Source of the DNA: Oerskovia paurometabola | GTDB lineage: Bacteria; Actinomycetota; Actinomycetes; Actinomycetales; Cellulomonadaceae | DNA: 64,000 bases | Assembly: GCF_016907365.1 (NCBI RefSeq) | Contig: NZ_JAFBBV010000001.1 | Span: forward strand, 4,154,001 to 4,218,000 | Direction of reading: 5' to 3' | Shown: positions 1-64,000 of the stretch, in pieces | Layout of the letters: each line of letters opens with the position of its first letter | How positions within the stretch are numbered: position 1 is the stretch's first letter | Program-made: the position numbers and the translations under genes | The notes under the pieces: generated by a model | Told to the model about the DNA's origin: nothing | What the model saw: only the letters and a program-made list of their open reading frames with translations | The model's database searches: none

Positions 1-1
1 C

Positions 2-325
2 AGGCTGCCCGCGCAGCCGCTGCGCACCCCCGTGCTCGCATGGGCCGGGTGGCGCGACGACGGCGTCCGCGTCCACTGGACCGACGCCGGGGGCCGCCGC
101 TTCCCCGCGACCTCGTTCGCGATCTACCGCGTCGACGGATGGGTCAAGAAGGTCGACGTCGAGAACCCCGCGCACCTGGTCGCGACGCAGCGCGCCGAGG
201 GGCGGATCCTGCAGGACTACCTCGACGAGACCGCGCTGCGCGGCAAGAAGTACACCTACGTGGTCACGGCGCTCGACCGGCTGTGGAACGAGTCGCGGCC
301 GAGCGAGGTCCGCTGGTCGGTCTGA
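2..325 (+). CDS. C-terminal end of a probable GHL10-type (DUF187/YngK-like) glycoside hydrolase, partial
   Basis: The reading frame is open from the window edge to a TGA at 323-325, so only the last 107 residues are seen. They form a fibronectin-III-like beta module ending in VVTALDRLWNESRPS. This is the pattern that closes family-10-like hydrolases of the YngK/DUF187 type, which act on cell-surface or plant polysaccharides. No catalytic residues fall in the visible part. A GTG at 32 is in frame but is internal, because the frame continues upstream. The gene is followed by a perfect hairpin that it shares with the convergent FAD oxidase. The family call rests on the C-terminal motif only; any secreted protein with a terminal FnIII module is the alternative. 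Confidence 0.6.
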   Translation, partial: RLPAQPLRTPVLAWAGWRDDGVRVHWTDAGGRRFPATSFAIYRVDGWVKKVDVENPAHLVATQRAEGRILQDYLDETALRGKKYTYVVTALDRLWNESRPSEVRWSV

Positions 326-344
326 CCCTGACGTCCCGCTCCAC

Positions 345-377
345 GATGCCGAGGGAGCACGGTGCTCCCTCGGCATC
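345..377. terminator. Perfect hairpin between convergent genes (GCCGA-family palindrome)
   Basis: Two 16-base arms (345-360 and 362-377) pair perfectly around one central base; each arm carries a GCCGAG/CTCGGC core. It sits between two convergent stop codons, so a bidirectional terminator is the natural role, although there is no T-tract. It shares its GCCGAG core with other palindromes in the window. Confidence 0.7.
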
Positions 378-395
378 GGGGCGGGTCACGCCGCC

Positions 396-1763
396 TCAGG
401 CGGGCAGCGCGAACCTCCCGTCGGGGTCGAGCTCGCGGCGCACGGTCGCCAGGTGCGCCTGGTCCGCCGGGGACCACAGGTCGATCGGCGCGGCCTCGCT
501 GATCGCGCCGGCGAAGTTCGCCTGGGTGCGCCCGAGCGACCAGGGCTGCGCCGCCTCGAGCAGGCCGTTGATCGCTGCCGGGACGGCCGTCTCGAAGAGC
601 TCGGGGACGGGGAGCCCGATCGTGAAGAGCGCGAACGCGGCGTCGCGCCCCGTGACCGAGTCGGCGCCGTGCGACCCGTCGGCGAGCGCCCCGCCGAGCT
701 GGCGGATCTCGGTCATCATGAGCGGGGCCTGCGACTGCGGCCCCGCGACCGCGAGCACGGCCTCGGCGGTCTGCGGCCCGAACGTGTGCAGCAGGGTGGA
801 CCCGTCGAGGATCGGCATGGGGTCGGTCGGGTCGGCGTGCACTCCCCCGATCGCCGCGTATGGGATCTCGGCGATCGAGTCCAGGAGGATCGGCACCGCG
901 GTGCGCAAGGGCGCGATGGCCCGCTCGACCTCGGCCAGAGGCCGGGTCGAGGCGACGCGGAGGTTCGCCACGTACTGGCCGCGCAGCGGCTCAGGCAGGA
1001 AGTCGAGCGGAGGCAGGCGCAGCAGCGCGATGGACGTCGTGATGTCCGACGGCGCGCTCTGGACCCAGTCGGCGTAGGTCCGGAAGAGCGTCGCGGCGTC
1101 GTCCCCGAGGGCGAAGAAGCTCCCGCCGGTGACGGTCTCGAGGTTCAGCAGGCGCACCGTCACCGAGGTCACGACGCCCAGCCCCCACTTGCCGCCACGC
1201 AGCGCCCGCAGGATCTCGGGGTGGTGCTCGTCGTCGACGTGGAGCAGGGAGCCGTCGCCCGTGACGAGGTCGGCCGCGACGAGGTAGTTCGACCCGAAAC
1301 CGACCTCGCGCGCGAGCGGCCCGATCCCGCCGCCGAGGAGGAATCCGACGGCTCCCACGTCGGGGGACGACCCCGTGACGGCCGCGAGACCGAGCGGCGT
1401 GACGGCGTCGAGCACGTCCCTCCATCTCGATCCTGCGGCGATGCGGGCCGTGCGCGCCGGCTCGTCGACCTCGACTCCGGTCAGGCCTGCGGTGCTCAGG
1501 GCGATACCGCCGTCGATCCCGCGCGCGAAGCCGTGACCCGTGCTGAAGACGGTCACCGGCAGGCCGAAGCGCTGGGCGGTGCGGACGGTCGCCTGGACGT
1601 CGTCGGCGGACGTGGCGTGGACGACGTAGTCGGGGCGGTGCTCGACCGCGACGTTCATCCCGGAGAGCCGGGCGTCGGGGTCGGTGCCGGCGAGGACCCG
1701 GCCGGTCACGCCCTGTGCGAGCGCGGCGAGCACGACGTCCTGCGTGGTCTCGTGGGCAGTCAT
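396..1763 (-). CDS. FAD-binding oxidoreductase of the berberine-bridge/PCMH type
   Basis: A 455-residue cytosolic flavoprotein. Residues about 35-200 form the FAD-binding PCMH domain, with a TGHGFARG motif whose His corresponds to the residue that usually carries covalently bound FAD, and a GFLLGGGIGPLAREVGFGS segment. The C-terminus has the BBE-domain ending LDPDGRF. A Cys that would give a second FAD bond in bicovalent members is not seen at the expected SNYLV position. ATG at 1763 is preceded by GAGAGGG at good spacing, and the upstream in-frame extension is translated repeat DNA, so it was rejected. The gene diverges from the DUF2252 gene across a repeat array. The substrate (a sugar, alcohol or aromatic) cannot be told from sequence. 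Confidence 0.85.
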   Translation of the reverse strand: MTAHETTQDVVLAALAQGVTGRVLAGTDPDARLSGMNVAVEHRPDYVVHATSADDVQATVRTAQRFGLPVTVFSTGHGFARGIDGGIALSTAGLTGVEVDEPARTARIAAGSRWRDVLDAVTPLGLAAVTGSSPDVGAVGFLLGGGIGPLAREVGFGSNYLVAADLVTGDGSLLHVDDEHHPEILRALRGGKWGLGVVTSVTVRLLNLETVTGGSFFALGDDAATLFRTYADWVQSAPSDITTSIALLRLPPLDFLPEPLRGQYVANLRVASTRPLAEVERAIAPLRTAVPILLDSIAEIPYAAIGGVHADPTDPMPILDGSTLLHTFGPQTAEAVLAVAGPQSQAPLMMTEIRQLGGALADGSHGADSVTGRDAAFALFTIGLPVPELFETAVPAAINGLLEAAQPWSLGRTQANFAGAISEAAPIDLWSPADQAHLATVRRELDPDGRFALPA

Positions 1764-1832
1764 GGAAGTCCCTCTCGGACGATGGGAGCGCGGAGCAGCG
1801 CTACCCCAGAGAGAGGGTTGGGAGCGCTCCCG

Positions 1833-1966
1833 GTGACATGTCCGCCGAGGGTGACGGAAATGTCCGCCGAGGGTGACGCCCGCCTGCGCCCAGGGTGCCC
1901 GAAACGTCCGCCGACGGTGACGCTCCCCCGCGCCCACGGTGACCGCGCGCACGGTGACCCCGCGCG
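1833..1966. repeat. Array of degenerate 22-bp-period repeats in a divergent promoter region
   Basis: Successive units start with GTGAC (or GTGCC) and end with CGCCGAGG, CGCCGACG or CGCCCACG: 1833-1850, 1851-1872, 1873-1894, 1895-1916 and 1917-1938, then shorter copies at 1939 and 1954. Four full units in a row are exactly 22 bases, about two helical turns. The array fills most of the 251-bp gap between the FAD oxidase (minus) and the DUF2252 gene (plus). A related array lies at 11190-11276. Confidence 0.85.
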
Positions 1967-2014
1967 CCATGATGAGCGAGGGCGCGCCGCACGCCCCGGA
2001 CCCGAGGAGCGACG

Positions 2015-3478
2015 ATGCCCCACCCCGCGACGGACCAGCCCACCCCCCAGCCCCCCACCCGGCCCGACGGCCGCCCGCCCCTGCGCGGGACGCCGTCCCC
2101 CGAGCAGCGCAAGGAGGAGGGCCGCGCCGCCCGCGCGCTCCTGCACCGCCGCGGGACCGCTTCCTGGGAGCCTGCCGCCGACCGCCGCGACCCCGTCGCG
2201 ATCCTCCAGGCCCAGAACGCCAGCCGCGTCCCCGAGCTCGTCCCGCTGCGCATGGGTCGCATGGCCGCGACGCCGTTCTCGTTCTACCGCGGGGCCGCGG
2301 CGGTCATGGCGGGAGACCTCGGGGTCGGGCCCAGGACGGGACTGACCGTCCAGCTGTGCGGCGACGCGCACCTCGCGAACTTCGGCGGCTTCGCCTCCCC
2401 GGAGCGTTCGCTCGTGTTCGACATCAACGACTTCGACGAGACGCACCGCGGCCCCTTCGAGTGGGACGTGCAACGGCTCGTCGCGAGCCTCGAGATCGGG
2501 GGCCGTCACCGCGGCATGTCGCACCACGAGCGCGAGCGGATCGTGCTGGGCGCGGGGCGGGCCTACCGCGAGACCCTGCGGTCCTTCGCGGACCTGGGCC
2601 ACCTCGACCTGTGGCACGTGCAGCTGCGTGGCGACGAGATCGTCGACAGGTGGCGCGGCTCGGTCCCGCCGGCCGTCATGGAGAACCTCCGCAAGGCCCT
2701 GCGGAAGGCGCGCACGAAGGACCGGCAGAAGGCCCGCCGTCGGCTCACGGTCCTCCACGACGACGGCGAGCTGCGCTTCCAGAGCAACCCGCCCCTGCTC
2801 GTGCCCGTGCGCGAGCTCTTCGACGCCGACGAGCAGGCCCGTCTCCTCGGCGTCGTGACCACGGCCCTCGCGACGTACGGCGAGTCGCTCACGGGAGCCC
2901 GCCGCATCCTGCTCGAGCGCTACCGCCTGGTCGACCTGGCGCGGCGCGTGGTCGGGGTGGGGAGCGTCGGGACGCGCTGCTGGGTCGCGCTGCTCGTGGG
3001 CCGGGACAACGACGACCCGCTGTTCCTGCAGGTCAAGGAGGCCGAGCCGTCGGTGCTCGAGCCGTACACCTCGGCGAGCCCCTACCCCGAGAACGGGCGG
3101 CGCGTGGTCGAGGGGCAGCGCCTCCTGCAGGCGACGAGCGACGCCCTGCTGGGCTGGAACACCGTGCACGGCGCCGACGACCGTCGCCACGACTACTACT
3201 TCCGCCAGCTCTGGGACTGGAAGGTCTCGGCCGACCTCGAGACCATGCTCCCGGTCGCCATGGCCGCGTACGCGCAGATGTGCGCGTGGGTCCTCGCGCG
3301 CGGCCACGCCCGCTCGGGCGACGCCCTCGCGATCAGCGCGTACCTCGGCAAGGGCGACGTCGCGGACCGCTCGTTCGCCGAGTTCGCGAAGCGCTACGCG
3401 GACCAGAACGCCCTGGACCACCGGGCGCTCGTGGACGCGATCGCCGCGGGCGACGTGGAGGCGGTCCTGGGCGTCTGA
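2015..3478 (+). CDS. DUF2252 family protein
   Basis: A 487-residue soluble protein matching DUF2252 over nearly its whole length. The visible signature is the kinase-like core: RMGRMAATPFSFYRGAA, then VQLCGDAHLANFGGFASPE, then FDINDFDET. The GDAH and DFDE patterns resemble the nucleotide/metal-binding residues of aminoglycoside-phosphotransferase-fold enzymes, but no reaction is established for the family. ATG at 2015 follows GAGGAG (2004-2009) at ideal spacing. The first 70 residues are Pro/Arg-rich and probably disordered. It stands alone between a repeat array upstream and a terminator hairpin shared with the convergent ppx gene. Confidence 0.9.
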   Translation: MPHPATDQPTPQPPTRPDGRPPLRGTPSPEQRKEEGRAARALLHRRGTASWEPAADRRDPVAILQAQNASRVPELVPLRMGRMAATPFSFYRGAAAVMAGDLGVGPRTGLTVQLCGDAHLANFGGFASPERSLVFDINDFDETHRGPFEWDVQRLVASLEIGGRHRGMSHHERERIVLGAGRAYRETLRSFADLGHLDLWHVQLRGDEIVDRWRGSVPPAVMENLRKALRKARTKDRQKARRRLTVLHDDGELRFQSNPPLLVPVRELFDADEQARLLGVVTTALATYGESLTGARRILLERYRLVDLARRVVGVGSVGTRCWVALLVGRDNDDPLFLQVKEAEPSVLEPYTSASPYPENGRRVVEGQRLLQATSDALLGWNTVHGADDRRHDYYFRQLWDWKVSADLETMLPVAMAAYAQMCAWVLARGHARSGDALAISAYLGKGDVADRSFAEFAKRYADQNALDHRALVDAIAAGDVEAVLGV

Positions 3479-3501
3479 CGCCTGGGCTGTCTTCCAGGCC
3501 C

Positions 3502-3532
3502 GACGGCGCCGCTCACCCCGGGCGGCACCGTC
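3502..3532. terminator. Hairpin between the convergent DUF2252 and ppx genes
   Basis: Arms GACGGCGCCGC and GCGGCACCGTC pair with one mismatch around a 9-base loop, in the 87-bp convergent gap. The left arm belongs to a short motif (CCCGACGGCGCCGCT) found at three other places in the window. Confidence 0.6.
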
Positions 3533-3565
3533 GGCAGGACGCGGGGGCGACTCGCCGCGGTGGGG

Positions 3566-4489
3566 TCAGATCTGGTCGAGGCGGCGCAGGATCGCGCCCT
3601 CGCGCAGGGCCCACGGGCAGATCTCGACCTCGGCGACCTTGAGCGCCTTCATGGTCTCCTCCGCGACGACGCCTCCGGCCACGATCTGGTACGTCCTCTC
3701 GGCCGTGATGCCCGGCAGCTCGGTGCGGCCCGTGGCGGGGATGCGCGCGAGGCGCGGAACCCAGTCGGAGAGCTGCGAGCGCTCCATGCGCCACCGCTCC
3801 TCCGGCCCGACGACCGCGACCTTCATGCCCGCGAGCCGCGCGAGCGACCGGAACGTCTTGGACGTCGCGACCACGTGGTCCGGGCGCGGCAGCCGCTTGA
3901 CCTCGCCGAGCGCCCCGGCCAGCACCTCCCGGACATGAGCCCGGAGCGCGGCGACCTGCTTGGCCGAGGGCGGGTCGTCCGGCAGGAACTCGATCGTCAT
4001 CCGTCCGGCGCCGAGCGGCACCGAGACCGCGACGTCCGGCTCCTCGTCGAGGCCCGACGCGATCTCGAGCGAGCCCCCACCGATGTCGAGCACCATGAGC
4101 CGACCCGACGCCCAGCCGTGCCAGCGGCGCGCGGCGAGGAACGTCAGGCGCGCTTCCTCGGGCCCAGAGAGGACCTCGATCGGCACGCCCACGCGCTCCT
4201 CGATCGCGGCCAGCACCTCGGCGCCGTTGCTCGCCTCGCGCAGCGCCGACGTGGCGAGCGCCAACGACTCCTCGACCTCGTACTCGCGGGCCAGGGCCGC
4301 AGCCTTGTCGGCCGCATCCAGGAGGGCGTCGACCCCCTCGGCCGAGATCGAGCCGTCCGGCTGGAGGTACCGCATGAGGCGGACCACGGACCTGCCCGAC
4401 GCCGCCGGGTCCGGACGCGCGCCCCGCTCGGCGTCCACGACGAGCATGTGGACCGTGTTGGAACCGATGTCGAGCACTCCCAGTCGCAT
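3566..4489 (-). CDS. ppx: Ppx/GppA family phosphatase (exopolyphosphatase-like)
   Basis: A 307-residue cytosolic enzyme of the actin/ASKHA fold. Family members hydrolyse terminal phosphates of inorganic polyphosphate or convert pppGpp to ppGpp. The N-terminal phosphate-1 loop is GVLDIGSNTVHMLV, the catalytic Glu region follows in TSALREASNG and SGPEEARL, and the phosphate-2 loop is VLDIGGGSLEI. The length fits the short, single-module actinobacterial Ppx forms that lack the HD-like C-terminal domain of E. coli Ppx. ATG at 4489 starts right before the conserved MRLGVLDIGSNT; a longer in-frame start at 4552 adds 21 unconserved residues. It is monocistronic and divergent from the WXG-like operon. 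PolyP and pppGpp activity cannot be separated here. Confidence 0.9.
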   Translation of the reverse strand: MRLGVLDIGSNTVHMLVVDAERGARPDPAASGRSVVRLMRYLQPDGSISAEGVDALLDAADKAAALAREYEVEESLALATSALREASNGAEVLAAIEERVGVPIEVLSGPEEARLTFLAARRWHGWASGRLMVLDIGGGSLEIASGLDEEPDVAVSVPLGAGRMTIEFLPDDPPSAKQVAALRAHVREVLAGALGEVKRLPRPDHVVATSKTFRSLARLAGMKVAVVGPEERWRMERSQLSDWVPRLARIPATGRTELPGITAERTYQIVAGGVVAEETMKALKVAEVEICPWALREGAILRRLDQI

Positions 4490-4593
4490 CCGCCCACGGT
4501 AACCGCCCCCGCCTGGGGCACGCGGGAGCCCGCACCGCGGCTGCCGCCCCACATGGGGAGTTCTCTCCCTGTCGACGCCTACGCCCCGTCCGC

Positions 4594-4599
4594 TAGGGT
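4594..4599 (+). promoter_or_regulatory. Putative -10 box of the WXG-like/hydrolase operon
   Basis: TAGGGT lies 36 bases before the ATG at 4636, with TCGACG at 4572-4577 as a possible -35 (16-base spacer). The same -10 hexamer is used at the rpmB2 and YibE/F promoters of this window. Confidence 0.45.
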
Positions 4600-4635
4600 G
4601 TGGCCCGCCGTCCAGCCCCGAGAGACGAAGTAGGC

Positions 4636-4926
4636 ATGCCCGACATCCAGCTCGACCTCGCCGCCATGGCGGACACCGCGACCCTCCTGCGCAGGCTGCG
4701 CGAGGAGTTCCTCGCCGCCGAGGAGTTCAACCGTGGCCTCGCCGACGCCGCAGGACACTGGCACCTGAGCGGCGCGATCGGCGACTTCGCGAGCGCGTGG
4801 AACGTGCGACGCGAGCAGCTCGGCGAGGAGATCCAGGCCGTCGCCGACCTGACGCAAGCGGTGTGCGACACGTTCCACGAGGTCGACGCCGCCATGGCCG
4901 CCCAGCTGCGCACCGTGGAGCTCTGA
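4636..4926 (+). CDS. Small all-helical WXG100/EspC-like protein
   Basis: A 96-residue, Cys-free, all-alpha protein with no signal peptide. Two amphipathic helices (about residues 5-35 and 48-90) flank a turn region with GHWHLSGAIG. Size, helical hairpin and the Trp near the turn resemble type VII-secreted WXG100 or EspC-type proteins, although the exact WxG triplet is absent. ATG at 4636 was chosen because a weak purine run precedes it; a longer start at 4600 adds 12 residues. Its stop is one base before the ATG of the hydrolase gene, so the two are probably co-translated. I infer a partner or secretion-chaperone role for the next protein; no type VII core genes lie in the window. Confidence 0.65.
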   Translation: MPDIQLDLAAMADTATLLRRLREEFLAAEEFNRGLADAAGHWHLSGAIGDFASAWNVRREQLGEEIQAVADLTQAVCDTFHEVDAAMAAQLRTVEL

Positions 4927-4927
4927 C

Positions 4928-6598
4928 ATGGTCCACGCCTCGGCCGTCCACCTCATGCCGCCGCTCACAGGAGAGCCCGACACGCTCGCCCTGGCAGCGG
5001 ACCGCTACCTGTCGGTCGCGGAACAGATCCGGGCGGTGAGCCGCGGGCTCGCCGACCTCGCCGACCGCAGCGAGTCCTTCGGTCGGGCGGCGGACGCCCT
5101 CGACGACCGGGCCCTCGACCTCGCCGACGACATCGACGCGACCGTCCCCCGCTACGAGACCACCGCGCACGCGATGAAGGAGTACGCGGTCGTGCTCCGC
5201 GACTCCCAGGCACAGGCCGACGCCTCGCTCGTCGTCATCGAGGACGCCCGCACCCACCTGTGGCCCCTGTACACGAAGCGCGACGAGGCCGAGTCGGACC
5301 TTCGCGACGCAACGGCGTCCGGCGCCCCCGCACACGTCGTGGACGCCCTGTACGACGCCCTTCGCGGGCTCACCCTCCAGATCCAGGAGCACGAGGGCTC
5401 TCTCGACATCGCGCTCCACAGCTTCGCGGAGGCCGAGGAGACGAAGGACCTCGCGGCCCGCCGCGCCGCCGACGCGATCCAGCCCGTCCTCGACCAGCTC
5501 AACGACAGCTTCGGGGACAAGGTCGGGGCGTTCTTCGCCCCCGTCGGGGACTTCCTCGCGATGATCGACACGTGGATAGACAGCGTCCTGGAGCAGGTGC
5601 TGCAGTGGCTGTCCGACCTGGTGATCGTCGTCCTCGCCCTCACCGTCCTGGTGACCGCGTTCGTCCTGTACTCGCTCTCGGTCCTGTTCGGGGTGATGAC
5701 CTGGGACCAGGTCCTCGACGCCGGGATCGGCGCCACGATGCTCTTCCTCAAGGGGCTCGCGCCAATCCTCGTGCCCGTGCTGCAGACCGAGGTGGGCAAG
5801 CCGACGCCGGAGATGCGGCTCACGGGGGCGACGGCGAAGTCGCCCACGAACGACCCGTACTACCGAGCCTTCGAGGACGCCGCGACCGTGGACGAACTCG
5901 GCGAAGCCGACACGACGGTCGTTCAGATCGTCAGAGTCGGGACTGGGCCAGACGGCCTGCCCATCTGGCGGGTGATCCCGCCCAGCACGCAGGACTGGGA
6001 GCTGGGCAGCGACACGGGGGCCGCGAACGACCTGGGGTCCAACCTGACCCTCATGCTGGCTCCTGACCAGAAGGCCGCGTACGAGCGCATGGTGCTGCAG
6101 GCCATGGAGAAGGCCGGTATCGGGCCGGAGGACCACGTCATGATGGTCGGCTTCAGCCAGGGCGGCATCCTGGCCGGCAAGTTCGCCGCTGATCCGGACC
6201 TCCCGTACAACATCGAGGCCATCGTCGTAGCGGGAGCGCCGATCGACGCCATGGGCATCCCCTCGGACGTCTCTGTCGTCTCGCTCCAGCACCGGGGCGA
6301 CCCGGTTCACCGACTGGACGGGATGGCACCGCCCCCACCGCACGACAACTGGGCCACAGTAGAGACGGACACGTGGGCGGGACCCACCGCACCTGCATCC
6401 AGCCCGTTCTTCGACGCAGGTCGCCACGACGCCGCGAAGTACTCCATCACTGCCGAGCATCTCTCCAACGGGTCGCTCCACGATGGCGGCTACGTCCCGT
6501 CCGCCACCCAGTCGACCTTCGAGGCCATCAGGGCGGACCAGGCGATGTTCTTCGCCGACACCGAGACCTACTACACCTACGAAGGAAGCGAACAGTGA
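4928..6598 (+). CDS. Helical-domain/membrane-segment/alpha-beta-hydrolase protein, possible secreted effector
   Basis: A 556-residue modular protein. Residues 1-225 are almost purely helical and coiled-coil-like, as in type VII-secreted LXG/WXG-type proteins. Residues about 230-255 are a strong transmembrane segment, and 268-285 a second hydrophobic stretch. Residues about 325-556 are an alpha/beta hydrolase with nucleophile elbow GFSQGG (Ser410), a likely acid in HRGDPVHR (Asp458) and a likely His518 in SLHDGG. The layout resembles PE-PPE/DUF1023-type mycolate or lipid esterases fused to a targeting domain. The stop overlaps the GTG of the lipoprotein gene. The fold of the C-terminal part is well supported; substrate and secretion route are inference. 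Confidence 0.7.
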   Translation: MVHASAVHLMPPLTGEPDTLALAADRYLSVAEQIRAVSRGLADLADRSESFGRAADALDDRALDLADDIDATVPRYETTAHAMKEYAVVLRDSQAQADASLVVIEDARTHLWPLYTKRDEAESDLRDATASGAPAHVVDALYDALRGLTLQIQEHEGSLDIALHSFAEAEETKDLAARRAADAIQPVLDQLNDSFGDKVGAFFAPVGDFLAMIDTWIDSVLEQVLQWLSDLVIVVLALTVLVTAFVLYSLSVLFGVMTWDQVLDAGIGATMLFLKGLAPILVPVLQTEVGKPTPEMRLTGATAKSPTNDPYYRAFEDAATVDELGEADTTVVQIVRVGTGPDGLPIWRVIPPSTQDWELGSDTGAANDLGSNLTLMLAPDQKAAYERMVLQAMEKAGIGPEDHVMMVGFSQGGILAGKFAADPDLPYNIEAIVVAGAPIDAMGIPSDVSVVSLQHRGDPVHRLDGMAPPPPHDNWATVETDTWAGPTAPASSPFFDAGRHDAAKYSITAEHLSNGSLHDGGYVPSATQSTFEAIRADQAMFFADTETYYTYEGSEQ

Positions 6599-7080
6599 CT
6601 TTCTCCCCTCGGCGTCGCACCGCGACCGGTGTCGCCCTTGCCGCACTCCTGCTCCTGACCGGCTGCTCGGGCTCCTCCGAGAAGGACGCAGAGAAGATCC
6701 GCGAAGCCATCCTCGACAACGCCCCCGGCGTCGAGGACGCCATCGTGCGCTACAACACCGACATCTTCACCAACAACCTCAGCATCCAGCTCTCCATGCC
6801 CACGACAAGCAGCACAGACGACGAAGCCCTGACCACCGCCATCGTCGAAACCCTTGAACAGGCCTGGAACACCTCACCCTCAGAACCCTCGAACATCCGC
6901 ATCCGTGTCAGCGTCGTCCCCTTCGCCGAAGGCGACCGCATCGGAGATCCATCTGCCGTCACCTTGAACGGCCGAGGAGTCGACGAGGCGCTAGGCCTCT
7001 ACTCCGACGTGTCCTGGGACGTCCTGACTGTCTCAACGGAAGAACTGACCGAGCGCTTCGGGCCACGGGACGGCTCGTGA
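6595..7080 (+). CDS. Lipoprotein of unknown function, copy 1
   Basis: A 161-residue precursor with a textbook lipoprotein signal: Arg-rich start, a hydrophobic run, and lipobox LLTGC with Cys24, so it should be anchored on the outer face of the membrane. The mature part has a helical SSEKDAEKIREAI segment, then an alpha/beta region without a family I recognise. The GTG at 6595 overlaps the stop of the hydrolase gene, implying translational coupling. It is followed at once by a shortened paralogue. In a secreted-effector locus a duplicated small lipoprotein could be an immunity or folding partner, but nothing in the sequence proves this. Confidence 0.75.
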   Translation: MTFSPRRRTATGVALAALLLLTGCSGSSEKDAEKIREAILDNAPGVEDAIVRYNTDIFTNNLSIQLSMPTTSSTDDEALTTAIVETLEQAWNTSPSEPSNIRIRVSVVPFAEGDRIGDPSAVTLNGRGVDEALGLYSDVSWDVLTVSTEELTERFGPRDGS

Positions 7081-7478
7081 GCGTCAACCAGTCAAGCCGC
7101 CCAAGCCTGCCTCGCAGTGTTCGTCCAGGTCACGCACATCTCATCCATGGCACCGGTCGCAGCGACGTCCGTCGTGACCAGCAGCGTCGCACCACGACCG
7201 GTGTCGTCCTCGCCGCGCTCCTGCTCCTGACCGGGTGTTCAGGCTCCTCCGAGAAGGACGCCGAGAAGATCCGGGAAGCCATCATCGACAACGCCCCCGG
7301 CGTCGAGGACGCCATGGTGCGATACAGCACCGACGTTTTCGTCAACAACCTCAGCATCCGGCTCGAAGGCAGAGCACTCGACACGTCCCTCGGACTCGAG
7401 AACGACGCCTACAGGTTCACCCTGTCCGTTCCCACACACGAACTCGCGCAACGCTACGGACCGCAGGTGGCCCCGTGA
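7077..7478 (+). CDS. Lipoprotein of unknown function, copy 2 (shortened duplicate)
   Basis: A 133-residue product that is a tandem duplicate of the preceding lipoprotein. DNA from about 7183 to 7360 is close to 90 % identical to 6612-6790, covering the hydrophobic signal core, the lipobox LLTGC and the SSEKDAEKIREAI segment. The block between NNLSI and the C-terminal LGL region has lost about 65 codons in frame. The only in-frame start, GTG at 7077, gives an unusually long, polar 43-residue n-region before the hydrophobic core, so export may be impaired. It may be a decaying copy or a specialised short form. Confidence 0.6.
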   Translation: MSVNQSSRPSLPRSVRPGHAHLIHGTGRSDVRRDQQRRTTTGVVLAALLLLTGCSGSSEKDAEKIREAIIDNAPGVEDAMVRYSTDVFVNNLSIRLEGRALDTSLGLENDAYRFTLSVPTHELAQRYGPQVAP

Positions 7479-7530
7479 CCCACCACGCGCTGAGCGTCCG
7501 CACCACGACCCGAGACGAGGCAGACCCACG

Positions 7531-8181
7531 ATGAGCGCCGCGACGACCGGCCCGTCCGCCCCGCAGGAGCCTCTTGTGCCCGCTCCCCTCCCGCGGCTTC
7601 GCCTGCGCCTGCCGGGGAACTGGTGGCAGGTCCCGTTGCACGACCGCACCGAGGCGCGCGCCTCGGTGCGACGCCTGGTCGCCGCCACGGTGGGCCCCGC
7701 CGACGACCGTGCCGCCCTGAGGATCGAGCTCGAACGGCGCGTCCTGGGAGCGCTCGACGACGCCATCGACGGGGACGGACAGGCGTTCCACGTGGCCCTG
7801 TCGATCGTCCCGGGGGCGCCGATCCCCGTGACCGCGATGGTCTCGCTCCCCGCGCAGCAGCTCACTCCCGCGGTCGGCACGAGCGCGACCGCGACCATGG
7901 CGATCCTCGAACGCGGCCTCGCGGACCTCACCCCGGGCGGGGCCGGGGCGCTTCACCGCTTCACGGCGGGTCCCTCCGAGGTCGCCCGGCGGACGCGCAG
8001 GCACGTCCTCGTCGACCCGGACAGCGACGAGACCCTCCCGACGGTCGCCGTCGAGTACTGGATGACGGTCCCCGGCACCAAGCGGTTCGTCCTCGTGGCC
8101 TTCAGCACTCCGGCCGGCGAGCTCGAGGAACCGCTCACGGGGCTCTTCGACCAGATCGTGCGCGTCAGCTCCTGGGAGTGA
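7531..8181 (+). CDS. Conserved-looking hypothetical protein downstream of the hydrolase/lipoprotein genes
   Basis: A 216-residue protein with no signal peptide or membrane segment. After a Pro-rich start it reads PRLRLRLPGNWWQVPLHD, followed by helical and beta segments such as LPTVAVEYWMTVPGTKRFVLVAFSTP, suggesting a mixed alpha/beta domain. I do not recognise the family. The ATG at 7531 comes 52 bases after the lipoprotein stop on the same strand, so it is probably the last gene of the operon starting at 4636. The WW motif and LPG start are visible features that a profile search could use. Confidence 0.6.
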   Translation: MSAATTGPSAPQEPLVPAPLPRLRLRLPGNWWQVPLHDRTEARASVRRLVAATVGPADDRAALRIELERRVLGALDDAIDGDGQAFHVALSIVPGAPIPVTAMVSLPAQQLTPAVGTSATATMAILERGLADLTPGGAGALHRFTAGPSEVARRTRRHVLVDPDSDETLPTVAVEYWMTVPGTKRFVLVAFSTPAGELEEPLTGLFDQIVRVSSWE

Positions 8182-8182
8182 C

Positions 8183-8253
8183 ACCAGCCGCGCGCCGGCA
8201 TCGCCGGGGCTGGCCCTCCCCGTCGCACGAGCCGCCGGTGCCGCCGGAGCGGC
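8183..8253. terminator. Possible stem between convergent genes
   Basis: CACCAGCCGC (8183-8192) pairs with GCGGCTGGTG (8244-8253) around a GC-rich interior in the convergent gap between the unknown protein and the small membrane protein. The long loop makes the terminator call weak. Confidence 0.35.
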
Positions 8254-8265
8254 TGGTGGCGGCGT

Positions 8266-8535
8266 CTACGTCAGGTGGTTGGCGTCGTTCATCGAGCTGT
8301 TCGACCGCCCGGTGACGCGCCTGACGTGCGCATCCGACCCGCGCTCGTCGAGCGTGACGGACTTGGTGTCGCGGCGGTGGTCGTGCCGCTTGCCCGTGTT
8401 GCGGTACCGCGCCCACGTGAACCAGTAGAACAGCGGCCCTGCGAGCAGCAGCACCACCACGACGACGGCCTTCACGGCCTCCTCCTCCCCGGAGGAGGAG
8501 GCGACGGTGAGTGCGTCCAGGGCGAGCGCGTGCAT
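8266..8535 (-). CDS. Small single-pass membrane protein, third gene of the SPFH/zinc-ribbon operon
   Basis: An 89-residue protein with one strong membrane helix (VKAVVVVVLLLAGPLFYWF, about residues 21-39) followed by a basic, cytoplasmic-looking tail rich in Arg, His and Asp. The ATG at 8535 overlaps the TGA of the zinc-ribbon gene (ATGA), so the two are translationally coupled. I recognise no family. By position it could fill the role of the second membrane component in YdjGHI-type systems, but it is much smaller than B. subtilis YdjH. Confidence 0.65.
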   Translation of the reverse strand: MHALALDALTVASSSGEEEAVKAVVVVVLLLAGPLFYWFTWARYRNTGKRHDHRRDTKSVTLDERGSDAHVRRVTGRSNSSMNDANHLT

Positions 8536-9824
8536 CAGAACCCGATCATGACGAAGAGGGCCGCGACGGCCGCCACGGCCTCGACGACGACGGACACCGC
8601 GAGCAGGCGGCGGTGGTTGACCGGGACAGACCCCATGGTCTCGCCCGTGCGGCCGTTGACCGCGACGTAGTGCAGCAGCGACGACCCGTTCTTGCGGACC
8701 TCGTGGTACGAGTACAACCACACGGGCAGGTAGGCCGCGACCCACCGCTGCCCGACGACGTCGAGCCGTTCGCGGTCCCACCGCACCCCGCGGTCGTAGA
8801 AGTCGATCATGTCGCGCGCCCGGAACCGGGCAATCTCCTTCGCCTGCGCGAACGCGGGATCGCGCAGGTCGTCGACGTCGCTGTCGCGGCGCTCGGCCGT
8901 GAACCCCGACAGGTAGTTCGAGTCGTAGCGCACGGCGTTCTCGACGTCGAACGGCAGGATCGTGTTGATGACGTTGTTCGTCCGGGCCTTGCCGCCGTGG
9001 TCTCGCCGGTCGGCCGAGGACTCGATCGTGAGGTCGTCGACGTGCAGGTCGAACTCGCGCACGACGTCGTACAGGTCGTAGTCGTAGCGGGTCTCCGTCG
9101 TGTCCTTGCCGTCGGAGCCCCGGACGGTCACGGTGTACCTGCGCACGAGGTGCTCACCCTGCCCCTCGAGGCGCGCCTTCGCATTGAGGTCCGCGACGAG
9201 GTACGGAAGGTAGACGCCGACGACGTTCTCCGGGCTGAACTCCGCCCGGAACCGGGGGTGCGCGTAGAACTGGCGTCGGCCGACGAACTGCCGGATGCCC
9301 ACGACCGCGTCCTCCTTGGGGAGGCGGAACGGCAGCAGGACGTCGGGCACGGCCCCGTTGGGGACCTGCTGGTTCACCGACAGGACGTTGCGGCACCAGT
9401 GGCAGCGGGCCTGGGTGCCGTGCGCGGTGTCGACGACGACGTCGGCCCCGCAGCCCGCGCAGCGGAACGTCAGGATCTCCTCGGCGGACGGCACGATGTC
9501 GGCGCTGCCCGAGCCCAGGACGACGCCCTCGAGCCCGCCGATGTTCCCGTCGAGCCCGAGGTCGGCGAGCGTCACCGTGCTCACCCACTCGTAGCGACAG
9601 AAACCGCACCGCAGCGTCGCCTTGGCGACGTCGTACGCGATCTCGGTCGCGCCGCACCGGATGCACTTGACGAGGCCGTCGGTCGCGCCGGTGTCGGTCC
9701 GCACGACGGTCGGGCCGCCCGTCGGGCCGCCAGCCGACGGAGGCCCGGCGTTCGTCGTCGGGCCGGCTCCCGGCGGGGGCGGGCCCTCGGGGACGGGAGC
9801 CGACTGCGGCTCGTGAACGGTCAT
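8535..9824 (-). CDS. TFIIB-type zinc-ribbon membrane protein (YdjG-like)
   Basis: A 429-residue protein. After a Pro/Gly-rich 50-residue lead come two zinc ribbons, CIRCGATE...CGFC (about residues 54-80) and CAGCGAD...CHWC (about 122-145). A long conserved soluble region with FRAEFSPENVVGVYLPYL follows, and a C-terminal hydrophobic helix (RRLLAVSVVVEAVAAVAALFVMIGF) anchors the end in the membrane. This architecture matches B. subtilis YdjG, which works with YdjH and the SPFH-like YdjI to recruit a PspA homologue to stressed membrane. Here it lies directly downstream of a YdjI-like gene and is coupled to a small membrane protein. The zinc sites are explicit; the stress role is by homology of family and context. 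Confidence 0.8.
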   Translation of the reverse strand: MTVHEPQSAPVPEGPPPPGAGPTTNAGPPSAGGPTGGPTVVRTDTGATDGLVKCIRCGATEIAYDVAKATLRCGFCRYEWVSTVTLADLGLDGNIGGLEGVVLGSGSADIVPSAEEILTFRCAGCGADVVVDTAHGTQARCHWCRNVLSVNQQVPNGAVPDVLLPFRLPKEDAVVGIRQFVGRRQFYAHPRFRAEFSPENVVGVYLPYLVADLNAKARLEGQGEHLVRRYTVTVRGSDGKDTTETRYDYDLYDVVREFDLHVDDLTIESSADRRDHGGKARTNNVINTILPFDVENAVRYDSNYLSGFTAERRDSDVDDLRDPAFAQAKEIARFRARDMIDFYDRGVRWDRERLDVVGQRWVAAYLPVWLYSYHEVRKNGSSLLHYVAVNGRTGETMGSVPVNHRRLLAVSVVVEAVAAVAALFVMIGF

Positions 9825-9828
9825 GGCC

Positions 9829-11031
9829 TCAGAACCCGAGGATCTTGGCCTTGGCGGCGTCGTAGTCGGCCTGGGTGATGAGGCCCTGGTCGAGCAACGA
9901 CTTGAACTGGGTGAGCTTCGCGACCGGGTCCTCCGCGGCCGGGGCGGGCGCGGCCGGCGCCGCCGCCTGCTGGACCGGGACCTGCTGGACCGGCACGACG
10001 GGCTGCTGCAGACCGGACATGGCGCCGCCGGCGGCGTTCATCCCCATGCCGAGGATCGCCATGTTCGCGGCGCCGCCCGGGTTCTCCCCCGCGGCTTGGA
10101 TGCCGCGCGCGGCGGCCTGCTGCAGGAACGAGTTCCCACGGGCCCCTGCGAGCGCGTCGGCCTTCTTGACGTCACTCAGCAGCGCGCGCGTGTCGTCGTC
10201 GTACTCGATCGCGGCGAGGGCGACCTTGACGATCGACAGTCCGCGGTAGGACGTCCACTGGTAGCCCTCCTCGACGGCCCCCGCCAAGGACAGCGCAAAG
10301 CCGACCGAGTCGCTCTGGATCCGGGTGATCCGGTTCCCCTTGTCGGGGTCGTTGGTGTAGCTCGAGAAGGCCGCCGCGAGCGAGCCGACGACCTCGGTGA
10401 AGAGCTGGCTCGCGGCGTCGTTGTCGAGGTCGGAGAAGTCGAAGACCTTCGCGCTCGCCCCGAGGTACGTGAGCGGCACGAACTGCTTGACGAAGAGGAT
10501 CGGGTCGACGATGCGCAGGGAGTACGTGCCGCGCGTGATCGCGCCGACCTGGGCGCCGAGGTAGGCGTCGTCCCAGTAGATCTCGGACTGCGTGCCGAAC
10601 CTGTTGTTCGGCAGCTCCTTGAGGTTCACGTAGAAGCCGAGCTGCTGCGACCCGGGCTGCCCGCCGAACTTGAACCGCTCCCACGTGGTCTTGATCAGCG
10701 GGCTCAGGAAGCCGTTGGCGGCGAAGATCGACTGGGAGTTCTGGTCGTCGGACGTGTACAGGTACCCGCCCGGCTCGGCCACGAAGCCCGTGAGGGCACC
10801 GTCCTGGAAGGTCAGGAGCCCGTAGCCCTCGGGGACGACGAAGCGGCTCCCGTTGGTGATGATGTTCGCCGAGCCCTTGGTGTTCGCCCCGCGCCCGGCG
10901 TTGCGCCCCTGCGCGACGGCCGGGAAGAGCGCGGCGGTCGGCGCGAGGTTCGTCGGCGGCGTCAGGAAGTCCTTCCACTGGTCCGCGAGCGTGCCTCCGA
11001 GGGCACCAGCAAAGGCCTTGATGAATCCCAT
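9829..11031 (-). CDS. SPFH domain / virion-core-like protein with SHOCT tail (YdjI-like)
   Basis: A 400-residue protein with a short amphipathic N-terminus (MGFIKAFAGALGGTLADQW) instead of a membrane helix. An SPFH/YdjI core follows, from about residues 58 to 300 (FVVPEGYGLLTFQDGALTGF, TYSLRIVDPILFVKQFVP). After an Ala/Pro/Gln-rich linker it ends in a SHOCT module (LTQFKSLLDQGLITQADYDAAKAKIL, residues about 373-400), an oligomerisation helix pair. Family members scaffold membrane-stress complexes. The gene leads a three-gene operon; GGAGAG stands four bases before the ATG at 11031. It diverges from the NUDIX gene across a second 22-bp repeat array. Confidence 0.85.
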   Translation of the reverse strand: MGFIKAFAGALGGTLADQWKDFLTPPTNLAPTAALFPAVAQGRNAGRGANTKGSANIITNGSRFVVPEGYGLLTFQDGALTGFVAEPGGYLYTSDDQNSQSIFAANGFLSPLIKTTWERFKFGGQPGSQQLGFYVNLKELPNNRFGTQSEIYWDDAYLGAQVGAITRGTYSLRIVDPILFVKQFVPLTYLGASAKVFDFSDLDNDAASQLFTEVVGSLAAAFSSYTNDPDKGNRITRIQSDSVGFALSLAGAVEEGYQWTSYRGLSIVKVALAAIEYDDDTRALLSDVKKADALAGARGNSFLQQAAARGIQAAGENPGGAANMAILGMGMNAAGGAMSGLQQPVVPVQQVPVQQAAAPAAPAPAAEDPVAKLTQFKSLLDQGLITQADYDAAKAKILGF

Positions 11032-11189
11032 CGAGCTCTCCGTCCGATCGGGCGGACGGCGCCGCGCGTGACCTGTTTCGTCGCGTCGGGCCGGGGGGCC
11101 CGCCCGCGACCCGCACAGTATCGGAGTTCTGCCCCGGAACGGAACGATCGCGTGGATACGGGACCACTCGTCCCGTGCTGCGGTCGAGG

Positions 11190-11276
11190 GTGACGCACGG
11201 GACCGCCGACGGTGACGCGCCCGACCGCCGACGGGTGACCGACCAGCCCGCCGACGGTGACGCGCCGGATGACAGG
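11190..11276. repeat. Second array of 22-bp-period repeats in a divergent promoter region
   Basis: Units start at 11190, 11212, 11235 and 11257. Each begins GTGAC and the first three end CCGCCGACG; spacing is 22, 23 and 22 bases. The array occupies the gap between the YdjI-like gene (minus) and the NUDIX gene (plus) and stops about 10 bases before the NUDIX start. It has the same unit ends, orientation and divergent-promoter setting as the array at 1833-1966. Confidence 0.85.
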
Positions 11277-11285
11277 ATGTTCCCC

Positions 11286-11714
11286 GTGACCTCCCCCTCC
11301 CCCCTCGCAGAACCCCTGAAGACCGTTGGCTGGATCCACGTCGTGGACGGTCGGCTGCTCGTCGTCCGCAGCCGGGACAACGACCTGTTCTTCATGCCGG
11401 GCGGCAAGCTCGATCCCGGCGAGAGCGACGAGCAGGCCCTGGTCCGGGAGATCGAGGAGGAGCTCGGCGTGCTGCTCGACCCGACCACGGTGCGGTCCGG
11501 GTTCGTCGCCGAGGCGCCCGGTCACGGCCTCGGCGGGCGGCTCGTGCACATGCACTGCCTCTACGCCGAGCCGCTGCCCGGGTCCCCCGAGCCGGCACCC
11601 CGTGCCGAGGTCGGCGAGCTCACCTGGGTCGGTGCGCAGGACGCGCACCGGGTGCCGCCCGCGGGCCGGATCGTCCTGGAGCGCCTGGCGGCGACCGGCG
11701 AGCTCGCGGCCTGA
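11286..11714 (+). CDS. NUDIX hydrolase
   Basis: A 142-residue NUDIX-fold enzyme. The complete NUDIX box is present: GGKLDPGESDEQALVREI followed by EEELGV, with the REIEEELG metal-binding glutamates intact. The product is a cytosolic Mg-dependent hydrolase of nucleoside diphosphate derivatives (X-linked NDPs). WIHVVDGRLLVVRSRDNDLFFMPGG matches the group that includes B. subtilis YvcI and other housecleaning NUDIX proteins. GTG at 11286 has AGGA eight bases upstream; an in-frame ATG at 11277 would add three residues and is the alternative. It stands alone and converges on hemA, separated by a palindromic element. Confidence 0.85.
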   Translation: MTSPSPLAEPLKTVGWIHVVDGRLLVVRSRDNDLFFMPGGKLDPGESDEQALVREIEEELGVLLDPTTVRSGFVAEAPGHGLGGRLVHMHCLYAEPLPGSPEPAPRAEVGELTWVGAQDAHRVPPAGRIVLERLAATGELAA

Positions 11715-11819
11715 CCCTGCGGGCCGGCCGGCCGAGCGGGCCGGCCGAGCGGGCGGGCCGGGCCGGCCAGCCGAGCCGGCCAGCCGAGCGGGCCTGCGGC
11801 GAACATGCGGTTGCCGTTC

Positions 11820-11879
11820 GCCGAGCATGCGGTCAGCGTCCGGATCCGGCCCGATCGCGACGCCGACCGCATGTTCGGC
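11820..11879. repeat. GCCGA-family palindrome between NUDIX and hemA (probable bidirectional terminator)
   Basis: GCCGAGCATGCGGTCAGCG pairs with the right half ending GACCGCATGTTCGGC with two imperfect pairs, around an 18-base interior. A partial direct copy of the left arm (CGAACATGCGGTTGCCG) precedes it at about 11800. The same compound arrangement, clearly homologous in sequence, occurs at 26827-26910. Confidence 0.8.
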
Positions 11880-11893
11880 ACCGAGAGGTCGGC

Positions 11894-13309
11894 TCAGCGG
11901 CCGGCGCACACCTCGTCGCGGCCCGACACGTCGGCACCCAGGATCGCCGCCTCGGCGTCGGCCACCACGGCCGAGGCCTCCTCGCGGGCCGCGGCCAGCG
12001 CCGACGCCCGTGCCGCGACGATCGCGTCGTGCAGCTCGGCGTGCACGCGTCGCCGGACGGAGCGGGCGAGCGCCTCGGTGTCTGCATCGTCGACCTCGCC
12101 GCCCGCGGCACGACGCTCGGCCACACGTTCGGCGACCTCGGCCGCGATGCGCCGGTCGGCGTCGTCGAGCAGCGCGACCACGGCCGTGTCGGCCGCGCGC
12201 CCCAGGCGGGTCTCCTCGAAGTCCTGCGTCGCACGGTCCACGATCGTCCGCGCCTGCCCGACGACGAGCGACCCCAGGGCGGGTGAGTGCGCCTTGAGGG
12301 AGGCCAGGTCGTAGAGCAGGACGCCGTCGAGGTCCGCGACCCGCGGGTCCACGTCGCGGTGAAGGGCCAGGTCGAGGACGACCATGGGCCGGTGCGGCGC
12401 CTCGTCGCCGGCGGCCTCCGCGGCGCGGGACCGGGCGCGGACGACCGCGGCGGCGTCGAGCACGTGGCCCAGCACGTCACCCTCGCCACCCACCCCGGTC
12501 ACCGTCGGCGCACCAGCACCAGCACCAGCACCAGCCAGCGCCCGTCCCCGCGCACCGCTGCACGACACGACGAGGTCGGCGTCCTCGAGGGCCGCCACGA
12601 GGTCGGTCACGGCGGCGACGCCGCGGTCGGCCGCGAACTGCTCGGCGCGCCCCGAACCCGAGTACACGCGCACGTCGTCGCAGCCGCGGGCCCGCAGCGC
12701 CGCGAGCGACGCCCCGGCGTAGGACCCGGTGCCGATGAGCACGGCGCGGACCTGGCGCCACGGCGGCAGCTCGGCGCTCGCGAGGTCGAGCCCGAGGGAC
12801 ACGACGGACCGGCCGTTGCCCCCGAGCGTCGTCTCGTTGCTGATCTTCTTGGAGGTCCGCGACGCGGTCTGGAAGAGGAGCTCGAGCGTGGACGAGGTCA
12901 CGCCGCCCTCGCGTGCTTCCTCCAGGGCGCGCTTGACCTGCCCGGCGATCTCCCGCTCGCCCACGACCATCGAGTCGAGGCCCGCGGCGACCTCGAAGAG
13001 GTGGGCGGCGACGTCGGGCCCGGTGCGGGTCGAGAACGCGCGGACCGCGACGTCCTCGCTGACGCCCGACGCCGCGGCGACCAGGCGCGCGACCTCGTGC
13101 GACGCGTGCTGCACGCCCCAGCCGTCGACGGGCGACTCGACGTCCAGGTACACCTCGAACCGGTTGCACGTCGAGACGACGACGGCACCGGTGATCGCTT
13201 CGCAGGTCGCGACGGCTGCCCGTCCGACCGACCCGGCTCCGGTGGACAGGAGCTCGAGGGTGGACATGTCCAGCTCGTGGTGACTTGCAGTCATCGACAG
13301 GAGAACCAC
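11894..13309 (-). CDS. hemA: Glutamyl-tRNA reductase
   Basis: A 471-residue cytosolic enzyme that reduces glutamyl-tRNA to glutamate-1-semialdehyde with NADPH, the committed step of the C5 tetrapyrrole route. The catalytic Cys lies in VVVSTCNRFEVY, the substrate loop in LDSMVVGEREIAGQVKRAL, the NADPH domain has VLIGTGSYAGASLAAL, and the C-terminal dimerisation helix begins around RTIVDRA. GTG at 13309 starts just before VLLSMTASHHELD, with GGAG four bases upstream; a TTG at 13324 is a longer option. A stretch of repeated CAGCAC at about 12515-12540 encodes Ala-Gly repeats in a linker. It diverges from hemE, sharing a 49-bp control region. Confidence 0.93.
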   Translation of the reverse strand: MVLLSMTASHHELDMSTLELLSTGAGSVGRAAVATCEAITGAVVVSTCNRFEVYLDVESPVDGWGVQHASHEVARLVAAASGVSEDVAVRAFSTRTGPDVAAHLFEVAAGLDSMVVGEREIAGQVKRALEEAREGGVTSSTLELLFQTASRTSKKISNETTLGGNGRSVVSLGLDLASAELPPWRQVRAVLIGTGSYAGASLAALRARGCDDVRVYSGSGRAEQFAADRGVAAVTDLVAALEDADLVVSCSGARGRALAGAGAGAGAPTVTGVGGEGDVLGHVLDAAAVVRARSRAAEAAGDEAPHRPMVVLDLALHRDVDPRVADLDGVLLYDLASLKAHSPALGSLVVGQARTIVDRATQDFEETRLGRAADTAVVALLDDADRRIAAEVAERVAERRAAGGEVDDADTEALARSVRRRVHAELHDAIVAARASALAAAREEASAVVADAEAAILGADVSGRDEVCAGR

Positions 13310-13344
13310 AGTGCTCCGATTCAATCACCGCGTCGGGCACAAGG

Positions 13345-13350
13345 CAGAAT
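13345..13350 (+). promoter_or_regulatory. Putative -10 box for leaderless hemE
   Basis: CAGAAT ends nine bases before the GTG at 13359. This spacing places transcription start within a base or two of the start codon, and no Shine-Dalgarno sequence is seen, so a leaderless mRNA is likely. Confidence 0.4.
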
Positions 13351-13358
13351 CGGTTCTT

Positions 13359-14468
13359 GTGACGTTCACCGCGCTTTCCGACAACCACCCTCTCGTCGAC
13401 GGTCGGACGACGAATTCTCCGCTCGTGCGCGCATTGCGCGGCGAGCGGCCGGAGACCACCCCCGTGTGGTTCATGCGACAGGCCGGGAGGTCGCTGCCCG
13501 AGTACCGCGAGCTGCGCCAGGGCATCGGGATGCTGGACTCGTGCCTGCGCCCGGACATGGCGAGCGAGATCACGCTCCAGCCGGTGCGCCGGCACGGCGT
13601 GGACGCGGGGATCTTCTTCTCGGACATCGTGATCCCGCTCAAGCTCGCGGGGGTCGAGGTGGACATCGTCCCGGGCGTGGGCCCGGTCATGGGCCAGGCG
13701 TACCGGACGCCCGACGACGTCGCGCGCCTCGTGGAGCACGAGCTCACCCCGGAGTCGCTCGCCCCGGTGACGGAGGCGGTCGCGCTCACGGTCGCGGCGC
13801 TCGGGTCGACTCCTCTCATCGGTTTCGCGGGGGCGCCGTTCACGCTCGCGGCGTACCTGGTCGAGGGGCGGCCGTCGCGCGACCACCTCGCGGCGCGCAC
13901 CCTCATGCACGCGGACCCCGAGTCGTGGGCGCGGCTCACGGCGTGGACGGCGCAGATCACGGGCGCGTTCCTGCGCGCTCAGGTCCTCGCGGGGGCCAGC
14001 GCGGCCCAGCTGTTCGACTCGTGGGCCGGGAGCCTGTCCCTGGAGGACTACCTCGCGGGCGCCAAGCCGGGGAGCACGGTCGCGTTGTCGCAGGTCAGCG
14101 ACCTGGGTGTGCCCGCGATCCACTTCGGGACGGGCACGGGGCACCTGTTGGGCGCCATGCGTGACTCGCTCACGGAGGCGGGCGTGACGCACCCGACCGT
14201 GGGTGTCGACTACCGCACGCCGCTCGACGAGGCCGCGGCCACGCTCGGCGGGTACGTGCCGGTCCAGGGCAACATCGACCCGGCGCTGCTCGCGGCACCG
14301 TGGCCCGTGCTCGAGGCGCACGTGCGCGACGTGCTGCGTCGGGGGGGCGCGGCTCCGGGGCACGTCGTGAACCTCGGTCACGGCGTGCCGCCCGAGACGG
14401 ACCCGACGGTCCTGACCCGCGTGGTCGAGCTGGTCCATTCCGTCCGGAACGTGTCAGAACCTGCGTGA
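13359..14468 (+). CDS. hemE: Uroporphyrinogen decarboxylase
   Basis: A 369-residue cytosolic enzyme that removes four carboxyl groups from uroporphyrinogen III to give coproporphyrinogen III. Signature stretches are present: PVWFMRQAGRSLPEYRELR near the N-terminus with the substrate-binding Arg residues, FFSDIVIPLKLAGVEVDIV with the catalytic Asp, and GFAGAPFTLAAYLVEG. GTG at 13359 gives a normal family length; the frame opens at 13311 but the extra 16 codons cover the promoter. The last codons, reading NVSEPA, lie inside a palindromic element (14451-14494), so the C-terminus was shaped by that repeat. Co-directional with hemY. Confidence 0.93.
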   Translation: MTFTALSDNHPLVDGRTTNSPLVRALRGERPETTPVWFMRQAGRSLPEYRELRQGIGMLDSCLRPDMASEITLQPVRRHGVDAGIFFSDIVIPLKLAGVEVDIVPGVGPVMGQAYRTPDDVARLVEHELTPESLAPVTEAVALTVAALGSTPLIGFAGAPFTLAAYLVEGRPSRDHLAARTLMHADPESWARLTAWTAQITGAFLRAQVLAGASAAQLFDSWAGSLSLEDYLAGAKPGSTVALSQVSDLGVPAIHFGTGTGHLLGAMRDSLTEAGVTHPTVGVDYRTPLDEAAATLGGYVPVQGNIDPALLAAPWPVLEAHVRDVLRRGGAAPGHVVNLGHGVPPETDPTVLTRVVELVHSVRNVSEPA

Positions 14469-14494
14469 CCTCGGGGTCACGCACGGTCTGACAC
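14451..14494. repeat. GTCAGAAC-family palindrome closing hemE
   Basis: GTGTCAGAACCTGCGTGACC and GGTCACGCACGGTCTGACAC pair almost perfectly around TCGG. The element contains the hemE stop codon and probably ends the hemE transcript. Homologous copies are embedded in hemD (17743-17785) and copA (22917-22958 and 24564-24604), and a mini-copy lies at 18326-18344. Confidence 0.8.
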
Positions 14495-14522
14495 ACCCTC
14501 GCAGCGGGGGCACACTTGACGT

Positions 14523-16052
14523 GTGCACCCCGTTGCTGATGGATCGTCCGGCCCTTCCCCGTCGTCCGACGCCACGTCCGACGCCTCGTCTCACGGCTCG
14601 TTCGACGCCGTGGTCGTCGGCGCCGGCATCGCCGGTCTGACCGCTGCGCGCACCCTGCGCCGTCGCGGCCTGCGGGTCCTCGTCCTGGAGGCGGCCGACC
14701 GCCCGGGCGGTCCCGTGCACGGCGACAAGCTCGGCTCGACCGGCCTGTCCGTCGACGTGGGAGCCGAGTCGTTCGCGGCGCGCGGCTCCGCGGTGGGCGA
14801 CCTGGTCACCGGCCTGGGTCTGACGGTCGTCGAGCCCGCTCCGCTCAGCGCGTGGGGTTACGCCGCGAGCCGCGCGTTCCCGCTGCCGAAGGCCGGGATC
14901 ATGGGCATCCCGGCCCACCCGTTCGCGGCGGACGTGCGGCGCGCGGTGGGTTGGCCCGGTGCACTGCGGGCCGGGCTGGACCGGGTCAAGCCGCGCCGCT
15001 GGGTCGACGAGGAGAACCTCGAGACGTTCGCGCGCTCGCGCCTGGGGCGCCGTGTCGCGGAGCGCCTGGTGGCCCCGGTCGCCGCGGGGGTGCACTCGGC
15101 TCCGCTCGAGCGGCTCGACGTCGACGCGGTCGCCCCGGGCCTGCGCGAGGCGTACGCCCGGGAGGGTTCGCTGACGCGCGCGGTCGCGGCGATGCGCGCG
15201 CAGGCGCCGGCCGGCTCGGCGGTGCGCGGCATCGAGGGCGGCATGCACCGCCTGGTCGAGGAGCTCGTGCTCGCCGTGACGAGCGAGGGCCCCGACGGCG
15301 CCGCACCGGCCGGGAGCACCGGCCCTGCCGGGGTGCTGCTCACGCGCCACGAGGTGGTGGACCTGAGCCGCGCCGTGGGCGGGGGCTGGAACGTCCAGGT
15401 CGAGACCCCCAGCGGCCCGGAGACGTTCCGTGCCCCGCGTCTGCTCGTGACGACCCCCGCGGTCGTGGACCTCGTGTCCCCGCTTGCGGGCCGCACGGCC
15501 GACCCGGTCCCGGACCCCGAGCCGGGCGCCGACATCCGGCTCGTGACGCTGCTGCTCGAGGCCCCCGCGCTCGACGCGGCCCCGCGCGGGAGCGGCCTCC
15601 TGATCGCTCCGAAGCCGCGCACGTGGTCGACGCGCGACGAGAACCACCGGGCGGGCGCGCACGACCCGGTCCAGGCCAAGGCCCTGACCCACTCGACCGC
15701 GAAGTGGCCGTGGCTGGCGGCCCGGGTGGCGGACGCCGTCGGGCCGGGGAACCACGTGGTGCGCCTGAGCTACGGGCGCATCGGGGAGACGGTCGAGCCG
15801 ACCGTCGACCAGGTGGTCCGCGACGCGTCGGTGCTGCTGGGCGTGGACCTGGAGGGCAAGGTGCGCGAGCACCTGTCGACGCGGTGGAACGGGTCGCTCC
15901 CGCCGCCCACGCCCGTGTACCGGCGCGAGGTCGGGGCGTTCGTGGAGCGGGTGTCGCACGTCGACGGCCTGGGGGTCACGGGAGGCTGGATCGCGGGCAC
16001 GGGGCTCGCGGCGATCGTGGGGCACGCGCAGGAGTCCGCCGAGCAGCTCTGA
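14523..16052 (+). CDS. hemY: Protoporphyrinogen/coproporphyrinogen oxidase (HemY/CgoX type)
   Basis: A 509-residue FAD enzyme. The dinucleotide-binding motif is VVVGAGIAGLTAARTL at about residues 29-44, and the C-terminal FAD contact is GGWIAGTGLAAIVGHA. In actinobacteria this enzyme oxidises coproporphyrinogen III to coproporphyrin III in the coproporphyrin-dependent heme route. The first 26 residues are Ser/Pro/Asp-rich and likely disordered. GTG at 14523 has no good Shine-Dalgarno sequence and the start could be slightly later. The usual next-door partners hemQ and hemH are not in this window. Confidence 0.9.
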   Translation: MHPVADGSSGPSPSSDATSDASSHGSFDAVVVGAGIAGLTAARTLRRRGLRVLVLEAADRPGGPVHGDKLGSTGLSVDVGAESFAARGSAVGDLVTGLGLTVVEPAPLSAWGYAASRAFPLPKAGIMGIPAHPFAADVRRAVGWPGALRAGLDRVKPRRWVDEENLETFARSRLGRRVAERLVAPVAAGVHSAPLERLDVDAVAPGLREAYAREGSLTRAVAAMRAQAPAGSAVRGIEGGMHRLVEELVLAVTSEGPDGAAPAGSTGPAGVLLTRHEVVDLSRAVGGGWNVQVETPSGPETFRAPRLLVTTPAVVDLVSPLAGRTADPVPDPEPGADIRLVTLLLEAPALDAAPRGSGLLIAPKPRTWSTRDENHRAGAHDPVQAKALTHSTAKWPWLAARVADAVGPGNHVVRLSYGRIGETVEPTVDQVVRDASVLLGVDLEGKVREHLSTRWNGSLPPPTPVYRREVGAFVERVSHVDGLGVTGGWIAGTGLAAIVGHAQESAEQL

Positions 16053-16215
16053 GCATTTGTCGCGTCGGCGACATTTCCCGACGTGCTGACAATTCGTCTC
16101 TTTGTCATGACTTCATGTCAGGTCGATGTCACTCGGTGGACAATTCCCCGGAAATCCGCACCGGACGGGTTGGTGCGCATTTCGACATCACCGCCCGGCA
16201 GAGGACACTGGAAGC
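16053..16215 (+). promoter_or_regulatory. AT-richer hemY-hemC intergenic region with two inverted repeats
   Basis: This 163-bp gap has lower GC than its surroundings. TGTCGC-GTCG-GCGACA (16058-16073) could end the hemY message. TGTCATGA-CT-TCATGTCA (16103-16120, one mismatch) could be an operator for the hemC-hemD-hemB-hemL transcript, which would then start here. No regulator is identified. Confidence 0.4.
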
Positions 16216-17400
16216 GTGAGCATTCGTGTCGGAACCCGTGGCAGCGCCCTCGCGACGACCCAGACGGGTCTGGTCGCCAGGCGCATCGAGACCCTGACCG
16301 GACGGCCGGTCGAGATCGTGCGCGTCCGCACCGAGGGTGACGTCCGCACCGGCTCGCTCGCCCAGATGGGCGGCACCGGGGTGTTCGTGACCGCGCTGCG
16401 CGAGGCTCTGCTCGACGGCCGCTGCGACGTCGCCGTGCACTCCCTCAAGGATCTCCCGACCGGCGCGGCCGAGGGCCTGACCCTCGTGACGCCCGAGCGG
16501 GAGAACCCGCGCGACGTGCTGTGCGCACGCAACGGCTGGACGCTGGAGACCCTTCCCCGCGGCGCCAAGGTCGGCACGGGCTCGCCCCGCCGCGCGGCCC
16601 AGCTCCTCGCGGTGCGCCCCGACCTCGACGTGCTCGACATCCGCGGCAACGTCGACACGCGTCTCGCACGGGCGCTCGGCCCCGACGCCGACCTCGACGC
16701 GGTCGTCCTCGCCTACGCCGGGCTCTCGCGCCTCGGCCGCCTCGACGCGGTCTCCGAGGTCATCGACGTGCGGGTCATGGCGCCGGCCCCCGGCCAGGGG
16801 GCGCTGGGCGTCGAGGTCCGGACCGCGGACCTCTCGCCGCTGTCCTCGTTCGACCTCCGGCCCGACGGCGCCACGGACCGTCCGCTCGACCTCGCCGACG
16901 TCGTCGCCGGCCTCGACCACCTCCCGACCCGCCTCGCGGTGCTCGCCGAACGCGCTCTCCTCGCACGCCTCGAAGCGGGCTGCGCGGCGCCCGTCGGAGC
17001 GCACGCCGTGGTCGAGGACGACGAGATCCGGCTCTCGGCCGTCGTCGCCCGGCTCGACGGCGGGCAGGTCCTCACGCACTCGGCACGGGTCGCGCTGCCG
17101 TCACCTGCGGGCGTCGCAGGCAGGGCCGCTGGCGCGGGGGGTCCGTCCGCCGAGGGGCGCGACGTCACCGACGCGCTCGCGAGGGGGCTCGGGGTCCAGG
17201 TCGCCGACGCGCTGCTGGCCGCCGGAGCCGCCGAGCTCGCGCCGCTGCGCGCGACCGGGCCAGGAGGTGGCTCGCTCCCCCAGGCCGAGGCGCCTGCGCT
17301 CTGGGCCCCTGGCACCGCGCCCTCGGACGACGCCCACGGCTCGGACGACGAGCCCACGGTCGGCGGCACCGACGCCCCCGTGCGCTCGGAGCGGCGCTGA
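16216..17400 (+). CDS. hemC: Hydroxymethylbilane synthase (porphobilinogen deaminase)
   Basis: A 394-residue cytosolic enzyme that polymerises four porphobilinogens into hydroxymethylbilane. RVGTRGSALATTQT opens the protein, SLKDLPTG carries the catalytic Asp region, RGNVDTRL binds substrate, and EAGCAAPVGAHA holds the Cys to which the dipyrromethane cofactor is attached. An Ala/Gly/Pro-rich tail of about 60 residues extends past the usual domain end. GTG at 16216 begins directly before the conserved SIRVGTRGS. The TGA shares its last A with the ATG of hemD, so the two are translationally coupled. Confidence 0.95.
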   Translation: MSIRVGTRGSALATTQTGLVARRIETLTGRPVEIVRVRTEGDVRTGSLAQMGGTGVFVTALREALLDGRCDVAVHSLKDLPTGAAEGLTLVTPERENPRDVLCARNGWTLETLPRGAKVGTGSPRRAAQLLAVRPDLDVLDIRGNVDTRLARALGPDADLDAVVLAYAGLSRLGRLDAVSEVIDVRVMAPAPGQGALGVEVRTADLSPLSSFDLRPDGATDRPLDLADVVAGLDHLPTRLAVLAERALLARLEAGCAAPVGAHAVVEDDEIRLSAVVARLDGGQVLTHSARVALPSPAGVAGRAAGAGGPSAEGRDVTDALARGLGVQVADALLAAGAAELAPLRATGPGGGSLPQAEAPALWAPGTAPSDDAHGSDDEPTVGGTDAPVRSERR

Positions 17401-18380
17401 TGCCAGGCCGACTGCGCGACCCGCAGCGCGGTCGCGCCCTGCCGCCAGCAGGCCCGGCCCCGGCCGCCGCGAACACCGCGACCTCCGGCCCGCTGACCGG
17501 GACCACCGTCCTCCTGCCGCGCTCCCCCGAGCGTGCCGCTCCCCTCGCGGCGCGGCTGCGCGCCCAGGGCGCGACCGTCCTCGTGAGCCCCGCGATCGAG
17601 CGTGCCCCCATCGAGGACACCGTGGCGATGGACGCCGCCGTGGCAGACCTCGCGGGCTTCGCGTGGGTCGTGGTCACGAGCGTCAACGCGATCGACGAGC
17701 TGATCGCGAGCGCCGCACGCCGGGGCCGCACGCTCGCCGAGCTGTCAGGACGAGCGAGGACCGGAGCGCACCCTGGTTCTGGCACGAGGTGGGCCGCGGT
17801 CGGGCCCGCGACTCGGCGAGCGCTCGAGGCCGCGGGGGTCCAGGTGGATCTCGAGGCGGGCGTGAACTCGGCGCGCGGGCTGCTCGCGGCGTTCGACGCG
17901 CTCACCGAGGCTCCCGACCACGGGCCCGAGGCCCGGACCACGCTCGACCACCCGGCCGCCGACGCGACGCGGGACGTCCTGCTCCCGCAGGGCGACCTCG
18001 CGAAGCCCACCATGGCCGACGGCCTGCGGGACCGCGGCTGGGTCCCGCACGTCGTGACCGCGTACCGGACGGTCGCGCACACGCTCTCCCCGGAGGTCGC
18101 GGACGCGTGGCGCGCGGGCGAGGTCGACGTGGTCGTGCTGACGTCGGGCAGCGTCGCGCGCGAGGTCGCGAACCAGCTCGGTGCGGACCCGCACGTCGCG
18201 GGCGTCGCGATCGGCGAGCCGACGGCGGAGGCCGCGCACGCCGTCGGGCTGCGGATCGACGCCGTAGCCGCCCAGGCGACCGACGACTCCCTGGCGGAGG
18301 CCGTGCTGCGCGTCGCCGCCCACCCGTCAGAACCTCGTCCTGACGACTCATCCCCGACAGAAGGCAGGAACCACCCGTGA
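17400..18380 (+). CDS. hemD: Uroporphyrinogen-III synthase, with an embedded palindromic insert
   Basis: A 326-residue two-domain enzyme that cyclises hydroxymethylbilane with inversion of ring D. Family marks are [29 protein letters not shown] and, in the second lobe, [13 protein letters not shown]. After the AELSG helix end, about 14 residues ([13 protein letters not shown], from DNA 17743-17785) interrupt the usual run into [12 protein letters not shown]; that DNA is a copy of the GTCAGAAC-type palindrome. A mini-copy also lies near the 3' end (18326-18344). The ATG overlaps the hemC stop, and the hemD stop overlaps the hemB GTG. The frame stays open, so the gene is probably functional. 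Confidence 0.9.
17743..17785. repeat. GTCAGAAC-family palindrome inside hemD
   Basis: It runs from CTGTCAGGACGAGCG to ACCCTGGTTCTGGCAC and is homologous in order and spacing to the copies at 14451, 22917 and 24564. It is translated in frame between the HemD residues AEL and WAAVG. Confidence 0.7.
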
Positions 18381-19375
18381 TCCGTCCCCGCCGCCTGCGC
18401 TCGACCCCGCAGATGCGCCGGCTCGTCGCCGAGACCCGGCTGCACGCCGCCGACCTGGTCCTCCCCCTGTTCGTCAAGGAGGGCCTGACCGAGCCCAAGC
18501 CGCTCGGGTCCATGCCCGGCATCGTGCAGCACACCGAGGAGAGCCTCGCCGGCGCCGTCGCGCAGGCGACCGCGGCCGGGCTGGGCGGCGTGATGCTGTT
18601 CGGCATCCCCGCGCACCGCGACGCGACCGGCTCGCAGGCGGACGCCCCCGACGGCATCCTCAACCGTGCGATCCGCATCGCACGCGACGCCGCTCGGGAC
18701 GCCGCCGCGGGCACGGGCCGTCCCGCCCCCGTCGTCATGGCCGACCTGTGCCTCGACGAGTTCACCGACCACGGGCACTGCGGCGTCCTCTCGCCGGGCC
18801 CGGACGGCGACGTGATCGTCGACAACGACGCGACCCTCGTCCGCTACGCGTCGGTGGCACTCACCCAGGCCGAGGCGGGCGCGGAGGTCGTGGCGCCGTC
18901 GGGCATGATGGACGGCCAGGTCGCCGTGATCCGGGAGACCCTCGACGACGCCGGGCACACGGGCGTGAGCATCCTGGCGTACAGCGCCAAGTACGCGAGC
19001 GCGTTCTACGGGCCGTTCCGCGAGGCCGTCGACTCGACGCTCCAGGGCGACCGCCGCACCTACCAGATGGACTCGGCGAACTTCCGCGAGGGCCTGCGCG
19101 AAGCGGACCTGGACCTGGCCGAGGGCGCCGACATGGTCATGGTCAAGCCCGCGGGCTCGTACCTCGACGTGCTCGCGGCCGTGGCCGAGCGCAGCGACGT
19201 CCCCGTGGCGGCGTACCAGGTGTCGGGCGAGTACGCGATGATCGAGGCGGCCGCCGCGAACGGCTGGATCGACCGGCGCGGCGCCGTCCTGGAGTCCGTG
19301 CTCGGCATCAAGCGCGCGGGCGCCGACATCGTCCTGACCTACTGGGCCCTCGAGATCGCAGAATGGATTCGGTGA
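18377..19375 (+). CDS. hemB: Delta-aminolevulinic acid dehydratase (porphobilinogen synthase)
   Basis: A 332-residue cytosolic enzyme that condenses two 5-aminolevulinates to porphobilinogen. [16 protein letters not shown] contains the Cys pair and His expected of a metal-binding (zinc-type) active site. [20 protein letters not shown] and [11 protein letters not shown] contain the two Schiff-base lysines. GTG at 18377 overlaps the hemD stop by four bases, so translation is coupled. The 3' end leads directly into hemL with a five-base gap. Confidence 0.95.
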
Positions 19376-19380
19376 CACCG

Positions 19381-20763
19381 ATGACCATCCACCCGACCGG
19401 TTCGCCGCTGCGCGCGACCACCCTCCACGACAACCACGAGGCGTTCGTGCGCGCCCAGGGCGCGATCCCGGGCGGCGTGAACTCGCCCGTGCGGGCCTAC
19501 GGCTCGGTCGGGGGCGACCCGCGCTTCATCGCGAGCGCGCGCGGCGCGTACGTCACCGACGTGACGGGCCGCGAGTACGTCGACCTGGTGTGCTCGTGGG
19601 GTCCCGCGCTCCTGGGGCACGCTCACCCCGCGGTCGTCGCGGCCGTGCAGGACGCCGCCGCGCGCGGCCTGTCGTTCGGCGCCCCGACGCTCGGCGAGGT
19701 CGACCTCGCGGAGGAGGTCCGCCGCCGGGTCCCCGCGGCCGAGCGCGTGCGTCTCGTCTCGACGGGCACCGAGGCGACCATGACCGCGGTGCGCCTGGCG
19801 CGCGGCGTCACGGGTCGCAACCTGCTGGTGAAGTTCGCCGGCTGCTACCACGGGCACGTCGACGCGCTGCTCGCCGAGGCGGGCTCGGGCGTCGCGACGC
19901 TCGCCCTGCCCGGGTCGGCCGGCGTGACCGAGGCCAGCGCGGCCGAGACCCTGGTCCTGCCGTACAACGACCTCGAGGCCGTCGAGCGTGCGTTCACCGA
20001 GCGCGGCTCGGAGATCGCCGCGGTCATCACCGAGGCGGCACCGGCGAACATGGGCATCGTGCCGCCCGGCCCGGGCTTCAACGAGGGCCTGCGCCGCATC
20101 ACGGCCGAGCACGGCGCCCTGCTGATCCTCGACGAGGTCCTCACGGGCTTCCGCGTGGGGCCGAGCGGCTGGTGGGGCCTGGAGTCGGGTGCAGCGGCGG
20201 GCGTGACCGCGGGCGAGCAGCCCTCGTACACGCCCGACCTGTTCACGTTCGGCAAGGTCGTCGGCGGTGGCATGCCCGTCGCGGCCCTGGGTGGTCCGGC
20301 CGCGATCATGGACCAGCTCGCGCCGCTCGGCCCGGTCTACCAGGCGGGCACCCTGTCCGGTAACCCGGTCGCGGTCGCGGCGGGCCTCGCGACGCTGCGC
20401 CTGGCCGACGACGCCGTGTACGCCCGCGTCGACCACGTCGCCCATGTCGTGGGGGACGCCGCGAGCGCGGCCCTCGCCGCCGAGGGGGTCCCGCACGCCC
20501 TGCAGCGCTCGGGGAACCTGTTCTCGATCATGTTCGGCGACTTCGCCGCCGCGGCCGGGGTGCGTACCTACGCGCAGGCCCAGGCGCAGGACGTGTTCCG
20601 CTACAAGGCGTTCTTCCACGCGATGCTGGACGCGGGGGTCAACCTGCCGCCGTCGGTCTTCGAGGCGTGGTTCGTGTCGTCCGCGCACGACGACGACGCG
20701 GTCGAGCGCATCCTCGCCGCGCTCCCGGCCGGGGCGAGGGCTGCGGCGCGCGCCCAGCGCTAG
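19381..20763 (+). CDS. hemL: Glutamate-1-semialdehyde 2,1-aminomutase
   Basis: A 460-residue PLP-dependent class III aminotransferase-fold enzyme that makes 5-aminolevulinate from the HemA product. Clear marks are [17 protein letters not shown] at the N-terminus, [28 protein letters not shown] for PLP contacts, and [16 protein letters not shown], whose Lys forms the Schiff base with PLP. ATG at 19381 was chosen as nearest the conserved start; in-frame codons at 19363 (ATG) and 19372 (GTG) are alternatives that overlap the hemB end. It is the last gene of the hem run and ends at a large hairpin. Confidence 0.94.
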
Positions 20764-20791
20764 ACCTCGCACGGGGCGAGGTGCCCGGCGG

Positions 20792-20843
20792 GGTGAGCTG
20801 CGCCGTCGGGCACCTTCCTCCGTGCCCGACGGCGCCGCTCACC
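20792..20843. terminator. Strong hairpin between convergent hemL and the HdeD-like gene
   Basis: GGTGAGCTGCGCCGTCGGGC (continuing AC) pairs with its complement ending GCGCCGCTCACC with one or two mismatches around an 8-base loop. The right arm contains the recurrent motif CCCGACGGCGCCGCTCACC also found at 3500. It lies between two convergent genes and fits a bidirectional terminator. Confidence 0.75.
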
Positions 20844-20894
20844 TCACGCCCGACCTCGCCGTCGTGAACGGCTCGGCAGGCGGCTCCGGCTCGG

Positions 20895-21482
20895 TCAGTA
20901 GCTGATCTGGCCGACCTTCTTGCCCAGGCTGCGGATCTGGAAGCCGAACGCGATGAGCGCGACGCCCCAGACCAGGGCGACGATCGCGAGGATCCACACG
21001 ATCGACACGACGCCTGCGCCCACGTTGAACAGGACCAGGACACCGAAGACGAGGGACAGCAGACCCGCGAAGACTCCCCAGCCCCAGCCGCTGCCGGGGA
21101 CCTTGCGGAGCTCGACGCTCGCGATCGTCTGGAAGATGCCCAGGACGACGGCCCACAGACCGATGATCCACACGAGGACCTCGGCGGTCTTGCCGGGCCA
21201 CACGAGCAGCACGATGCCGACCGCGACGCTCACGAGGCCGATCGTGACCAGGGCCGCCGTGCCGCCGGTCCCTCGGCGGCGGATACCCTCGACGATCTCG
21301 AACAGGCCGTCGACGAGCGTGAAGATCGCGACGATCCAGATGAAGACGACGGCCGTGATCTCGGGCCACACGAGCGCGACGATGCCGAAGAGGATCGCGA
21401 CGACGCCGCGGATCACTGGCCAGTACCAGACCTGCTTGGCGGTGGTGGAGAAGGCGGTGAGGATCGGGTCCTGCGTGGTCAT
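20895..21482 (-). CDS. HdeD/DUF308 family membrane protein
   Basis: A 195-residue integral membrane protein with six evenly spaced hydrophobic helices and the repeated pattern GIVALVWPEIT / GIVLLVWPGKT / GVLVLF that marks the DUF308 (HdeD) repeats. HdeD-type proteins are inner-membrane proteins associated with acid or general stress, with no known enzymatic activity. ATG at 21482 has AGGAG seven bases upstream. It diverges from csoR but has its own 5' region; I see no CsoR-type site close to its start. A second DUF308 protein is encoded at 38188-39111. Confidence 0.85.
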   Translation of the reverse strand: MTTQDPILTAFSTTAKQVWYWPVIRGVVAILFGIVALVWPEITAVVFIWIVAIFTLVDGLFEIVEGIRRRGTGGTAALVTIGLVSVAVGIVLLVWPGKTAEVLVWIIGLWAVVLGIFQTIASVELRKVPGSGWGWGVFAGLLSLVFGVLVLFNVGAGVVSIVWILAIVALVWGVALIAFGFQIRSLGKKVGQISY

Positions 21483-21623
21483 GGCGGGCTCCTGACGTCG
21501 TGTCGTGTCCCGCCAGGAACGCTGGAGCACCGTCCGTGCGGGCTGTTCGACTCTCATCGAACACCTGAAACGGCCGCATGTCGTGGCGAACCGCGCATTC
21601 GTCGCGGAGGGACCTTCGCCCCC

Positions 21624-21654
21624 TTGACAAGGCGATACCCCGCCGGGGTACCTT
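21624..21654 (+). promoter_or_regulatory. csoR-copZ-copA promoter overlapped by a CsoR-type operator
   Basis: TTGACA (21624-21629) and TACCTT (21649-21654) are plausible -35/-10 boxes, 19 bases apart. Between them lies ATACCCC-GCC-GGGGTAC (21635-21651), an inverted repeat of the kind bound by copper sensors of the CsoR family. A repressor there would block RNA polymerase directly. Confidence 0.7.
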
Positions 21655-21662
21655 GGAGGGTT

Positions 21663-21682
21663 GGTACCCAGTAGGGGTATCC
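21663..21682 (+). promoter_or_regulatory. Second CsoR-type operator
   Basis: GGTACCCAGTAGGGGTATCC is an inverted repeat of TACCC/GGGTA halves, located between the -10 box and the csoR start. Together with the site at 21635 it gives two operators in tandem, about 29 bases centre to centre. Confidence 0.65.
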
Positions 21683-21706
21683 GAGCGAGTGACACGGAGG
21701 CCCAGC

Positions 21707-22048
21707 ATGAGCGACACGACCACCCAGCGCCCGGTCGAGCCGGGCCCTGCCCCCGCCCACACCGGCCCCCACGGGTACGCCTCCGACAAGGAGGCCTACC
21801 TCAAGCGCATGCGCCGCATCGAGGGCCAGGTCCGCGGCATCGCCCGCATGATCGACGAGGACGTCTACTGCATCGACATCCTCACCCAGGTCTCCGCGGT
21901 GACCAAGGCTCTCCAGGCGGTGTCCATCGGACTCGTCGAGGACCACCTCGGCCACTGCGTCGTCGACGCCGCCCGGTCCTCCGAGGCCGAGGGCGCCGCC
22001 AAGGTCCGCGAGGCGTCCGACGCCATCGCCCGTCTCGTCCGCAGCTGA
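21707..22048 (+). CDS. csoR: CsoR-family copper-sensing transcriptional repressor
   Basis: A 113-residue all-helical DUF156/CsoR protein. The Cu(I) site is complete: the first Cys in [10 protein letters not shown] and the His/Cys pair in VEDHLGHCV, giving the C-H-C pattern of copper-responsive members rather than the nickel/cobalt (RcnR) or sulfide (CstR) patterns. [16 protein letters not shown] is the conserved DNA-contacting helix. ATG at 21707 follows GGAGG. It leads a csoR-copZ-copA operon with two TACCC/GGGTA operators upstream, so autoregulation relieved by Cu(I) is the straightforward reading. The N-terminal 30 residues are Thr/Pro-rich and flexible. Confidence 0.92.
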
Positions 22049-22074
22049 CACCCCACCCCTCCCCAAGGAGCACC

Positions 22075-22443
22075 ATGAGCACCGTCACCACCCTCGGCGT
22101 CACCGGCATGACCTGTGGCAACTGCGTCTCGCACGTCACCAAGGACGTGGGCGCCGTCCCCGGCGTGGAGAACATCAGCGTCGACCTGAACGTCGGCGGC
22201 GCCTCCGAGGTCACCGTCTTCTCGGACGACCCGCTCGACGAGGCCGCGCTGCGCGAGGCCGTCGACGAGGCCGGCTACGAGGTCGTGAGCTACGACGTCC
22301 AGCTCGACGCCCAGGCCGCGCAGTCGGCCGAGCAGGCCGCCGACCGCAAGGCCCACAACTGCGGCTGCGGCTGCGGCACGGACTCCGCCGCGGACGCCGC
22401 GCCCGCCCAGAAGACGTACGACCTCCAGGTCCCCCAGGCCTGA
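22075..22443 (+). CDS. copZ: CopZ-type copper chaperone (HMA domain) with Cys-rich tail
   Basis: A 122-residue cytosolic copper chaperone. The heavy-metal-associated domain covers about residues 1-70 with the Cu(I)-binding loop GMTCGNC. Beyond the normal 68-70 residue domain is a 50-residue extension containing HNCGCGCG, three Cys and a His in seven residues, which could be a second Cu(I) site or a storage tail. ATG at 22075 follows AAGGAG. It lies 26 bases after csoR and 173 bases before copA, separated from the latter by a hairpin. Confidence 0.9.
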
Positions 22444-22454
22444 CCGCTCGACCC

Positions 22455-22506
22455 GCCCGACGACGGAGCACCGGCCGGACTCCCGGCCGCCGCTCCGTCG
22501 TCGGGC
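22455..22506 (+). terminator. Hairpin between copZ and copA
   Basis: GCCCGACGACGGAGC (22455-22469) pairs perfectly with GCTCCGTCGTCGGGC (22492-22506), enclosing a second small CCGGCCGG/CCGGCCG stem. There is no T-tract. It may end part of the csoR-copZ messages or stabilise the upstream RNA so that the chaperone is made in excess over the ATPase. Confidence 0.65.
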
Positions 22507-22616
22507 ACCGCTCGGACCGCACCCGCCCCCCGCCCGCCGACCGCGGGCCGCGGGCCGCGACGGAGCACCCCACCCGGCGAGACCCGCCGGACGCACCACA
22601 CTGTCGAGGAGCACCG

Positions 22617-25250
22617 ATGACCACCCCCACCGGCCTGACCGCCGGCCCGACGCTCGTCGAGGTCGACCTCGCGATCGAGGGCATGACGTGCGCGTCGTGC
22701 GTCGCGCGCGTCGAGAAGCGGCTCAACCGCGTCGACGGCGTCGAGGCCACCGTGAACCTGCCGCTCGAGAGCGCGCACGTCGTGCTCCCCGAGGGAGTGA
22801 CGGACGCCGAGCTCGTCGCTGCCGTCGAGAAGGCCGGCTACCAGGCGCGGGTCACGGGGCGTCGCGCGGCAGCGCCTGCGGTCGGGGCGGCGCCTGCGCC
22901 CGAACCTGTCCCCGTCGTGTCAGAACAAGCGAGCACCCCGGCTCACGCTGGTTCTGACGACCCGGCTTCGGACGACCCGGCTTCCGACGACCCGGCGGCG
23001 GCCGGGACCGCGCCCACCGCGACCGACACCTCGGCCCCCACGCGCGACCGCGGCGCCGACCTCGGGCGCCGCCTCAAGGTCGCCGCGGTCCTCACGCTGC
23101 CGGTCGTGCTGCTGTCGATGGTCCCTGCCCTGCAGTTCCCGGGCTGGCAGTGGGTCGTCACGGCCCTCGCGCTGCCCGTCGTCACGTGGGGTGCGTGGCC
23201 CTTCCACACCGCCGCCTTCCGCGCGGCCCGCCACGGCGCCTCGACCATGGACACGCTCGTGTCGATCGGCGTGGTCGCCGCGACCCTGTGGTCCCTGTGG
23301 GCCCTGCTGCTGGGCGGCGCGGGCGAGATCGGCATGCGCATGTCGGTCTCTCTGCTGCCCTCGCGCGCGCACGGCTCCATGCCCGAGCTCTACTTCGAGG
23401 TCGCGGCCGTCGTCACGACGTTCCTCCTCGCGGGCCGCTGGTCCGAGCACCGCTCGCGCCGCAAGGCCGGCGACGCGCTGCGCTCCCTGCTCGCGATGGG
23501 CGCCAAGGACGCCGAGCGCGTCACGACCGGTCCCGACGGCCAGCGCGTGACCGAGCGCGTGCCCGTCGCGGCCCTGCGCGAGGGCGACCTGTTCACGGTC
23601 CGCCCGGGCGAGAAGGTCGCGACCGACGGCGTCGTGGTCGAGGGCGCCTCCGCCGTCGACACCTCGCTCCTGACGGGCGAGCCCGTGCCCGTCGACGTGA
23701 CGCCCGGCGACGACGTCACGGGCGCGACCGTCAACACCTCGGGCCACCTGCTCGTCCGCGCGACGCGCGTGGGCGAGGAGACGACGCTCGCGCAGATCGG
23801 TCGCCTCGTGAGCCAGGCGCAGACGGGCAAGGCCCCCGTGCAGCGCCTCGCGGACCGGATCTCGGCGGTGTTCGTGCCGATCGTCCTGGTCCTGGCCGTG
23901 CTCACCCTGGGGGGCTGGCTGCTCGCGGGGGCGAGCACGCAGTTCGCCTTCACGGCCGCCGTGGCCGTGCTGATCATCGCGTGCCCGTGCGCCCTGGGCC
24001 TCGCGACGCCGACCGCCCTGCTCGTCGGCACGGGGCGTGGCGCCCAGCTCGGCATCCTCATCAAGGGCCCCGAGGTCCTCGAGTCCACGCGCCGTGTCGA
24101 GGTGATCGTGCTCGACAAGACCGGCACCGTGACGCAGGGCCGCATGGCCCTCGAGCGCGTGGTCACCCGCGAGGGCACGCTCGACCTGTCCTCGGACGCG
24201 GCGAGGGCCGCAGCAGGCTCGTCGAGCGAGGCGCCCGACGCCGCCGCCCGCCACGCCCTGCGCCTCGCCGGCGCGGTGGAGGGGCTCAGCGAGCACCCGA
24301 TCGCGCAGGCGATCGCATCTGCTGCCACGCGAGTCTCAGGGAGCGTCGACGACCCCTCGGCCGGTGCGCCCGTCGAGACCGGGGCCGACGGCGTCGTCAT
24401 CGGTTCCGCGCAGGTCTTCGACTTCGTGAGCTCCCCTGGCGGCGGCGTGAGCGGCCTGGTCCGCACCGCGCACTCGGGCCTGTCCCCCGCAGGCGCGCTC
24501 AACGCGCAGCGGGTCCTGGTCGGGCGCCCGTCGTGGCTCGCCGAGCAGGGCGTCGCGTTCGACGTGCCAGAACCAGCGAGGCCTCAGGGTCACGCCCGCA
24601 CTGACAACGCGGGGACCGACCTGCGCCGCGCGTTCGACGAGGCCGAGGCCACGGGCGCGACCGCCGTCGTCGTCGCCTGGAACGGAACCGCCCAGGGCGT
24701 CCTCGTCCTGCGCGACCCCGTCAAGGAGACCTCGGCCCAGGCCGTGGCCGAGCTCCGCGCGCTGGGGCTGCGTCCGATCCTCCTCACGGGCGACAACGCG
24801 GGCGCGGCGCGGGTCGCCGCCCGGCAGGTCGGCATCGCGGAGGAGGACGTGATCGCGCAGGTCCTGCCGCAGGACAAGGTCGACGTCGTCGCACGCCTGC
24901 GCGCCGAAGGTCGGGTCGTCGCGATGGTCGGGGACGGCGTGAACGACGCCGCCGCGCTCGCCGGGGCCGACCTCGGCCTGGCCATGGGCACGGGCACCGA
25001 CGTCGCGATCGAGGCGAGCGACATCACGCTGGTCCGCGGCGACCTGCGCGCGACCGCGACGGCGATCCGGCTCTCTCGCCAGACGCTGCGCGTCATCAAG
25101 CAGAACCTGTTCTGGGCCTTCGCCTACAACGTAGCCGCGATCCCGCTCGCCGCCGCCGGGCTGCTCAACCCGATGATCGCGGGGGCCGCGATGGCGATGA
25201 GCTCGGTCCTGGTCGTCGGCAACTCGCTGCGCCTGCGCCGAGCGGGCTGA
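22617..25250 (+). CDS. copA: P1B-type copper-exporting ATPase
   Basis: An 877-residue Cu(I)-pumping ATPase of the cytoplasmic membrane. It has one N-terminal HMA domain (GMTCASC, about residue 22), eight predicted membrane helices, the CPC metal gate in [13 protein letters not shown], the phosphatase TGEP, the phosphorylated DKTGT, the HP motif in SEHPIAQ and the hinge [13 protein letters not shown] at 22617 follows GAGGAG. Two copies of the GTCAGAAC palindrome are translated in it. One lies at residues about 101-114 in the linker before helix 1, next to repeated ASDDP units. The other lies at about 650-663 in the nucleotide-binding domain loop. Both fall in non-conserved loops. Confidence 0.95.
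22917..22958. repeat. GTCAGAAC-family palindrome inside copA (linker copy)
   Basis: GTCAGAACAAGCGAGC pairs with GCTCACGCTGGTTCTGAC around ACCCCG. It is translated in frame between the HMA domain and the first membrane helix and is followed by three near-identical 15-base units coding ASDDP. Confidence 0.8.
24564..24604. repeat. GTCAGAAC-family palindrome inside copA (N-domain copy, degenerate)
   Basis: GTGCCAGAACCAGCGAGG, then CAGGGTCACGC, then CGCACTGACA keep the order and spacing of the other copies, with more mismatches. The DNA is translated in frame as [13 protein letters not shown] in a loop of the nucleotide-binding domain. Confidence 0.6.
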
Positions 25251-25287
25251 ACCCGGCTGCCCCCGGCTGCCCCCGGCTGAACCCGGC

Positions 25288-25348
25288 TGCCGAGAACGAG
25301 GTGGAGGTCGTCATCGTGAGGATGGCGACCTCAACCTCGTTCTCGGCA
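25288..25348. repeat. GCCGA-family palindrome between convergent copA and RHH genes
   Basis: TGCCGAGAACGAGGTGGAGG plus TCG pairs with CGA plus CCTCAACCTCGTTCTCGGCA with one mismatch, around a 15-base loop. The outer arms are nearly identical to those at 46385-46445. Four CCCGGCTG direct repeats precede it. It probably terminates both genes. Confidence 0.8.
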
Positions 25349-25371
25349 CTCTGCTCGGCAGCGAGTGCCGG

Positions 25372-25776
25372 TCAGTCCGCCGACGGGCGGCCCGGGCGGC
25401 GCGGCGGACGCACGTCTCGTGGGAGCCGCCCCTCGGCGTCGAGTGCCCGGCGCAGCACCATGTCGATCTGCGCGTTGACGCTCCGCAGCTCGTCCGACGC
25501 CCAGCGCGCGAGCGCGTCGTGAACCGCCGGGTCGAGGCGCAGCAGGACCTGCTTCCGGTCGGTCCGGGGGCGTCGCGGCGCACCCTCACGCCCGGCGTCC
25601 GCACCGCCGTCGGGCCCACCCACGCGCGGCGCACCCTCACGCCCGACGTCCGCACCGCCGTCGGGCCCACCCACGCGCGACGCACCCTCACGCCCGGCGT
25701 CCGCTCCGCCGTCGGGCCCCTGCGCGCCGGCCCCCGGCGACCCGCCGGGGGCGGGTGCCGGGACCTCGGGGGTCAC
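25372..25776 (-). CDS. Ribbon-helix-helix (Arc-like) regulator coupled to the SPFH gene
   Basis: A 134-residue protein. The C-terminal part, RKQVLLRLDPAVHDALARWA and the following helix ending NAQIDMVLRRAL, is a ribbon-helix-helix DNA-binding fold as in Arc/CopG proteins. The N-terminal half is a run of 17-residue repeats (GGPDGGADAGREGAPRV type) encoded by a 51-bp minisatellite. GTG at 25776 overlaps the TGA of the SPFH gene, so the two are translationally coupled. A TATCA-type inverted-repeat operator stands upstream of the SPFH gene and may be its target. An antitoxin role is unlikely because no toxin gene is adjacent. Confidence 0.75.
   Translation of the reverse strand: MTPEVPAPAPGGSPGAGAQGPDGGADAGREGASRVGGPDGGADVGREGAPRVGGPDGGADAGREGAPRRPRTDRKQVLLRLDPAVHDALARWASDELRSVNAQIDMVLRRALDAEGRLPRDVRPPRRPGRPSAD
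25579..25720. repeat. 51-bp minisatellite in the RHH gene
   Basis: Two full 51-base units (25579-25629 and 25630-25680) and most of a third are over 90 % identical. They code for 17-residue Gly/Asp/Arg-rich repeats in the disordered N-terminal half of the regulator. The unit number is likely to vary between strains. Confidence 0.85.
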
Positions 25777-26723
25777 GAGTAGAGCGACCCGGCGTTGACG
25801 ACGGGGGTCGCGCGGCTGTCGCTGCACAGCACGACGAGGAGGTTCGACACCATGGCGGCGCGGCGCTCGTCGTCGAGCGTGACGATCGACTCGGCCTCGA
25901 GGCGCTGGAGCGCGTCCTCGACCATGGACACGGCACCCTCGACGATCCTCGACCGGGCCGCGATGATCGCCCCGGCCTGCTGGCGCTGCAGCATGGCCTG
26001 CGCGATCTCGGGGGCGTACGCGAGGTTGGAGATGCGGGCCTCGATGACCTCGACGCCCGCCACCACGACACGTGCGGCGACCTCCGCGGCGATCTCCGCC
26101 GACACGACCTCCGTCGCGCCGCGCAGCGACTGCTCGCCGGCCTCGGCGTCGTCGTACGGGTGGGACATGGCCACGTGACGCAGCGCCGACTCGGCCTGGA
26201 CGCGGACGAAGTCGGTGTAGTCCTCGACGGCGAAGCTCGCCTTCGCGGTGTCGGCCACCTGCCACACGACGATCGCCGCGATGTTGATCGGGTTGCCGTC
26301 GGCGTCGTTGACCTTGAGCTCGCTCGTCTCGAAGTTGCGGACGCGGACGGACACGCGCTTGCGCGTCGAGAGCGGCACGGTGGCGACGAGCCCGGTACGG
26401 CGGATCGTCCCGAGGTACCGGCCGAAGAACTGGACGACGAGCGTCTGGCCCGGGTTGATGACCTTGACGGCGGTGAGCACGAGGAGACCGAGCACGATCG
26501 CGACCACGCCGAGCAGGGTGCCGACCGGGGTGCTGCTCATGAACAGGGGGACCGACCCGCCGAGAAGGGCGAGGACGAGGAGGATCGCGAGGCCACCTCC
26601 GCCGGCGCCGAGCGACCACGCGGGCTGCTCGGTGACGTCCACGCGGGTGCCGTCGTGCCCGACGGGGCGTCCGCTCGGCTCTCCGCCCAGGGACTCCTGC
26701 GGGGGGACGGTGGTGTCGCTCAT
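25773..26723 (-). CDS. SPFH/band-7 domain membrane protein
   Basis: A 316-residue protein. Two adjacent membrane segments (about residues 35-55 and 60-80) are followed by the SPFH core ([20 protein letters not shown], then [40 protein letters not shown]) and a C-terminal helical region. Band-7 proteins form membrane scaffolds and microdomains. ATG at 26723 has GAGAGGA upstream. The stop overlaps the GTG of the RHH regulator. A second SPFH-type protein in the window (9829-11031) belongs to a different subfamily with no membrane helix. Confidence 0.85.
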
Positions 26724-26767
26724 GACGTGTTCCTCTCGTCGCTGACGGGTGCCGGGCGCCCCGCGTC

Positions 26768-26784
26768 TATCAAAGTGATATCAC
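26768..26784 (-). promoter_or_regulatory. TATCA inverted-repeat operator/promoter of the SPFH-RHH pair
   Basis: TATCA-AAG-TGATA overlaps GTGATATCAC, giving three TATCA/TGATA half-sites within 17 bases in an AT-rich island 45 bases before the SPFH start. Ribbon-helix-helix proteins typically bind short repeated half-sites of this kind, so autoregulation by the coupled RHH protein is a reasonable inference. Confidence 0.55.
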
Positions 26785-26826
26785 ATTAACGCGGCGGGCG
26801 GAATCGAGGTGCGCAGCGCCGTCGGC

Positions 26827-26910
26827 GCCGAACATGCGGTTACCGCTGCCCGAGCATGCGGTGGGCGTCGCGAATCACGGGATTCACGACGCCCACCGCA
26901 TGCTCGGCGC
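26827..26910. repeat. Compound GCCGA-family palindrome downstream of the ABC exporter operon
   Basis: A direct copy, GCCGAACATGCGGTTACCG, is followed by a hairpin (26851-26906). Its arms CGAGCATGCGGTGGGCGTCG and CGACGCCCACCGCATGCTCG pair perfectly and extend inward through GAATC/GATTC. The arrangement matches 11800-11879 closely. It should terminate the operon ending at 26933. Confidence 0.8.
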
Positions 26911-26932
26911 CCGGACGGGGCGGACGGGGGGC

Positions 26933-27733
26933 CTACTTGAAGCGGCGGCCCTCGTCGCGGCGGTACGCCCACACCGCCAGGACCGCGAACACCACGGTCC
27001 ACCCCAGCAGCACGACCCACGCGAGCGCGTACGCCGGCTCGCCCGTGAGCGCCTGGACCAGCAGGTCGCGGCCGGCGCGCGTGGGGGTGGCCATCGAGAT
27101 CGCGTCGAGCCACGGCGGGAACAGGAACGGCGGCAGGAACAGCCCGCCCGCGAACGCGAGCGGGAACAGGATGACCTGCACCACGGGCAGCGCGGCCTTG
27201 GCCGAGAGCGAGTACCCGATCGCGATGCCCAGCAGCACGAACGGCACCGACACGAGCAGCACCGTCCCCACGCCCGCGAGCAGCTGGGGCCACGTGACGC
27301 TCGCAGCGGTCAGGAGCCACCCGATGAGGATGAGCGGCACGAGCCCGAACAGCGAGAAGACCCCGCCGTTGAGGATGCGCGCGACCATGCGCGGCGCGGG
27401 GCCCGCGGGCAGCGAGCGCAGGAACGGGTCGAACGGCAGCGCCCGGTCCTCCGCGACGCCCAGCCCGTAGGTGAACAGGCTCGCGGAGCAGATCGCGAAC
27501 AGCCCGAGCGACGCGACGGCCGTGGTCGCCGCGACGGGGTCGCCCGCGACCTCCTTCTGCGGCACGACGAAGAAGAACATCGCGAGCGCAGGGAACAGCA
27601 GGTTCCCGAGGACCGCGATGGGCACGCGCACGGTCTCGAGGAACTGGTACTTGAGGTGGATCCAGGTGAGGGTCGCGGCGCTGGGCGGGCGCCCGCTCAC
27701 GCCGGGGGTCGTGGTGGCTGCGTGGGTGCTCAT
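26933..27733 (-). CDS. ABC-2 type transporter permease
   Basis: A 266-residue membrane protein with six hydrophobic helices (for example IAVLGNLLFPALAMFFFVVP and FPLAFAGGLFLPPFLFP), matching the ABC2_membrane family of drug/lipid exporters. The PPFLFPPWLDAISMATPTRAG stretch before the last helix is typical of DrrB/NodJ-type permeases. ATG at 27733 overlaps the stop of the ATPase gene. It is the last gene of a four-gene operon with its own winged-helix regulator. The exported compound cannot be predicted. Confidence 0.88.
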   Translation of the reverse strand: MSTHAATTTPGVSGRPPSAATLTWIHLKYQFLETVRVPIAVLGNLLFPALAMFFFVVPQKEVAGDPVAATTAVASLGLFAICSASLFTYGLGVAEDRALPFDPFLRSLPAGPAPRMVARILNGGVFSLFGLVPLILIGWLLTAASVTWPQLLAGVGTVLLVSVPFVLLGIAIGYSLSAKAALPVVQVILFPLAFAGGLFLPPFLFPPWLDAISMATPTRAGRDLLVQALTGEPAYALAWVVLLGWTVVFAVLAVWAYRRDEGRRFK

Positions 27734-28797
27734 CGCGCGCTCTCCTCCTCGGAGGTCTGCTGGTCCGCGGCGCCCGACGGCGTCGCGCCCGTCGGGGTCC
27801 CGGCCTCGCCGTGGTCGGTGGGTGCTGCGCGGGAGACCATCTGCTCGAACGCCTCCTCGAGGCTCGCGCCCCGGATCTCGAGCCCGTGGAACGGCAGACC
27901 CGACGTCACGAGCGTGCGGACCAGCTCGTCGGCGTCGGCCGTGTACAGCTCGTAGCGCCAGGCGCCGGACTCCCCCGCGTCCTTGTCTGCGGCGCGCTCG
28001 GACCGCACCACGCCCGGCAGGTCGGTCCCCAGGTCAGCGGTGCTGCGCACGACCACGCGCCGCAGCCCGACGCGGCGCAGGATCGCGTCGAGCGTGTCGT
28101 CGGCCTTGACCACGCCCTGGTCGATCACGACGACGCGCTGCGCGAGCGCCTGCACCTCCTCGAGGTAGTGGCTCGTGAGGAGCACGGTCCCGCCGCCCGC
28201 GTGGTACTCGCGGATCGCGGCCCACAGCGCCTGGCGTGCGCCGACGTCGAGGCCCGTGGTGGGCTCGTCGAGCAGCACGACCCGCGGGCGCCCGACGAGC
28301 GAGAGCGCGACCGCGAGGCGTCGCTTCTGCCCGCCGGACATGGCCCCGGTCTGGCGCCCGGCGAGGTCGGACAGCCCGAACTGCTCGAGCAGCTCGCCCG
28401 TGGGCACGGGGTTCGCGTAGTGCTTGCCGACGAAGTCGACGACCTCGCGCACCTTGAGCGTCGCGGGCAGGCCTGTCTCCTGCGGCGTGAGGCCCAGGCC
28501 TTGGCGGGACGAGGCGTCGCGCGGGTCGCCGCCGAAGAGGCGCACGACGCCCGAGTCCGGCTTGCGCTGCCCGCTCACGAGCGAGAGCAGCGTCGACTTC
28601 CCGGCGCCGTTGGGGCCCAGGAGCCCGACGAGCTCCCCGGCCCCGACCTCGAGGGTCACGTCGTCGAGCGCGACGACCTCGCCGAAGTGGCGGGTCACGT
28701 GCTGCGCGGACACGAGGGACCCGTGCGGCACGGCCGGGCCTCCTCGTGTCGCGGCGGCAGCCCGCCCCGGACTGACGGCTGAGTGCTGGCTGGTCAC
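27730..28797 (-). CDS. ABC transporter ATP-binding protein (DrrA-like)
   Basis: A 355-residue ATPase. Walker A is GPNGAGKST, the Q-loop lies in LTPQETGLP, the signature is MSGGQKRRLAVALSL, Walker B is VVLLDEPTTGLD, and the switch His is in LTSHYLEEV. After the nucleotide-binding domain (about residues 30-235) a 100-residue C-terminal domain precedes a Ser/Glu-rich tail. It energises the ABC-2 permease encoded next, with a stop-start overlap. GTG at 28797 overlaps the stop of the regulator gene. Confidence 0.92.
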   Translation of the reverse strand: MTSQHSAVSPGRAAAATRGGPAVPHGSLVSAQHVTRHFGEVVALDDVTLEVGAGELVGLLGPNGAGKSTLLSLVSGQRKPDSGVVRLFGGDPRDASSRQGLGLTPQETGLPATLKVREVVDFVGKHYANPVPTGELLEQFGLSDLAGRQTGAMSGGQKRRLAVALSLVGRPRVVLLDEPTTGLDVGARQALWAAIREYHAGGGTVLLTSHYLEEVQALAQRVVVIDQGVVKADDTLDAILRRVGLRRVVVRSTADLGTDLPGVVRSERAADKDAGESGAWRYELYTADADELVRTLVTSGLPFHGLEIRGASLEEAFEQMVSRAAPTDHGEAGTPTGATPSGAADQQTSEEESAR

Positions 28798-29099
28798 GAT
28801 CCGGCTCCTCTCAGGAGCATGCTCAGGGACTCGGTGTAGACCTCGAAGGCGCGGCGCCCGCGGGGGGTGAGGCTGATGTAGGTGGCCGGGGTGCGGCCCT
28901 CGTGGGTCTTGGTGACGGTCACGTACTCGGCGTCCTCGAGCTTGCGCAGGTGCGTCGAGAGGTTGCCTGCGGTCATGTCGAGGAGCTTGCGGAGCTTGGG
29001 GAACGCGATCTGGTCGCCCGCGCCCAGCGCCGAGAGCGTCGCGACGACGCGCAGCCGCGCCTGGGCGTGGATGACCGGGTCGAGCTCGACGTCAGGCAC
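28794..29099 (-). CDS. Winged-helix transcriptional regulator of the ABC exporter operon
   Basis: A 101-residue protein with the DNA-binding core LRVVATLSALGAGDQIAFPK, then LDMTAGNLSTHLRKLEDAEY and a wing VTVTKTHEGRTPATYISLTP. The pattern is that of ArsR/MarR-like winged-helix proteins of the group usually paired with DrrAB-type transporters. No metal-binding Cys is present. GTG at 29099 overlaps the membrane-protein gene by eight bases, and the stop overlaps the ATPase GTG. The inverted repeats at 29869-29893 upstream of the operon are the likely operator. Confidence 0.85.
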   Translation of the reverse strand: MPDVELDPVIHAQARLRVVATLSALGAGDQIAFPKLRKLLDMTAGNLSTHLRKLEDAEYVTVTKTHEGRTPATYISLTPRGRRAFEVYTESLSMLLRGAGS

Positions 29100-29841
29100 G
29101 AGCCCCTCCCGCGATCCGGCGCCGCGTCCGTACGCGCAGGACCTGTTCGACGAGCGCCATGAGCAGGAACCCGCCACCGCCTGCGGCGGCCATGACGAGG
29201 TAGAGGCCGGGCAGGCCCACGATCGTCGCGGCCCCGGCGACGAGCAGGATCCACACGCCCAGGACGTACAGGCGCACCTCCTGCCACATGGCCCCGCCTG
29301 CGAGGTACATGATCCCGACGACCAGGCACGACAGGGAGTTGCTCGCGAGGGACATGACCTCGGGGCTCGCCCCGGCGCGGGCGAGCCCGCCCAGGACCAT
29401 GCTCATGGCTGCGAACGAGATGAACCAGGCCCAGCCGTAGAGCGCGCCCGAGCGGGCGCTCGCGCCGCGCACGCCGCTCACGCGGGTCATGATGTGCACG
29501 ATCGTGATCGCCACGGCGCCCACGATGAGGAAGGTGAAGGCGAGGAGGGCCCAGGGCTCGGGCTGCCCGACGACGTCGCTCGCCCCGATCTGCAGGGTCG
29601 CCGTGGCGGGAGGGGCGGCCGAGCGCAGCGAGCTGACGTAGAGCGTCGTGTAGCCCAGGAGCCAGGCCAGCCCCCAGACGCCGTAGAGGACCCGGCCGTC
29701 GGGTTCGACGTCCTTGGCCTTCTCCTGCTGGGCCGCGATGAGGCGCAGGCTCGCGGCGGGGTCGAGCGGCTGGTCGTCGTCGGGCCCCTGGGCGGGTCCG
29801 GCGGGCCGGTCGGACGTCTGGTCGGGCATCTGGTCCGGCAC
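29092..29841 (-). CDS. Multi-pass membrane protein of unknown function, first gene of the ABC exporter operon
   Basis: A 249-residue protein with a Pro/Asp/Gln-rich cytoplasmic start (about 45 residues) and six predicted membrane helices (for example LYGVWGLAWLLGYTTLYVSS and LYLVMAAAGGGGFLLMALVE). I do not recognise the family beyond similar proteins that accompany winged-helix regulators and exporters. GTG at 29841 has a strong GGAGGAGGAG upstream; an ATG four codons in is the alternative. It leads a tightly overlapping operon with regulator, ATPase and permease, so it may sense or help export the same compound. Confidence 0.7.
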   Translation of the reverse strand: MPDQMPDQTSDRPAGPAQGPDDDQPLDPAASLRLIAAQQEKAKDVEPDGRVLYGVWGLAWLLGYTTLYVSSLRSAAPPATATLQIGASDVVGQPEPWALLAFTFLIVGAVAITIVHIMTRVSGVRGASARSGALYGWAWFISFAAMSMVLGGLARAGASPEVMSLASNSLSCLVVGIMYLAGGAMWQEVRLYVLGVWILLVAGAATIVGLPGLYLVMAAAGGGGFLLMALVEQVLRVRTRRRIAGGARA

Positions 29842-29868
29842 AGGGGCTCCTCCTCCACGAGGATTGTG

Positions 29869-29893
29869 GTTTGTGTTGCAAACTACTTTGTAG
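29869..29893 (-). promoter_or_regulatory. Operator pair upstream of the ABC exporter operon
   Basis: GTTTG-TGTTG-CAAAC (29869-29883) and CTAC-TTT-GTAG (29883-29893) are two perfect inverted repeats sharing one base, in an AT-rich stretch 28-52 bases before the operon start. They are the best candidate target for the winged-helix regulator encoded in the operon. Confidence 0.6.
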
Positions 29894-29930
29894 CCTGCCA
29901 GGAGTACGGCCTGCGCGCAAGAGCCTCCCT

Positions 29931-29996
29931 ACGCCGAGAAGTGAGTTGAGGCCCCTGATCCACGTGGATCAGGGGCCTCAACTCACTTCTCGGCGT
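29931..29996. repeat. Perfect 66-bp palindrome (GCCGA family)
   Basis: Every base from 29931 to 29963 pairs with its partner from 29996 back to 29964, with no loop: the arms start ACGCCGAGAAGTGAGTTGAG and the centre is CCACGTGG. It lies downstream of the Thr/Pro-rich membrane protein gene (stop at 30022). The outer sequence GCCGAGAAGTGAGTTGAGG resembles the arms at 25288 and 46385. Confidence 0.9.
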
Positions 29997-30021
29997 CAGG
30001 CGAGGACGGAGCTGCTGCGCG

Positions 30022-31137
30022 TCAGGACGTCGCGGAGCCCGAGGTCCCGGTCCCCGGAGTGCTCCCGGCCCCCGTGCCTGCACCTGTGCCGGGCTGCTGC
30101 TCGAGGTCGGTGGCTCCTGAGCCGGAACCCGCACCCGTGCCACCGGTCCCGCCAGTGTCGCCGCCCGTCCCCGGCGTCGGGTTCGGCTCCGGCGTGACAG
30201 GCGTGGTCGGCTCGGGCTCCGGGGTGGTCGGCGCGTCGGTCGGCGCCTGGGTCGGGACCTCGCTCGGGGCCGGGCTCGGCGTCGTGCCCGAGCTCGGCGC
30301 GTCGGTCGAGTTGTCCGTCGTGTCGCCGGTCGTGTCTCCCGTGTCTCCGGTCGTCGCGGGCTCGCGCGAGACGACGTGGCTGATCGACGTGCCCGAGCCC
30401 TCCTCGCCGCGCAGGATCTCGCTCAGCGGGCGTCCGGCGACGACCTCGACGAGCGTCACGCCCACGATCAGCACGAGGAAGACACCGACGGCCGAGAGGA
30501 TCAGCGTCTTGCGGCTCGGACGGCGGGACGTCGTGTCGTCGCCGTCCGTGTCGTCGCCGTCCGTGTCGTCGCCGTCCCGGGTGTCGTCCGAGGTGACGCC
30601 GTCCTGCTGGCCGTCCGTGCCGTCGTCGGGCCCGTCCGTGGCCGCGGTGCGCAGGTCGTCGAGGCGCGTGCCGCCCACGTCGTCGGCCGAGAGGACCGCG
30701 GTGTCGGCAGCCTGACCGTCCGCGCCGACCGCGGGCAGCACACCGGTGCTCTCTGTGGTGTCGTCCGCGCGACCGTCGCTCGCCGAGTGCGACCCCGCGA
30801 GCGTCGGCAGCAGGACCTTGCGGCCGTTCTTGCCCACGGGCAGCACCACGCCCGCCTTCATCGCGGCCTTCATCTGCCGACGCGTCTTGAGGATCGAACG
30901 CGTGTAGAGGTTGTTCCCGACGACCGTCAGGACCGACGCCACGCCCGCACCGATGATCGTCCCGGCCACGCCCAGGTAGGACAGCAGGACCGTCGAGCTC
31001 ACGGCAGCGAGCGCGCTCGCGACGACCTGCGTGACGGAGAGGCCTGGCGGCTTCTCGTCGAGGTCGTCGTCGGCGGCGCCCGGTGCGGGGGCGTCTCGGG
31101 CGGTCGGGCTGATGGAGGGGGGTCTGTGCGAAGTCAC
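30022..31137 (-). CDS. Membrane protein with Asp/Thr/Pro-rich low-complexity regions
   Basis: A 371-residue protein. Residues about 33-75 are hydrophobic (VTQVVASALAAVSSTVLLSY and following). A linker with repeated DDTDG units is encoded by 15-bp tandem repeats near 30540-30585. It is followed by a clear membrane helix (TLILSAVGVFLVLIVGVTLV, about residues 213-232) and a 130-residue extracytoplasmic tail rich in Thr, Pro, Gly and Ser. The tail looks like a cell-wall-spanning, possibly O-glycosylated stalk. No catalytic motif is seen. GTG at 31137 follows GGGAGGA at good spacing. It diverges from the CPBP protease gene. Function is unknown. Confidence 0.7.
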   Translation of the reverse strand: MTSHRPPSISPTARDAPAPGAADDDLDEKPPGLSVTQVVASALAAVSSTVLLSYLGVAGTIIGAGVASVLTVVGNNLYTRSILKTRRQMKAAMKAGVVLPVGKNGRKVLLPTLAGSHSASDGRADDTTESTGVLPAVGADGQAADTAVLSADDVGGTRLDDLRTAATDGPDDGTDGQQDGVTSDDTRDGDDTDGDDTDGDDTTSRRPSRKTLILSAVGVFLVLIVGVTLVEVVAGRPLSEILRGEEGSGTSISHVVSREPATTGDTGDTTGDTTDNSTDAPSSGTTPSPAPSEVPTQAPTDAPTTPEPEPTTPVTPEPNPTPGTGGDTGGTGGTGAGSGSGATDLEQQPGTGAGTGAGSTPGTGTSGSATS

Positions 31138-31241
31138 GGTCCTCCCAGGGTAGGAAACGCGTCTGCACGCCCTCCGGACGCCTGTTGACCAACCGACGAG
31201 GATTGTGTGAAGACCGCGCAGCGCTCCCCCGCGGCGGGTGC

Positions 31242-31247
31242 TATAAC
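31242..31247 (+). promoter_or_regulatory. -10 box of a leaderless CPBP gene
   Basis: TATAAC ends seven bases before the GTG at 31254, so transcription should start at or next to the start codon. No Shine-Dalgarno sequence is present. Confidence 0.6.
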
Positions 31248-31253
31248 GGCCAG

Positions 31254-32093
31254 GTGACCACTCCTCCCGGCACTCCCCCCGAGACCGGCAAGCGCTCGCG
31301 CTGGGCCCCGACGACGGCCGACCACCCCGAGACCCGGCGCCGCATCGGTGCCGAGATCTGGATCCTGCTGGGACTGAGCCTCGGCCGGTCGGGCGTGTAC
31401 GCGATCGTCAACATCGTCGCGCGCCTGACCGAGGGCACCCCGCTCGCCGAGCAGAGCACGAGCCTCAACAACTCCCAGTCACCCCGCCCGTACCTCGACC
31501 TGACCTATCAGATCCTCAGCATCGGCTTCGCGCTCATCCCGGTCGCGCTCGCGCTCTACCTGCTCTCGGCGCGCGGCCGGTCGGTCACCCGGGCCATCGG
31601 GCTCGACGGCAGCCGCCCCTGGCGCGACACCGGGTGGGGGTTCGCGCTCGCCGCGGTCATCGGCATCCCGGGCCTGGGGCTGTACGTGGTGGGGCGGGCC
31701 CTGGGGATCACGGTCGAGGTCAACCCCGCCAACCTCGCCGACTACTGGTGGACCGTGCCGATCCTGATCCTCGCGGCCCTCCAGAACGGCCTGCTCGAGG
31801 AGGTCATCGCGGTCTCCTACCTGTTCGAGCGCACCAAGGACCTGGGCTGGGGGCGCGTGAAGTTCGTCGTGTGGAGCTCGCTGCTGCGCGGCTCGTACCA
31901 CCTGTACCAGGGCATCGGCCCGTTCGTCGGGAACGTGGTCATGGGTGTCGTGTTCTCGTGGTTCTACACCAGCAGATGGGGGCGAAACCGCGTCGTGCCG
32001 CTCGTGATCGCCCACACGATCCTCGACGTGGTCGCGTTCGTGGGCTACGCCCTGCTTCCGCGCGAGTGGCTCGAGGCACTGGGCGTCGGCTAG
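31254..32093 (+). CDS. CPBP family intramembrane metalloprotease
   Basis: A 279-residue integral membrane protein with about seven helices and the three CPBP (Abi/CAAX-protease-like) motifs: EEVIAVSYLFERT (Glu-Glu), SLLRGSYHLYQG (the His of motif 2) and PLVIAHTILDVVAF (motif 3 His/Asp). Such enzymes are membrane-embedded glutamate-type proteases related to Rce1; in bacteria some mature bacteriocins or confer self-immunity. GTG at 31254 is supported by the -10 box seven bases upstream. No bacteriocin precursor is visible nearby, so the substrate is unknown. It ends at a convergent palindrome. Confidence 0.87.
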   Translation: MTTPPGTPPETGKRSRWAPTTADHPETRRRIGAEIWILLGLSLGRSGVYAIVNIVARLTEGTPLAEQSTSLNNSQSPRPYLDLTYQILSIGFALIPVALALYLLSARGRSVTRAIGLDGSRPWRDTGWGFALAAVIGIPGLGLYVVGRALGITVEVNPANLADYWWTVPILILAALQNGLLEEVIAVSYLFERTKDLGWGRVKFVVWSSLLRGSYHLYQGIGPFVGNVVMGVVFSWFYTSRWGRNRVVPLVIAHTILDVVAFVGYALLPREWLEALGVG

Positions 32094-32116
32094 CCGAAAC
32101 TCAGTTGCCGCGGCAC

Positions 32117-32181
32117 GCCGCTGAGTGCGGAGCAGCTGTCGTCAGAACCGCCGTTCGACAGCAACTGCTCCGCACTCGGCG
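32117..32181. repeat. GCCGA-family palindrome between convergent CPBP and ABC importer genes
   Basis: The left arm GCCGCTGAGTGCGGAGCAG, then CTGTCG, pairs with CGACAG, then CAACTGCTCCGCACTCGGC, with small bulges, around a 15-base loop. A partial direct copy, GCCGAAACTCAGTTGCC, begins at 32093. It fits a bidirectional terminator. Confidence 0.7.
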
Positions 32182-32198
32182 GACGGGCGCGAGGACCG

Positions 32199-33953
32199 TC
32201 AGGCGCGCAGCGCCGCCAGCTCCTCCCGGCGCGCGGCCTGGAGCACCGGGTCCGGCACGGGCAGCGACGCCAGGAGCTGCTTGGTGTACGTGTGATGCGG
32301 GGCCCCCAGCACCTCGGCCGACGTGCCCTCCTCCACGAGCCGGCCCCGGTAGAGCACCGCGATCCGGTCGGCGAGCAGGTCCACGACCGCGAGGTCGTGA
32401 CTGATGAACAGGCACGCGAACCCCAGCTCGCGCTGGAGCTCGGCGAAGAGGTCGAGCACGCGCGCCTGGACCGACACGTCGAGCGCCGACGTGGGCTCGT
32501 CCGCGACCAAGAGCTCGGGGTCGAGCGCGAGCGCCCGGGCCAGGCTCGCGCGCTGGCGCTGCCCGCCGCTCAGCTCGTGCGGGTACCGGTCGCCGTACGA
32601 GCGCGGGAGCTGGACCGACTCGAGCAGCTCGTCGACCCGTCCGCGCGCGTCGCGCGCGTCCCCCGCCCGCCCGTGCACCACGAGCGGCTCGGCCACGCAC
32701 TCGGCGATCGTGAGCAGCGGGTTGAAGCTCGACGCGGGGTCCTGGAAGACGAACCCGATGCGCGGCCGCACGGGTCGCACGTCGCGCTCGCGCGCACCCC
32801 GCATCTCGATGCCCAGCACCGACAGCGACCCGCCCGTCACGGGCGTGAGCCCGCCGATGGCCCGGCCGATGGTCGTCTTGCCCGAGCCCGACTCCCCCAC
32901 GAGTCCCAGCACCTCGCCGGGCCGGATCGACAGGTCCACGCCGTCGACGGCCACGAACGCGGGCTTGCGGAAGCGGCCCGGGTACTCGATCCGCAGCCCC
33001 TCGGCCACGACCACGGGCGCGCCCTCTGCCCAGCCGTCGGCGCGCGCCTCGACCCGTGCGGCCGCGTTGACCACGCCCCCGCCGACGCGGGGCACGGCCC
33101 CGAGCAGCGACCGCGTGTACTCGGCCTGGGGGTCCTCGAACAGCGACCGGACGTCCGCCTGCTCCACGACCTTGCCCTGGTACATCACGGCCACACGGTC
33201 CGCGAGGTCCGCGACGACGCCCATGTTGTGCGTGATGAGGACGATCGCGGTCCCGAACTCGTCGCGGCAGCGCCGCAGCAGGTCGAGGATCTCGGCCTGC
33301 ACGGTCACGTCGAGCGCGGTCGTCGGCTCGTCGGCGACGATCAGCCCGGGGTCGAGCGCGAGCGCCATCGCGATCACGACGCGCTGCTTCTGCCCGCCCG
33401 AGAACTGGTGCGGGTACTTGTCCACCGCCGTCTCGGGGTCGGGGATGCCGACCCGGCGCAGCACGTCGATCGCCTGCCTGCGCCCTTCCGCGCGTCGCAC
33501 GCGCCGGTGCGCGCGGAGCCCCTCGACGATCTGCCAGCCGACGGTGAAGACCGGGTTGAGCGCGGCCGACGGCTCCTGGAAGACCATCGCGACGTCCGTG
33601 CCGCGCACGGCCCGCAGCTGGGACCGGCTCAGCGCGACGACGTCGGACTCGCTCGACCCCGCCTTGTTCGCCAGCACGACGGCGCCCCTCGCCGTCGCGG
33701 TCTCCGGCAGCAGGCCGAGGATCGTCTTGGCGGTCACGGTCTTCCCGCTGCCGCTCTCGCCCACGACCGCGAGCACCTCGCCCGGGGCGACCTCGAGGTC
33801 CACCCCGTCGACCGCGAGGATCGGCCCGGCGTCGGTCGCGAACGAGACCGTGAGGTCCCGGACGGTGACGACCGCACCCGAGGTGCGTGACGTCGTCGGG
33901 CGTGAAGCCTGTGCCGGTGCCGACCCCGGCACCGCGTCCTGCTGCGCGCTCAC
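32199..33953 (-). CDS. Oligopeptide-type ABC importer, fused double ATPase (OppD-OppF fusion)
   Basis: A 584-residue protein with two complete nucleotide-binding domains. Domain 1 (about residues 28-275) has Walker A GESGSGKT, signature FSGGQKQRV and Walker B LIVADEPTTALD. Domain 2 (about 310-560) has GESGSGKT, LSGGQRQRASL and LLVADEPTSALD, with family-typical ends YTRSLLGAVP and YTKQLLASLPVPDP. It powers the peptide importer encoded by the three genes before it. GTG at 33953 overlaps the stop of the permease gene. Both ATP sites look catalytically intact. Confidence 0.93.
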   Translation of the reverse strand: MSAQQDAVPGSAPAQASRPTTSRTSGAVVTVRDLTVSFATDAGPILAVDGVDLEVAPGEVLAVVGESGSGKTVTAKTILGLLPETATARGAVVLANKAGSSESDVVALSRSQLRAVRGTDVAMVFQEPSAALNPVFTVGWQIVEGLRAHRRVRRAEGRRQAIDVLRRVGIPDPETAVDKYPHQFSGGQKQRVVIAMALALDPGLIVADEPTTALDVTVQAEILDLLRRCRDEFGTAIVLITHNMGVVADLADRVAVMYQGKVVEQADVRSLFEDPQAEYTRSLLGAVPRVGGGVVNAAARVEARADGWAEGAPVVVAEGLRIEYPGRFRKPAFVAVDGVDLSIRPGEVLGLVGESGSGKTTIGRAIGGLTPVTGGSLSVLGIEMRGARERDVRPVRPRIGFVFQDPASSFNPLLTIAECVAEPLVVHGRAGDARDARGRVDELLESVQLPRSYGDRYPHELSGGQRQRASLARALALDPELLVADEPTSALDVSVQARVLDLFAELQRELGFACLFISHDLAVVDLLADRIAVLYRGRLVEEGTSAEVLGAPHHTYTKQLLASLPVPDPVLQAARREELAALRA

Positions 33954-34999
33954 GGGCGCACCTCGATTCCCTCGTCGCCCAGCGTCCCCGAACCTTCCAG
34001 CCCGCCCAGCCCCGCGGGGCCCGCCGCGAGCGTGCCGCCCGGCACGACCGACGTCTCCGCGACCTCGCCCGCCCCGACGGCGGCCGCCCGGCGGCTGCGC
34101 AGCCGCGGGTCCGCCAGGTCGTTGAGGCTCTCGCCCACGAGCGTGATGCCCAGGACCGCGAGCACGATCGCGAGGCCCGGGAAGAGCGCGGTCCACCAGA
34201 TGCCGCTCGTGACGTCGGACAACGACTTGTTGAGGTCGTAGCCCCACTCGGCCGCGGCCGTCGGCTCGATGCCGAAGCCCAGGAACCCGAGCCCCGCGAG
34301 CGTGAGGATCGCCTCGGACGCGTTGAGCGTCACGATGAGCGGCAGCGTGCGCGTCGCGTTGCGCAGCACGTGCCGCCCCATGATCCGGCGGTGCGGCGTG
34401 CCGATGACGCGCGCCGAGTCGATGAACGCCTCGGCCTTGATCCGCACGGTCTCCGCCCGGATCACGCGGAAGTACTGCGGGATGAAGACCACGGTGATCG
34501 AGAACGCGGCCGCCAGGATGCCGCCCCACAGGTCCGACTGCCCGCCGCTGATGACGATCGCGAGCAGGATCGCGAGCAGCAGCGACGGGAACGCGTAGAC
34601 CGCGTCGCACACGACGACGAGCACGCGGTCGAGCCAGCCCCCGAAGTACCCCGAGACCAGGCCCAGCAGGACGCCGATCACGATCGACGCCGCGATCGCG
34701 ACCACGATCACGAGGGCCGCGGTGCGCGCTCCCCAGATGACGCGGGACAGGACGTCGTACCCGCCGACGGTCGTGCCGAGCAGGTGCTCGGCCGACGGCG
34801 GCTGCTGCGCCCCGAACAGCACGTCGCCGCTGCGGAGCTGGCTGAACCCGTACGGCGCGAGCCACGGGGCGGCCAGCGCCGTGAGCAGGAAGAGCGCCGT
34901 GATGACCAGGCCCGCGACGAGCATGCCGCGCTGGAGGCCCACGCTCTGACGGAGCTGGTGGACCACGGGCAGACGGCCCCAGGAGAGTCGGCGTGCCAT
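33950..34999 (-). CDS. Oligopeptide-type ABC importer permease (OppC/DppC-like)
   Basis: A 349-residue membrane protein with an N-terminal helix (LVAGLVITALFLLTALAAPWLAPYG), the OppC-type extracytoplasmic segment HLLGTTVGGYDVLSRVIWGAR, five further helices and the coupling EAA motif around EAFIDSARVIGTPHRRIMGRH. A 50-residue Gly/Ala-rich tail follows the last helix and is unusual for the family. ATG at 34999 lies one base after the stop of the OppB-like gene. It pairs with that permease to form the channel. Confidence 0.93.
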   Translation of the reverse strand: MARRLSWGRLPVVHQLRQSVGLQRGMLVAGLVITALFLLTALAAPWLAPYGFSQLRSGDVLFGAQQPPSAEHLLGTTVGGYDVLSRVIWGARTAALVIVVAIAASIVIGVLLGLVSGYFGGWLDRVLVVVCDAVYAFPSLLLAILLAIVISGGQSDLWGGILAAAFSITVVFIPQYFRVIRAETVRIKAEAFIDSARVIGTPHRRIMGRHVLRNATRTLPLIVTLNASEAILTLAGLGFLGFGIEPTAAAEWGYDLNKSLSDVTSGIWWTALFPGLAIVLAVLGITLVGESLNDLADPRLRSRRAAAVGAGEVAETSVVPGGTLAAGPAGLGGLEGSGTLGDEGIEVRP

Positions 35000-35000
35000 G

Positions 35001-36113
35001 TCAGTACCTCACCCTCGGGTCGATGAACGCCGCGAGGACGTCCACGAGGAAGTTCGTGACCGCGACGATCACGGCCAGCAGGACGACGATCCCCTGGACC
35101 GCGACGAAGTCCCGGGCCTGCAGGTACTGCGCGAGCATGAACCCGAGGCCCTTCCACTCGAACGTCGTCTCGGTCAGGACCGCCCCGGCCAGGAGCAGGG
35201 CGATCTGCATGCCCATGACCGTGATGATCGGGATGAGCGCGGGACGCCACGCGTGCGTGCGCACCAGCCGGCGCTCGGACACTCCGCGCGAGCGGGCCGC
35301 GTCGACGTAGTCGGTCGCGAGGGTCCCGATGACGTTGGTGCGCACGAGCCGCAGGAAGACCCCGGCGGTCAGCAGCCCCAGGGCCACGCCCGGCAGGACC
35401 GCGTGCATCAGCACGTCACCCAGGACCGCAGGGTCGCCCGTGCGGATCGCGTCGACGACGTAGAAGCCCGACGGGTCCGGCAGGGCCATCATCTGCAGCT
35501 CGGCCCCCGTGGACGCGCGCCCCGCGACGGGGAACCACCCGAGGCCCACCGAGAAGACGAGCTTGAGCAGGAGTCCCGCGAAGAACACTGGCGTCGCGTA
35601 GCAGAGGATCGCGAAGACGCGCAGGAACGCGTCGGGGATCCGGTCGCGGTGGTGCGCGGCGAGGAGCCCGAGGGGCACGCCGACCAGGAACGCGATGATC
35701 AGGGCGTAGACCGCGAGCTCGAGCGTCGCGGCGCCGTAGGTCGTCAGGACCTCGGACACCGGGCGGTTGTCGCTGATCGTGGTGCCGAAGTCGCCACGTA
35801 CGATCCCGCCCAGGTACTCGAGGTACTGGACGATGATCGGGCGGTCGTAGCCGGCCTCGTGGATGCGCTCGGCGAGCTGGTCGGCCCGCAGGCGCCCGCC
35901 GAGCGCGGCCGTGATGGGGTCGCCGGTCGAGCGCATGACGACGAACACGGTCGTCACGAGGATGAAGACGGTCGGGATGATGAGGAGGAACCGGACCAGG
36001 ACGTACCGTCCCAGCCCACCTCCTCCGGACGTCTTCTTCCGCGGGGGTGTGGAGCGGGAGGTCCCGGTGCCCGGCGGGTCGGCCGTGGTCACCTGGTCGG
36101 TCGTCGTGGTCAT
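35001..36113 (-). CDS. Oligopeptide-type ABC importer permease (OppB/DppB-like)
   Basis: A 370-residue permease. After a Thr/Pro/Lys-rich 30-residue start comes the OppB signature RYVLVRFLLIIPTVFILVTT, then six helices and the EAA loop in DYVDAARSRGVSERRLVRTH. ATG at 36113 is preceded only by a weak GGAC. The gap to the binding-protein gene holds a perfect hairpin, so expression is probably lower than that of the binding protein. Downstream genes follow with gaps or overlaps of four bases or fewer. Confidence 0.93.
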   Translation of the reverse strand: MTTTTDQVTTADPPGTGTSRSTPPRKKTSGGGGLGRYVLVRFLLIIPTVFILVTTVFVVMRSTGDPITAALGGRLRADQLAERIHEAGYDRPIIVQYLEYLGGIVRGDFGTTISDNRPVSEVLTTYGAATLELAVYALIIAFLVGVPLGLLAAHHRDRIPDAFLRVFAILCYATPVFFAGLLLKLVFSVGLGWFPVAGRASTGAELQMMALPDPSGFYVVDAIRTGDPAVLGDVLMHAVLPGVALGLLTAGVFLRLVRTNVIGTLATDYVDAARSRGVSERRLVRTHAWRPALIPIITVMGMQIALLLAGAVLTETTFEWKGLGFMLAQYLQARDFVAVQGIVVLLAVIVAVTNFLVDVLAAFIDPRVRY

Positions 36114-36207
36114 GTCGTCCGTTCGTCGTGGTCCGAGCCGCGCTGCTCGGTGGCCTGCGATGCTGCTGCGCGGGCTCGGGCGACCCGAGCCGGCTGGGCT
36201 CGGAGCG

Positions 36208-36242
36208 GTGGTCCGGCCGACGACGATCGTCGGCCGGACCAC
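36208..36242 (-). terminator. Perfect stem-loop between binding-protein and permease genes
   Basis: GTGGTCCGGCCGACGA and TCGTCGGCCGGACCAC form a 16-bp perfect stem with a 3-base loop, 18 bases after the binding-protein stop. Such stems commonly give differential expression in importer operons, by partial termination or by protecting the upstream mRNA end. Confidence 0.75.
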
Positions 36243-36259
36243 CCCGAGCGCCTGTGGGG

Positions 36260-37903
36260 TCAGCCCTTCGAGAGCGCTCCGTAGCGGAACTTGAAGGACG
36301 CGTCGAGCGTCTTCTCGGTCCCCTCGACACCGGTGCCCACGACCGCGACCTGCGCGCCCTGGAGGTAGGGGACGGTCGAGAGGTCCTCGGCGACCTTGCC
36401 CTGGATCTCCTCGATGAGAGCCGTGCGGGCTGCCGGGTCGGGCGTGGCGGCCTGCTGGAGGATCAGGTCGTTGACCTCCTGGTCGTGGTAGTGGTTCGCG
36501 AGGAAGTTCTCCTGGAGGAAGAACGGCGTGAGGTAGTTGTCGGCGTCGGAGTAGTCCGGGAACCAGCCGAGCTGGTACGCGGGGTAGACGTCGGCGGTGC
36601 GGTCCTTGGCGTACTGGACCCACTCGGTCGTCTGCAGGTTGACCGTGAACAGGCCGCTCTCCTCGAGCTGGTCCTTGATGAGCGCATACTCCTCACCCGA
36701 GGACGGGCCGTAGTGGTCGTTGCTGTACTGCAGGTCGAGCACGACGGGAACCGTGACCCCGGCGGCCTCGAGGGCTGCCTTGGCCTTGTCGGCGTCGGGT
36801 CCGCCCTGGCCGTCGCCGTAGAGCTCCTTGAGCGGCTCGACCGCTCCGGTCAGGCCTGCGGGGACGTACGAGTACAGCGGCGTGTAGGTGCCCTTGTAGA
36901 CCTGGCTCGCGATGGCCTCGCGGTCGATGAGGTCCGCGACGGCCTGGCGCACGGCGAGGGCCTTGGCGGGGTCTGCCCCCTCGGCCTTGGCGCCGTAGGG
37001 CTGGGAGTCGAAGTTGAACGTGATGTAGCGGATCTCGCCGCCGGGGCCGTCGACGACCTCGACCTTGTCGTTGCCCCGCAGGTCGTCGATGTCGGTCGCG
37101 GACAGGCTGCGGAAGGCGACGTCGATGTTGCCCTCCTGGATGTCCAGCTTCAGGTTCGACGCGTCGGCGTAGTACTTGGTGTTGACCTTGGCGGTCGCGG
37201 CCTTGCCGAGCACGCCCTGGTAGTCGGGGTTGGCCTCGTAGGAGATGAGGTTGTTGAAGTCGTACTTCGCGATCGAGTACTGACCGGCGAACGCCTTGCC
37301 CGAGACGATGTCGGCGTCGGGTGTCAGCGCGTCGGCCGCGAACACGTCCTCGTCGACGATGGGGCCGGCCGGGCTCGACAGGATCTGCGGGAAGACCTGG
37401 TCGTCGGGCGACTTGAGCGTGAAGACGACGGTCGTGTCGTCGGGCGCGGCGACGCTGTCCAGGTTGTAGAGCAGCGAGGCGGGGCCGTTCTCGTCGTTGA
37501 TCGCGACCTGACGGTCGAACGTGAACTTCACGTCGGAGGACGTGAGGTCGTTGCCGTTGGCGAACTTCAGGCCCGGCTTGAGCTTCACGGTGTACTCGGT
37601 GGGGCCGGTGAACTCGGCGGACTCGGCGATGTCCGGCTCGACGTCGGGGCTGCCGTAGGGGGTGTTCAGGAGGAACGGGAACACCTGGTTCATGACCGCG
37701 AAGGACCCGTTGTCGTAGGAGCCCGCGGGGTCGAGGGTCGTGACCTTGTCGGTCGTGCCGATGGTCAGCGCGCCGCCGGCGCTCGCGGCGCCGCCGCCGT
37801 CGTCGTCGTTCCCGCCGCTGCCGCCGCACGCCGTGAGCGTGAGCGTCACGACGGCGATGCCCGCCGTTGCGGCGAGGAGCCGCTTCCTGGAAACGGTCGT
37901 CAT
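36260..37903 (-). CDS. Peptide-type ABC importer substrate-binding lipoprotein (SBP_bac_5 family)
   Basis: A 547-residue precursor. The signal peptide ends in the lipobox TLTACGG (Cys26) and is followed by a Gly/Asp-rich spacer. The mature protein shows the family-5 solute-binding pattern: TTDKVTTLDPAGSYDNGSFA, VMNQVFPFLLNTP, YTVKLKPGLKFANGNDLTSS and ALAVRQAVADLIDREAI. It is anchored outside the membrane and delivers peptides (or another small organic ligand) to the permeases encoded downstream. ATG at 37903 starts the n-region TTVSRKRLLAA. The 284-bp upstream region carries a CRP-like site. Confidence 0.93.
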   Translation of the reverse strand: MTTVSRKRLLAATAGIAVVTLTLTACGGSGGNDDDGGGAASAGGALTIGTTDKVTTLDPAGSYDNGSFAVMNQVFPFLLNTPYGSPDVEPDIAESAEFTGPTEYTVKLKPGLKFANGNDLTSSDVKFTFDRQVAINDENGPASLLYNLDSVAAPDDTTVVFTLKSPDDQVFPQILSSPAGPIVDEDVFAADALTPDADIVSGKAFAGQYSIAKYDFNNLISYEANPDYQGVLGKAATAKVNTKYYADASNLKLDIQEGNIDVAFRSLSATDIDDLRGNDKVEVVDGPGGEIRYITFNFDSQPYGAKAEGADPAKALAVRQAVADLIDREAIASQVYKGTYTPLYSYVPAGLTGAVEPLKELYGDGQGGPDADKAKAALEAAGVTVPVVLDLQYSNDHYGPSSGEEYALIKDQLEESGLFTVNLQTTEWVQYAKDRTADVYPAYQLGWFPDYSDADNYLTPFFLQENFLANHYHDQEVNDLILQQAATPDPAARTALIEEIQGKVAEDLSTVPYLQGAQVAVVGTGVEGTEKTLDASFKFRYGALSKG

Positions 37904-38081
37904 CCGTCACACCTCTTCTTCGGGGTCGTCAGGTGGGTGCGCGGTGGCGCTCCCACGACCTGGCGCTGTGACCAAGGTGCGTGATGTCTAACACACCGTT
38001 GTTTCGGTCAAGCACCCCCGAAGGGCGAGATGGTGCGGTTCCGGTGATGTTGTTACCGGGTCGTAACCCCATGCTCCACAT

Positions 38082-38097
38082 GGTGAGACAGATCACA
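38082..38097 (-). promoter_or_regulatory. CRP/GlxR-like site upstream of the peptide importer operon
   Basis: GGTGAGACAGATCACA has the GTGA-N6-TCAC core of cAMP-receptor-protein family sites, about 180 bases before the binding-protein start. The rest of the 284-bp gap (37904-38187) shows several TTACC/GGTAA halves but no clear -35/-10 pair. Confidence 0.45.
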
Positions 38098-38187
38098 CGG
38101 GTGAAGTTACCCAGGAGTACGTTCCGGTGCGTCACGGCCGTTTCACGGTGCGACGCGTCGTGGTGGCAGCGCTGTCATCCCGGCCTC

Positions 38188-39111
38188 TCACCGAGGGGGC
38201 GTCCCCTGCCCGACGCCGGAGCCCGGCTCGCGCGGCCGGGTCACCTCGTCCGGGTCACCGGCGGGGAGCGGGTCACCGGCGGGGAGCGGGTCGCCGGCGA
38301 GGAGCGGGTCGCCGGTCGGCGCGTCGCCCGACCCGGCCACCTCGCCCGCGACGTCCCTGCCCGGGGCGAGGTCCGCCGTCGGGCCGGAGGGCGCCCCCGG
38401 GACCGGCGCGGGGGCCGCCGCCGCCTCCGCGACCACCGGGGCCGACGGCCCGGCCCCCAGGACCGACCCGCCCGTGACGACGACACCGGCCGCGACCGCC
38501 CGGGCACGCAGGTCGGCGAGCTCACGTGCGACCGAACGGACCCCGAAGCCCGAGACCACGTGGATCGCTCCCGCGACGAACGCGTACAACCCGAACACGA
38601 CGACCGTCAGGCTCAGGACGTCGCCCGCGTCCACCGGGCGCGTGACGAGCAGCAGGCCGAACAGCGCCGACACGATGCCGACCGTGAGCATCCACGGCCA
38701 CCCCAGGTCCCGGTTGCGCACCAGCCCCGCCGCCCCGACGACCGCCGTGATCCCCAGGACCAGGACCCACACGACCAGGACGTAGTAGAGCGCGGTCGCG
38801 CTGAGGTCGGGCCAGAACATGATCGCGACCCCGAAGAGCAGGTCCACGACCGCCTGCGCGAGCCACCACCGCCAGCCCACCTGCTTGCGGTGCGCCAGCC
38901 CCTGGGCCGCGACGAGGGCCGCGTCGGCGACGAGGAAGATCCCGAACACCCAGCGCAGCGTCTCGAGCGCCTCGAGCGGCTCGATCATGAGCAGCAGGCC
39001 CAGGACCACCAGGAGCACGCCGCGCACCACCGGGAGCCACCAGACGTTCTTGAACGCGTTGGGCGGCTCGTGCACGTCGCTGCCGCTCGCCCTGCCCCTG
39101 CTCTGCACCAC
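38188..39111 (-). CDS. HdeD/DUF308 family membrane protein with long C-terminal tail
   Basis: A membrane protein whose core (VVRGVLLVVLGLLLMIEPLEA, then GVAIMFWPDLSA and GLLLVTRPVDA) has the DUF308 repeat pattern and six helices, like the protein at 20895-21482. Unlike that protein it carries a 110-residue Ala/Pro/Gly-rich cytoplasmic tail ending in repeated GDPLPA units, encoded by 18-bp tandem repeats. The start is uncertain: GTG at 39111 or 39108 gives 307 or 306 residues, GTG at 39075 is a shorter option, and none has a good Shine-Dalgarno sequence. It diverges from the UPF0104 gene. Confidence 0.7.
   Translation of the reverse strand: MVQSRGRASGSDVHEPPNAFKNVWWLPVVRGVLLVVLGLLLMIEPLEALETLRWVFGIFLVADAALVAAQGLAHRKQVGWRWWLAQAVVDLLFGVAIMFWPDLSATALYYVLVVWVLVLGITAVVGAAGLVRNRDLGWPWMLTVGIVSALFGLLLVTRPVDAGDVLSLTVVVFGLYAFVAGAIHVVSGFGVRSVARELADLRARAVAAGVVVTGGSVLGAGPSAPVVAEAAAAPAPVPGAPSGPTADLAPGRDVAGEVAGSGDAPTGDPLLAGDPLPAGDPLPAGDPDEVTRPREPGSGVGQGTPPR
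38252..38320. repeat. 18-bp tandem repeats in the HdeD-like tail
   Basis: Three and a half units of the type GGGTCACCGGCGGGGAGC at 38252, 38270, 38288 and 38306 encode GDPLPA hexapeptides at the cytoplasmic C-terminus. Confidence 0.85.
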
Positions 39112-39323
39112 GGGCCCACCACCGTTCGCGTCGTGCGCCCGAGCACCTGGTCGTGGACGTCCGCGACCCTCGTCGTCGCAGGTCAGGTGGGAGCGCTGCC
39201 TGCGTTCATCGTGCTGGACGTTGGTCACACTCGCGCGCCGAAGCACCCGGAACACCGGGGCCAAACGGGCAAATCACCCGACCGAAAGTGGCGTAATACC
39301 GCGCCTCCCGGGACCCTCAGCCC

Positions 39324-39329
39324 TAGACT
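39324..39329 (+). promoter_or_regulatory. -10 box of a leaderless UPF0104 gene
   Basis: TAGACT ends seven bases before the ATG at 39337, with no Shine-Dalgarno sequence, implying transcription from about the start codon. Confidence 0.55.
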
Positions 39330-39336
39330 CGCAAGC

Positions 39337-42204
39337 ATGTCTGCGCGCGCTCACGACCCGGCCGGCCCTCCGGCGACGGCCGGGCCGCGCCCGCAGGTGC
39401 ACGAGGTCGGGGCACGCTCCGGCGTCGAGCATCCCGCGCCGGACCCCCGCTCGTTCCGCTCGTTCCTCACGACCCCGCGCCCCGCCGGCGACGGCACCGA
39501 CCCGACCGTCATGGTCGTCGACACCCCCGAGTCCCGCGTCCGCCACCCCAGCGACCTCGTAGGGATCGTGCTGTGCGCGCTGGGGGTCGCGCTCGTCATG
39601 TTCATGTCCGTGTACGCGCACGGCACCACCGCGGGCGTCGCCGAGGACGTCCAGGGCTTCTCCGACCTCCTCGCGCGGATCCTGTTCATCCCGGTCGCGG
39701 TCCTCGAAGGTCTCGTGACCCTCGCGATCCCCACGGCGGTCCTCATCGAGCTGGGGATCCGCAAGCTCGGACGGCAGGTCGTCGAGTCGATCGCCGCCGC
39801 CGCGCTGGGCATGATCCTCGGCATCGCCGTGACCTACTCGGTGCTCACGTTCGGGTCCGACGACCTCGTGCAGGGTCTCTCGGTCCGGATCCGGGGCGAG
39901 TGGCAGCTCAGCATCCCCGGCTACGTCGCCGCGATCAGCGGGCTCCTCACCGCAGCGGGTCCCCGCACCCGACGCCGGACGGTGGCCTGGTCCTGGAACC
40001 TGCTGTTCATCGCGCTCGGCGTCGTCCTGATCACGGCCCAGGTGTCCCTGCCCGGTGCGATCATCACGCTCCTGCTCGGCCGCATCGCGGGAAACACGGT
40101 CCGGTGGGTGTCCGGCGTCCGCAGCGAACGCGCCTACGGCCCGCACCTGGTGGACGGCGTCCGCCGGGCCGGCTACTCGCCCACCGCGCTCGTGCGCGTC
40201 CGCGACGTATCCCAGCCCGCCGAGCTCGCGGAGGCCGCCGAGGACCCCATCACCGAGGTCAACGCCGACGGCGAGATCACGGGCGAGGTCCACGTCGGCG
40301 TCGTCCGGGTCGCCGGGTCCGACGAGGACTCGGCGCTGACCGCCGACGCGCGGATCACGGGCGACCACCTCTCGGGCGCCCTGGGCGAGGGAGTCGTGGA
40401 ACCTGCCGAGGCACCGTCCGACCCCGCCGCCATCGCCCTCGCCCGGTCCGGGGACAACCGCGTCTACGCGATGTTCACCGAGGACGGGGTGCGCCGCGAC
40501 GTCGTCGTGCTCGACGGCGACCGGCAGGTGGTCGGCTTCCTCACCCGGCTCTGGCGCTCGCTGCGCCTGCGCGGCATCGAGGGACGCGCCGCCATCTCGC
40601 TCAAGGCCGTGGCCGAGCGCACCGCCCTCCTCGCCTACGCGGCGAGGGCCGCGGGCGTCCGCACGCCGCGACTGCTCGGCGTCGCCGAGTCGGACGACTC
40701 GATGATCCTGGTCCAGGAGCACGCGGTGGGTGCCGTGTCGCTGCGCGACCTGCCCGACGACGAGGTCACGGACGCCGTCCTCACCGAGGCCTGGCACCAG
40801 ATCCAGCTCGCGCACGACGCCGGGCTCTCGCACCGCGCGCTGACCTCCGACGTCATGCTCGTGAGCCGCGGCGAACCCGGAGGGGCCGCGACGCACCCCG
40901 CCGGGTCGGGACCGGGCACCGGGTCCGCAGCCGTCGACCTGAGCCCCCGGAGCGGCACGGAGATCCCCGACGACTCCGAGGTCAAGGTCTGGCTGACCGG
41001 CTGGGAGCAGGGCGACATCGCGTCCTCCGAGCTGTCGCGCCGCATGGACCTCACACAGATGGTCGCGCTCCTCGCGCTGCGCGTGGGTGCCGAGCGCGCC
41101 GTGGCCTCGGCCGTGAGCGTGCTGCCGGGCGAGGACATCGCGGCGATCGGCCCGTTGCTCCAGTCGATCGCGCTGCCCGTCAGCACGCGCGAGGAGATGC
41201 GCGCCAACAAGGAGCTCTTCAAGGACCTGCGCGCCGCGCTCGTCGAGCGGCTCCCCGAGACCGACGTCGAGCCCCAGCGCATCACGCGCTTCGGGGCGCG
41301 GACCATCATCACGCTGACCCTGACGATCGTCGCGGTGACCGTGGTCGTCACGACCATGAACTTCCAGCAGATCACCGCGGCGGTCTCCGAGGCCAACCCC
41401 TGGTGGGCGGTCGTCTCGTTCGCGCTGGGCGTCCTCACCTGGTTCGGCGCCGCCCTGACCTTCGTGGCCTTCTCGCCCGTCAAGCTGCCCATGATGCGGG
41501 CGACGCTGACCCAGATGGCCGGGTCGTTCGTGGCCCTCGCGGCCCCGGCCGGGATCGGGCCCGCGGCGCTCAACCTGCGCATGCTCACCAAGCGCGGCGT
41601 GTCGACGCCCATGGCCGTCGCGACCGTCGCCCTGGTGCAGGTGTCGCAGTTCGTCATCACGATCCTGCTGCTGGTGGTCCTGTCGATGACGGCCCGGTCG
41701 GGCGGACTCATCAAGCTGCCCTCGACCACGGTCCTGCTCGCCATCACCGGGGTGGCCCTCGCTGTCATCGCGACGCTGCTCGTCCCTGCGGTGCGGCGCT
41801 GGGTGCTCGCCAAGATCCGGCCGACCGTCCAGCAGGTGTGGCCGCGTCTGTCCGAGATGCTCAGCCAGCCGGGCCGACTGGCCCTCGGCTTCGGCGGGAA
41901 CATCGTCATGACCCTCGGCTACGTGCTCGCGTTCGACGCGGCCCTCGCGGCGTTCGGCCAGGAGCTCGCGCTCGTCGACGTGGCCGTGATCTACCTGGTC
42001 GGCAACGCGGCGGGCGCAGCCGTCCCGACACCCGGTGGCCTGGGTGCGATCGAGGGGGCGCTCATCGTCGGCCTGACGGCGGCCGGCATCCCGCCCGCGC
42101 TCGCCACGTCGGCGACGTTCCTCTTCCGCCTCGCGACCTACTGGGCCCGCATCCCGATCGGCTGGGGCGCCATGCGCTACCTGCAGCGCAAGGGCGACCT
42201 GTAG
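39337..42204 (+). CDS. UPF0104/lysylphosphatidylglycerol-synthase-type flippase domain protein with kinase-like middle
   Basis: A 955-residue membrane protein. After a disordered 65-residue start come about six helices (residues roughly 75-245). A cytosolic middle follows (about 285-640), resembling a degenerate kinase of the APH/RIO type: SLKAVAERTALLAYAARAAGVRTPRLLG, MILVQEHAVGAVSLRDLP, and DAGLSHRALTSDVMLVSR where HRDLxxxN would be expected. The C-terminal 300 residues carry the eight-helix UPF0104/MprF flippase region (GSFVALAAPAGIGPAALNLR; GNAAGAAVPTPGGLGAIEGA). There is no aminoacyl-transfer (DUF2156) domain, so lysyl-PG synthesis is not expected. Likely role: lipid or polyprenyl-lipid translocation. 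Leaderless ATG at 39337. Confidence 0.82.
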   Translation: MSARAHDPAGPPATAGPRPQVHEVGARSGVEHPAPDPRSFRSFLTTPRPAGDGTDPTVMVVDTPESRVRHPSDLVGIVLCALGVALVMFMSVYAHGTTAGVAEDVQGFSDLLARILFIPVAVLEGLVTLAIPTAVLIELGIRKLGRQVVESIAAAALGMILGIAVTYSVLTFGSDDLVQGLSVRIRGEWQLSIPGYVAAISGLLTAAGPRTRRRTVAWSWNLLFIALGVVLITAQVSLPGAIITLLLGRIAGNTVRWVSGVRSERAYGPHLVDGVRRAGYSPTALVRVRDVSQPAELAEAAEDPITEVNADGEITGEVHVGVVRVAGSDEDSALTADARITGDHLSGALGEGVVEPAEAPSDPAAIALARSGDNRVYAMFTEDGVRRDVVVLDGDRQVVGFLTRLWRSLRLRGIEGRAAISLKAVAERTALLAYAARAAGVRTPRLLGVAESDDSMILVQEHAVGAVSLRDLPDDEVTDAVLTEAWHQIQLAHDAGLSHRALTSDVMLVSRGEPGGAATHPAGSGPGTGSAAVDLSPRSGTEIPDDSEVKVWLTGWEQGDIASSELSRRMDLTQMVALLALRVGAERAVASAVSVLPGEDIAAIGPLLQSIALPVSTREEMRANKELFKDLRAALVERLPETDVEPQRITRFGARTIITLTLTIVAVTVVVTTMNFQQITAAVSEANPWWAVVSFALGVLTWFGAALTFVAFSPVKLPMMRATLTQMAGSFVALAAPAGIGPAALNLRMLTKRGVSTPMAVATVALVQVSQFVITILLLVVLSMTARSGGLIKLPSTTVLLAITGVALAVIATLLVPAVRRWVLAKIRPTVQQVWPRLSEMLSQPGRLALGFGGNIVMTLGYVLAFDAALAAFGQELALVDVAVIYLVGNAAGAAVPTPGGLGAIEGALIVGLTAAGIPPALATSATFLFRLATYWARIPIGWGAMRYLQRKGDL

Positions 42205-42228
42205 CAGCTGGTCGTCGGGCGGTAGCCG

Positions 42229-43389
42229 CTACCCCTGCAGCACCACCGCCGAGCCCTGGCCCCCGCCGCCGCACAGCGCCGCCGCGCCCACGGCGTCGCC
42301 GCCGAGCGCCGCGAGCCGCCGCGCGAGGTGACCCACGATCCGCGCGCCCGACGCCCCGATGGGGTGCCCGAGCGCGATGGCACCCCCGTTGGCGTCGACG
42401 ATCGCGGGATCGACGCCCAGGAGGTCCGTCGACGCGATGGCCACCGCGGCGAAGGCCTCGTTGATCTCGATCGCGGACAGCGTGTCGACCGCGAGGCCGG
42501 CGCGCCCGCAGGCCGCACGGATCGCGTTCGCGGGCTGCGCGTGCAGCGAGACGTCGGGCCCGGCGACGAGCGCGTGCCCCAGGAGGCGCGCGCCGGTCAG
42601 GCCCCGCCGTGCGGCCTCCTCGTCGCTCACGAGCACGAGGGCCGCGGCGCCGTCGGAGATCTGCGAGGCGTTCCCGGCCGTGATGGTGCCGTCCTCACGG
42701 AAGGCGGGGCGCAGCCGCGCCAGGACCTCGACCGTGGTGTCGGCGCGTACGCCGTCGTCCGCGTCGACGAGCCGGCCGCCGCGCCCGGGCGTCTGGAAGG
42801 GCGCGATCTCGCCCCGCAGGAAGTCCGCGGCCGCGGCGGCCCGCGCGTGCGACGACGCCGCGAACGCGTCCTGCGCCTCCCGGCCGATCGCGAGCCCCTC
42901 GCCGTGCCGCTCGGTGCTGAGCCCCATCGACTCCTGCTCGAACGCGTCGCGCAGCCCGTCGTGCGCGAGCGTGTCCACGAGGGTCACGTCGCCGAACCTC
43001 TGGCCCGCGCGCGACCCGACCCACGCGTGCGGCGCGAGGCTCATGGACTCCTGCCCCACGGCCACGACGACGTGCGCCTCGCCCGCGGTGATCAGCCGGT
43101 GCGCCTGCACCACGGCCTCCATGCCGGACAGGCACACCGCGTTGAGCGTCATCGCGGGTACGGAGAAGGGCACGCCGGCGCCGACGGCGGCCTGCCGTGC
43201 CGGGTTCTGGCCGGCCCCGCCCTGGAGCACCTGCCCGGCGAGGACGAGCTCGACGTCGTCGGGCGTGAGCCTCGCGTCCGCGAGCGCCGCGCCCAGCGCG
43301 TGGGCTCCGAGGACCGCGGCGGGCACGGTCGCGAAGGCCCCGTTGAAGCGCACGAACGGGGTGCGCGCGTACCCCACGACGACGGTCAT
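42229..43389 (-). CDS. Acetyl-CoA C-acetyltransferase (thiolase II)
   Basis: A 386-residue cytosolic degradative thiolase. The nucleophilic Cys is in [13 protein letters not shown], the catalytic His in [13 protein letters not shown], and the second Cys in [16 protein letters not shown]. It cleaves acetoacetyl-CoA to two acetyl-CoA. ATG at 43389 follows AGGAGTC and overlaps the stop of the CoA-transferase beta gene (ATGA). As last gene of the branched-chain acid cluster it fits the final step after acetoacetate activation. Confidence 0.93.
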
Positions 43390-44102
43390 GACTCCTCCTG
43401 GTGTCCGGTGCGGGACTGTGTGGGAACTCCGGCAGGGTCGCCCGGTTCTTCCAGCCCGACGACGTAGCTCGCCTCGGTCACGTCCCGCACCTCGTCGAGC
43501 GTCACGCCGGGCGCGACGGCGCGCAGCACGAGGTGACGACCCGGGTCGTCGGGACCGGGCAGGACGTCGAAGACCGCGCGGTCCGTGATGATCCGGTCCA
43601 CCACGCCCTCGCCCGTGAGCGGCAGCGCGCACTCGTGCCGGAGCTTGGGCGACCCGTCACGCGCGACGTGGTCCATGAGCACGACGATCCGGGGCGTGCC
43701 CGCGACGAGGTCCATGGCCCCGCCCATGCCCTTGACGAGCTTCCCCGGTACGGTCCAGTTCGCCAGGTCGCCGGTCTGGGAGACCTCCAGGGCCCCGAGG
43801 ATCGCGATGTCGACGTGCCCGCCGCGGATCATGGCGAACGACGTCGCCGAGTCGAAATAGCTCGCACCCGGCAGGGCCGTGACGGTCTGCTTGCCCGCGT
43901 TGATCAGGTCGGCGTCCTCGTCGCCCTCGACCGGGAACGGCCCGATGCCCAGCATCCCGTTCTCGCTCTGCAGCGTGATGGACACGCCGGGCGGCAGGTG
44001 GTTCGCGACGAGCGTGGGGATGCCGATCCCGAGGTTCACGTAGTCGCCGTCGTGCAGCTCGGCCGCGGCGATCGCGGCCATCTCGTCCCGGTCCCAGGGC
44101 AT
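43386..44102 (-). CDS. scoB: 3-oxoacid/itaconate CoA-transferase, beta subunit
   Basis: A 238-residue class I CoA-transferase subunit. The catalytic Glu lies in [16 protein letters not shown], preceded by [16 protein letters not shown]. It exchanges CoA between succinyl-CoA and acetoacetate, or itaconate in the mycobacterial homologues Rv2503c/Rv2504c. ATG at 44102 lies one base from the alpha-subunit stop, so the two are co-translated as a heteromer. It is orthologous in position to the mycobacterial scoB. Confidence 0.9.
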
Positions 44103-44103
44103 G

Positions 44104-44904
44104 TCAGGCGTCCTTTCCTGCGGCTGTCGGCGCGCCGACCGCGACCGCCTGCGGCCGCACCGTGCGCTGCTCGATGTCCTTGACCCGTGGCCGCGCGGGC
44201 ACGAGCCGGTCGACGAAGATCCCGGGCGTGACGACGACGTCGGGGTCGAGGGGCTCGTCCAGGACGAGCTCGGCCTCGACCACCGTGACGCGCCCGGCGG
44301 TCGCGACGAGCGGGTTGAAGTTCCGGGCCGTGAACCGGTACGTGAGGTTGCCCCAGGGGTCGGCGCGGTGCGCGTGCACCAGGGCCAGGTCCGCGACGAT
44401 GCCGCGCTCCAGGACGTAGCGGCGCCCGTCGAACTCCTCGACGGGCTTGCCCTCGGCGACCGGTGTCCCGACGCCCGTGGCGGTGTAGAACGCGGGGATG
44501 CCCGCGCCCCCCGCGCGCAGCCGCTCGGCGAGCGTGCCCTGCGGCACGAACTCGACCTTGAGGTCGCCGTCGAGGTACCGCTGCGCGAACAGCTTGTTCT
44601 CGCCCACGTAGGACGACAGGACCTTGTCGACCTGGTCGCTCTCGAGCAGCAGCCCGAGCCCTTTGCCGTCGACGCCCATGTTGTTGGACACCACGGTGAG
44701 CCCCCGCACGCCCGAGTCACGCACGGCCTCGATGAGGTCGGCCGGGATGCCGCACAGACCGAACCCGCCGACCGCGATCGTCATGCCGTCGCGCAGCAGG
44801 CCGTCGAGCGCGGTGGCCGCGTCAGGGAGGTGGGCGACGCCCGGCGCGCGCGGGGTCGTCCGGGGGGCCGGCGCGCTCGCCGGCCGGGTTCCGTCGGTCG
44901 TCAT
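44104..44904 (-). CDS. scoA: 3-oxoacid/itaconate CoA-transferase, alpha subunit
   Basis: A 266-residue CoA-transferase alpha subunit with the CoA-binding glycine loop [17 protein letters not shown] and the family stretches [17 protein letters not shown] and [21 protein letters not shown] 25-residue Thr/Pro/Ala-rich lead is probably disordered. ATG at 44904 overlaps the stop of the CitE-like gene by four bases. The partner is the beta subunit encoded next. Confidence 0.9.
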
Positions 44905-45794
44905 GTCGGCCTGCTTCCTGTGCGGAGGGACTCGGGTGCTGGGCGGTCGGCGGCTGCGTCGGCCGCGGTGGCGGCGTCGGCGGCACCAGCCAGGCGCGCC
45001 CGTCGCAGCACGGCCTCGGCGTGCCGCAGCGAGGGGCCGTCGATCATCACGCCGTCGTGCACGAACACGCCGTCGTGTCCGGTGGCCGCGGCGAGCAGCG
45101 AACGGGCGGCCGCGACGGCGCCCGGCGGGGGCGCGTACGCGGCCCGGACGACCGGCACGTGCGAGGGGTGGATGCACGCGGTCGCGGCGAAGCCGACGGC
45201 TGCGGCGTCGAGCGCCTCGTCGCGCAGGCCGTCGAGGTCGTCGATCGCGAGGTGCACCGCGTCGATCGCGGCGACGCCCGCGGCCCCCGCGGCGAGCAGC
45301 ACCGCGGAGCGGGCGGCGCGGGCGACGTCCCGGTAGGTCCCGTCGGGGAACCGGCTCGACGTCCCACCGAGCGACGCGACCAGGTCGTCGGCACCCCACA
45401 TGAGGGCGACGACGCCGGGCCGACGGGCGAGCTCGGGTGCGGCCAGCACGCCCGCGGCCGTCTCGCACAGCGCGACGACGCGGAGCCCGCCCACGTCGAG
45501 CGGCAGCCGCTCGTCGGCCTTGGGGACCATGACGGTCCGGTAGGCGGTGCGGGCGAGCACGGCCAGGTCGGCTGCGTGCTCCGGGGTCCCGACCGCGTTG
45601 ACGCGCACGACGGTCCGCGCCGGGTCGAGGGGTTCGGCGAGGAGCGCGTCGCGCGCCGCGGCCTTGCGGTCCGGCGCGACGGCGTCCTCGAGGTCGAGGA
45701 TCACGGCGTCGGCACGGTCCGCGGCCTTGCGGTAGCGGTCGGGCCGGTCGGCGGGGCAGAAGAGGAGCGCGGGCCCCAGGTCGAAGGTCGTCAC
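44901..45794 (-). CDS. citE: CitE-like beta-hydroxyacyl-CoA lyase (Rv2498c-type HMG-CoA/citramalyl-CoA lyase)
   Basis: A 297-residue HpcH/HpaI-family TIM barrel. PALLFCPADRPDRYRKA begins the fold, VILDLEDAVAPDRK holds the metal-binding acidic residues, VVALCETAAGVLAAPEL carries the second acidic ligand, and VALMWGADDLVASLGG follows. It stands exactly where leucine clusters need an HMG-CoA lyase, and no canonical HMGL-type lyase is present. The M. tuberculosis counterpart in the same gene order, Rv2498c, is reported to cleave (R)-HMG-CoA and (S)-citramalyl-CoA. GTG at 45794 overlaps the MaoC gene stop. True citrate lyase is unlikely, since its CitD and CitF partners are missing. Confidence 0.85.
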   Translation of the reverse strand: MTTFDLGPALLFCPADRPDRYRKAADRADAVILDLEDAVAPDRKAAARDALLAEPLDPARTVVRVNAVGTPEHAADLAVLARTAYRTVMVPKADERLPLDVGGLRVVALCETAAGVLAAPELARRPGVVALMWGADDLVASLGGTSSRFPDGTYRDVARAARSAVLLAAGAAGVAAIDAVHLAIDDLDGLRDEALDAAAVGFAATACIHPSHVPVVRAAYAPPPGAVAAARSLLAAATGHDGVFVHDGVMIDGPSLRHAEAVLRRARLAGAADAATAADAAADRPAPESLRTGSRPT

Positions 45795-46345
45795 GGTGCA
45801 CCGCCCTCCTGCCCGACGACGTCGCGCGCCACCGCGTCCGGCGCGCCTTGTGCGGCGGTCGTGGCGAGGGCCGCCTCGTGCGCCGGTCGCGTCCACACGA
45901 GCGTCGACCGCACGGCCCGCGCCACGAGCACGCCGTCCTGGTTGTGCCCCCGGTGCTCGAACGTCACGACCCCCTGCCCGGGTCGTGAGGCGGACGGCCG
46001 CTTCTCGAGCACCACGGTCGAGGAGTACAGGGTGTCGCCGTGGAACACCGGGTGCGGGAACGCGACCTCGGCGAACCCGAGGTTGGCGACGATCGTGCCC
46101 TGCGTGAGCTGCGCGACCGAGGCCCCGACGAGCGTCGAGAGCGTGAGCATCGAATTCACGAGGCGCTGCCCGAACGGCTGGGTCGCGGCCCACGCGGCGT
46201 CGAGGTGGAGCGACTGGGTGTTCATGGTCAGCGTCGTGAACAGGACGTTGTCGGCCTCGGTCAGCGTGCGCCCCGGGCGGTGGACGTAGCGGACCTCCTC
46301 GTCGAGCTCGTCGTAGTAGAGCCCGCGCTGCACGATCTCCCGCAT
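45791..46345 (-). CDS. MaoC-like hot-dog-fold enoyl-CoA hydratase
   Basis: A 184-residue hydratase of the MaoC type. The R-hydratase-like pattern is visible in GRTLTEADNVLFTTLTMNTQ with its Asp-Asn site, and FPHPVFHGDTLYSSTVVLEK closes the fold. In the homologous mycobacterial cluster this position is held by Rv2499c, next to the CitE-type lyase. A hydratase here would turn 3-methylglutaconyl-CoA into (R)-HMG-CoA (or mesaconyl/itaconyl-CoA into citramalyl-CoA). ATG at 46345 follows AAGGAG. It is the first gene after a palindrome that splits the long cluster. Confidence 0.87.
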   Translation of the reverse strand: MREIVQRGLYYDELDEEVRYVHRPGRTLTEADNVLFTTLTMNTQSLHLDAAWAATQPFGQRLVNSMLTLSTLVGASVAQLTQGTIVANLGFAEVAFPHPVFHGDTLYSSTVVLEKRPSASRPGQGVVTFEHRGHNQDGVLVARAVRSTLVWTRPAHEAALATTAAQGAPDAVARDVVGQEGGAP

Positions 46346-46384
46346 CCTGCACTCCTTCCTGCTGGTCTGCTGTGTGTCCCGGGC

Positions 46385-46445
46385 TGCCGAGAACGAGGTT
46401 GCGGTCGTTCTGGGCAGGTTGCCGGCCTCAACCTCGTTCTCGGCA
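46385..46445. repeat. GCCGA-family palindrome splitting the branched-chain acid cluster
   Basis: TGCCGAGAACGAGGTTGCGG pairs with CCTCAACCTCGTTCTCGGCA with one mismatch, around a 21-base interior. It lies in the 106-bp gap between the acyl-CoA dehydrogenase stop and the MaoC start. Its arms are almost identical to those at 25288-25348. It may reduce read-through into the last five genes. Confidence 0.8.
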
Positions 46446-46451
46446 CCCGGC

Positions 46452-47636
46452 CTAGGCCGTGAGGCCCAGCCCGCGCGCGATGATCATGAGCTGCACCTCG
46501 GACGTCCCCTCCCCGATCTCGAGCACCTTGGAGTCCCGGTAGTGGCGAGCCACCGGGTTCTCGTTCAGGAAGCCGTAGCCGCCGAAGATCTGCGCCGCGT
46601 CGCGCGCGTTCGCCATGGCCGCCTCGCTGCCCACGAGCTTCGCCATGGACGCCTCGACCTTGAACGGGACGTCGTTCGCGAGCTTCGAGGCCGCGTCGTA
46701 GTAGCAGAGCCGCGCCTGGTGGACGCGGGCCGCCATGCGCGAGAGCGTGAACGCGATGTGCTGGTTCGAGCCGATGTCGCGTCCGAAGACGTTGCGCGTC
46801 CGCGCGTACCGCAGCGCCTCCTCCAGGCACCCTTGGGCGGCGCCCGTGGCGAGCGCCGCGAACGCGATGCGCCCCTCGTCGAGGGCGTGCAGGAAGTTCG
46901 CGTACCCGCGGCCCAGCTCGCCCAGGAGGTTCGCCGTGGGGACCCGGACGTCCTCGAACGTCAGGGGGTGCGTGTCGGACGTGTGCCACCCGACCTTGTC
47001 GTACGCCGGCCCGACCGTGAACCCGGCCGTCCCGGACGGCACGAGGATCGACGACAGCTCCTTCTTCACCGACCCGTCGGTGCGCACCTCCTCCGCCGTG
47101 ACCGCGGTGACCGTGACGACGCTCGTGATGGGCGTCCCGGAGTTGGTGATGAACTGCTTGCTGCCGTCGATGACCCACACCCCGCCGCCGCCGTCCGGGC
47201 CGGGCTCGTGCCGCGCCGTCGTGCGGGTGGCGCCCGCGTCGGAGCCCGCCTCGGCCTCGGTCAGCCCGAATGCCGCGAGGGCCCGCCCCGTGACGAGGTC
47301 CGGCAGCCACCGCTCGCGCTGCTCCGCGGTCCCGTGCCGCACGATCGGCATGATCCCGAGCCCCACACCGGCCTCCAGGGTCACCGCGATGCTCTGGTCG
47401 ACGCGCGCGAGCGCCTCGACCGCGAGGCACAGCGACAGGTAGTCCTTGCCCTGGCCGCCGTGCTCGACGGGGAACGGCAGGCCGAAGAGCCCCAGGTCGC
47501 CCATCTCGCGGATGATGTCGAGCGGCAGGCGGCGCTCGGTGTCGTACGTGTACGCGGCGGGCGCGACGACGGTGTCCGCGAACTCGCGCACGGTGTCGCT
47601 GAGCTTGCGCTGGTCGTCGGTGAGCTCGGTGTTCAT
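46452..47636 (-). CDS. Acyl-CoA dehydrogenase (branched short-chain type)
   Basis: A 394-residue FAD enzyme. AAFGLTEAEAGSDAGATRTTA and the VIDGSKQFITNSG stretch are the signatures of the acyl-CoA dehydrogenase middle domain, and GEGTSEVQLMIIARGLG ends the catalytic domain. The Glu in GEGTSE sits where MCAD/SCAD-type enzymes keep their catalytic base, whereas isovaleryl-CoA dehydrogenases have Ala there and a Glu in the preceding G-helix; here that helix reads LDEGRIAF, with Gly at the corresponding place. The substrate is a branched acyl-CoA by context. ATG at 47636 overlaps the biotin carboxylase stop. Confidence 0.9.
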   Translation of the reverse strand: MNTELTDDQRKLSDTVREFADTVVAPAAYTYDTERRLPLDIIREMGDLGLFGLPFPVEHGGQGKDYLSLCLAVEALARVDQSIAVTLEAGVGLGIMPIVRHGTAEQRERWLPDLVTGRALAAFGLTEAEAGSDAGATRTTARHEPGPDGGGGVWVIDGSKQFITNSGTPITSVVTVTAVTAEEVRTDGSVKKELSSILVPSGTAGFTVGPAYDKVGWHTSDTHPLTFEDVRVPTANLLGELGRGYANFLHALDEGRIAFAALATGAAQGCLEEALRYARTRNVFGRDIGSNQHIAFTLSRMAARVHQARLCYYDAASKLANDVPFKVEASMAKLVGSEAAMANARDAAQIFGGYGFLNENPVARHYRDSKVLEIGEGTSEVQLMIIARGLGLTA

Positions 47637-49822
47637 GGCGCTCCTGGGGTGTGGGAGGGGACGGGGACGGCCGGGATGTCGGCCTGGGGGTGCTGCAGGA
47701 TCGCGGACCCGTCGGCCGGGACGGGGGCGTCGTCGTCAGGCCGTGGTTCGACGCGGGCGACCACCTCGTCGCGCCGCACCAGGTCACCTGGGCGGGCCGT
47801 GAGCCGCACGACGCCCGCGTGCGGCGCCGTGAGCGGGTGCTCCATCTTCATGGCCTCGACCACGACGAGGACCGTGCCCGCGGCGACGCTCTCGCCGTCG
47901 GTGACGGCGACCGCGACGACCGTGCCGGGCATGCCCGCGCGGACGTCGGGGCTCAGGGGGGCGTCCGGTCGGTCGGACGCGTCAGGGCGGGCGGCGGCGC
48001 GTCGCGCGAGGCGCTCGGCGCGCGTCGGGACGGCGACCTGGACCACCCGGCCGTCGCGCGCGAGCCAGACGCTCCCGTCGGGGCCGGTCGCGAGGCGCAC
48101 GGGCTCGCCCGTGCCGTCCACGACCAACCGCCACGCGTGCCCCGCGACCGGTGTCAGCGAGGCATGCCGGGGCTCGCCGTCGTCCACGTGCACGACGGCG
48201 TCGCTCGCGTCCCCCGTCACGGTCACCTCGTGGGGCTCGTCGGCCGGGGCGAGCAGCGCGACCCGGCGCGGGCGGGGCGCGGCGTTGAGCCGCCAGCCGT
48301 CGCCGACGCCCCACTGGCCGGTCGCGTGCGGCGTGGCGCCGCGAGCGTCCGACCCCGCGAGCGAGAACAGCGCGACCGCCACGAGGTCGCCCTCGGCCGC
48401 GGCCTCCGGCGGGACTCCGCCGTCCGCGACGAACCGCTCGATGAGCCCCGTGTCGAGGTTTCCCGCCCGGACGTCCGGGGACGCGAGGAGCGCCCGCAGG
48501 AAGCCGATGTTCGTGTCGACGCCCAGCACGACCGTCTCCCCGAGCAGGCCGTCGAGCCGGTCGAGCGCCTGGGCGCGGTCGGCGCCGTGCGCGACGGCCT
48601 TCGCGAGCAGCGGGTCGTAGTCGCCCCCGACGTCCACGCCCTCGGCGAGGCTGCTGTCGAGACGCCACCCGGCGCCGTCGGGCTCGGTGAGCGCGAGGAC
48701 CTCGCCCGTCGCGGGCAGGAAGCCGCGCGCCGGGGACTCGGCGTAGACGCGGGCCTCGATCGCGTGGCCCACCAGCACGACGTCCTCCTGCGCGAACCCC
48801 AGCGCCTCTCCCGCTGCGACGCGGAGCTGGGCCTCGACCAGGTCGAGGCCCGTGACCATCTCCGTCACGGGGTGCTCGACCTGCAGGCGCGTGTTCATCT
48901 CGATGAAGAAGAACGTCGCCGGGTCGTCGGCAGGCACGAGGAACTCGACCGTCCCGGCGCCCTCGTAGTCGACGCCGCGCGCGACCTCGCACGCGGCCTC
49001 CCCGATGCGGGCGCGCGTCGCGGCGTCGAGCAGCGGCGACGGCGCCTCCTCGACGACCTTCTGGTGGCGACGCTGGAGCGAGCACTCGCGCTCCCCCAGG
49101 TGCACGACGGCGCCGCGCGAGTCCGCGAGCACCTGCACCTCGATGTGGCGCGGTCGGGCGACGAGGCGCTCGACGAGCAGCGTGCCGTCGCCGAACGACC
49201 GGGTCGCGACGCGGCGGGCGCTCGCGAGCGCGGCCGGGAGGTCGTCGGCCGAGGTCACGACCTGCATGCCCTTGCCGCCGCCGCCCGCCGAGGGCTTGAC
49301 GAACAGCGGGAAGCCGACGTCGCGCGCGGCCCGGGCGAGGGCCTCGTCGTCGAGCGCCTGGCCGGTCGCGGGGTCACGGCCCGTGCTGCCCGGCACGACC
49401 GGGACACCGCGCGCCGCGACGATCTCCTTGGCCGTGATCTTGTCGGCCATGGCCTCGAGCGCCGCGACACTGGGCCCGACGAACACGATGCCCGCGGCCG
49501 CGCAGGCCCGCGCGAGCTCGGGGTTCTCGGACAGGAAGCCGTAGCCGGGGTGGATCGCGTCGGCGCCCGTCGCGCGGGCCGCGTCGATGATCGCGGGCAC
49601 GCTCAGGTACGACCCCGTCGCGGCGGCCGGGCCGATGCGTACCGCGACGTCGGCGAGGGACACGTGGCGCGCGCCGGCGTCGGCGTCGCTGTGGACCGCG
49701 ACCGAGCGGATGCCGAGGCGGCGCAGCGTGCCGATGATGCGGCACGCGATCTCGCCACGGTTGGCGACGAGGACCGTGCCGAAGGGGCGCGAGCCCGGGG
49801 TGGGGGTGCGCAGCGGGAGCAT
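47633..49822 (-). CDS. accA1: Biotin-dependent acyl-CoA carboxylase alpha subunit (biotin carboxylase + BCCP)
   Basis: A 729-residue protein. The biotin carboxylase domain covers about residues 15-460 (TVLVANRGEIACRI, KPSAGGGGKGMQVV for ATP, HLGERECSLQRRHQK and FIEMNTRLQVEHPVTE for catalysis). A linker domain follows, and the C-terminal BCCP has the biotinylated Lys in VVEAMKMEHPL. With the carboxyltransferase encoded upstream it should carboxylate 3-methylcrotonyl-CoA, as AccA1-AccD1 does in mycobacteria. ATG at 49822 is five bases after the accD1 stop. The 40-residue tail beyond BCCP is unusual. Confidence 0.92.
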   Translation of the reverse strand: MLPLRTPTPGSRPFGTVLVANRGEIACRIIGTLRRLGIRSVAVHSDADAGARHVSLADVAVRIGPAAATGSYLSVPAIIDAARATGADAIHPGYGFLSENPELARACAAAGIVFVGPSVAALEAMADKITAKEIVAARGVPVVPGSTGRDPATGQALDDEALARAARDVGFPLFVKPSAGGGGKGMQVVTSADDLPAALASARRVATRSFGDGTLLVERLVARPRHIEVQVLADSRGAVVHLGERECSLQRRHQKVVEEAPSPLLDAATRARIGEAACEVARGVDYEGAGTVEFLVPADDPATFFFIEMNTRLQVEHPVTEMVTGLDLVEAQLRVAAGEALGFAQEDVVLVGHAIEARVYAESPARGFLPATGEVLALTEPDGAGWRLDSSLAEGVDVGGDYDPLLAKAVAHGADRAQALDRLDGLLGETVVLGVDTNIGFLRALLASPDVRAGNLDTGLIERFVADGGVPPEAAAEGDLVAVALFSLAGSDARGATPHATGQWGVGDGWRLNAAPRPRRVALLAPADEPHEVTVTGDASDAVVHVDDGEPRHASLTPVAGHAWRLVVDGTGEPVRLATGPDGSVWLARDGRVVQVAVPTRAERLARRAAARPDASDRPDAPLSPDVRAGMPGTVVAVAVTDGESVAAGTVLVVVEAMKMEHPLTAPHAGVVRLTARPGDLVRRDEVVARVEPRPDDDAPVPADGSAILQHPQADIPAVPVPSHTPGAP

Positions 49823-49827
49823 GGCCC

Positions 49828-51504
49828 TCACATCCTGAAGAGCCCGAAGCGCGGGCCCTCGGTCGGTGCCAGGGGCGTGCGGGCGCACACGTCGAGCGCG
49901 AGCCCCAGCACGCGGCGCGTGTCGGCGGGGTCGATGACGCCGTCGTCCCAGAGCCGGGCCGTCGCGTAGTACGGATCGCCCTGCTCCTCGTAGCGCGAAC
50001 GGATGTCCTCGCGGAAGGCGGCCTCGTCGTCGGGCGCCCACTGCTCGCCGCGCGCCGCGAGCTGGTCGGCCTTGACCGTCGCGAGCACCGACGCGGCCTG
50101 CGGGCCGCCCATGACCGAGATCCGGCTCGCGGGCCACGACCACAGGAAGCGCGGCGAGTACGCGCGCCCGCACATCGAGTAGTTGCCCGCCCCGAACGAC
50201 CCGCCGACCACGACCGTCAGCTTGGGCACGCGCGTCGTCGCGACGGCCGTGACCATCTTGGCGCCGTCCTTGGCGATGCCCCCGGCCTCGGCGTCGGTGC
50301 CGACCATGAACCCCGAGATGTTCTGCAGGAACACGAGCGGGATGCCGCGCTGGTCGCACAGCTCGACGAAGTGCGCGCCCTTGAGCGCCGACGGGCTGAA
50401 CAGGACCCCGTTGTTCGCGACGATCCCCACGGGGTGCCCGTGCAGGTGCGCGAACCCCGTGACCAGGGTGTCGCCGTACTCGCGCTTGAACTCGTGGAAC
50501 ACGCTGCCGTCGACGAGCCGCGCGACGATCTCGCGCGCGTCGTACGGCGCCTGGACGTCGACCGGCACCGCGCCGTACAGGCTCTCGCCAGGGCCGCCCG
50601 GGTCGTCCTGCCCGACGACCGGCGGGGCGCTCTCGTGGACCGCCCACGCGGGCGCCGGGTCGGGCGGGAGCGTCGAGACGATGCGGCGCACGATCGCGAG
50701 CGCGTGCTCGTCGTCCTCCGCCAGGTGGTCGGTGACGCCCGAGCGGCGCGCGTGCAGGTCGCCGCCACCCAGCTCCTCGGCCGTGACGACCTCACCGATC
50801 GCGGCCTTCACGAGCGGCGGGCCGCCGAGGAAGATCGTGCCCTGGTTCCGCACGATCACCGTCTCGTCGCTCATCGCGGGCACGTACGCGCCGCCCGCGG
50901 TGCACGAGCCCAGGACCGCCGCGATCTGCGGGACGCCCGCGGCCGAGAGCCGGGCCTGGTGGTAGAAGATCCGGCCGAAGTGGTCGCGGTCGGGGAAGAC
51001 CTCGGCCTGGAGCGGCAGGAACGCGCCGCCCGAGTCGACGAGGTAGATGCACGGCAGCCGGTTCTCGAGCGCGATCTCCTGCGCCCGCAGGTGCTTCTTG
51101 ACCGTGAGCGGGTGGTACGTGCCGCCCTTGACCGTCGCGTCGTTGCACACGACCAGGACCTGGCGCCCCTCGACGACCCCGATCCCCGCGATCACGCCCG
51201 CCCCGGGCCACTCGCCGCCCAGCATCCCCTCGGCCGCGAGCGGTGCGATCTCCAGGAACGGGCTGCCCTCGTCGAGCAGGTGCTCGACGCGCTCGCGCGG
51301 CAGCAGCTTGCCGCGCGCGACGTGCCGGGCCCGCGACGGCTCGGGGCCGCCGAGCGCGGCGCGGGCCGTGCGCTCGCGCAGCCCGGCGACGAGCGAACGC
51401 TGCGCCACGTCGTTGGCACGGGCGTCCGCAGAGAACGGGTCGACCGTCGTCCCCAGGACGTCGCCGACGCCTGGGGAGCGCGTGGTCGGCAGGGTCGCGG
51501 TCAC
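49828..51504 (-). CDS. accD1: Acyl-CoA carboxylase carboxyltransferase beta subunit (methylcrotonyl-type)
   Basis: A 558-residue carboxyltransferase with two crotonase-fold halves. [20 protein letters not shown] opens the conserved region, [19 protein letters not shown] and [20 protein letters not shown] contain the oxyanion-hole glycines and the SGGAFLP motif of methylcrotonyl-CoA carboxylases, and [20 protein letters not shown] is the second one. These stretches favour MccB over propionyl-CoA carboxylase. GTG at 51504 overlaps the E2 stop. It pairs with the biotinylated alpha subunit encoded next. Confidence 0.92.
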
Positions 51505-53504
51505 GAGGGCGCCCCCGTCCGGGACGGACCCTGGTCGCCGGGGGTACCGGGGTCGCCGGGGTCGCCCACCAGGAGCAGCGCGAGCGCCGGGTCCGCGAGC
51601 AGCGCCCCGAGCTCGGAAAGGAAACGGGCGCCCTGCTCGCCGTCGACCACGCGGTGGTCGAACGACAGGCTCAGCGTCACGACGTCGCGCAGCGCGACCT
51701 GTCCCTCGTGCTCCCAGGGGCGCTTCCGCACGGCCCCGACGCCCAGGATCGCGGCCTCCCCCGGGACCAGGATCGGCGTCCCGGCGTCGACGCCGAACAC
51801 CCCGACGTTGGTGATCGTGATGGTCCCGCCCGTGAGCCGCTCGGGCGCGGTGCGCCCGCTGCGGGCCGTCGCGGTGAGGTCCGCGAGCGCCTGCGCGAGT
51901 CCTGTGAGCCCGAGCGTGTGCGCGTCGGGCACGTGGGGCACGACGAGCCCGCGCTCGGTCGCGACCGCCGTCCCCAGGTGGACGCGCGGGCTGTGGACGA
52001 TCTCCGCGCCACCGTCGGGCAGGTCCTCCCACCGGCTGTTGAGCGAGGGGTGCCGCGGCAGCACGACGCACAGCGCGCGAGCGACGAGCGCCAGGACCGT
52101 GATCCTGGTCCCGCGGGCGAGCGGGTGGGTCCGCAGGCGGTCGAGGAGCTCGGTGCTGGGCGTGACGTCGACCGTGAGGAACACGGTCGCGTGGGGGGCG
52201 GTGAAGGCGCTCGCGACCATCGCGGCGGCGGTGTGCTTGCGCACGCCGCGCACGGGGGTGCGGGTCTCACCGTTGTCCGCCCGGCCCGACGGCGCCGCTC
52301 CCCTCCTGTCGTCCGGCTCGGCCGGCGCGGCGCTCGTTCCGGGCAGCGGGAACCCGCCGGCGCGCCGGGAGGCCGCGCGGGCCAGCCCGGACTGACCGAG
52401 GATGTCGCGCAGCGAGGTCGGTGAGTGGCGGCCCGTGGTCCGGGGCGTGGGCTCGTCGGCAGCGGCAGCGTCCTCGTCGTCGTCGTCCCACTCGTCGGGC
52501 GGGCCCGCGGTGCCGAAGCCCCGGGACGCCGGTCCCCTCGACGCGTCGCTGGGAAGGCCGTGGACGCCGTTGCGCTCCCTGCCCGTGCCCGCACGTCGCC
52601 CGGACACCGCGCCCTGCCCCGTCCCGGCTGCGGTCCCCTCACGGGACCCGGCCTGCGCACAGCTCACCGCCGCGAGGACGTCCTCGCGGGTCACGAGGCC
52701 GCGAGCGCCGGTCCCGACGATCCGTTCGAGGTGGACCCCGAGCTGCTTGGCCAGCCGGCGCACGGGCGGGGTCGAGCGTGGTCGCTCGATGGGGGGCATA
52801 CCGGTACTCGAGCCCGCTGCCGCGCTCGCACCAGCCCCCGCCCCCGGGCCGGCACCGGCTCCGGCCATGTCGTCGTCGGAAGGCTGCCCGTGCTCGACCC
52901 CGTCCGCCGAGATGCGGCCATCTGGGGTGCTGACCCTGTTCTCGACCCCAGTTGGCCGCATCTCGGCAGCGGCCGGAGCCGGGGACCGGCGTGCTCGCCT
53001 CGTGGGTCGGCCCGATCGTTCTGGTCGCGCACCGTACCCGACGAGGTTCGGCTGGGGCGCCTCCTCGGCCGCGTCCTGGCCGCCGTGGGCCGCGAGACCG
53101 CCGGGCGTGGCGCCGTCGGGCGTGGAGACCACGGCGGACGGGGACGCCGGCGAACGATCGGTGGTGACGCCGTCAGGCGACGGGTTCCCGGCACCGCGGG
53201 CCGCACGCCCGCCGCCGGCCGACCGCCCGGCGGCGGGCACTGCGCCCGGCGCCCCCGCCTCGTCCGGGACCTCGAACGTGACGAGCGGCTCCCCCACGTT
53301 GACCGTCTGCCCCGGCTCGGCGTGCAGGACCGTGACGACGCCCGCGTAGGGCGACGGGAGGTCGACCAGGGCCTTGGCCGTCTCGACCTCCGCGATGACC
53401 TGGTTGAGCTCGACCCGGTCGCCCGCGGCGACGTGCCAGCTCACCAGGTCGGACTCGGTGAGGCCCTCACCGAGGTCGGGCAGGAGGAACTCGCGCGTGG
53501 CCAT
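51501..53504 (-). CDS. bkdC: Branched-chain 2-oxoacid dehydrogenase E2 (dihydrolipoyl acyltransferase)
   Basis: A 667-residue E2 subunit, long for the family. A single lipoyl domain (residues 1-80) has the lipoylated Lys in [12 protein letters not shown]. The peripheral-subunit-binding domain is at about 246-285 ([20 protein letters not shown]). The acyltransferase domain is at about 420-650 ([20 protein letters not shown]) with catalytic [14 protein letters not shown]. Very long Ala/Gly/Pro-rich linkers join them. One linker is partly made from a translated palindrome (DNA 52906-52967, residues about 180-200). ATG at 53504 overlaps the E1beta stop. Confidence 0.9.
52906..52967. repeat. GCCGA-family palindrome translated inside the E2 gene
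   Basis: GCCGAGATGCGGCCATCTGG and its continuation pair with the half ending GTTGGCCGCATCTCGGC with two mismatches, around a 16-base loop. It has the ends and size of the intergenic elements but lies in the coding sequence, in frame, within the linker between the lipoyl and subunit-binding domains. Confidence 0.8.
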
Positions 53505-54535
53505 CACCGTGCCACCCCCTCGAAGGCTGCGTACTCCGACGACGCGTACGCCCCGCGCCCCAGGACGCGGTCCACGCCGTCGAGGATCCGGTCCAGGTCC
53601 GGGACCTGGTGCTGCTCGGCCTTGGCCGGGGGGTACGGGACGTCGTGCCCCGTGACGCGCACCGGCGCGGCCTCGAGGTGGTCGAAGCAGCGCTCGGTCG
53701 CCGCGGCCGCGACCTCGGCGCCCAGGCCTGCCTGGTGCGGGGCCTCGTGCGTGACGACCAGCCGACCCGTCTTGCGGACCGACGCCGCGACCGTCGCGTG
53801 GTCGATCGGCGAGAGCGAACGCAGGTCCACGACCTCGATCGAGACGCCCTCGTCGGCGGCCGCGACCGCGGCGTCCCGGGCCGTCGTCACGAGCGACCCG
53901 AACGTCACCAGGGTGACGTCGGTCCCGGGCACGACGACGCGCGCCGCGTCCATGGGGTCGGCCGAGCGCAGGTCCGCCGCCTCGTTGACCTCGCCCTTGA
54001 GGTGGTAGCGCCGCTTGGGCTCGAAGAAGACGACCGGGTCGTCGCACGCGATGGCCTGCTGGAGCACGGTGTACGCGTCCTGCGGGTCGGAGACGGTCAC
54101 GACGCGCAGGCCCGCGGTGTGCGCGAAGTACGCCTCGGGCGACTCCGAGTGGTGCTCGGCCGCCCCCAGGCCGCCGCCCACGGGGATGCGGATCGTGATC
54201 GGCAGGCGCACCGCGCCGCCCGTGCGGGCGTGCATCTTGGCGAGCTGGGACACGATCTGGTCGAACGCGACGTACACGAACCCGTCGAACTGGATCTCGC
54301 ACACGGGTCGGTAGCCGCGGTACGCGAGCCCCACGGCCGTGCCGAGGATGCCCGACTCCGCGAGCGGCGTGTCGAGCACGCGACGGGGGCCGAACTCGGT
54401 CTGGAGGCCGTCCGTGACCCGGTACACGCCGCCGAGGCGGCCGACGTCCTCCCCCATGACGACGACCTTGTCGTCGGTCGCGAGCGAGCGGCGCAGGCCT
54501 GCGTTGAGGGCCTTGGCGAGCGTCAGCGTGGTCAT
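53504..54535 (-). CDS. bkdB: Branched-chain 2-oxoacid dehydrogenase E1 beta subunit
   Basis: A 343-residue transketolase-fold subunit. VVVMGEDVGRLGGVYRVTDG at the start, DTPLAESGILGTAVGLAYRG and PIGGGLGAAEHHSES-like ITIRIPVGGGLGAAEHHSES carry the residues that contact the TPP aminopyrimidine and the phosphorylation-loop partner, and VVTHEAPHQAGLGAEV lies in the C-terminal domain. It forms the alpha2beta2 E1 with the product encoded upstream. ATG at 54535 overlaps the E1alpha stop by four bases; its stop overlaps the E2 start. Confidence 0.93.
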   Translation of the reverse strand: MTTLTLAKALNAGLRRSLATDDKVVVMGEDVGRLGGVYRVTDGLQTEFGPRRVLDTPLAESGILGTAVGLAYRGYRPVCEIQFDGFVYVAFDQIVSQLAKMHARTGGAVRLPITIRIPVGGGLGAAEHHSESPEAYFAHTAGLRVVTVSDPQDAYTVLQQAIACDDPVVFFEPKRRYHLKGEVNEAADLRSADPMDAARVVVPGTDVTLVTFGSLVTTARDAAVAAADEGVSIEVVDLRSLSPIDHATVAASVRKTGRLVVTHEAPHQAGLGAEVAAAATERCFDHLEAAPVRVTGHDVPYPPAKAEQHQVPDLDRILDGVDRVLGRGAYASSEYAAFEGVAR

Positions 54536-55707
54536 CGGGCACCGTCCTTCACGTGGGAGGCGTCGGAGGCGCTGGCGCCGTGGGGCTCCGGGGAGTCGGC
54601 GAACCCCTCCAGGTACTGCGCGTACGCGGCACGCTCGGCCGCGAGCGCCGCGTGCGGCTCGGCGTACACGTGGTCGAAGATCGAGAGCGCCGACGGGTCC
54701 TCCAGCCCGATGCACCCGGCGCGCAGCTCGGCCGCGGCCCGGTCGGCGGCACCCTGGACGCGCGTCTCCTCGTCCTCGGTCAGCAGGCCGCGGTCCGTGA
54801 GGTAGGCCCGGTAGCGGGAGATCGGGTCGCGCCCGGCCCACGTCTCGAGCTCGGCGGGGTCGCGGTACCGCGTGGGGTCGTCGGCCGTGGTGTGCGGGCC
54901 CATGCGGTAGGTCACGGCCTCGATGAACGTGGGACCGCCGCCCGTGCGGGCCCGGTCGAGGGCCTCGAGGGTCACGGCGTGCACCGCGAGGACGTCGTTC
55001 CCGTCGACGCGCACGCCCGGGAGGCCGAAGCCCGCGGCGCGGTCCACGAGCGGCACGGGCGACTGGAGCGCCACGGGCTCGGAGATGGCCCACTGGTTGT
55101 TCTGGCACAGGAACACCACGGGCGACCGGTAGGTCGCGGCGAACACGAACGCCTCGTTGACGTCGCCCTGGCTCATGGCCCCGTCGCCCAGGTAGGCGAC
55201 CGCTACGGCGTCGGCCCCGTCGTTCTGGATGCCCATCGCGTAGCCCGTCGCGTGCAACGTCTGCGCGCCGATGATGACCTGCGGCGTCGCCATGTTCACG
55301 GCGTACGGGTCCCAGCCCGACGCCGTCACGCCGCGCCACACCCGCACGAGGTCCACGAGGGCGACCCCCCGCGTGTACGCCACGGCGTGCTCGCGGTAGC
55401 TCGAGAACACGAAGTCGTCGGCACGCAACGCCCGGCCCGAGCCGATCTGCGCGGCCTCCTGCCCCAGCAGCGGGGGCCACAGCGCGAGCTCGCCCTGCCG
55501 CTGGAGAGCCGTGGCCTCGGCGTCGATCCGACGCACCACGACCATGTCCTCGTACAGTCGAAGGGCCGACGCGGGGTCTGCGTCGAGTCCTTCCAGCCAC
55601 CGGTCCTGCTCCGCCGATCCGTGGCGTGCACCGGCCTCGTCGAGCACCTGGACGACGTCCTGTGTCGTCCGCGGCTCGACACGGCTGTCCACCTTGCTGG
55701 GCGTCAT
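54532..55707 (-). CDS. bkdA: Branched-chain 2-oxoacid dehydrogenase E1 alpha subunit
   Basis: A 391-residue TPP-binding subunit. The TPP/Mg motif runs from YLGDGAMSQGDVNEAFVFA to FLCQNNQWAIS (GDG...NN). LYEDMVVVRRIDAEATALQR and VFSSYREHAVAYTRG precede it, and FIEAVTYRMGPHTTADDPTR holds the conserved loop region. The YRMGPHTTADDPTRYR pattern and the Lrp-type neighbour favour branched-chain 2-oxoacids over pyruvate. ATG at 55707 is the first start of the ten-gene run on this strand. An E3 (dihydrolipoamide dehydrogenase) gene is not in the window. Confidence 0.92.
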   Translation of the reverse strand: MTPSKVDSRVEPRTTQDVVQVLDEAGARHGSAEQDRWLEGLDADPASALRLYEDMVVVRRIDAEATALQRQGELALWPPLLGQEAAQIGSGRALRADDFVFSSYREHAVAYTRGVALVDLVRVWRGVTASGWDPYAVNMATPQVIIGAQTLHATGYAMGIQNDGADAVAVAYLGDGAMSQGDVNEAFVFAATYRSPVVFLCQNNQWAISEPVALQSPVPLVDRAAGFGLPGVRVDGNDVLAVHAVTLEALDRARTGGGPTFIEAVTYRMGPHTTADDPTRYRDPAELETWAGRDPISRYRAYLTDRGLLTEDEETRVQGAADRAAAELRAGCIGLEDPSALSIFDHVYAEPHAALAAERAAYAQYLEGFADSPEPHGASASDASHVKDGAR

Positions 55708-55853
55708 CGCGTCACCTCGCGTCTGCTCCCGTGCTCGTCGTCGAGCACCCCGCCGCTCACCGTCGAGCACCGGATACCGCGAACGTAACCCCACCCCGCA
55801 CATGGCTCCAGTCATCGCGAGAAGGCTGCGCGTTCTGCTCCCGGATGTCGGGC

Positions 55854-55859
55854 TAGGCT
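55854..55859 (+). promoter_or_regulatory. -10 box of a leaderless Lrp-type regulator gene
   Basis: TAGGCT ends seven bases before the GTG at 55867, with no Shine-Dalgarno sequence. The 159-bp divergent region (55708-55866) must also hold the bkd promoter and the regulator's sites; I could not single out an operator. Confidence 0.5.
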
Positions 55860-55866
55860 GAACACT

Positions 55867-56340
55867 GTGCGCAGCTACGATGCCGTCGACCTCGATCTCC
55901 TCGTCGCGCTCGCGAAGGACCCGCGCGGCACGATCGTCGCGCTGGCCGAGCGCCTGCGGCTCTCCCGGAACACGGTGCACGCACGCATGGCCCACCTCGA
56001 GGAGGCCGGGGCGTTCCTCGACTTCGACCGGCGCATCAGCCCGGAGTTCCTGGGCCACCCCCTGACCGCGTTCATCGAGGTCGAGGTCAAGCAGAAGGAG
56101 CTCAGCCGCATCGTGGCGACGCTCGCGGAGATCCCCGAGGTGCTCCAGGCGCACGGGCGCAGCGGCACCTCCGACCTGAGGGTGCTGGTCGCGTGCCGCA
56201 CCACGGACCACCTGTTCCGCATCGACGCGGCGATCCTCGCGATCGACGGGGTCGAGCGCACCGAGACGTCGCTCTCGATGGGAGAGCTCATCCCGTACCG
56301 GGTGCGGCCCCTGATCGAGCGGGCACGCAAGACCCTCTAG
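55867..56340 (+). CDS. Lrp/AsnC-family transcriptional regulator (BkdR-like by position)
   Basis: A 157-residue protein with an N-terminal winged HTH (LDLLVALAKDPRGTIVALAE, then RLRLSRNTVHARMAHLEEAG) and a C-terminal RAM/AsnC effector domain (AFIEVEVKQKELSRIVATLA, GTSDLRVLVACRTTDHLFRI). Lrp proteins bind amino acids or keto acids and form octamers. It is transcribed divergently from the bkd cluster, the standard position of BkdR-type regulators, so control of that cluster by branched-chain amino or keto acids is likely. Leaderless GTG at 55867. Confidence 0.88.
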   Translation: MRSYDAVDLDLLVALAKDPRGTIVALAERLRLSRNTVHARMAHLEEAGAFLDFDRRISPEFLGHPLTAFIEVEVKQKELSRIVATLAEIPEVLQAHGRSGTSDLRVLVACRTTDHLFRIDAAILAIDGVERTETSLSMGELIPYRVRPLIERARKTL

Positions 56341-56367
56341 GACTGGCACCCGTCGGACGGGGCCTGG

Positions 56368-56454
56368 CCGCGAGATGGGTGGTCCTGCACGAGACGGGTG
56401 CCTACGCCACCGACGCGAGCACCCGTCTCGTGCCGAACCACCCGTCTCGCGCGG
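56368..56454. repeat. Long compound palindrome between convergent genes
   Basis: Two nested stems: CCGCGAGATGGGTGGT with ACCACCCGTCTCGCGCGG, and inside it GCACGAGACGGGTG with CACCCGTCTCGTGC (perfect), around an 18-base loop. It lies between the Lrp gene and the convergent large membrane protein gene and fits a bidirectional terminator. Confidence 0.75.
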
Positions 56455-56462
56455 TGGCCCCC

Positions 56463-59400
56463 CTACCGTAGGTCGCGCAGGTACGCCGCAGCGCCGTCGA
56501 ACGCGGCCATGCGCCGCTCGTAGTACACCGCGATGATGAGGAGCAGCCCGCCCGCGGCCGTCAGGGTGAGCATCCACGGCCCGGCCGAGATGGCCGTGCC
56601 GAGCTGGCTCACGAACACCACGAGGATCTCGATCGGCAGCACCACGACGCCCAGCACGAACGGTGCGGCGAGGTGGAACCTCGTCCCGATCAGCACGGCG
56701 GCCAGGGCGAGCCCGATCACGAGCACGGCCCGCCACGTGCGGGCGTCGGTGTAGGTCGCGAGGACCGACGGCCCGAGCGTCGCCGCGATCCCCACCGCGA
56801 GGGTGCGCCACGACCCGGCGTACCCGACGGGCCAGTCGGCGAGCCGGGGCCAGGTCACGGCTGACGCAGCGTCCGGCACCGCACCGGCAGACCCGCCGGC
56901 CACCGAGCCCGCTTCCCCCGCTCGGGCGGCGGCCCGCGTCGTCGCCGCGAACGCCAGGTAGCCCGCGACGAGCAGCCCCGCGCCGAGCGGCAGCGAGAAG
57001 ACCTCGACGCGCAGCTCGCGCGGTCTCCACGCCCCGATCGCGGCCGTGAGCGCGAGGAGCCACACGAACCATGTGGGCGGCCACCGCAGGTCCTCGCGCC
57101 GCCCGGCCGCCACGGCCCGGCGCACGGTGTGCACCACGAGCACGAGCAGCGCGACCTCGACGAGCCATGCGAGGACGATCACGGTCCAGCTCTCGCCCAC
57201 GGCCCCGACCGGCCCGACGACGGCGAGCACCAGCGCGGGCGCGGCCCACCACCGACGAAGGGCCGGGTCGAGCGCGGGAGGAGCGGCGCCGTCGGGCCCC
57301 TCGACCCCTCGGGGGGTACCGCCCCAGGGTGCGACGGCCGCGACGAGGCGGTCGCCCGCGAGCGCCGCGAGCGCTGCCCCCGCCGCGGACCAGGCGAGCG
57401 CGACGAGGTAGACGCGGGTCGGGTCGGTCGCCCCCGCCTGCTGGACCGACTGGAGCGCCGCGACGAGCCCCGCGACGGACGCGAGGATCGCCGCCAGGGC
57501 GAGCTGCGACGCCGCGCCCGCCGCCCAGGCCTCGCTCACGCGGGTGCCGCGCGCCGCGAGACGCCGGGCCGTCTCGCCGCCCGCGACGAGGACCAGGCCC
57601 AGTGCGAGGACCGCGGGGTTGCGCCACGCGACGTCCTGCGGGACGAGGATCGACACGAGCAGCGACGGCAGGACGAGCAGCCCGAGCCCGCACCCGGCCA
57701 GACGCCCGCCGACGGACGAGCGCCGGGCGGCCAGCATCCCGCCGACGACCACGGCCGCGAGCGCGGGCGGCGCCGTGTACGCCTCGACGAGCCCGACGTC
57801 GAGCAGGGCGAGCAACGACCACAGGGCGCCGACCCACAGCCCGCCCGCGACCCACCACGCCCAGCGGCGGTCCGGGCGTCCGGCGACGACCGCGGCCCCC
57901 GTGCCGAGGACGAGGAGCACGATCGCCGTGGTCTCAGGGCCCGCCGCGACGCGCACCAGGGCGAGCACGACCGTGAGGGACGCGGTCACGAGCACGCTCA
58001 CCTCGACCGCGCGTCCCGCGTCGAGCACGTGCCGGTCGGGGAGGCCGCGCACGGTCAGGTACGCCTGGGCGGACGGGACACCGACCACGGCCGCGACGGT
58101 CAGGATCGCGACGAGCGGCAGCACCACGGGCGACGCGCTGCCGGGCACGAGCTCGGCGCCGAGGCAGACCAGGACGACCGACGCCGTCGGGAGCAGGAGG
58201 CCTGCCGCGGCCACGCGGACCGCTCGCGCCATCTCGGACCGCCGGGTCAGGACGAGCACACCCTCGAGCGCGAGCATGGTCGCCGCGGCGGCGGCGGACC
58301 ACCAGCTGCGCTCGTCGAGCACGGTCGCGACGCCCAGCAGGAAGGGCACCGACGTCGTGACGAGCACGGCCCACCACGACGGCTGCCCGACCGCGCGGAC
58401 CCGGGTGACGACGATCGCGACGACCGAGGCCGTGACCGACACGACCGCGACGGCCTCGGTCGTGCCGAGGCCCACCCAGCCGAGCGTCGTCCCGAGGACC
58501 AGCAGCGCGTACGCGTAGCCCACCCCCACGAGGAACGGGTGCGCCAGGGCGGGCACCACGCGGCGAGCGACCAGCAGCAAGGCGAGCACGACGGCGCCGC
58601 TCAGCACCACGGTCGGGCGCGCCGCCCAGGACACGAGGGCCGCGAGCCCCGTCGCGACGAATCCGCCCGTGAGGGCGGCCGCGGTCCAGGCGCCCAGGGG
58701 CCACGGGGCGCGTGGTGCCGAAGCCGGCGTCGCCGTGGCCGGGACGACCGACGCGCCGGTGGCGGGCCCACCACGGCGCGCCCGGGCGAACCGGCCCGCA
58801 CCCACGAAGAGTGCGAGCGCCAGGACAGCGAGCGCCGCGAAGCTCGTGACCGCCGCCCAGGCCGGGTGCAGCGCCACCCCCAGGGCAAGGACCAGCGCGA
58901 CCCACGGTGCGGCCTCCCCCGCGGCGTGCACGAGCCCGCTCCGGGCAGGTGCCGACGGCGAGGTCGCCGAGCCGACCGCCGAACCGGCCGCAGGGCCGCA
59001 GGTCGCGGCCGTCGACTCCGCCGTCCCCAGGTCCAGGCGGCCGACGCCGAGCATCGCGAGCAGGAGCGCCGCGACGCCGACGAGCGCAGCCGTGGTCGCG
59101 GCGTCGTCGAGCGTCCCGGCCACGGCGAGGCGGTCCGTCGTGAACGACCACGTGGTGCCGGTCGGCCGGATCGTCGAGACCGACACGAGCGGGCCCGTCA
59201 GCCCGTACGCGGTCGCGGGCAGCGCGGCGAGCCCGAGCACCGCCGACCCGCCGGCCACGAGCGCGGAGCGGGTCCGACCGTCGGCCCGGACCCACGTCGC
59301 GACGCCGACCAGGACGCTCCCCGCGAGCAGCGCGGCGGCCGGCACGGTCGCCAGCCACACCGGATGGGAGCCGACGCCGAGGAGCGCCCCCGCGAGGACC

Positions 59401-60488
59401 GTCGCCCCTCCCGTGGCCCACCACCACACGCGCTGCCCGGTGGACCGGGCCAGCACGCAGGCCGTGCCCGCGGCGAGGAGCACGAGCGCCGCCGCGCCGC
59501 TCCAGCCCGGGACGCCCGGGAGCGGAGGCACGAGCAGCGCCAGGACGACGGCCGTGGGGAACGCGAGGAAGCGCGCGACCTCGAGCACGGTCTGCTCGAG
59601 GGTCAGCGGCGAGCCGAGCCGCTCGCGGGACCACCGCAGGACGGGCAGGTCGAGCACGGTGACGAGCGAGGCGGCCAGGAGGGCGACCGAGAACGCGGCG
59701 AAGGTCGAGGCGCTCAGGCCGGGGAACGTGCCCGCGAGGATCACGGGCACGACCGGGCTGAGGATCAGCCCAGCCGCGACCCAGGCCCGCACCCGGACCC
59801 GGAGCCCGGCCGCCAGGAGCCCGACGACCACCAGGAGCAGCAGGAGGCCGCGCACGAGCGCGGGGTCCGCGCCGCCGAGCGGGCGTGCGCTGAGGAAGAG
59901 CTCGACGTCGACGAGCAGCAGCACGACGCCGAGCGCGCCGATCGACTCTGCCGACGCGGCCATCCCGCGCGTCCGCAGGAACGCGGCCGTCGCGAGCGCG
60001 AGAAGCGTCACGACGCCCGTGACGAGCGCACGCACCGCGAGGTCGTCGGCGAGCGTGAAGAAGACGAACACGATCGTGGCGACCGCGAGGAGGCCCGCTC
60101 CGGCGCTCGCGAGGATGGGCTGGAGCCCGAGGCTCGACCGCGCAGGGGCGGGGTTCGCAGCGCCGCCCTCTGGGCGCGGGGCCACGGGGCGCGGTGAAGC
60201 GGGGCGCGGGACGCCGGTGTGCACGGGCGTCAGGGGGCGCGGGGCCACGGGGTGCGGTGAAGCGGGGCGCGGGACGCCGGCCGACCGCAGCGCGCGCAGC
60301 GCCGAGGCACGTCGCTCGAGCGCGAAGGCCGCCTCACGCGACGTCCTCAGCACCTCGACCGCCCACGGGCCCGTCAGGACCAGGCCGCAGTCACCGCAGC
60401 GGGTCGACGTCAGGTCGGCTCCGCAGCCCGGGCAGGCGTGCTGGTCACGAAGCCGCGTCGTCGCGACCTCGACCCACTGTTCGCTCAT
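56463..60488 (-). CDS. Large SCO7613-like membrane protein with N-terminal zinc ribbon
   Basis: A 1341-residue protein. The N-terminus holds a zinc ribbon CPGCGADLTSTRCGDCG (about residues 19-35), a helical segment and a Pro/Arg-rich linker with a repeated GVPRPASP unit. More than 30 predicted membrane helices then continue to the C-terminus, with almost no large soluble loops. This is the architecture of actinobacterial proteins carrying the SCO7613 C-terminal domain. No transport or catalytic motif is visible; the function of the family is unknown. ATG at 60488 was chosen; GTG at 60494 is two codons upstream. It is separated by about 60 bases from the YibE/F gene on the same strand. Confidence 0.8.
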   Translation of the reverse strand: MSEQWVEVATTRLRDQHACPGCGADLTSTRCGDCGLVLTGPWAVEVLRTSREAAFALERRASALRALRSAGVPRPASPHPVAPRPLTPVHTGVPRPASPRPVAPRPEGGAANPAPARSSLGLQPILASAGAGLLAVATIVFVFFTLADDLAVRALVTGVVTLLALATAAFLRTRGMAASAESIGALGVVLLLVDVELFLSARPLGGADPALVRGLLLLLVVVGLLAAGLRVRVRAWVAAGLILSPVVPVILAGTFPGLSASTFAAFSVALLAASLVTVLDLPVLRWSRERLGSPLTLEQTVLEVARFLAFPTAVVLALLVPPLPGVPGWSGAAALVLLAAGTACVLARSTGQRVWWWATGGATVLAGALLGVGSHPVWLATVPAAALLAGSVLVGVATWVRADGRTRSALVAGGSAVLGLAALPATAYGLTGPLVSVSTIRPTGTTWSFTTDRLAVAGTLDDAATTAALVGVAALLLAMLGVGRLDLGTAESTAATCGPAAGSAVGSATSPSAPARSGLVHAAGEAAPWVALVLALGVALHPAWAAVTSFAALAVLALALFVGAGRFARARRGGPATGASVVPATATPASAPRAPWPLGAWTAAALTGGFVATGLAALVSWAARPTVVLSGAVVLALLLVARRVVPALAHPFLVGVGYAYALLVLGTTLGWVGLGTTEAVAVVSVTASVVAIVVTRVRAVGQPSWWAVLVTTSVPFLLGVATVLDERSWWSAAAAATMLALEGVLVLTRRSEMARAVRVAAAGLLLPTASVVLVCLGAELVPGSASPVVLPLVAILTVAAVVGVPSAQAYLTVRGLPDRHVLDAGRAVEVSVLVTASLTVVLALVRVAAGPETTAIVLLVLGTGAAVVAGRPDRRWAWWVAGGLWVGALWSLLALLDVGLVEAYTAPPALAAVVVGGMLAARRSSVGGRLAGCGLGLLVLPSLLVSILVPQDVAWRNPAVLALGLVLVAGGETARRLAARGTRVSEAWAAGAASQLALAAILASVAGLVAALQSVQQAGATDPTRVYLVALAWSAAGAALAALAGDRLVAAVAPWGGTPRGVEGPDGAAPPALDPALRRWWAAPALVLAVVGPVGAVGESWTVIVLAWLVEVALLVLVVHTVRRAVAAGRREDLRWPPTWFVWLLALTAAIGAWRPRELRVEVFSLPLGAGLLVAGYLAFAATTRAAARAGEAGSVAGGSAGAVPDAASAVTWPRLADWPVGYAGSWRTLAVGIAATLGPSVLATYTDARTWRAVLVIGLALAAVLIGTRFHLAAPFVLGVVVLPIEILVVFVSQLGTAISAGPWMLTLTAAGGLLLIIAVYYERRMAAFDGAAAYLRDLR

Positions 60489-60551
60489 GCGCACATCATG
60501 GCGAACTCCCAGGGTCGCCCACAGGGCCGACCCGTGGGGTGTCGGTGCGGA

Positions 60552-61766
60552 TCAGGTGAAGGGCGTGCTCCGGGCCAGCTCCTGGGCCGGTCCGGCAGGC
60601 TCGGCGGGCACCCGGGACGGGGCAGGTCCGGTCGGCACAGTCACGGCCGCGATGGCCGTGGTGAGCGGGATCGCGAGCACGAGCCCGATCGACCCGACGA
60701 GCGTCCGGACGACCTCCTCCGCGATCTCCCCCGACGTGAGGTTCACGCCGAGCGCCTGGTCGGACAGCCAGACGGCCATGAGCAGCGGCAGGGCCGCTCC
60801 GACGTAGGCGAACGCGATGGTGTAGACCGTCGACGCGATGTGGTCGCGCCCGATCCGCATGGCCCGCGTGAAGAGCTCGCGCCGCGACGCCCAGGGCGCG
60901 AGCGCGCGCAGCTCCCAGACGGTCGAGGCCTGCGTGATCGTCACGTCGTTGAGCACGCCCATGCCCGCGAGGACGATCCCGCAGATCGCGATGCCCTGCA
61001 GGTCGATCGCGGGGGCGTAGGACGGGAGCCACAGAGACTCCTCGGACGTGAGCCCGGTGATGTGCGAGGTCGAGGCGCCCCACCAGGCGAGGACCGCGGT
61101 CAGGACGAGCCCGACGAGGGTCCCGACCATCGCGGTCGACGTCCGGGCCGTGAACCCGTGGGCGACGTAGAGCACGACGAACATGACGGCCGACGACGTC
61201 ACGAGCGCCACGTACAGGGTGTTCTGGCCCGAGAGGAGCGCGGGCAGCGTGAACTGACCGATCGTCACGAGGGCGACGACGAGTCCCGCGAGCGCCGCCA
61301 GCCCTCGCAGCCGGGCGACCGCGAGCACGAGCGCGGCGTAGGCGATCGCGAGCACGGCGATCGGGATCCCGCGTTCGAAGTCGAGGAAGGCGTAGGGGGT
61401 GCTGCCGTCGCCCTCGGCCTGGGAGATGTAGAGCATCCTGAGACGGTCGCCGACCTCGAAGCCGTGGTGGACGTACTCGGGCGGGGCCACGACCTCGGTC
61501 TGCGTGCCGTCGTCGAGGCGCATGGGCACGAGCCCGGTCTCGACCTCGGCCTCCCCCGTCACGACCCCCCGCACCACGTGGGTGCCCTGGGCCGTGAACG
61601 GGATCTGGTCGGGCAGGTCGGCCGCGCGGGGCCAGAGCGCGACGAGCCCGACGATCGTCAGGAGCAGTGCCGGGACCAGGATCGCCGCGAGCACGACCCT
61701 GACCCGTCGCGTCGCTGGCAGCGCCGGGCCGCTCCCGTGGGAGTGCCCGTGGGGGTGGTGGCTCAT
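60552..61766 (-). CDS. YibE/F family membrane protein with His-rich N-terminus
   Basis: A 404-residue protein. It starts MSHHPHGHSHGSG, five His in eleven residues, a possible zinc-binding tail. A first membrane helix (about 22-44), a beta-rich extracytoplasmic domain (about 50-130) and some eight helices follow, with the YibE/F-family stretches SLWLPSYAPAIDLQGIAICG and GMGVLNDVTITQASTVWELR. YibE/F proteins are putative transporters of unknown substrate. ATG at 61766 follows GAAGGG. Upstream is a box matching the Zur-type boxes of the ribosomal-protein operon, at the same distance from the same -10 hexamer. A role in zinc supply is inferred from that and the His tail. Confidence 0.85.
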   Translation of the reverse strand: MSHHPHGHSHGSGPALPATRRVRVVLAAILVPALLLTIVGLVALWPRAADLPDQIPFTAQGTHVVRGVVTGEAEVETGLVPMRLDDGTQTEVVAPPEYVHHGFEVGDRLRMLYISQAEGDGSTPYAFLDFERGIPIAVLAIAYAALVLAVARLRGLAALAGLVVALVTIGQFTLPALLSGQNTLYVALVTSSAVMFVVLYVAHGFTARTSTAMVGTLVGLVLTAVLAWWGASTSHITGLTSEESLWLPSYAPAIDLQGIAICGIVLAGMGVLNDVTITQASTVWELRALAPWASRRELFTRAMRIGRDHIASTVYTIAFAYVGAALPLLMAVWLSDQALGVNLTSGEIAEEVVRTLVGSIGLVLAIPLTTAIAAVTVPTGPAPSRVPAEPAGPAQELARSTPFT

Positions 61767-61812
61767 GGCGCCCTTCGGATCGGCTGGTCGGGCGCACGCC
61801 CAGGACCCACCC

Positions 61813-61837
61813 ACCCTAGAGAATGAGAACGGTTATC
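61813..61837 (-). promoter_or_regulatory. Zur-type box and -10 of the YibE/F gene
   Basis: On the minus strand, TAGGGT (61813-61818) is preceded six bases upstream by the imperfect palindrome GATAACCGTTCTC (61825-61837). At the rpmB2 promoter an identical -10 hexamer lies six bases from GAGAACGGTTCTC. One base differs from the perfect palindrome. A recognisable -35 is missing. Confidence 0.65.
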
Positions 61838-61877
61838 GCTGCGAGCGACGCGCCGCGCCCCCGCTCCCCACGGACGA

Positions 61878-61920
61878 CAGAGGCCCGGGTGACCGACGTC
61901 GTCGGGCACCCGGGCCTCTG
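61878..61920 (-). terminator. Terminator hairpin downstream of the HU gene
   Basis: CAGAGGCCCGGGTG and CACCCGGGCCTCTG form a perfect 14-bp stem around a 15-base loop, in the gap between the HU stop and the YibE/F promoter. A smaller GCGGGGCC/GGCCCCGC stem (about 61929-61946) lies between it and the HU stop. Confidence 0.75.
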
Positions 61921-61975
61921 CACGGGTGCGGGGCCACGGCCCCGCGGTGCGGCACGCCTCAGCGCGCCGCGAAGA

Positions 61976-62257
61976 TCACTTGGTGACGGCCTTCTTCAGG
62001 AGGCTGCCGGCGCTGATCTTGACACCGAAGCCAGCGGGGATCTGGATCTCCTCGCCGGTGCGGGGGTTGCGGCCCGTGCGAGCGGCACGCTCGACGCGCT
62101 CGACGGAGAGAAGGCCGGTGACCTTGACGGCCTCGCCCTTGCCGAGCGACTCGACGAGGACTTCCTGGAACGCGTTGAGGGCGTTCTCGGCCTGAGCCTT
62201 GGTGAGGTCGGACTTTGCGGCGATGGCCGAGACGAGCTCAGACTTGTTGAGCGACAT
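61976..62257 (-). CDS. hup: HU-family nucleoid DNA-binding protein
   Basis: A 93-residue HU protein. MSLNKSELVSAIAAKSDLTK begins the helical dimerisation body, GLLSVERVERAARTGRNPRT is the DNA-binding arm with the conserved RNPRTGE tip, and KISAGSLLKKAV ends the fold. There is no Lys/Ala-rich C-terminal tail as found in mycobacterial or streptomycete HupB/HupS, so it is the short bacterial form. ATG at 62257. It is monocistronic, with about 300 bases of upstream DNA (62258-62558) that holds its promoter and the terminator of the ribosomal-protein operon. Confidence 0.94.
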   Translation of the reverse strand: MSLNKSELVSAIAAKSDLTKAQAENALNAFQEVLVESLGKGEAVKVTGLLSVERVERAARTGRNPRTGEEIQIPAGFGVKISAGSLLKKAVTK

Positions 62258-62488
62258 GCGGATCCCTTCATCGGTTCACGCCCCGCAGTGGGCACCACGG
62301 GACGTTGAGGTCTCAGTTTGCCAGCCCTGAGGCGGGACTTCGTGGACAACACTAAGGAATCTACGGGGTTCTGCGCGCGTTTCCGCGCCGAAACGGTTCC
62401 TCTGAGCGCAGAATCTTGTCCGATCCGCGCCGAATGTGACCTACTGGGCGCGTCCTGACCTCCTCCGCGCGCCCTCCCCGACGTGCGA

Positions 62489-62521
62489 CGAGCCGTCCAC
62501 CCCGCAGGGTGGACGGCTCGT
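62489..62521 (-). terminator. Terminator of the zinc-independent ribosomal-protein operon
   Basis: CGAGCCGTCCACC and GGTGGACGGCTCG pair perfectly around a 7-base interior, 38 bases after the L31 stop. The rest of 62258-62488 shows an AT-richer stretch near 62340-62430, probably the HU promoter, but no clear boxes. Confidence 0.75.
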
Positions 62522-62558
62522 CGAGGGCCTCGGCACGTCGGCCGGGCGAAGGGCGGGA

Positions 62559-62864
62559 TCAGCGACCGTCGCTCTTCGCCGCGCCACCCGTGGCGCCCTT
62601 GCCGTACCGCTGACGGAACTTCTCGACGCGTCCGGCGGTGTCCACGACGCGCGCGGTGCCCGTGTAGAACGGGTGGCTCGCGCTCGAGATGTCGACGTCG
62701 ACCACCGGGTAGGTGTTGCCGTCCGTCCACTCGATCGTCTTGTCCGGGCGCCCAGGACCGGACGCCGAGCCGCCGGCGAGCGTGGACCTGGTCAGGAAGG
62801 CGAAGTCGGCCGAGATGTCGCGGAACACGACCGGCCCGTACTCGGGGTGGATGTCCTTCTTCAT
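62559..62864 (-). CDS. rpmE2: 50S ribosomal protein L31, zinc-independent type B
   Basis: A 101-residue L31 with the type-B signature [20 protein letters not shown] and [20 protein letters not shown]. It has no Cys, so it lacks the zinc ribbon of the type-A protein and can replace it when zinc is scarce. A 12-residue Gly/Ser tail extends the usual end. It is the last gene of a four-gene operon behind two Zur-type boxes. ATG at 62864 follows GAGGAGC. A 23-bp gap separates it from rpsN2. Confidence 0.95.
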
Positions 62865-62887
62865 GGGTGCTCCTCTACGTGTCTCGA

Positions 62888-63193
62888 CTACCAGCTGGAC
62901 TTGGTGACGCCCGGGAGCTCGCCGCGGTGCGCCATGTCACGCAGCCTGATGCGGGAGAGCCCGAAGCGCCGGTTGTACGCGCGCGGACGGCCGTCGACGA
63001 CGTCGCGGTTGCGCAGGCGGGTCGCGCTCGCGTCGCGGGGCTGCTTGCGCAGCTCGGTCACGGCGGCCTCCTTGTCGGCGTCCGAGGCGCTGGGCGACGC
63101 GATGATCTTCTTGAGCTCGGCGCGCCTCTCGGCGTACCGGGCGACGATCACCTCGCGCTGCTCGTTGCGCGCGATCTTGGACTTCTTGGCCAT
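62888..63193 (-). CDS. rpsN2: 30S ribosomal protein S14, zinc-independent (long) form
   Basis: A 101-residue S14 of the long, Cys-free class: [20 protein letters not shown] at the start and [41 protein letters not shown] at the end. The CxxC pairs of zinc-binding S14 are absent. It substitutes for the zinc form under zinc limitation. ATG at 63193 follows a GGGGAGC-type site; a longer frame from 63217 overlaps the L33 stop and was rejected. Confidence 0.95.
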
Positions 63194-63203
63194 GCGGCTC
63201 CCC

Positions 63204-63371
63204 TTACCGTTCCTCACGGAACGCGACGTGTCGTCGCGCCACCGGGTCGTACTTGAGCAGGGTCAGCCGGTCCGGGTCGTTGCGGCGGTTCTTGCGGGTC
63301 ACGTAGGTGTACCCGGTCCCTGCGGTCGAACGCATCCTGACCACGGGGCGCAGCTCGGTGCGTGCTGCCAT
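63204..63371 (-). CDS. rpmG2: 50S ribosomal protein L33, zinc-independent form
   Basis: A short 55-residue gene. The product begins [20 protein letters not shown], continues [20 protein letters not shown] and ends [15 protein letters not shown] before a TAA at 63204. It is a complete L33 with no Cys, so the zinc-free type. ATG at 63371 overlaps the L28 stop (ATGA), and the gene lies 10 bases before rpsN2. It completes the rpmB2-rpmG2-rpsN2-rpmE2 operon. Confidence 0.93.
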
Positions 63372-63607
63372 CAGACCTTCTCCCCTCGAGCGATGATTCC
63401 GGCGACGACCGCGTCGGTCCCTCGACGGTCGATCGTCCTGATCCCCTGGGCGCTCACTCTCAGCCTGACATGCCGGCCCAGGGACGGCACCCAGTAACGC
63501 TTGTGCTGGACGTGGGGCTCGACACGACGCCGGGTCCGCACGTGCGAGTGCGAGATCGAGCGGCCGAACCCCGGCGAGGTGCCGAGCACCTGGCAGACGG
63601 CGGACAT
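63371..63607 (-). CDS. rpmB2: 50S ribosomal protein L28, zinc-independent paralogue
   Basis: A 78-residue L28: [40 protein letters not shown] and [20 protein letters not shown] are family stretches. Only one Cys (residue 5) remains, so the four-Cys zinc site of the C+ form is broken. It is first in the operon; the promoter upstream has one Zur-type box between -35 and -10 and another farther up. ATG at 63607 follows GAAGGGAAG. Confidence 0.94.
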
Positions 63608-63641
63608 GACGGACTTCCCTTCGGTGGGTCGCAGAGACCCG

Positions 63642-63671
63642 ACCCTAGTTATTGAGAACCGTTCTCGTCAA
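63642..63671 (-). promoter_or_regulatory. rpmB2 operon promoter with Zur-type box 1
   Basis: On the minus strand TTGACG (63666-63671) and TAGGGT (63642-63647) are 18 bases apart, and the perfect palindrome GAGAAC-G-GTTCTC (63654-63666) fills the spacer. A repressor bound there would exclude RNA polymerase. The form fits actinobacterial Zur boxes controlling zinc-free ribosomal proteins. Confidence 0.8.
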
Positions 63672-63691
63672 GAGGTGTGCTCCCGACTGAT

Positions 63692-63704
63692 GAGAACCGT
63701 TCTC
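63692..63704 (-). promoter_or_regulatory. Zur-type box 2
   Basis: A second perfect GAGAAC-C-GTTCTC palindrome, centred 38 bases upstream of box 1. Two boxes suggest cooperative or graded repression. The same motif with one mismatch is at the YibE/F promoter. Confidence 0.75.
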
Positions 63705-63818
63705 TGTAGAGGTGGAGCGTCCGCATGCCCGCAGATATTCCCGGGACCCCCGCACGTCCGGGACCCGTGTCCCGCTCAGCGTGCTCGCCCCGGTCGACCC
63801 CGTGCTGCGCGACGCGGG

Positions 63819-63865
63819 GACCCGGACGCCCCGGGACTCGTGAAGAGTCCCGGGGCGTCCGGGTC
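63819..63865 (-). terminator. Terminator hairpin of the gene at the window end
   Basis: GACCCGGACGCCCCGGGACT and AGTCCCGGGGCGTCCGGGTC form a perfect 20-bp stem with a 7-base loop, about 33 bases after the stop codon at 63898. Between it and the Zur boxes (63705-63818) I see no gene. Confidence 0.8.
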
Positions 63866-63897
63866 GAGCGGCCCCCCTCGGAGGAGGACCCGAGCGG

Positions 63898-64000
63898 CTA
63901 GCGGCAGCTCGTGGCCTCGAACTGCCTCTCGGTCGTGGTCGAGACCTCCTTGCCGTCGACCGTGGCGGTCGCGGTGAACGTCACCGTCCCCGCCTCGATC
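63898..64000 (-). CDS. C-terminal end of a probable secreted beta-sandwich protein, partial
   Basis: The last 33 codons of a gene cut by the window edge, ending in TAG at 63898. They read as alternating beta strands (GTVTFTATATVDGKEVSTTT and ERQFEATSCR) with a Cys next to the end, which resembles the final Ig-like or carbohydrate-associated module of secreted actinobacterial proteins. Nothing upstream is visible, so the product cannot be named. Confidence 0.55.
   Translation of the reverse strand, partial: IEAGTVTFTATATVDGKEVSTTTERQFEATSCR

Follow-up and report, generated by a model that had tools for sequence, protein, structure and literature searches.

REPs in the general sense are short palindromes that share a consensus, are present in several to many copies per genome, and are usually extragenic and near the ends of genes (PMC12306157; here and below, statements with a PMC number rest on part of the paper cited). 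Di Nocera et al. (2013) describe GTAG and CGTC REPs. CGTC REPs have an unpaired CGTC (or TGTC/CCTC) tag, a stem of 8-9 bp, and a loop of 4-5 nt, and are without a dedicated transposase; the ends of GTAG REPs often supply a stop codon (PMC3733652). The machinery that moves palindromes lacking a RAYT was left open there for the CGTC repeats (PMC3733652). Rickettsia is the best-known case of palindromic repeats within functional proteins (PMC2229807).

We analyzed a palindromic element in a 64,000-nucleotide stretch (the window) of the chromosome of Oerskovia paurometabola (73% GC; genome G000). Like REPs in the general sense, the element is a multi-copy palindrome that is extragenic near gene ends, though 60 of 203 copies are intragenic, and its length of 42 bp is just above the 14-40 nt of the REPs of E. 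coli (PMC12306157). It resembles the GTAG and CGTC REPs in being a short multi-copy palindrome with pairs and some wholly intragenic copies, the majority being near 3' ends, in spacers of unidirectional or convergent genes (PMC3733652). It differs from those described in the cited part of that paper in being longer, near-perfectly symmetric, fixed at 42 bp, untagged, and actinobacterial, and in having a stop codon inside an arm and one codon phase in all 60 intragenic copies scored (PMC3733652).

The Rickettsia palindromic elements (RPEs) are also palindromic and inserted in frame into conserved proteins (PMC2229807), as are the 60 intragenic copies of the Oerskovia element, including an insert in HemD that is absent from 10 of 19 homologues. 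However, RPEs are 105-146 bp, are unrelated in sequence, and are in an intracellular host rather than a 73% GC actinomycete (PMC2229807). The earlier note on this DNA had drawn the likeness to Rickettsia; it stands as an analogy (in-frame palindromes, no known transposase) but does not establish membership, as length, sequence, and tag differ. The enterobacterial RU-1 and ERIC repeats likewise add translated segments to genes, but are about 127 bp, with a target-site duplication, TA ends, and other hosts (PMC2229807). Palindromes within proteins, as in Rickettsia, are now found in a high-GC actinomycete with a strict and countable phase rule.

We think that the element is probably a REP-like, non-autonomous repeat of Oerskovia that is dispersed in trans, has its niche at gene 3' ends, and is filtered by codon phase where it is inside genes.

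A palindrome of fixed length

The element is 40 bp, or 42 bp counting the flanking T and A (TGTCAGAACSAGCG..CGCTSGTTCTGACA). Members of the family have the ends TGTCAGAAC and GTTCTGACA and a fixed length of 42 bp, even though their centers differ, and occur singly or in pairs 62-63 bp apart, the spacing in 18 of 27 close pairs. The 28 copies in G000 came from a fixed 40-bp pattern by which other lengths are not detectable. With the pattern TGTCAGAAC-N18..30-GTTCTGACA in genomes of the order, 19 places were counted, and each of the 12 that were listed was exactly 42 bp; matches were in 5 of 396 genomes and 3 of 109 genera, all of the same family.

The consensus is predicted to fold into a symmetric hairpin with a 19-bp stem and a 4-nt loop and no unpaired tag (-36.2 kcal/mol, z -9.4). 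The flanking T and A hardly vary (A at +1 in 93% of flanks), the flanks beyond them are weakly biased, and symmetry of the flanks was no higher than in shuffles.

Changes on both sides of the palindrome were in excess outside genes. In 13 orthologous pairs, there were two-sided changes at 10 positions (9 of them compensated), compared with 5.07 after permutation (p = 0.004). Pairing at the variable positions 9, 14, and 16 was just 59, 52, and 43%, by our own arithmetic about the expectation for independent arms, indicating that pairing is not kept everywhere. In an alignment of 48 copies, two of five measures were no higher than in shuffles. Compensated changes could equally stem from gene conversion or re-insertion.

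Copies at the end of hemE and within hemD and copA

Five copies had been reported in the window, and all are present, with starts that were one or two bases off; the coding copies keep the frame as described, 42 bp being 14 codons. The gene hemE (13359..14468, + strand), as called, ends in the element: the copy at 14452..14493 (40-mer from 14453) contains the TGA (14466-14468) that terminates hemE. This copy folds at -28.3 kcal/mol (z -6.3), and each of the six further Oerskovia sequences in the comparison has a copy at this site, O. merdavium a weak one.

The gene for uroporphyrinogen-III synthase, hemD (17400..18380, + strand; PF02602), contains an in-frame copy at 17743..17784 (40-mer from 17744), read on the + strand as 13 residues, and a mini-copy at 18325..18345 (19 bp at 18326-18344, plus one base per side) in the part encoding the C-terminal tail. 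The mini-copy probably arose from a full copy by an internal deletion of 21 nt: at the same site there is also a mini-copy in O. rustica, a full copy in O. turbata, and a pair in O. jenensis.

The gene for a copper-type P-ATPase, copA (22617..25250, + strand; PF00403, PF00122, PF00702), contains two in-frame copies of 13 residues each. The copy at 22918..22959 (40-mer from 22919) is in the linker after the HMA domain (residues 18-76; the E1-E2 ATPase domain starts at residue 311), and a decayed copy at 24565..24606 (40-mer from 24566) is in the HAD-type (ATP-binding/phosphorylation) region. A third place, 24354..24355, has no copy in the window, which is 45 nt shorter there than O. rustica and O. 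turbata; these two species and O. jenensis have a copy at this place. CopA was compared among Oerskovia sequences only. The sites in CopA and HemD were placed by Pfam boundaries; among solved structures there were good relatives for CopA and weak ones for HemD.

Location and codon phase

Most copies are between genes and near gene 3' ends. We tallied 203 copies in stretches fetched from four species, with orthologues counted separately: 123 were intergenic, typically right after stop codons, 60 were intragenic, 19 had a gene end within the element, and one had a gene start within it. The nearest gene 3' end was at a median of 16 bp (n = 112). In G000 and a sister species (G002), 24 of 66 intergenic copies were in tail-to-tail spacers (7.9 expected by spacer length) and 7 were in divergent spacers (18.1 expected). 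That the repeats are ancestral parts of proteins rather than DNA elements was rejected, as 123 of the 203 copies are intergenic. The earlier note had missed the mainly intergenic, REP-like distribution of the copies and the invariance of the codon phase.

All intragenic copies scored are in one codon phase. The 60 copies (22 context clusters) encode the peptide [VL]SE[PR]ASxxxHA[GR]SD, and 18 of the 19 gene ends within the element are at the phase-2 TGA, that is, in the same phase. In 57 intergenic copies (114 strands), phase 1 was open in 113, phase 2 in 46, and phase 0 in 3; phase 2 is the intragenic phase despite phase 1 being open far more often. Translation in phase 1 gives more hydrophobic peptides (mean KD of -0.21 versus -1.39). 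The host genes in the stretches examined number 19 and include those for heme, copper, molybdopterin, and RNA-repair enzymes. In 31 of 43 pairs, coding copies were better conserved than the 42 nt flanking them, which is not predicted by pure decay.

We suggest that gene 3' ends are the main niche of the element, where the transcript could fold into a strong hairpin and the hairpin may have a role in RNA, and where the phase-2 TGA is at times the stop codon of the host gene. Inside genes, copies would survive only in the phase whose peptide is short, hydrophilic, and linker-like, and only if the arm that is read first is without its TGA; copies in other phases would be purged. Filtering at the level of the protein would then be the cause of the single phase.

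Alternatively, the phase might be fixed at insertion, with no later selection, if a putative machinery always places the element after the first base of a codon, for example by recognizing a short motif whose phase is constant in genes of high GC. We consider this unlikely, even though the phase is shared by intragenic copies and gene ends alike, the latter being places at which an insertion should do the protein little harm, and the flanking T and A hardly vary; the flanks past these two bases are biased just weakly, and the hydrophobicity of phase-1 peptides means that a protein filter may suffice. It is rather unlikely that phase-specific insertion makes the same 42 bp supply either a complete gene end (SE[PR]A-stop with its hairpin) or, with one TGA lost, a complete linker. 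If true, the element would be mobile DNA that is fitted to its host's reading frame.

Presence and absence between species

The internal HemD copy is absent from about half of the homologues aligned, and this check, which the earlier note had asked for, supports its reading. We aligned 19 homologues chosen among the 120 listed of 404 found. There were no residues at the site in 10 of them (O. flava, four Cellulosimicrobium, Paraoerskovia, two Luteimicrobium, and two Sanguibacter). There were residues in the other nine, which are the window's own HemD, seven rows named Oerskovia, and one further row. In some of these nine the residues are past recognition as the element, and one row has a tandem pair 21 residues apart.

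Sites also differ in occupancy within the genus. The site at 1848375 is occupied in G002 and has the empty form in G004, G003, and G000. We compared 53 sites in O. jenensis with G000: 18 had a copy in the gap, 13 had a copy within 130 bp, and 22 were without one. For the O. jenensis copies with no counterpart in G000, the difference in length was a multiple of three in all 10 coding cases and in 6 of 12 outside genes. At no empty site was the difference exactly 42 nt and the joint clean. At least two of the apparent absences in G000 keep damaged remnants, indicating that loss as well as gain has occurred. Occupancy of a given site varies between species, so the filtering of a small repeat into proteins, gene ends, and spacers is directly testable. 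The single reading frame of the coding copies examined makes the element a handle on how small mobile DNA enters proteins.

Dispersal and the search for a mobilizer

The family is dispersed across the genus, inside and outside genes; the earlier note had called for a search for further copies in the genome, and the result supports its reading. There were 28 places in G000 (up to three mismatches), 32 in G003, 78 in G004, and 93 in G002, and none with the reversed pattern in any of the four. A covariance model gave 91 strand-hits in G000 at E ≤ 0.1. Chance matching was rejected, as the reversed pattern had no match in seven Oerskovia genomes and the reversed window none at the same score; over all searches, the reversed pattern was found at one place in G034 and one in G229, neither of which has forward matches. 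A phage or plasmid origin was rejected because the consensus 42-mer had no match at E ≤ 0.01; the end pattern was in six viral contigs at lengths of 36-40, never 42, which we took as chance. A known RNA family was also rejected, the sole match being below threshold.

The palindromes could instead be sites for a chromosome-organizing or regulatory protein, kept by selection, with mobility of minor importance. This would fit the constant length around different centers, the regular spacing of pairs, and the largest copy-free gap in G000, which is 1.36 Mb and spans the inferred terminus (P = 0.001; 0.006 with clusters collapsed). We think it quite unlikely, however, given that copy number varies from 6 to 93 among Oerskovia species, that intergenic copies are mostly near gene 3' ends, and that, as an argument, point mutations are unlikely to have produced a 42-bp palindrome many times over.

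We infer that the element has spread by transposition, driven by machinery that would act in trans. That it is a MITE belonging to an ordinary DDE insertion sequence, its whole body being two abutting terminal repeats, seems very unlikely: the inverted-repeat ends are of the TG...CA type and dispersal is without a coding region, as for a MITE, but 3-nt matches adjoining the 42-mer were present in 5 of 91 copies compared with a mean of 2.9 (maximum of 7) in shuffles, so target-site duplication is not above background. Old insertions could have lost a target-site duplication. It is highly improbable that the element is a CGTC-tagged REP of the classification of Di Nocera et al. (the class with Rickettsia RPE-4 and RPE-6), with which it shares in-frame intragenic copies, pairs, and location near 3' ends, and may share the lack of a dedicated transposase, as CGTC follows one end in just 20 of 91 copies, TGTC is paired with GACA inside the stem of a symmetric palindrome that has no unpaired tag, and Actinobacteria are not among the five phyla given for CGTC repeats in the cited part of PMC3733652.

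Regularly spaced pairs and high copy number recall the RAYT-associated REPs and BIMEs, in which a RAYT (Y1 transposase) gene is often flanked by the repeats (PMC2817692). In contrast, the seven Oerskovia genomes yielded no Y1 transposase, and no GTAG-type head was seen in the flank table. The search covered PF01797, which was in none of 37 genomes of the family, including all seven of Oerskovia, and was found by a control search in 5 of 14 genomes; a RAYT-driven REP was therefore rejected. Oerskovia is a compact place in which to seek the machinery that moves palindromes without a RAYT. An AbiEi-like gene in G002 is flanked by pairs of the element, the one gene seen so flanked; it was rejected as the mobilizer because it is absent from G000, G003, and G006 and is single-copy in the remaining four genomes.

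The density of copies in the window is not special. Several copies within some 10-15 kb are found elsewhere too: O. jenensis has 8 copies in the stretch that holds the window's block and another 8 in a second stretch.

A palindrome family confined to one reading phase in proteins

Oerskovia carries a real family of REP-like (repetitive extragenic palindrome-like) elements, which in proteins obey a single-phase rule. The five copies claimed in the earlier note are all present, at 14453, 17744, 18326 (19 bp), 22919 and 24566. We found 28 places in the O. paurometabola genome (G000; 4,326,429 bp, single contig, with the window at C1:4154001-4218000) using the 40-bp pattern with at most three mismatches, versus none with the reversed pattern. 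In a search of 59 related genomes, 12 matched: all seven of the genus (6, 9, 11, 28, 32, 78 and 93 places) and five of the 52 others (2 to 30 places each), with one place, in G034, for the reversed-pattern control. Pattern totals were 28 in G000, 93 in G002 (taken as O. jenensis), 38 in G003 and 80 in G004 (taken as O. turbata); for G003 and G004 the search of 59 genomes had given 32 and 78. G003 is probably O. rustica, as the five copies in locus L027 are found again, identical, on G003:C32. A covariance model built from 48 typed copies gave 91 strand-hits in G000 at E <= 0.1. A search with the HemD of the window returned loci from five Oerskovia and one Sediminihabitans.

The arms and ends of the element were nearly invariant. 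Across 91 copies, arm positions 1-8, 10-13, 15 and 18 held a single base in at least 89%, and a T before and an A after the element, seen in 93% of flanks, extend it to 42 bp. In a search of 396 genomes of the order with the gap left free from 18 to 30, the spacing from TGTCAGAAC to GTTCTGACA was 24 in all 12 places listed of 19, and the reversed pattern gave one place, in G229. Target-site duplications were not above shuffles in the 91 copies, and CGTC followed one end in 20 of them. Of 27 pairs closer than 160 bp, with each orthologue counted on its own, 18 were spaced 62 or 63 from start to start; the five coding pairs were spaced 63, 63, 63, 105 and 150, each a multiple of three.

Two other Oerskovia genomes, G005 and G001, have a second subfamily that shares the ends and length of the first and differs in its centre (GTGGCCGGGG..). 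These 42-bp copies have a CCGG-type centre (G005:C1:61264, 61372 and 67155; G001:C41:80813), and locus L131 has one at the place orthologous to G002 1845693. G005 had 12 exact-end places, and it holds few first-subfamily copies.

In G000, the widest interval free of the 28 places was 1,541,065-2,898,724 (P = 0.001, or 0.006 with clusters collapsed); for the largest gap among the 85 listed places of G002, P = 0.012 with clusters collapsed. Base skew, sampled in 33 stretches and noisy, places the G000 terminus tentatively inside this gap. The contig begins (L165, G000:C1:1-15000) in what may be ribosomal RNA genes, with repeated ORFs, so that its first coordinate is apparently not at dnaA. The two stretches of identical ORFs there are 7,925 bp apart.

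Position relative to genes and codon phase

Intergenic copies were over-represented in the tail-to-tail spacers of G000 and G002. Gene calls came from a codon model for which seven genes of the window served as the training set (background 89.4% coding, 412,619 bases). We scored 203 copies in fetched stretches, a subset of all copies (35 in G000, including weaker ones, 74 in G002, 32 in G003 and 62 in G004): 60 were intragenic, 19 had a gene end and one a gene start in the element, and 123 were intergenic (54 tail-to-tail, 58 co-directional and 11 divergent). In G000 and G002 together, tail-to-tail spacers held 24 of 66 intergenic copies versus 7.9 expected by length, co-directional spacers 35 versus 40.0, and divergent spacers 7 versus 18.1. 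The nearest gene 3' end was a median of 16 bp away (n = 112). Directly after hemL is a strong inverted repeat, perhaps a terminator (20775-20860; 39-nt arms, 8 nt apart, 79% complementary), that did not match the family.

The first G of the 40-mer was at codon position 3 in 60 of 60 intragenic copies. These fall into 22 context clusters, representing 19 genes on a count by hand; one cluster joins two genes and another two CopA sites. Where a gene ends within the element, its stop codon is the TGA of GCG TGA, read in this coding phase, in 18 of 19 cases; the remaining one stops in another phase. Among the 114 strands of 57 intergenic copies (G000 and G002), phase 1 was open in 113, the coding phase in 46 and phase 0 in 3. 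A single phase in 22 clusters would arise by chance with a probability of ~1e-10 if the phases were equal, or 9e-13 from the openness rates, both figures presuming independent clusters. The coding phase encodes [VL]SE[PR]ASxxxHA[GR]SD (mean KD -1.39), whereas phase 1 would encode the more hydrophobic CQNERDLEVTLVLT (-0.21).

Presence, absence and decay between species

The copy at the hemE end scored in 7 of 7 Oerskovia sequences; the lowest score was 17, in O. merdavium, and the highest 50. O. rustica, O. turbata and O. jenensis each had scoring copies at three sites in CopA and at the internal one in HemD. In O. douganii and O. merdavium nothing at these sites was above threshold; two of the HemD/CopA sites of O. 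douganii matched weakly (3-4 mismatches). O. enterophila had no scoring HemD copy, and its contig ends before copA. The middle CopA copy is absent from the window, and a copy in the copZ-copA spacer was seen only in O. turbata and O. jenensis, the O. rustica spacer having unread bases.

For 53 of 65 O. jenensis copies, the flanks aligned in fetched G000 DNA. G000 had a copy in the gap at 18 sites, a copy only within 130 bp at 13 (12 of these belonging to six O. jenensis pairs), and none at 22, some of which keep damaged remnants (e.g. 2935193, 3637103). The length difference at sites without a G000 copy was a multiple of three in 10 of 10 coding sites (39 to 90 nt) and 6 of 12 non-coding sites. 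At site 1848375, G002 has a copy, G004, G003 and G000 share an empty form, and G005 has a palindrome with a different centre.

Pairing and folding of the hairpin

We compared 13 orthologous copies not wholly intragenic between G002 and G000. One-sided changes numbered 24. Two-sided changes numbered 10, of which 9 were compensated, versus 5.07 in permutations (p = 0.004). Four coding pairs had 18 one-sided, 1 compensated and 1 other two-sided changes (2 two-sided versus 2.27 permuted). When the 48 copies were aligned, both the covariation score and the cells with two-sided change beat 500 of 500 shuffles and paired cells all but 2 of 500; pairs with two-sided change and further pair types were not above shuffles. 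The variable positions 9, 14 and 16 were paired in 59, 52 and 43%, respectively, near independence by our own arithmetic.

The consensus folded at -36.2 kcal/mol, the hemE copy of the window at -28.3 (z -6.3), the CopA linker copy at -21.2 (z -4.4) and the mini-copy at -6.8 kcal/mol (z -2.9); the HemD copy and second CopA copy were close to shuffles (z -1.1 and -0.3). Between species, coding copies matched better than their own 42-nt flanks (0.88 versus 0.79; better in 31 of 43 non-independent pairs). An Rfam ASdes match at 14394-14440 (minus strand; 20.8 bits against a gathering threshold of 40, E 0.78) was taken as chance.

Proteins carrying the element

Many element sites were between or outside Pfam matches. 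Besides HemD and CopA, the scan covered 12 proteins (5 of the 19 genes were left out), with matches to cysteine-rich CCG, FAD oxidoreductase, biotin carboxylase, CoA transferase, molybdopterin oxidoreductase, HAD hydrolase, NHL-thioredoxin, Hen1, MFS, DEAD helicase, condensation plus carrier domains, and a pyridine-nucleotide oxidoreductase with a BFD domain, in our reading NirB-like. The site at CopA residue 101 follows HMA (18-76) and precedes the ATPase (from 311); those in internal HemD, CopA near residues 590-680 and HAD were not outside or between matches.

That the element is an insertion in HemD, as the earlier note proposed, is supported by its absence from 10 of 19 aligned homologues. 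One O. turbata HemD (P0017) has two pairs of the encoded peptide: a tandem one at the internal site, spaced by 21 residues, and one close to the C-terminus. It is 490 aa long versus 341 aa in G004, and therefore strains differ.

Relation to known systems

The nearest known systems are the GTAG/CGTC-tagged REPs (PMC3733652) and Rickettsia palindromic elements (PMC2229807), with further literature in PMC12306157, PMC2817692, PMC6649704 and PMC2635572. The Oerskovia palindrome works like the Rickettsia elements and CGTC REPs, to which we liken it without assigning it as a member. Among the papers listed on palindromes (also intragenic and in-frame ones), REPs and RAYT in Oerskovia, Cellulosimicrobium or Actinobacteria, no title or abstract start described this family (subscription papers were outside the scope). 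No mobiliser was found in the search, which covered PF01797, the Y1 (RAYT-type) transposase: it was in 0 of 37 family genomes and in 2 of 22 other genomes of the order.

A 340-aa gene of G002 (L077:14951-15973; G002:C1:1852953-1853972, minus strand) has palindrome pairs on both sides and a sub-threshold AbiEi_4 match (E 0.03). It was not found in G000, G003 or G006. The G004 counterpart is 89% identical, and matches in G001 and G005 have 54-56% identity, one TGA within the match and an inverted position.
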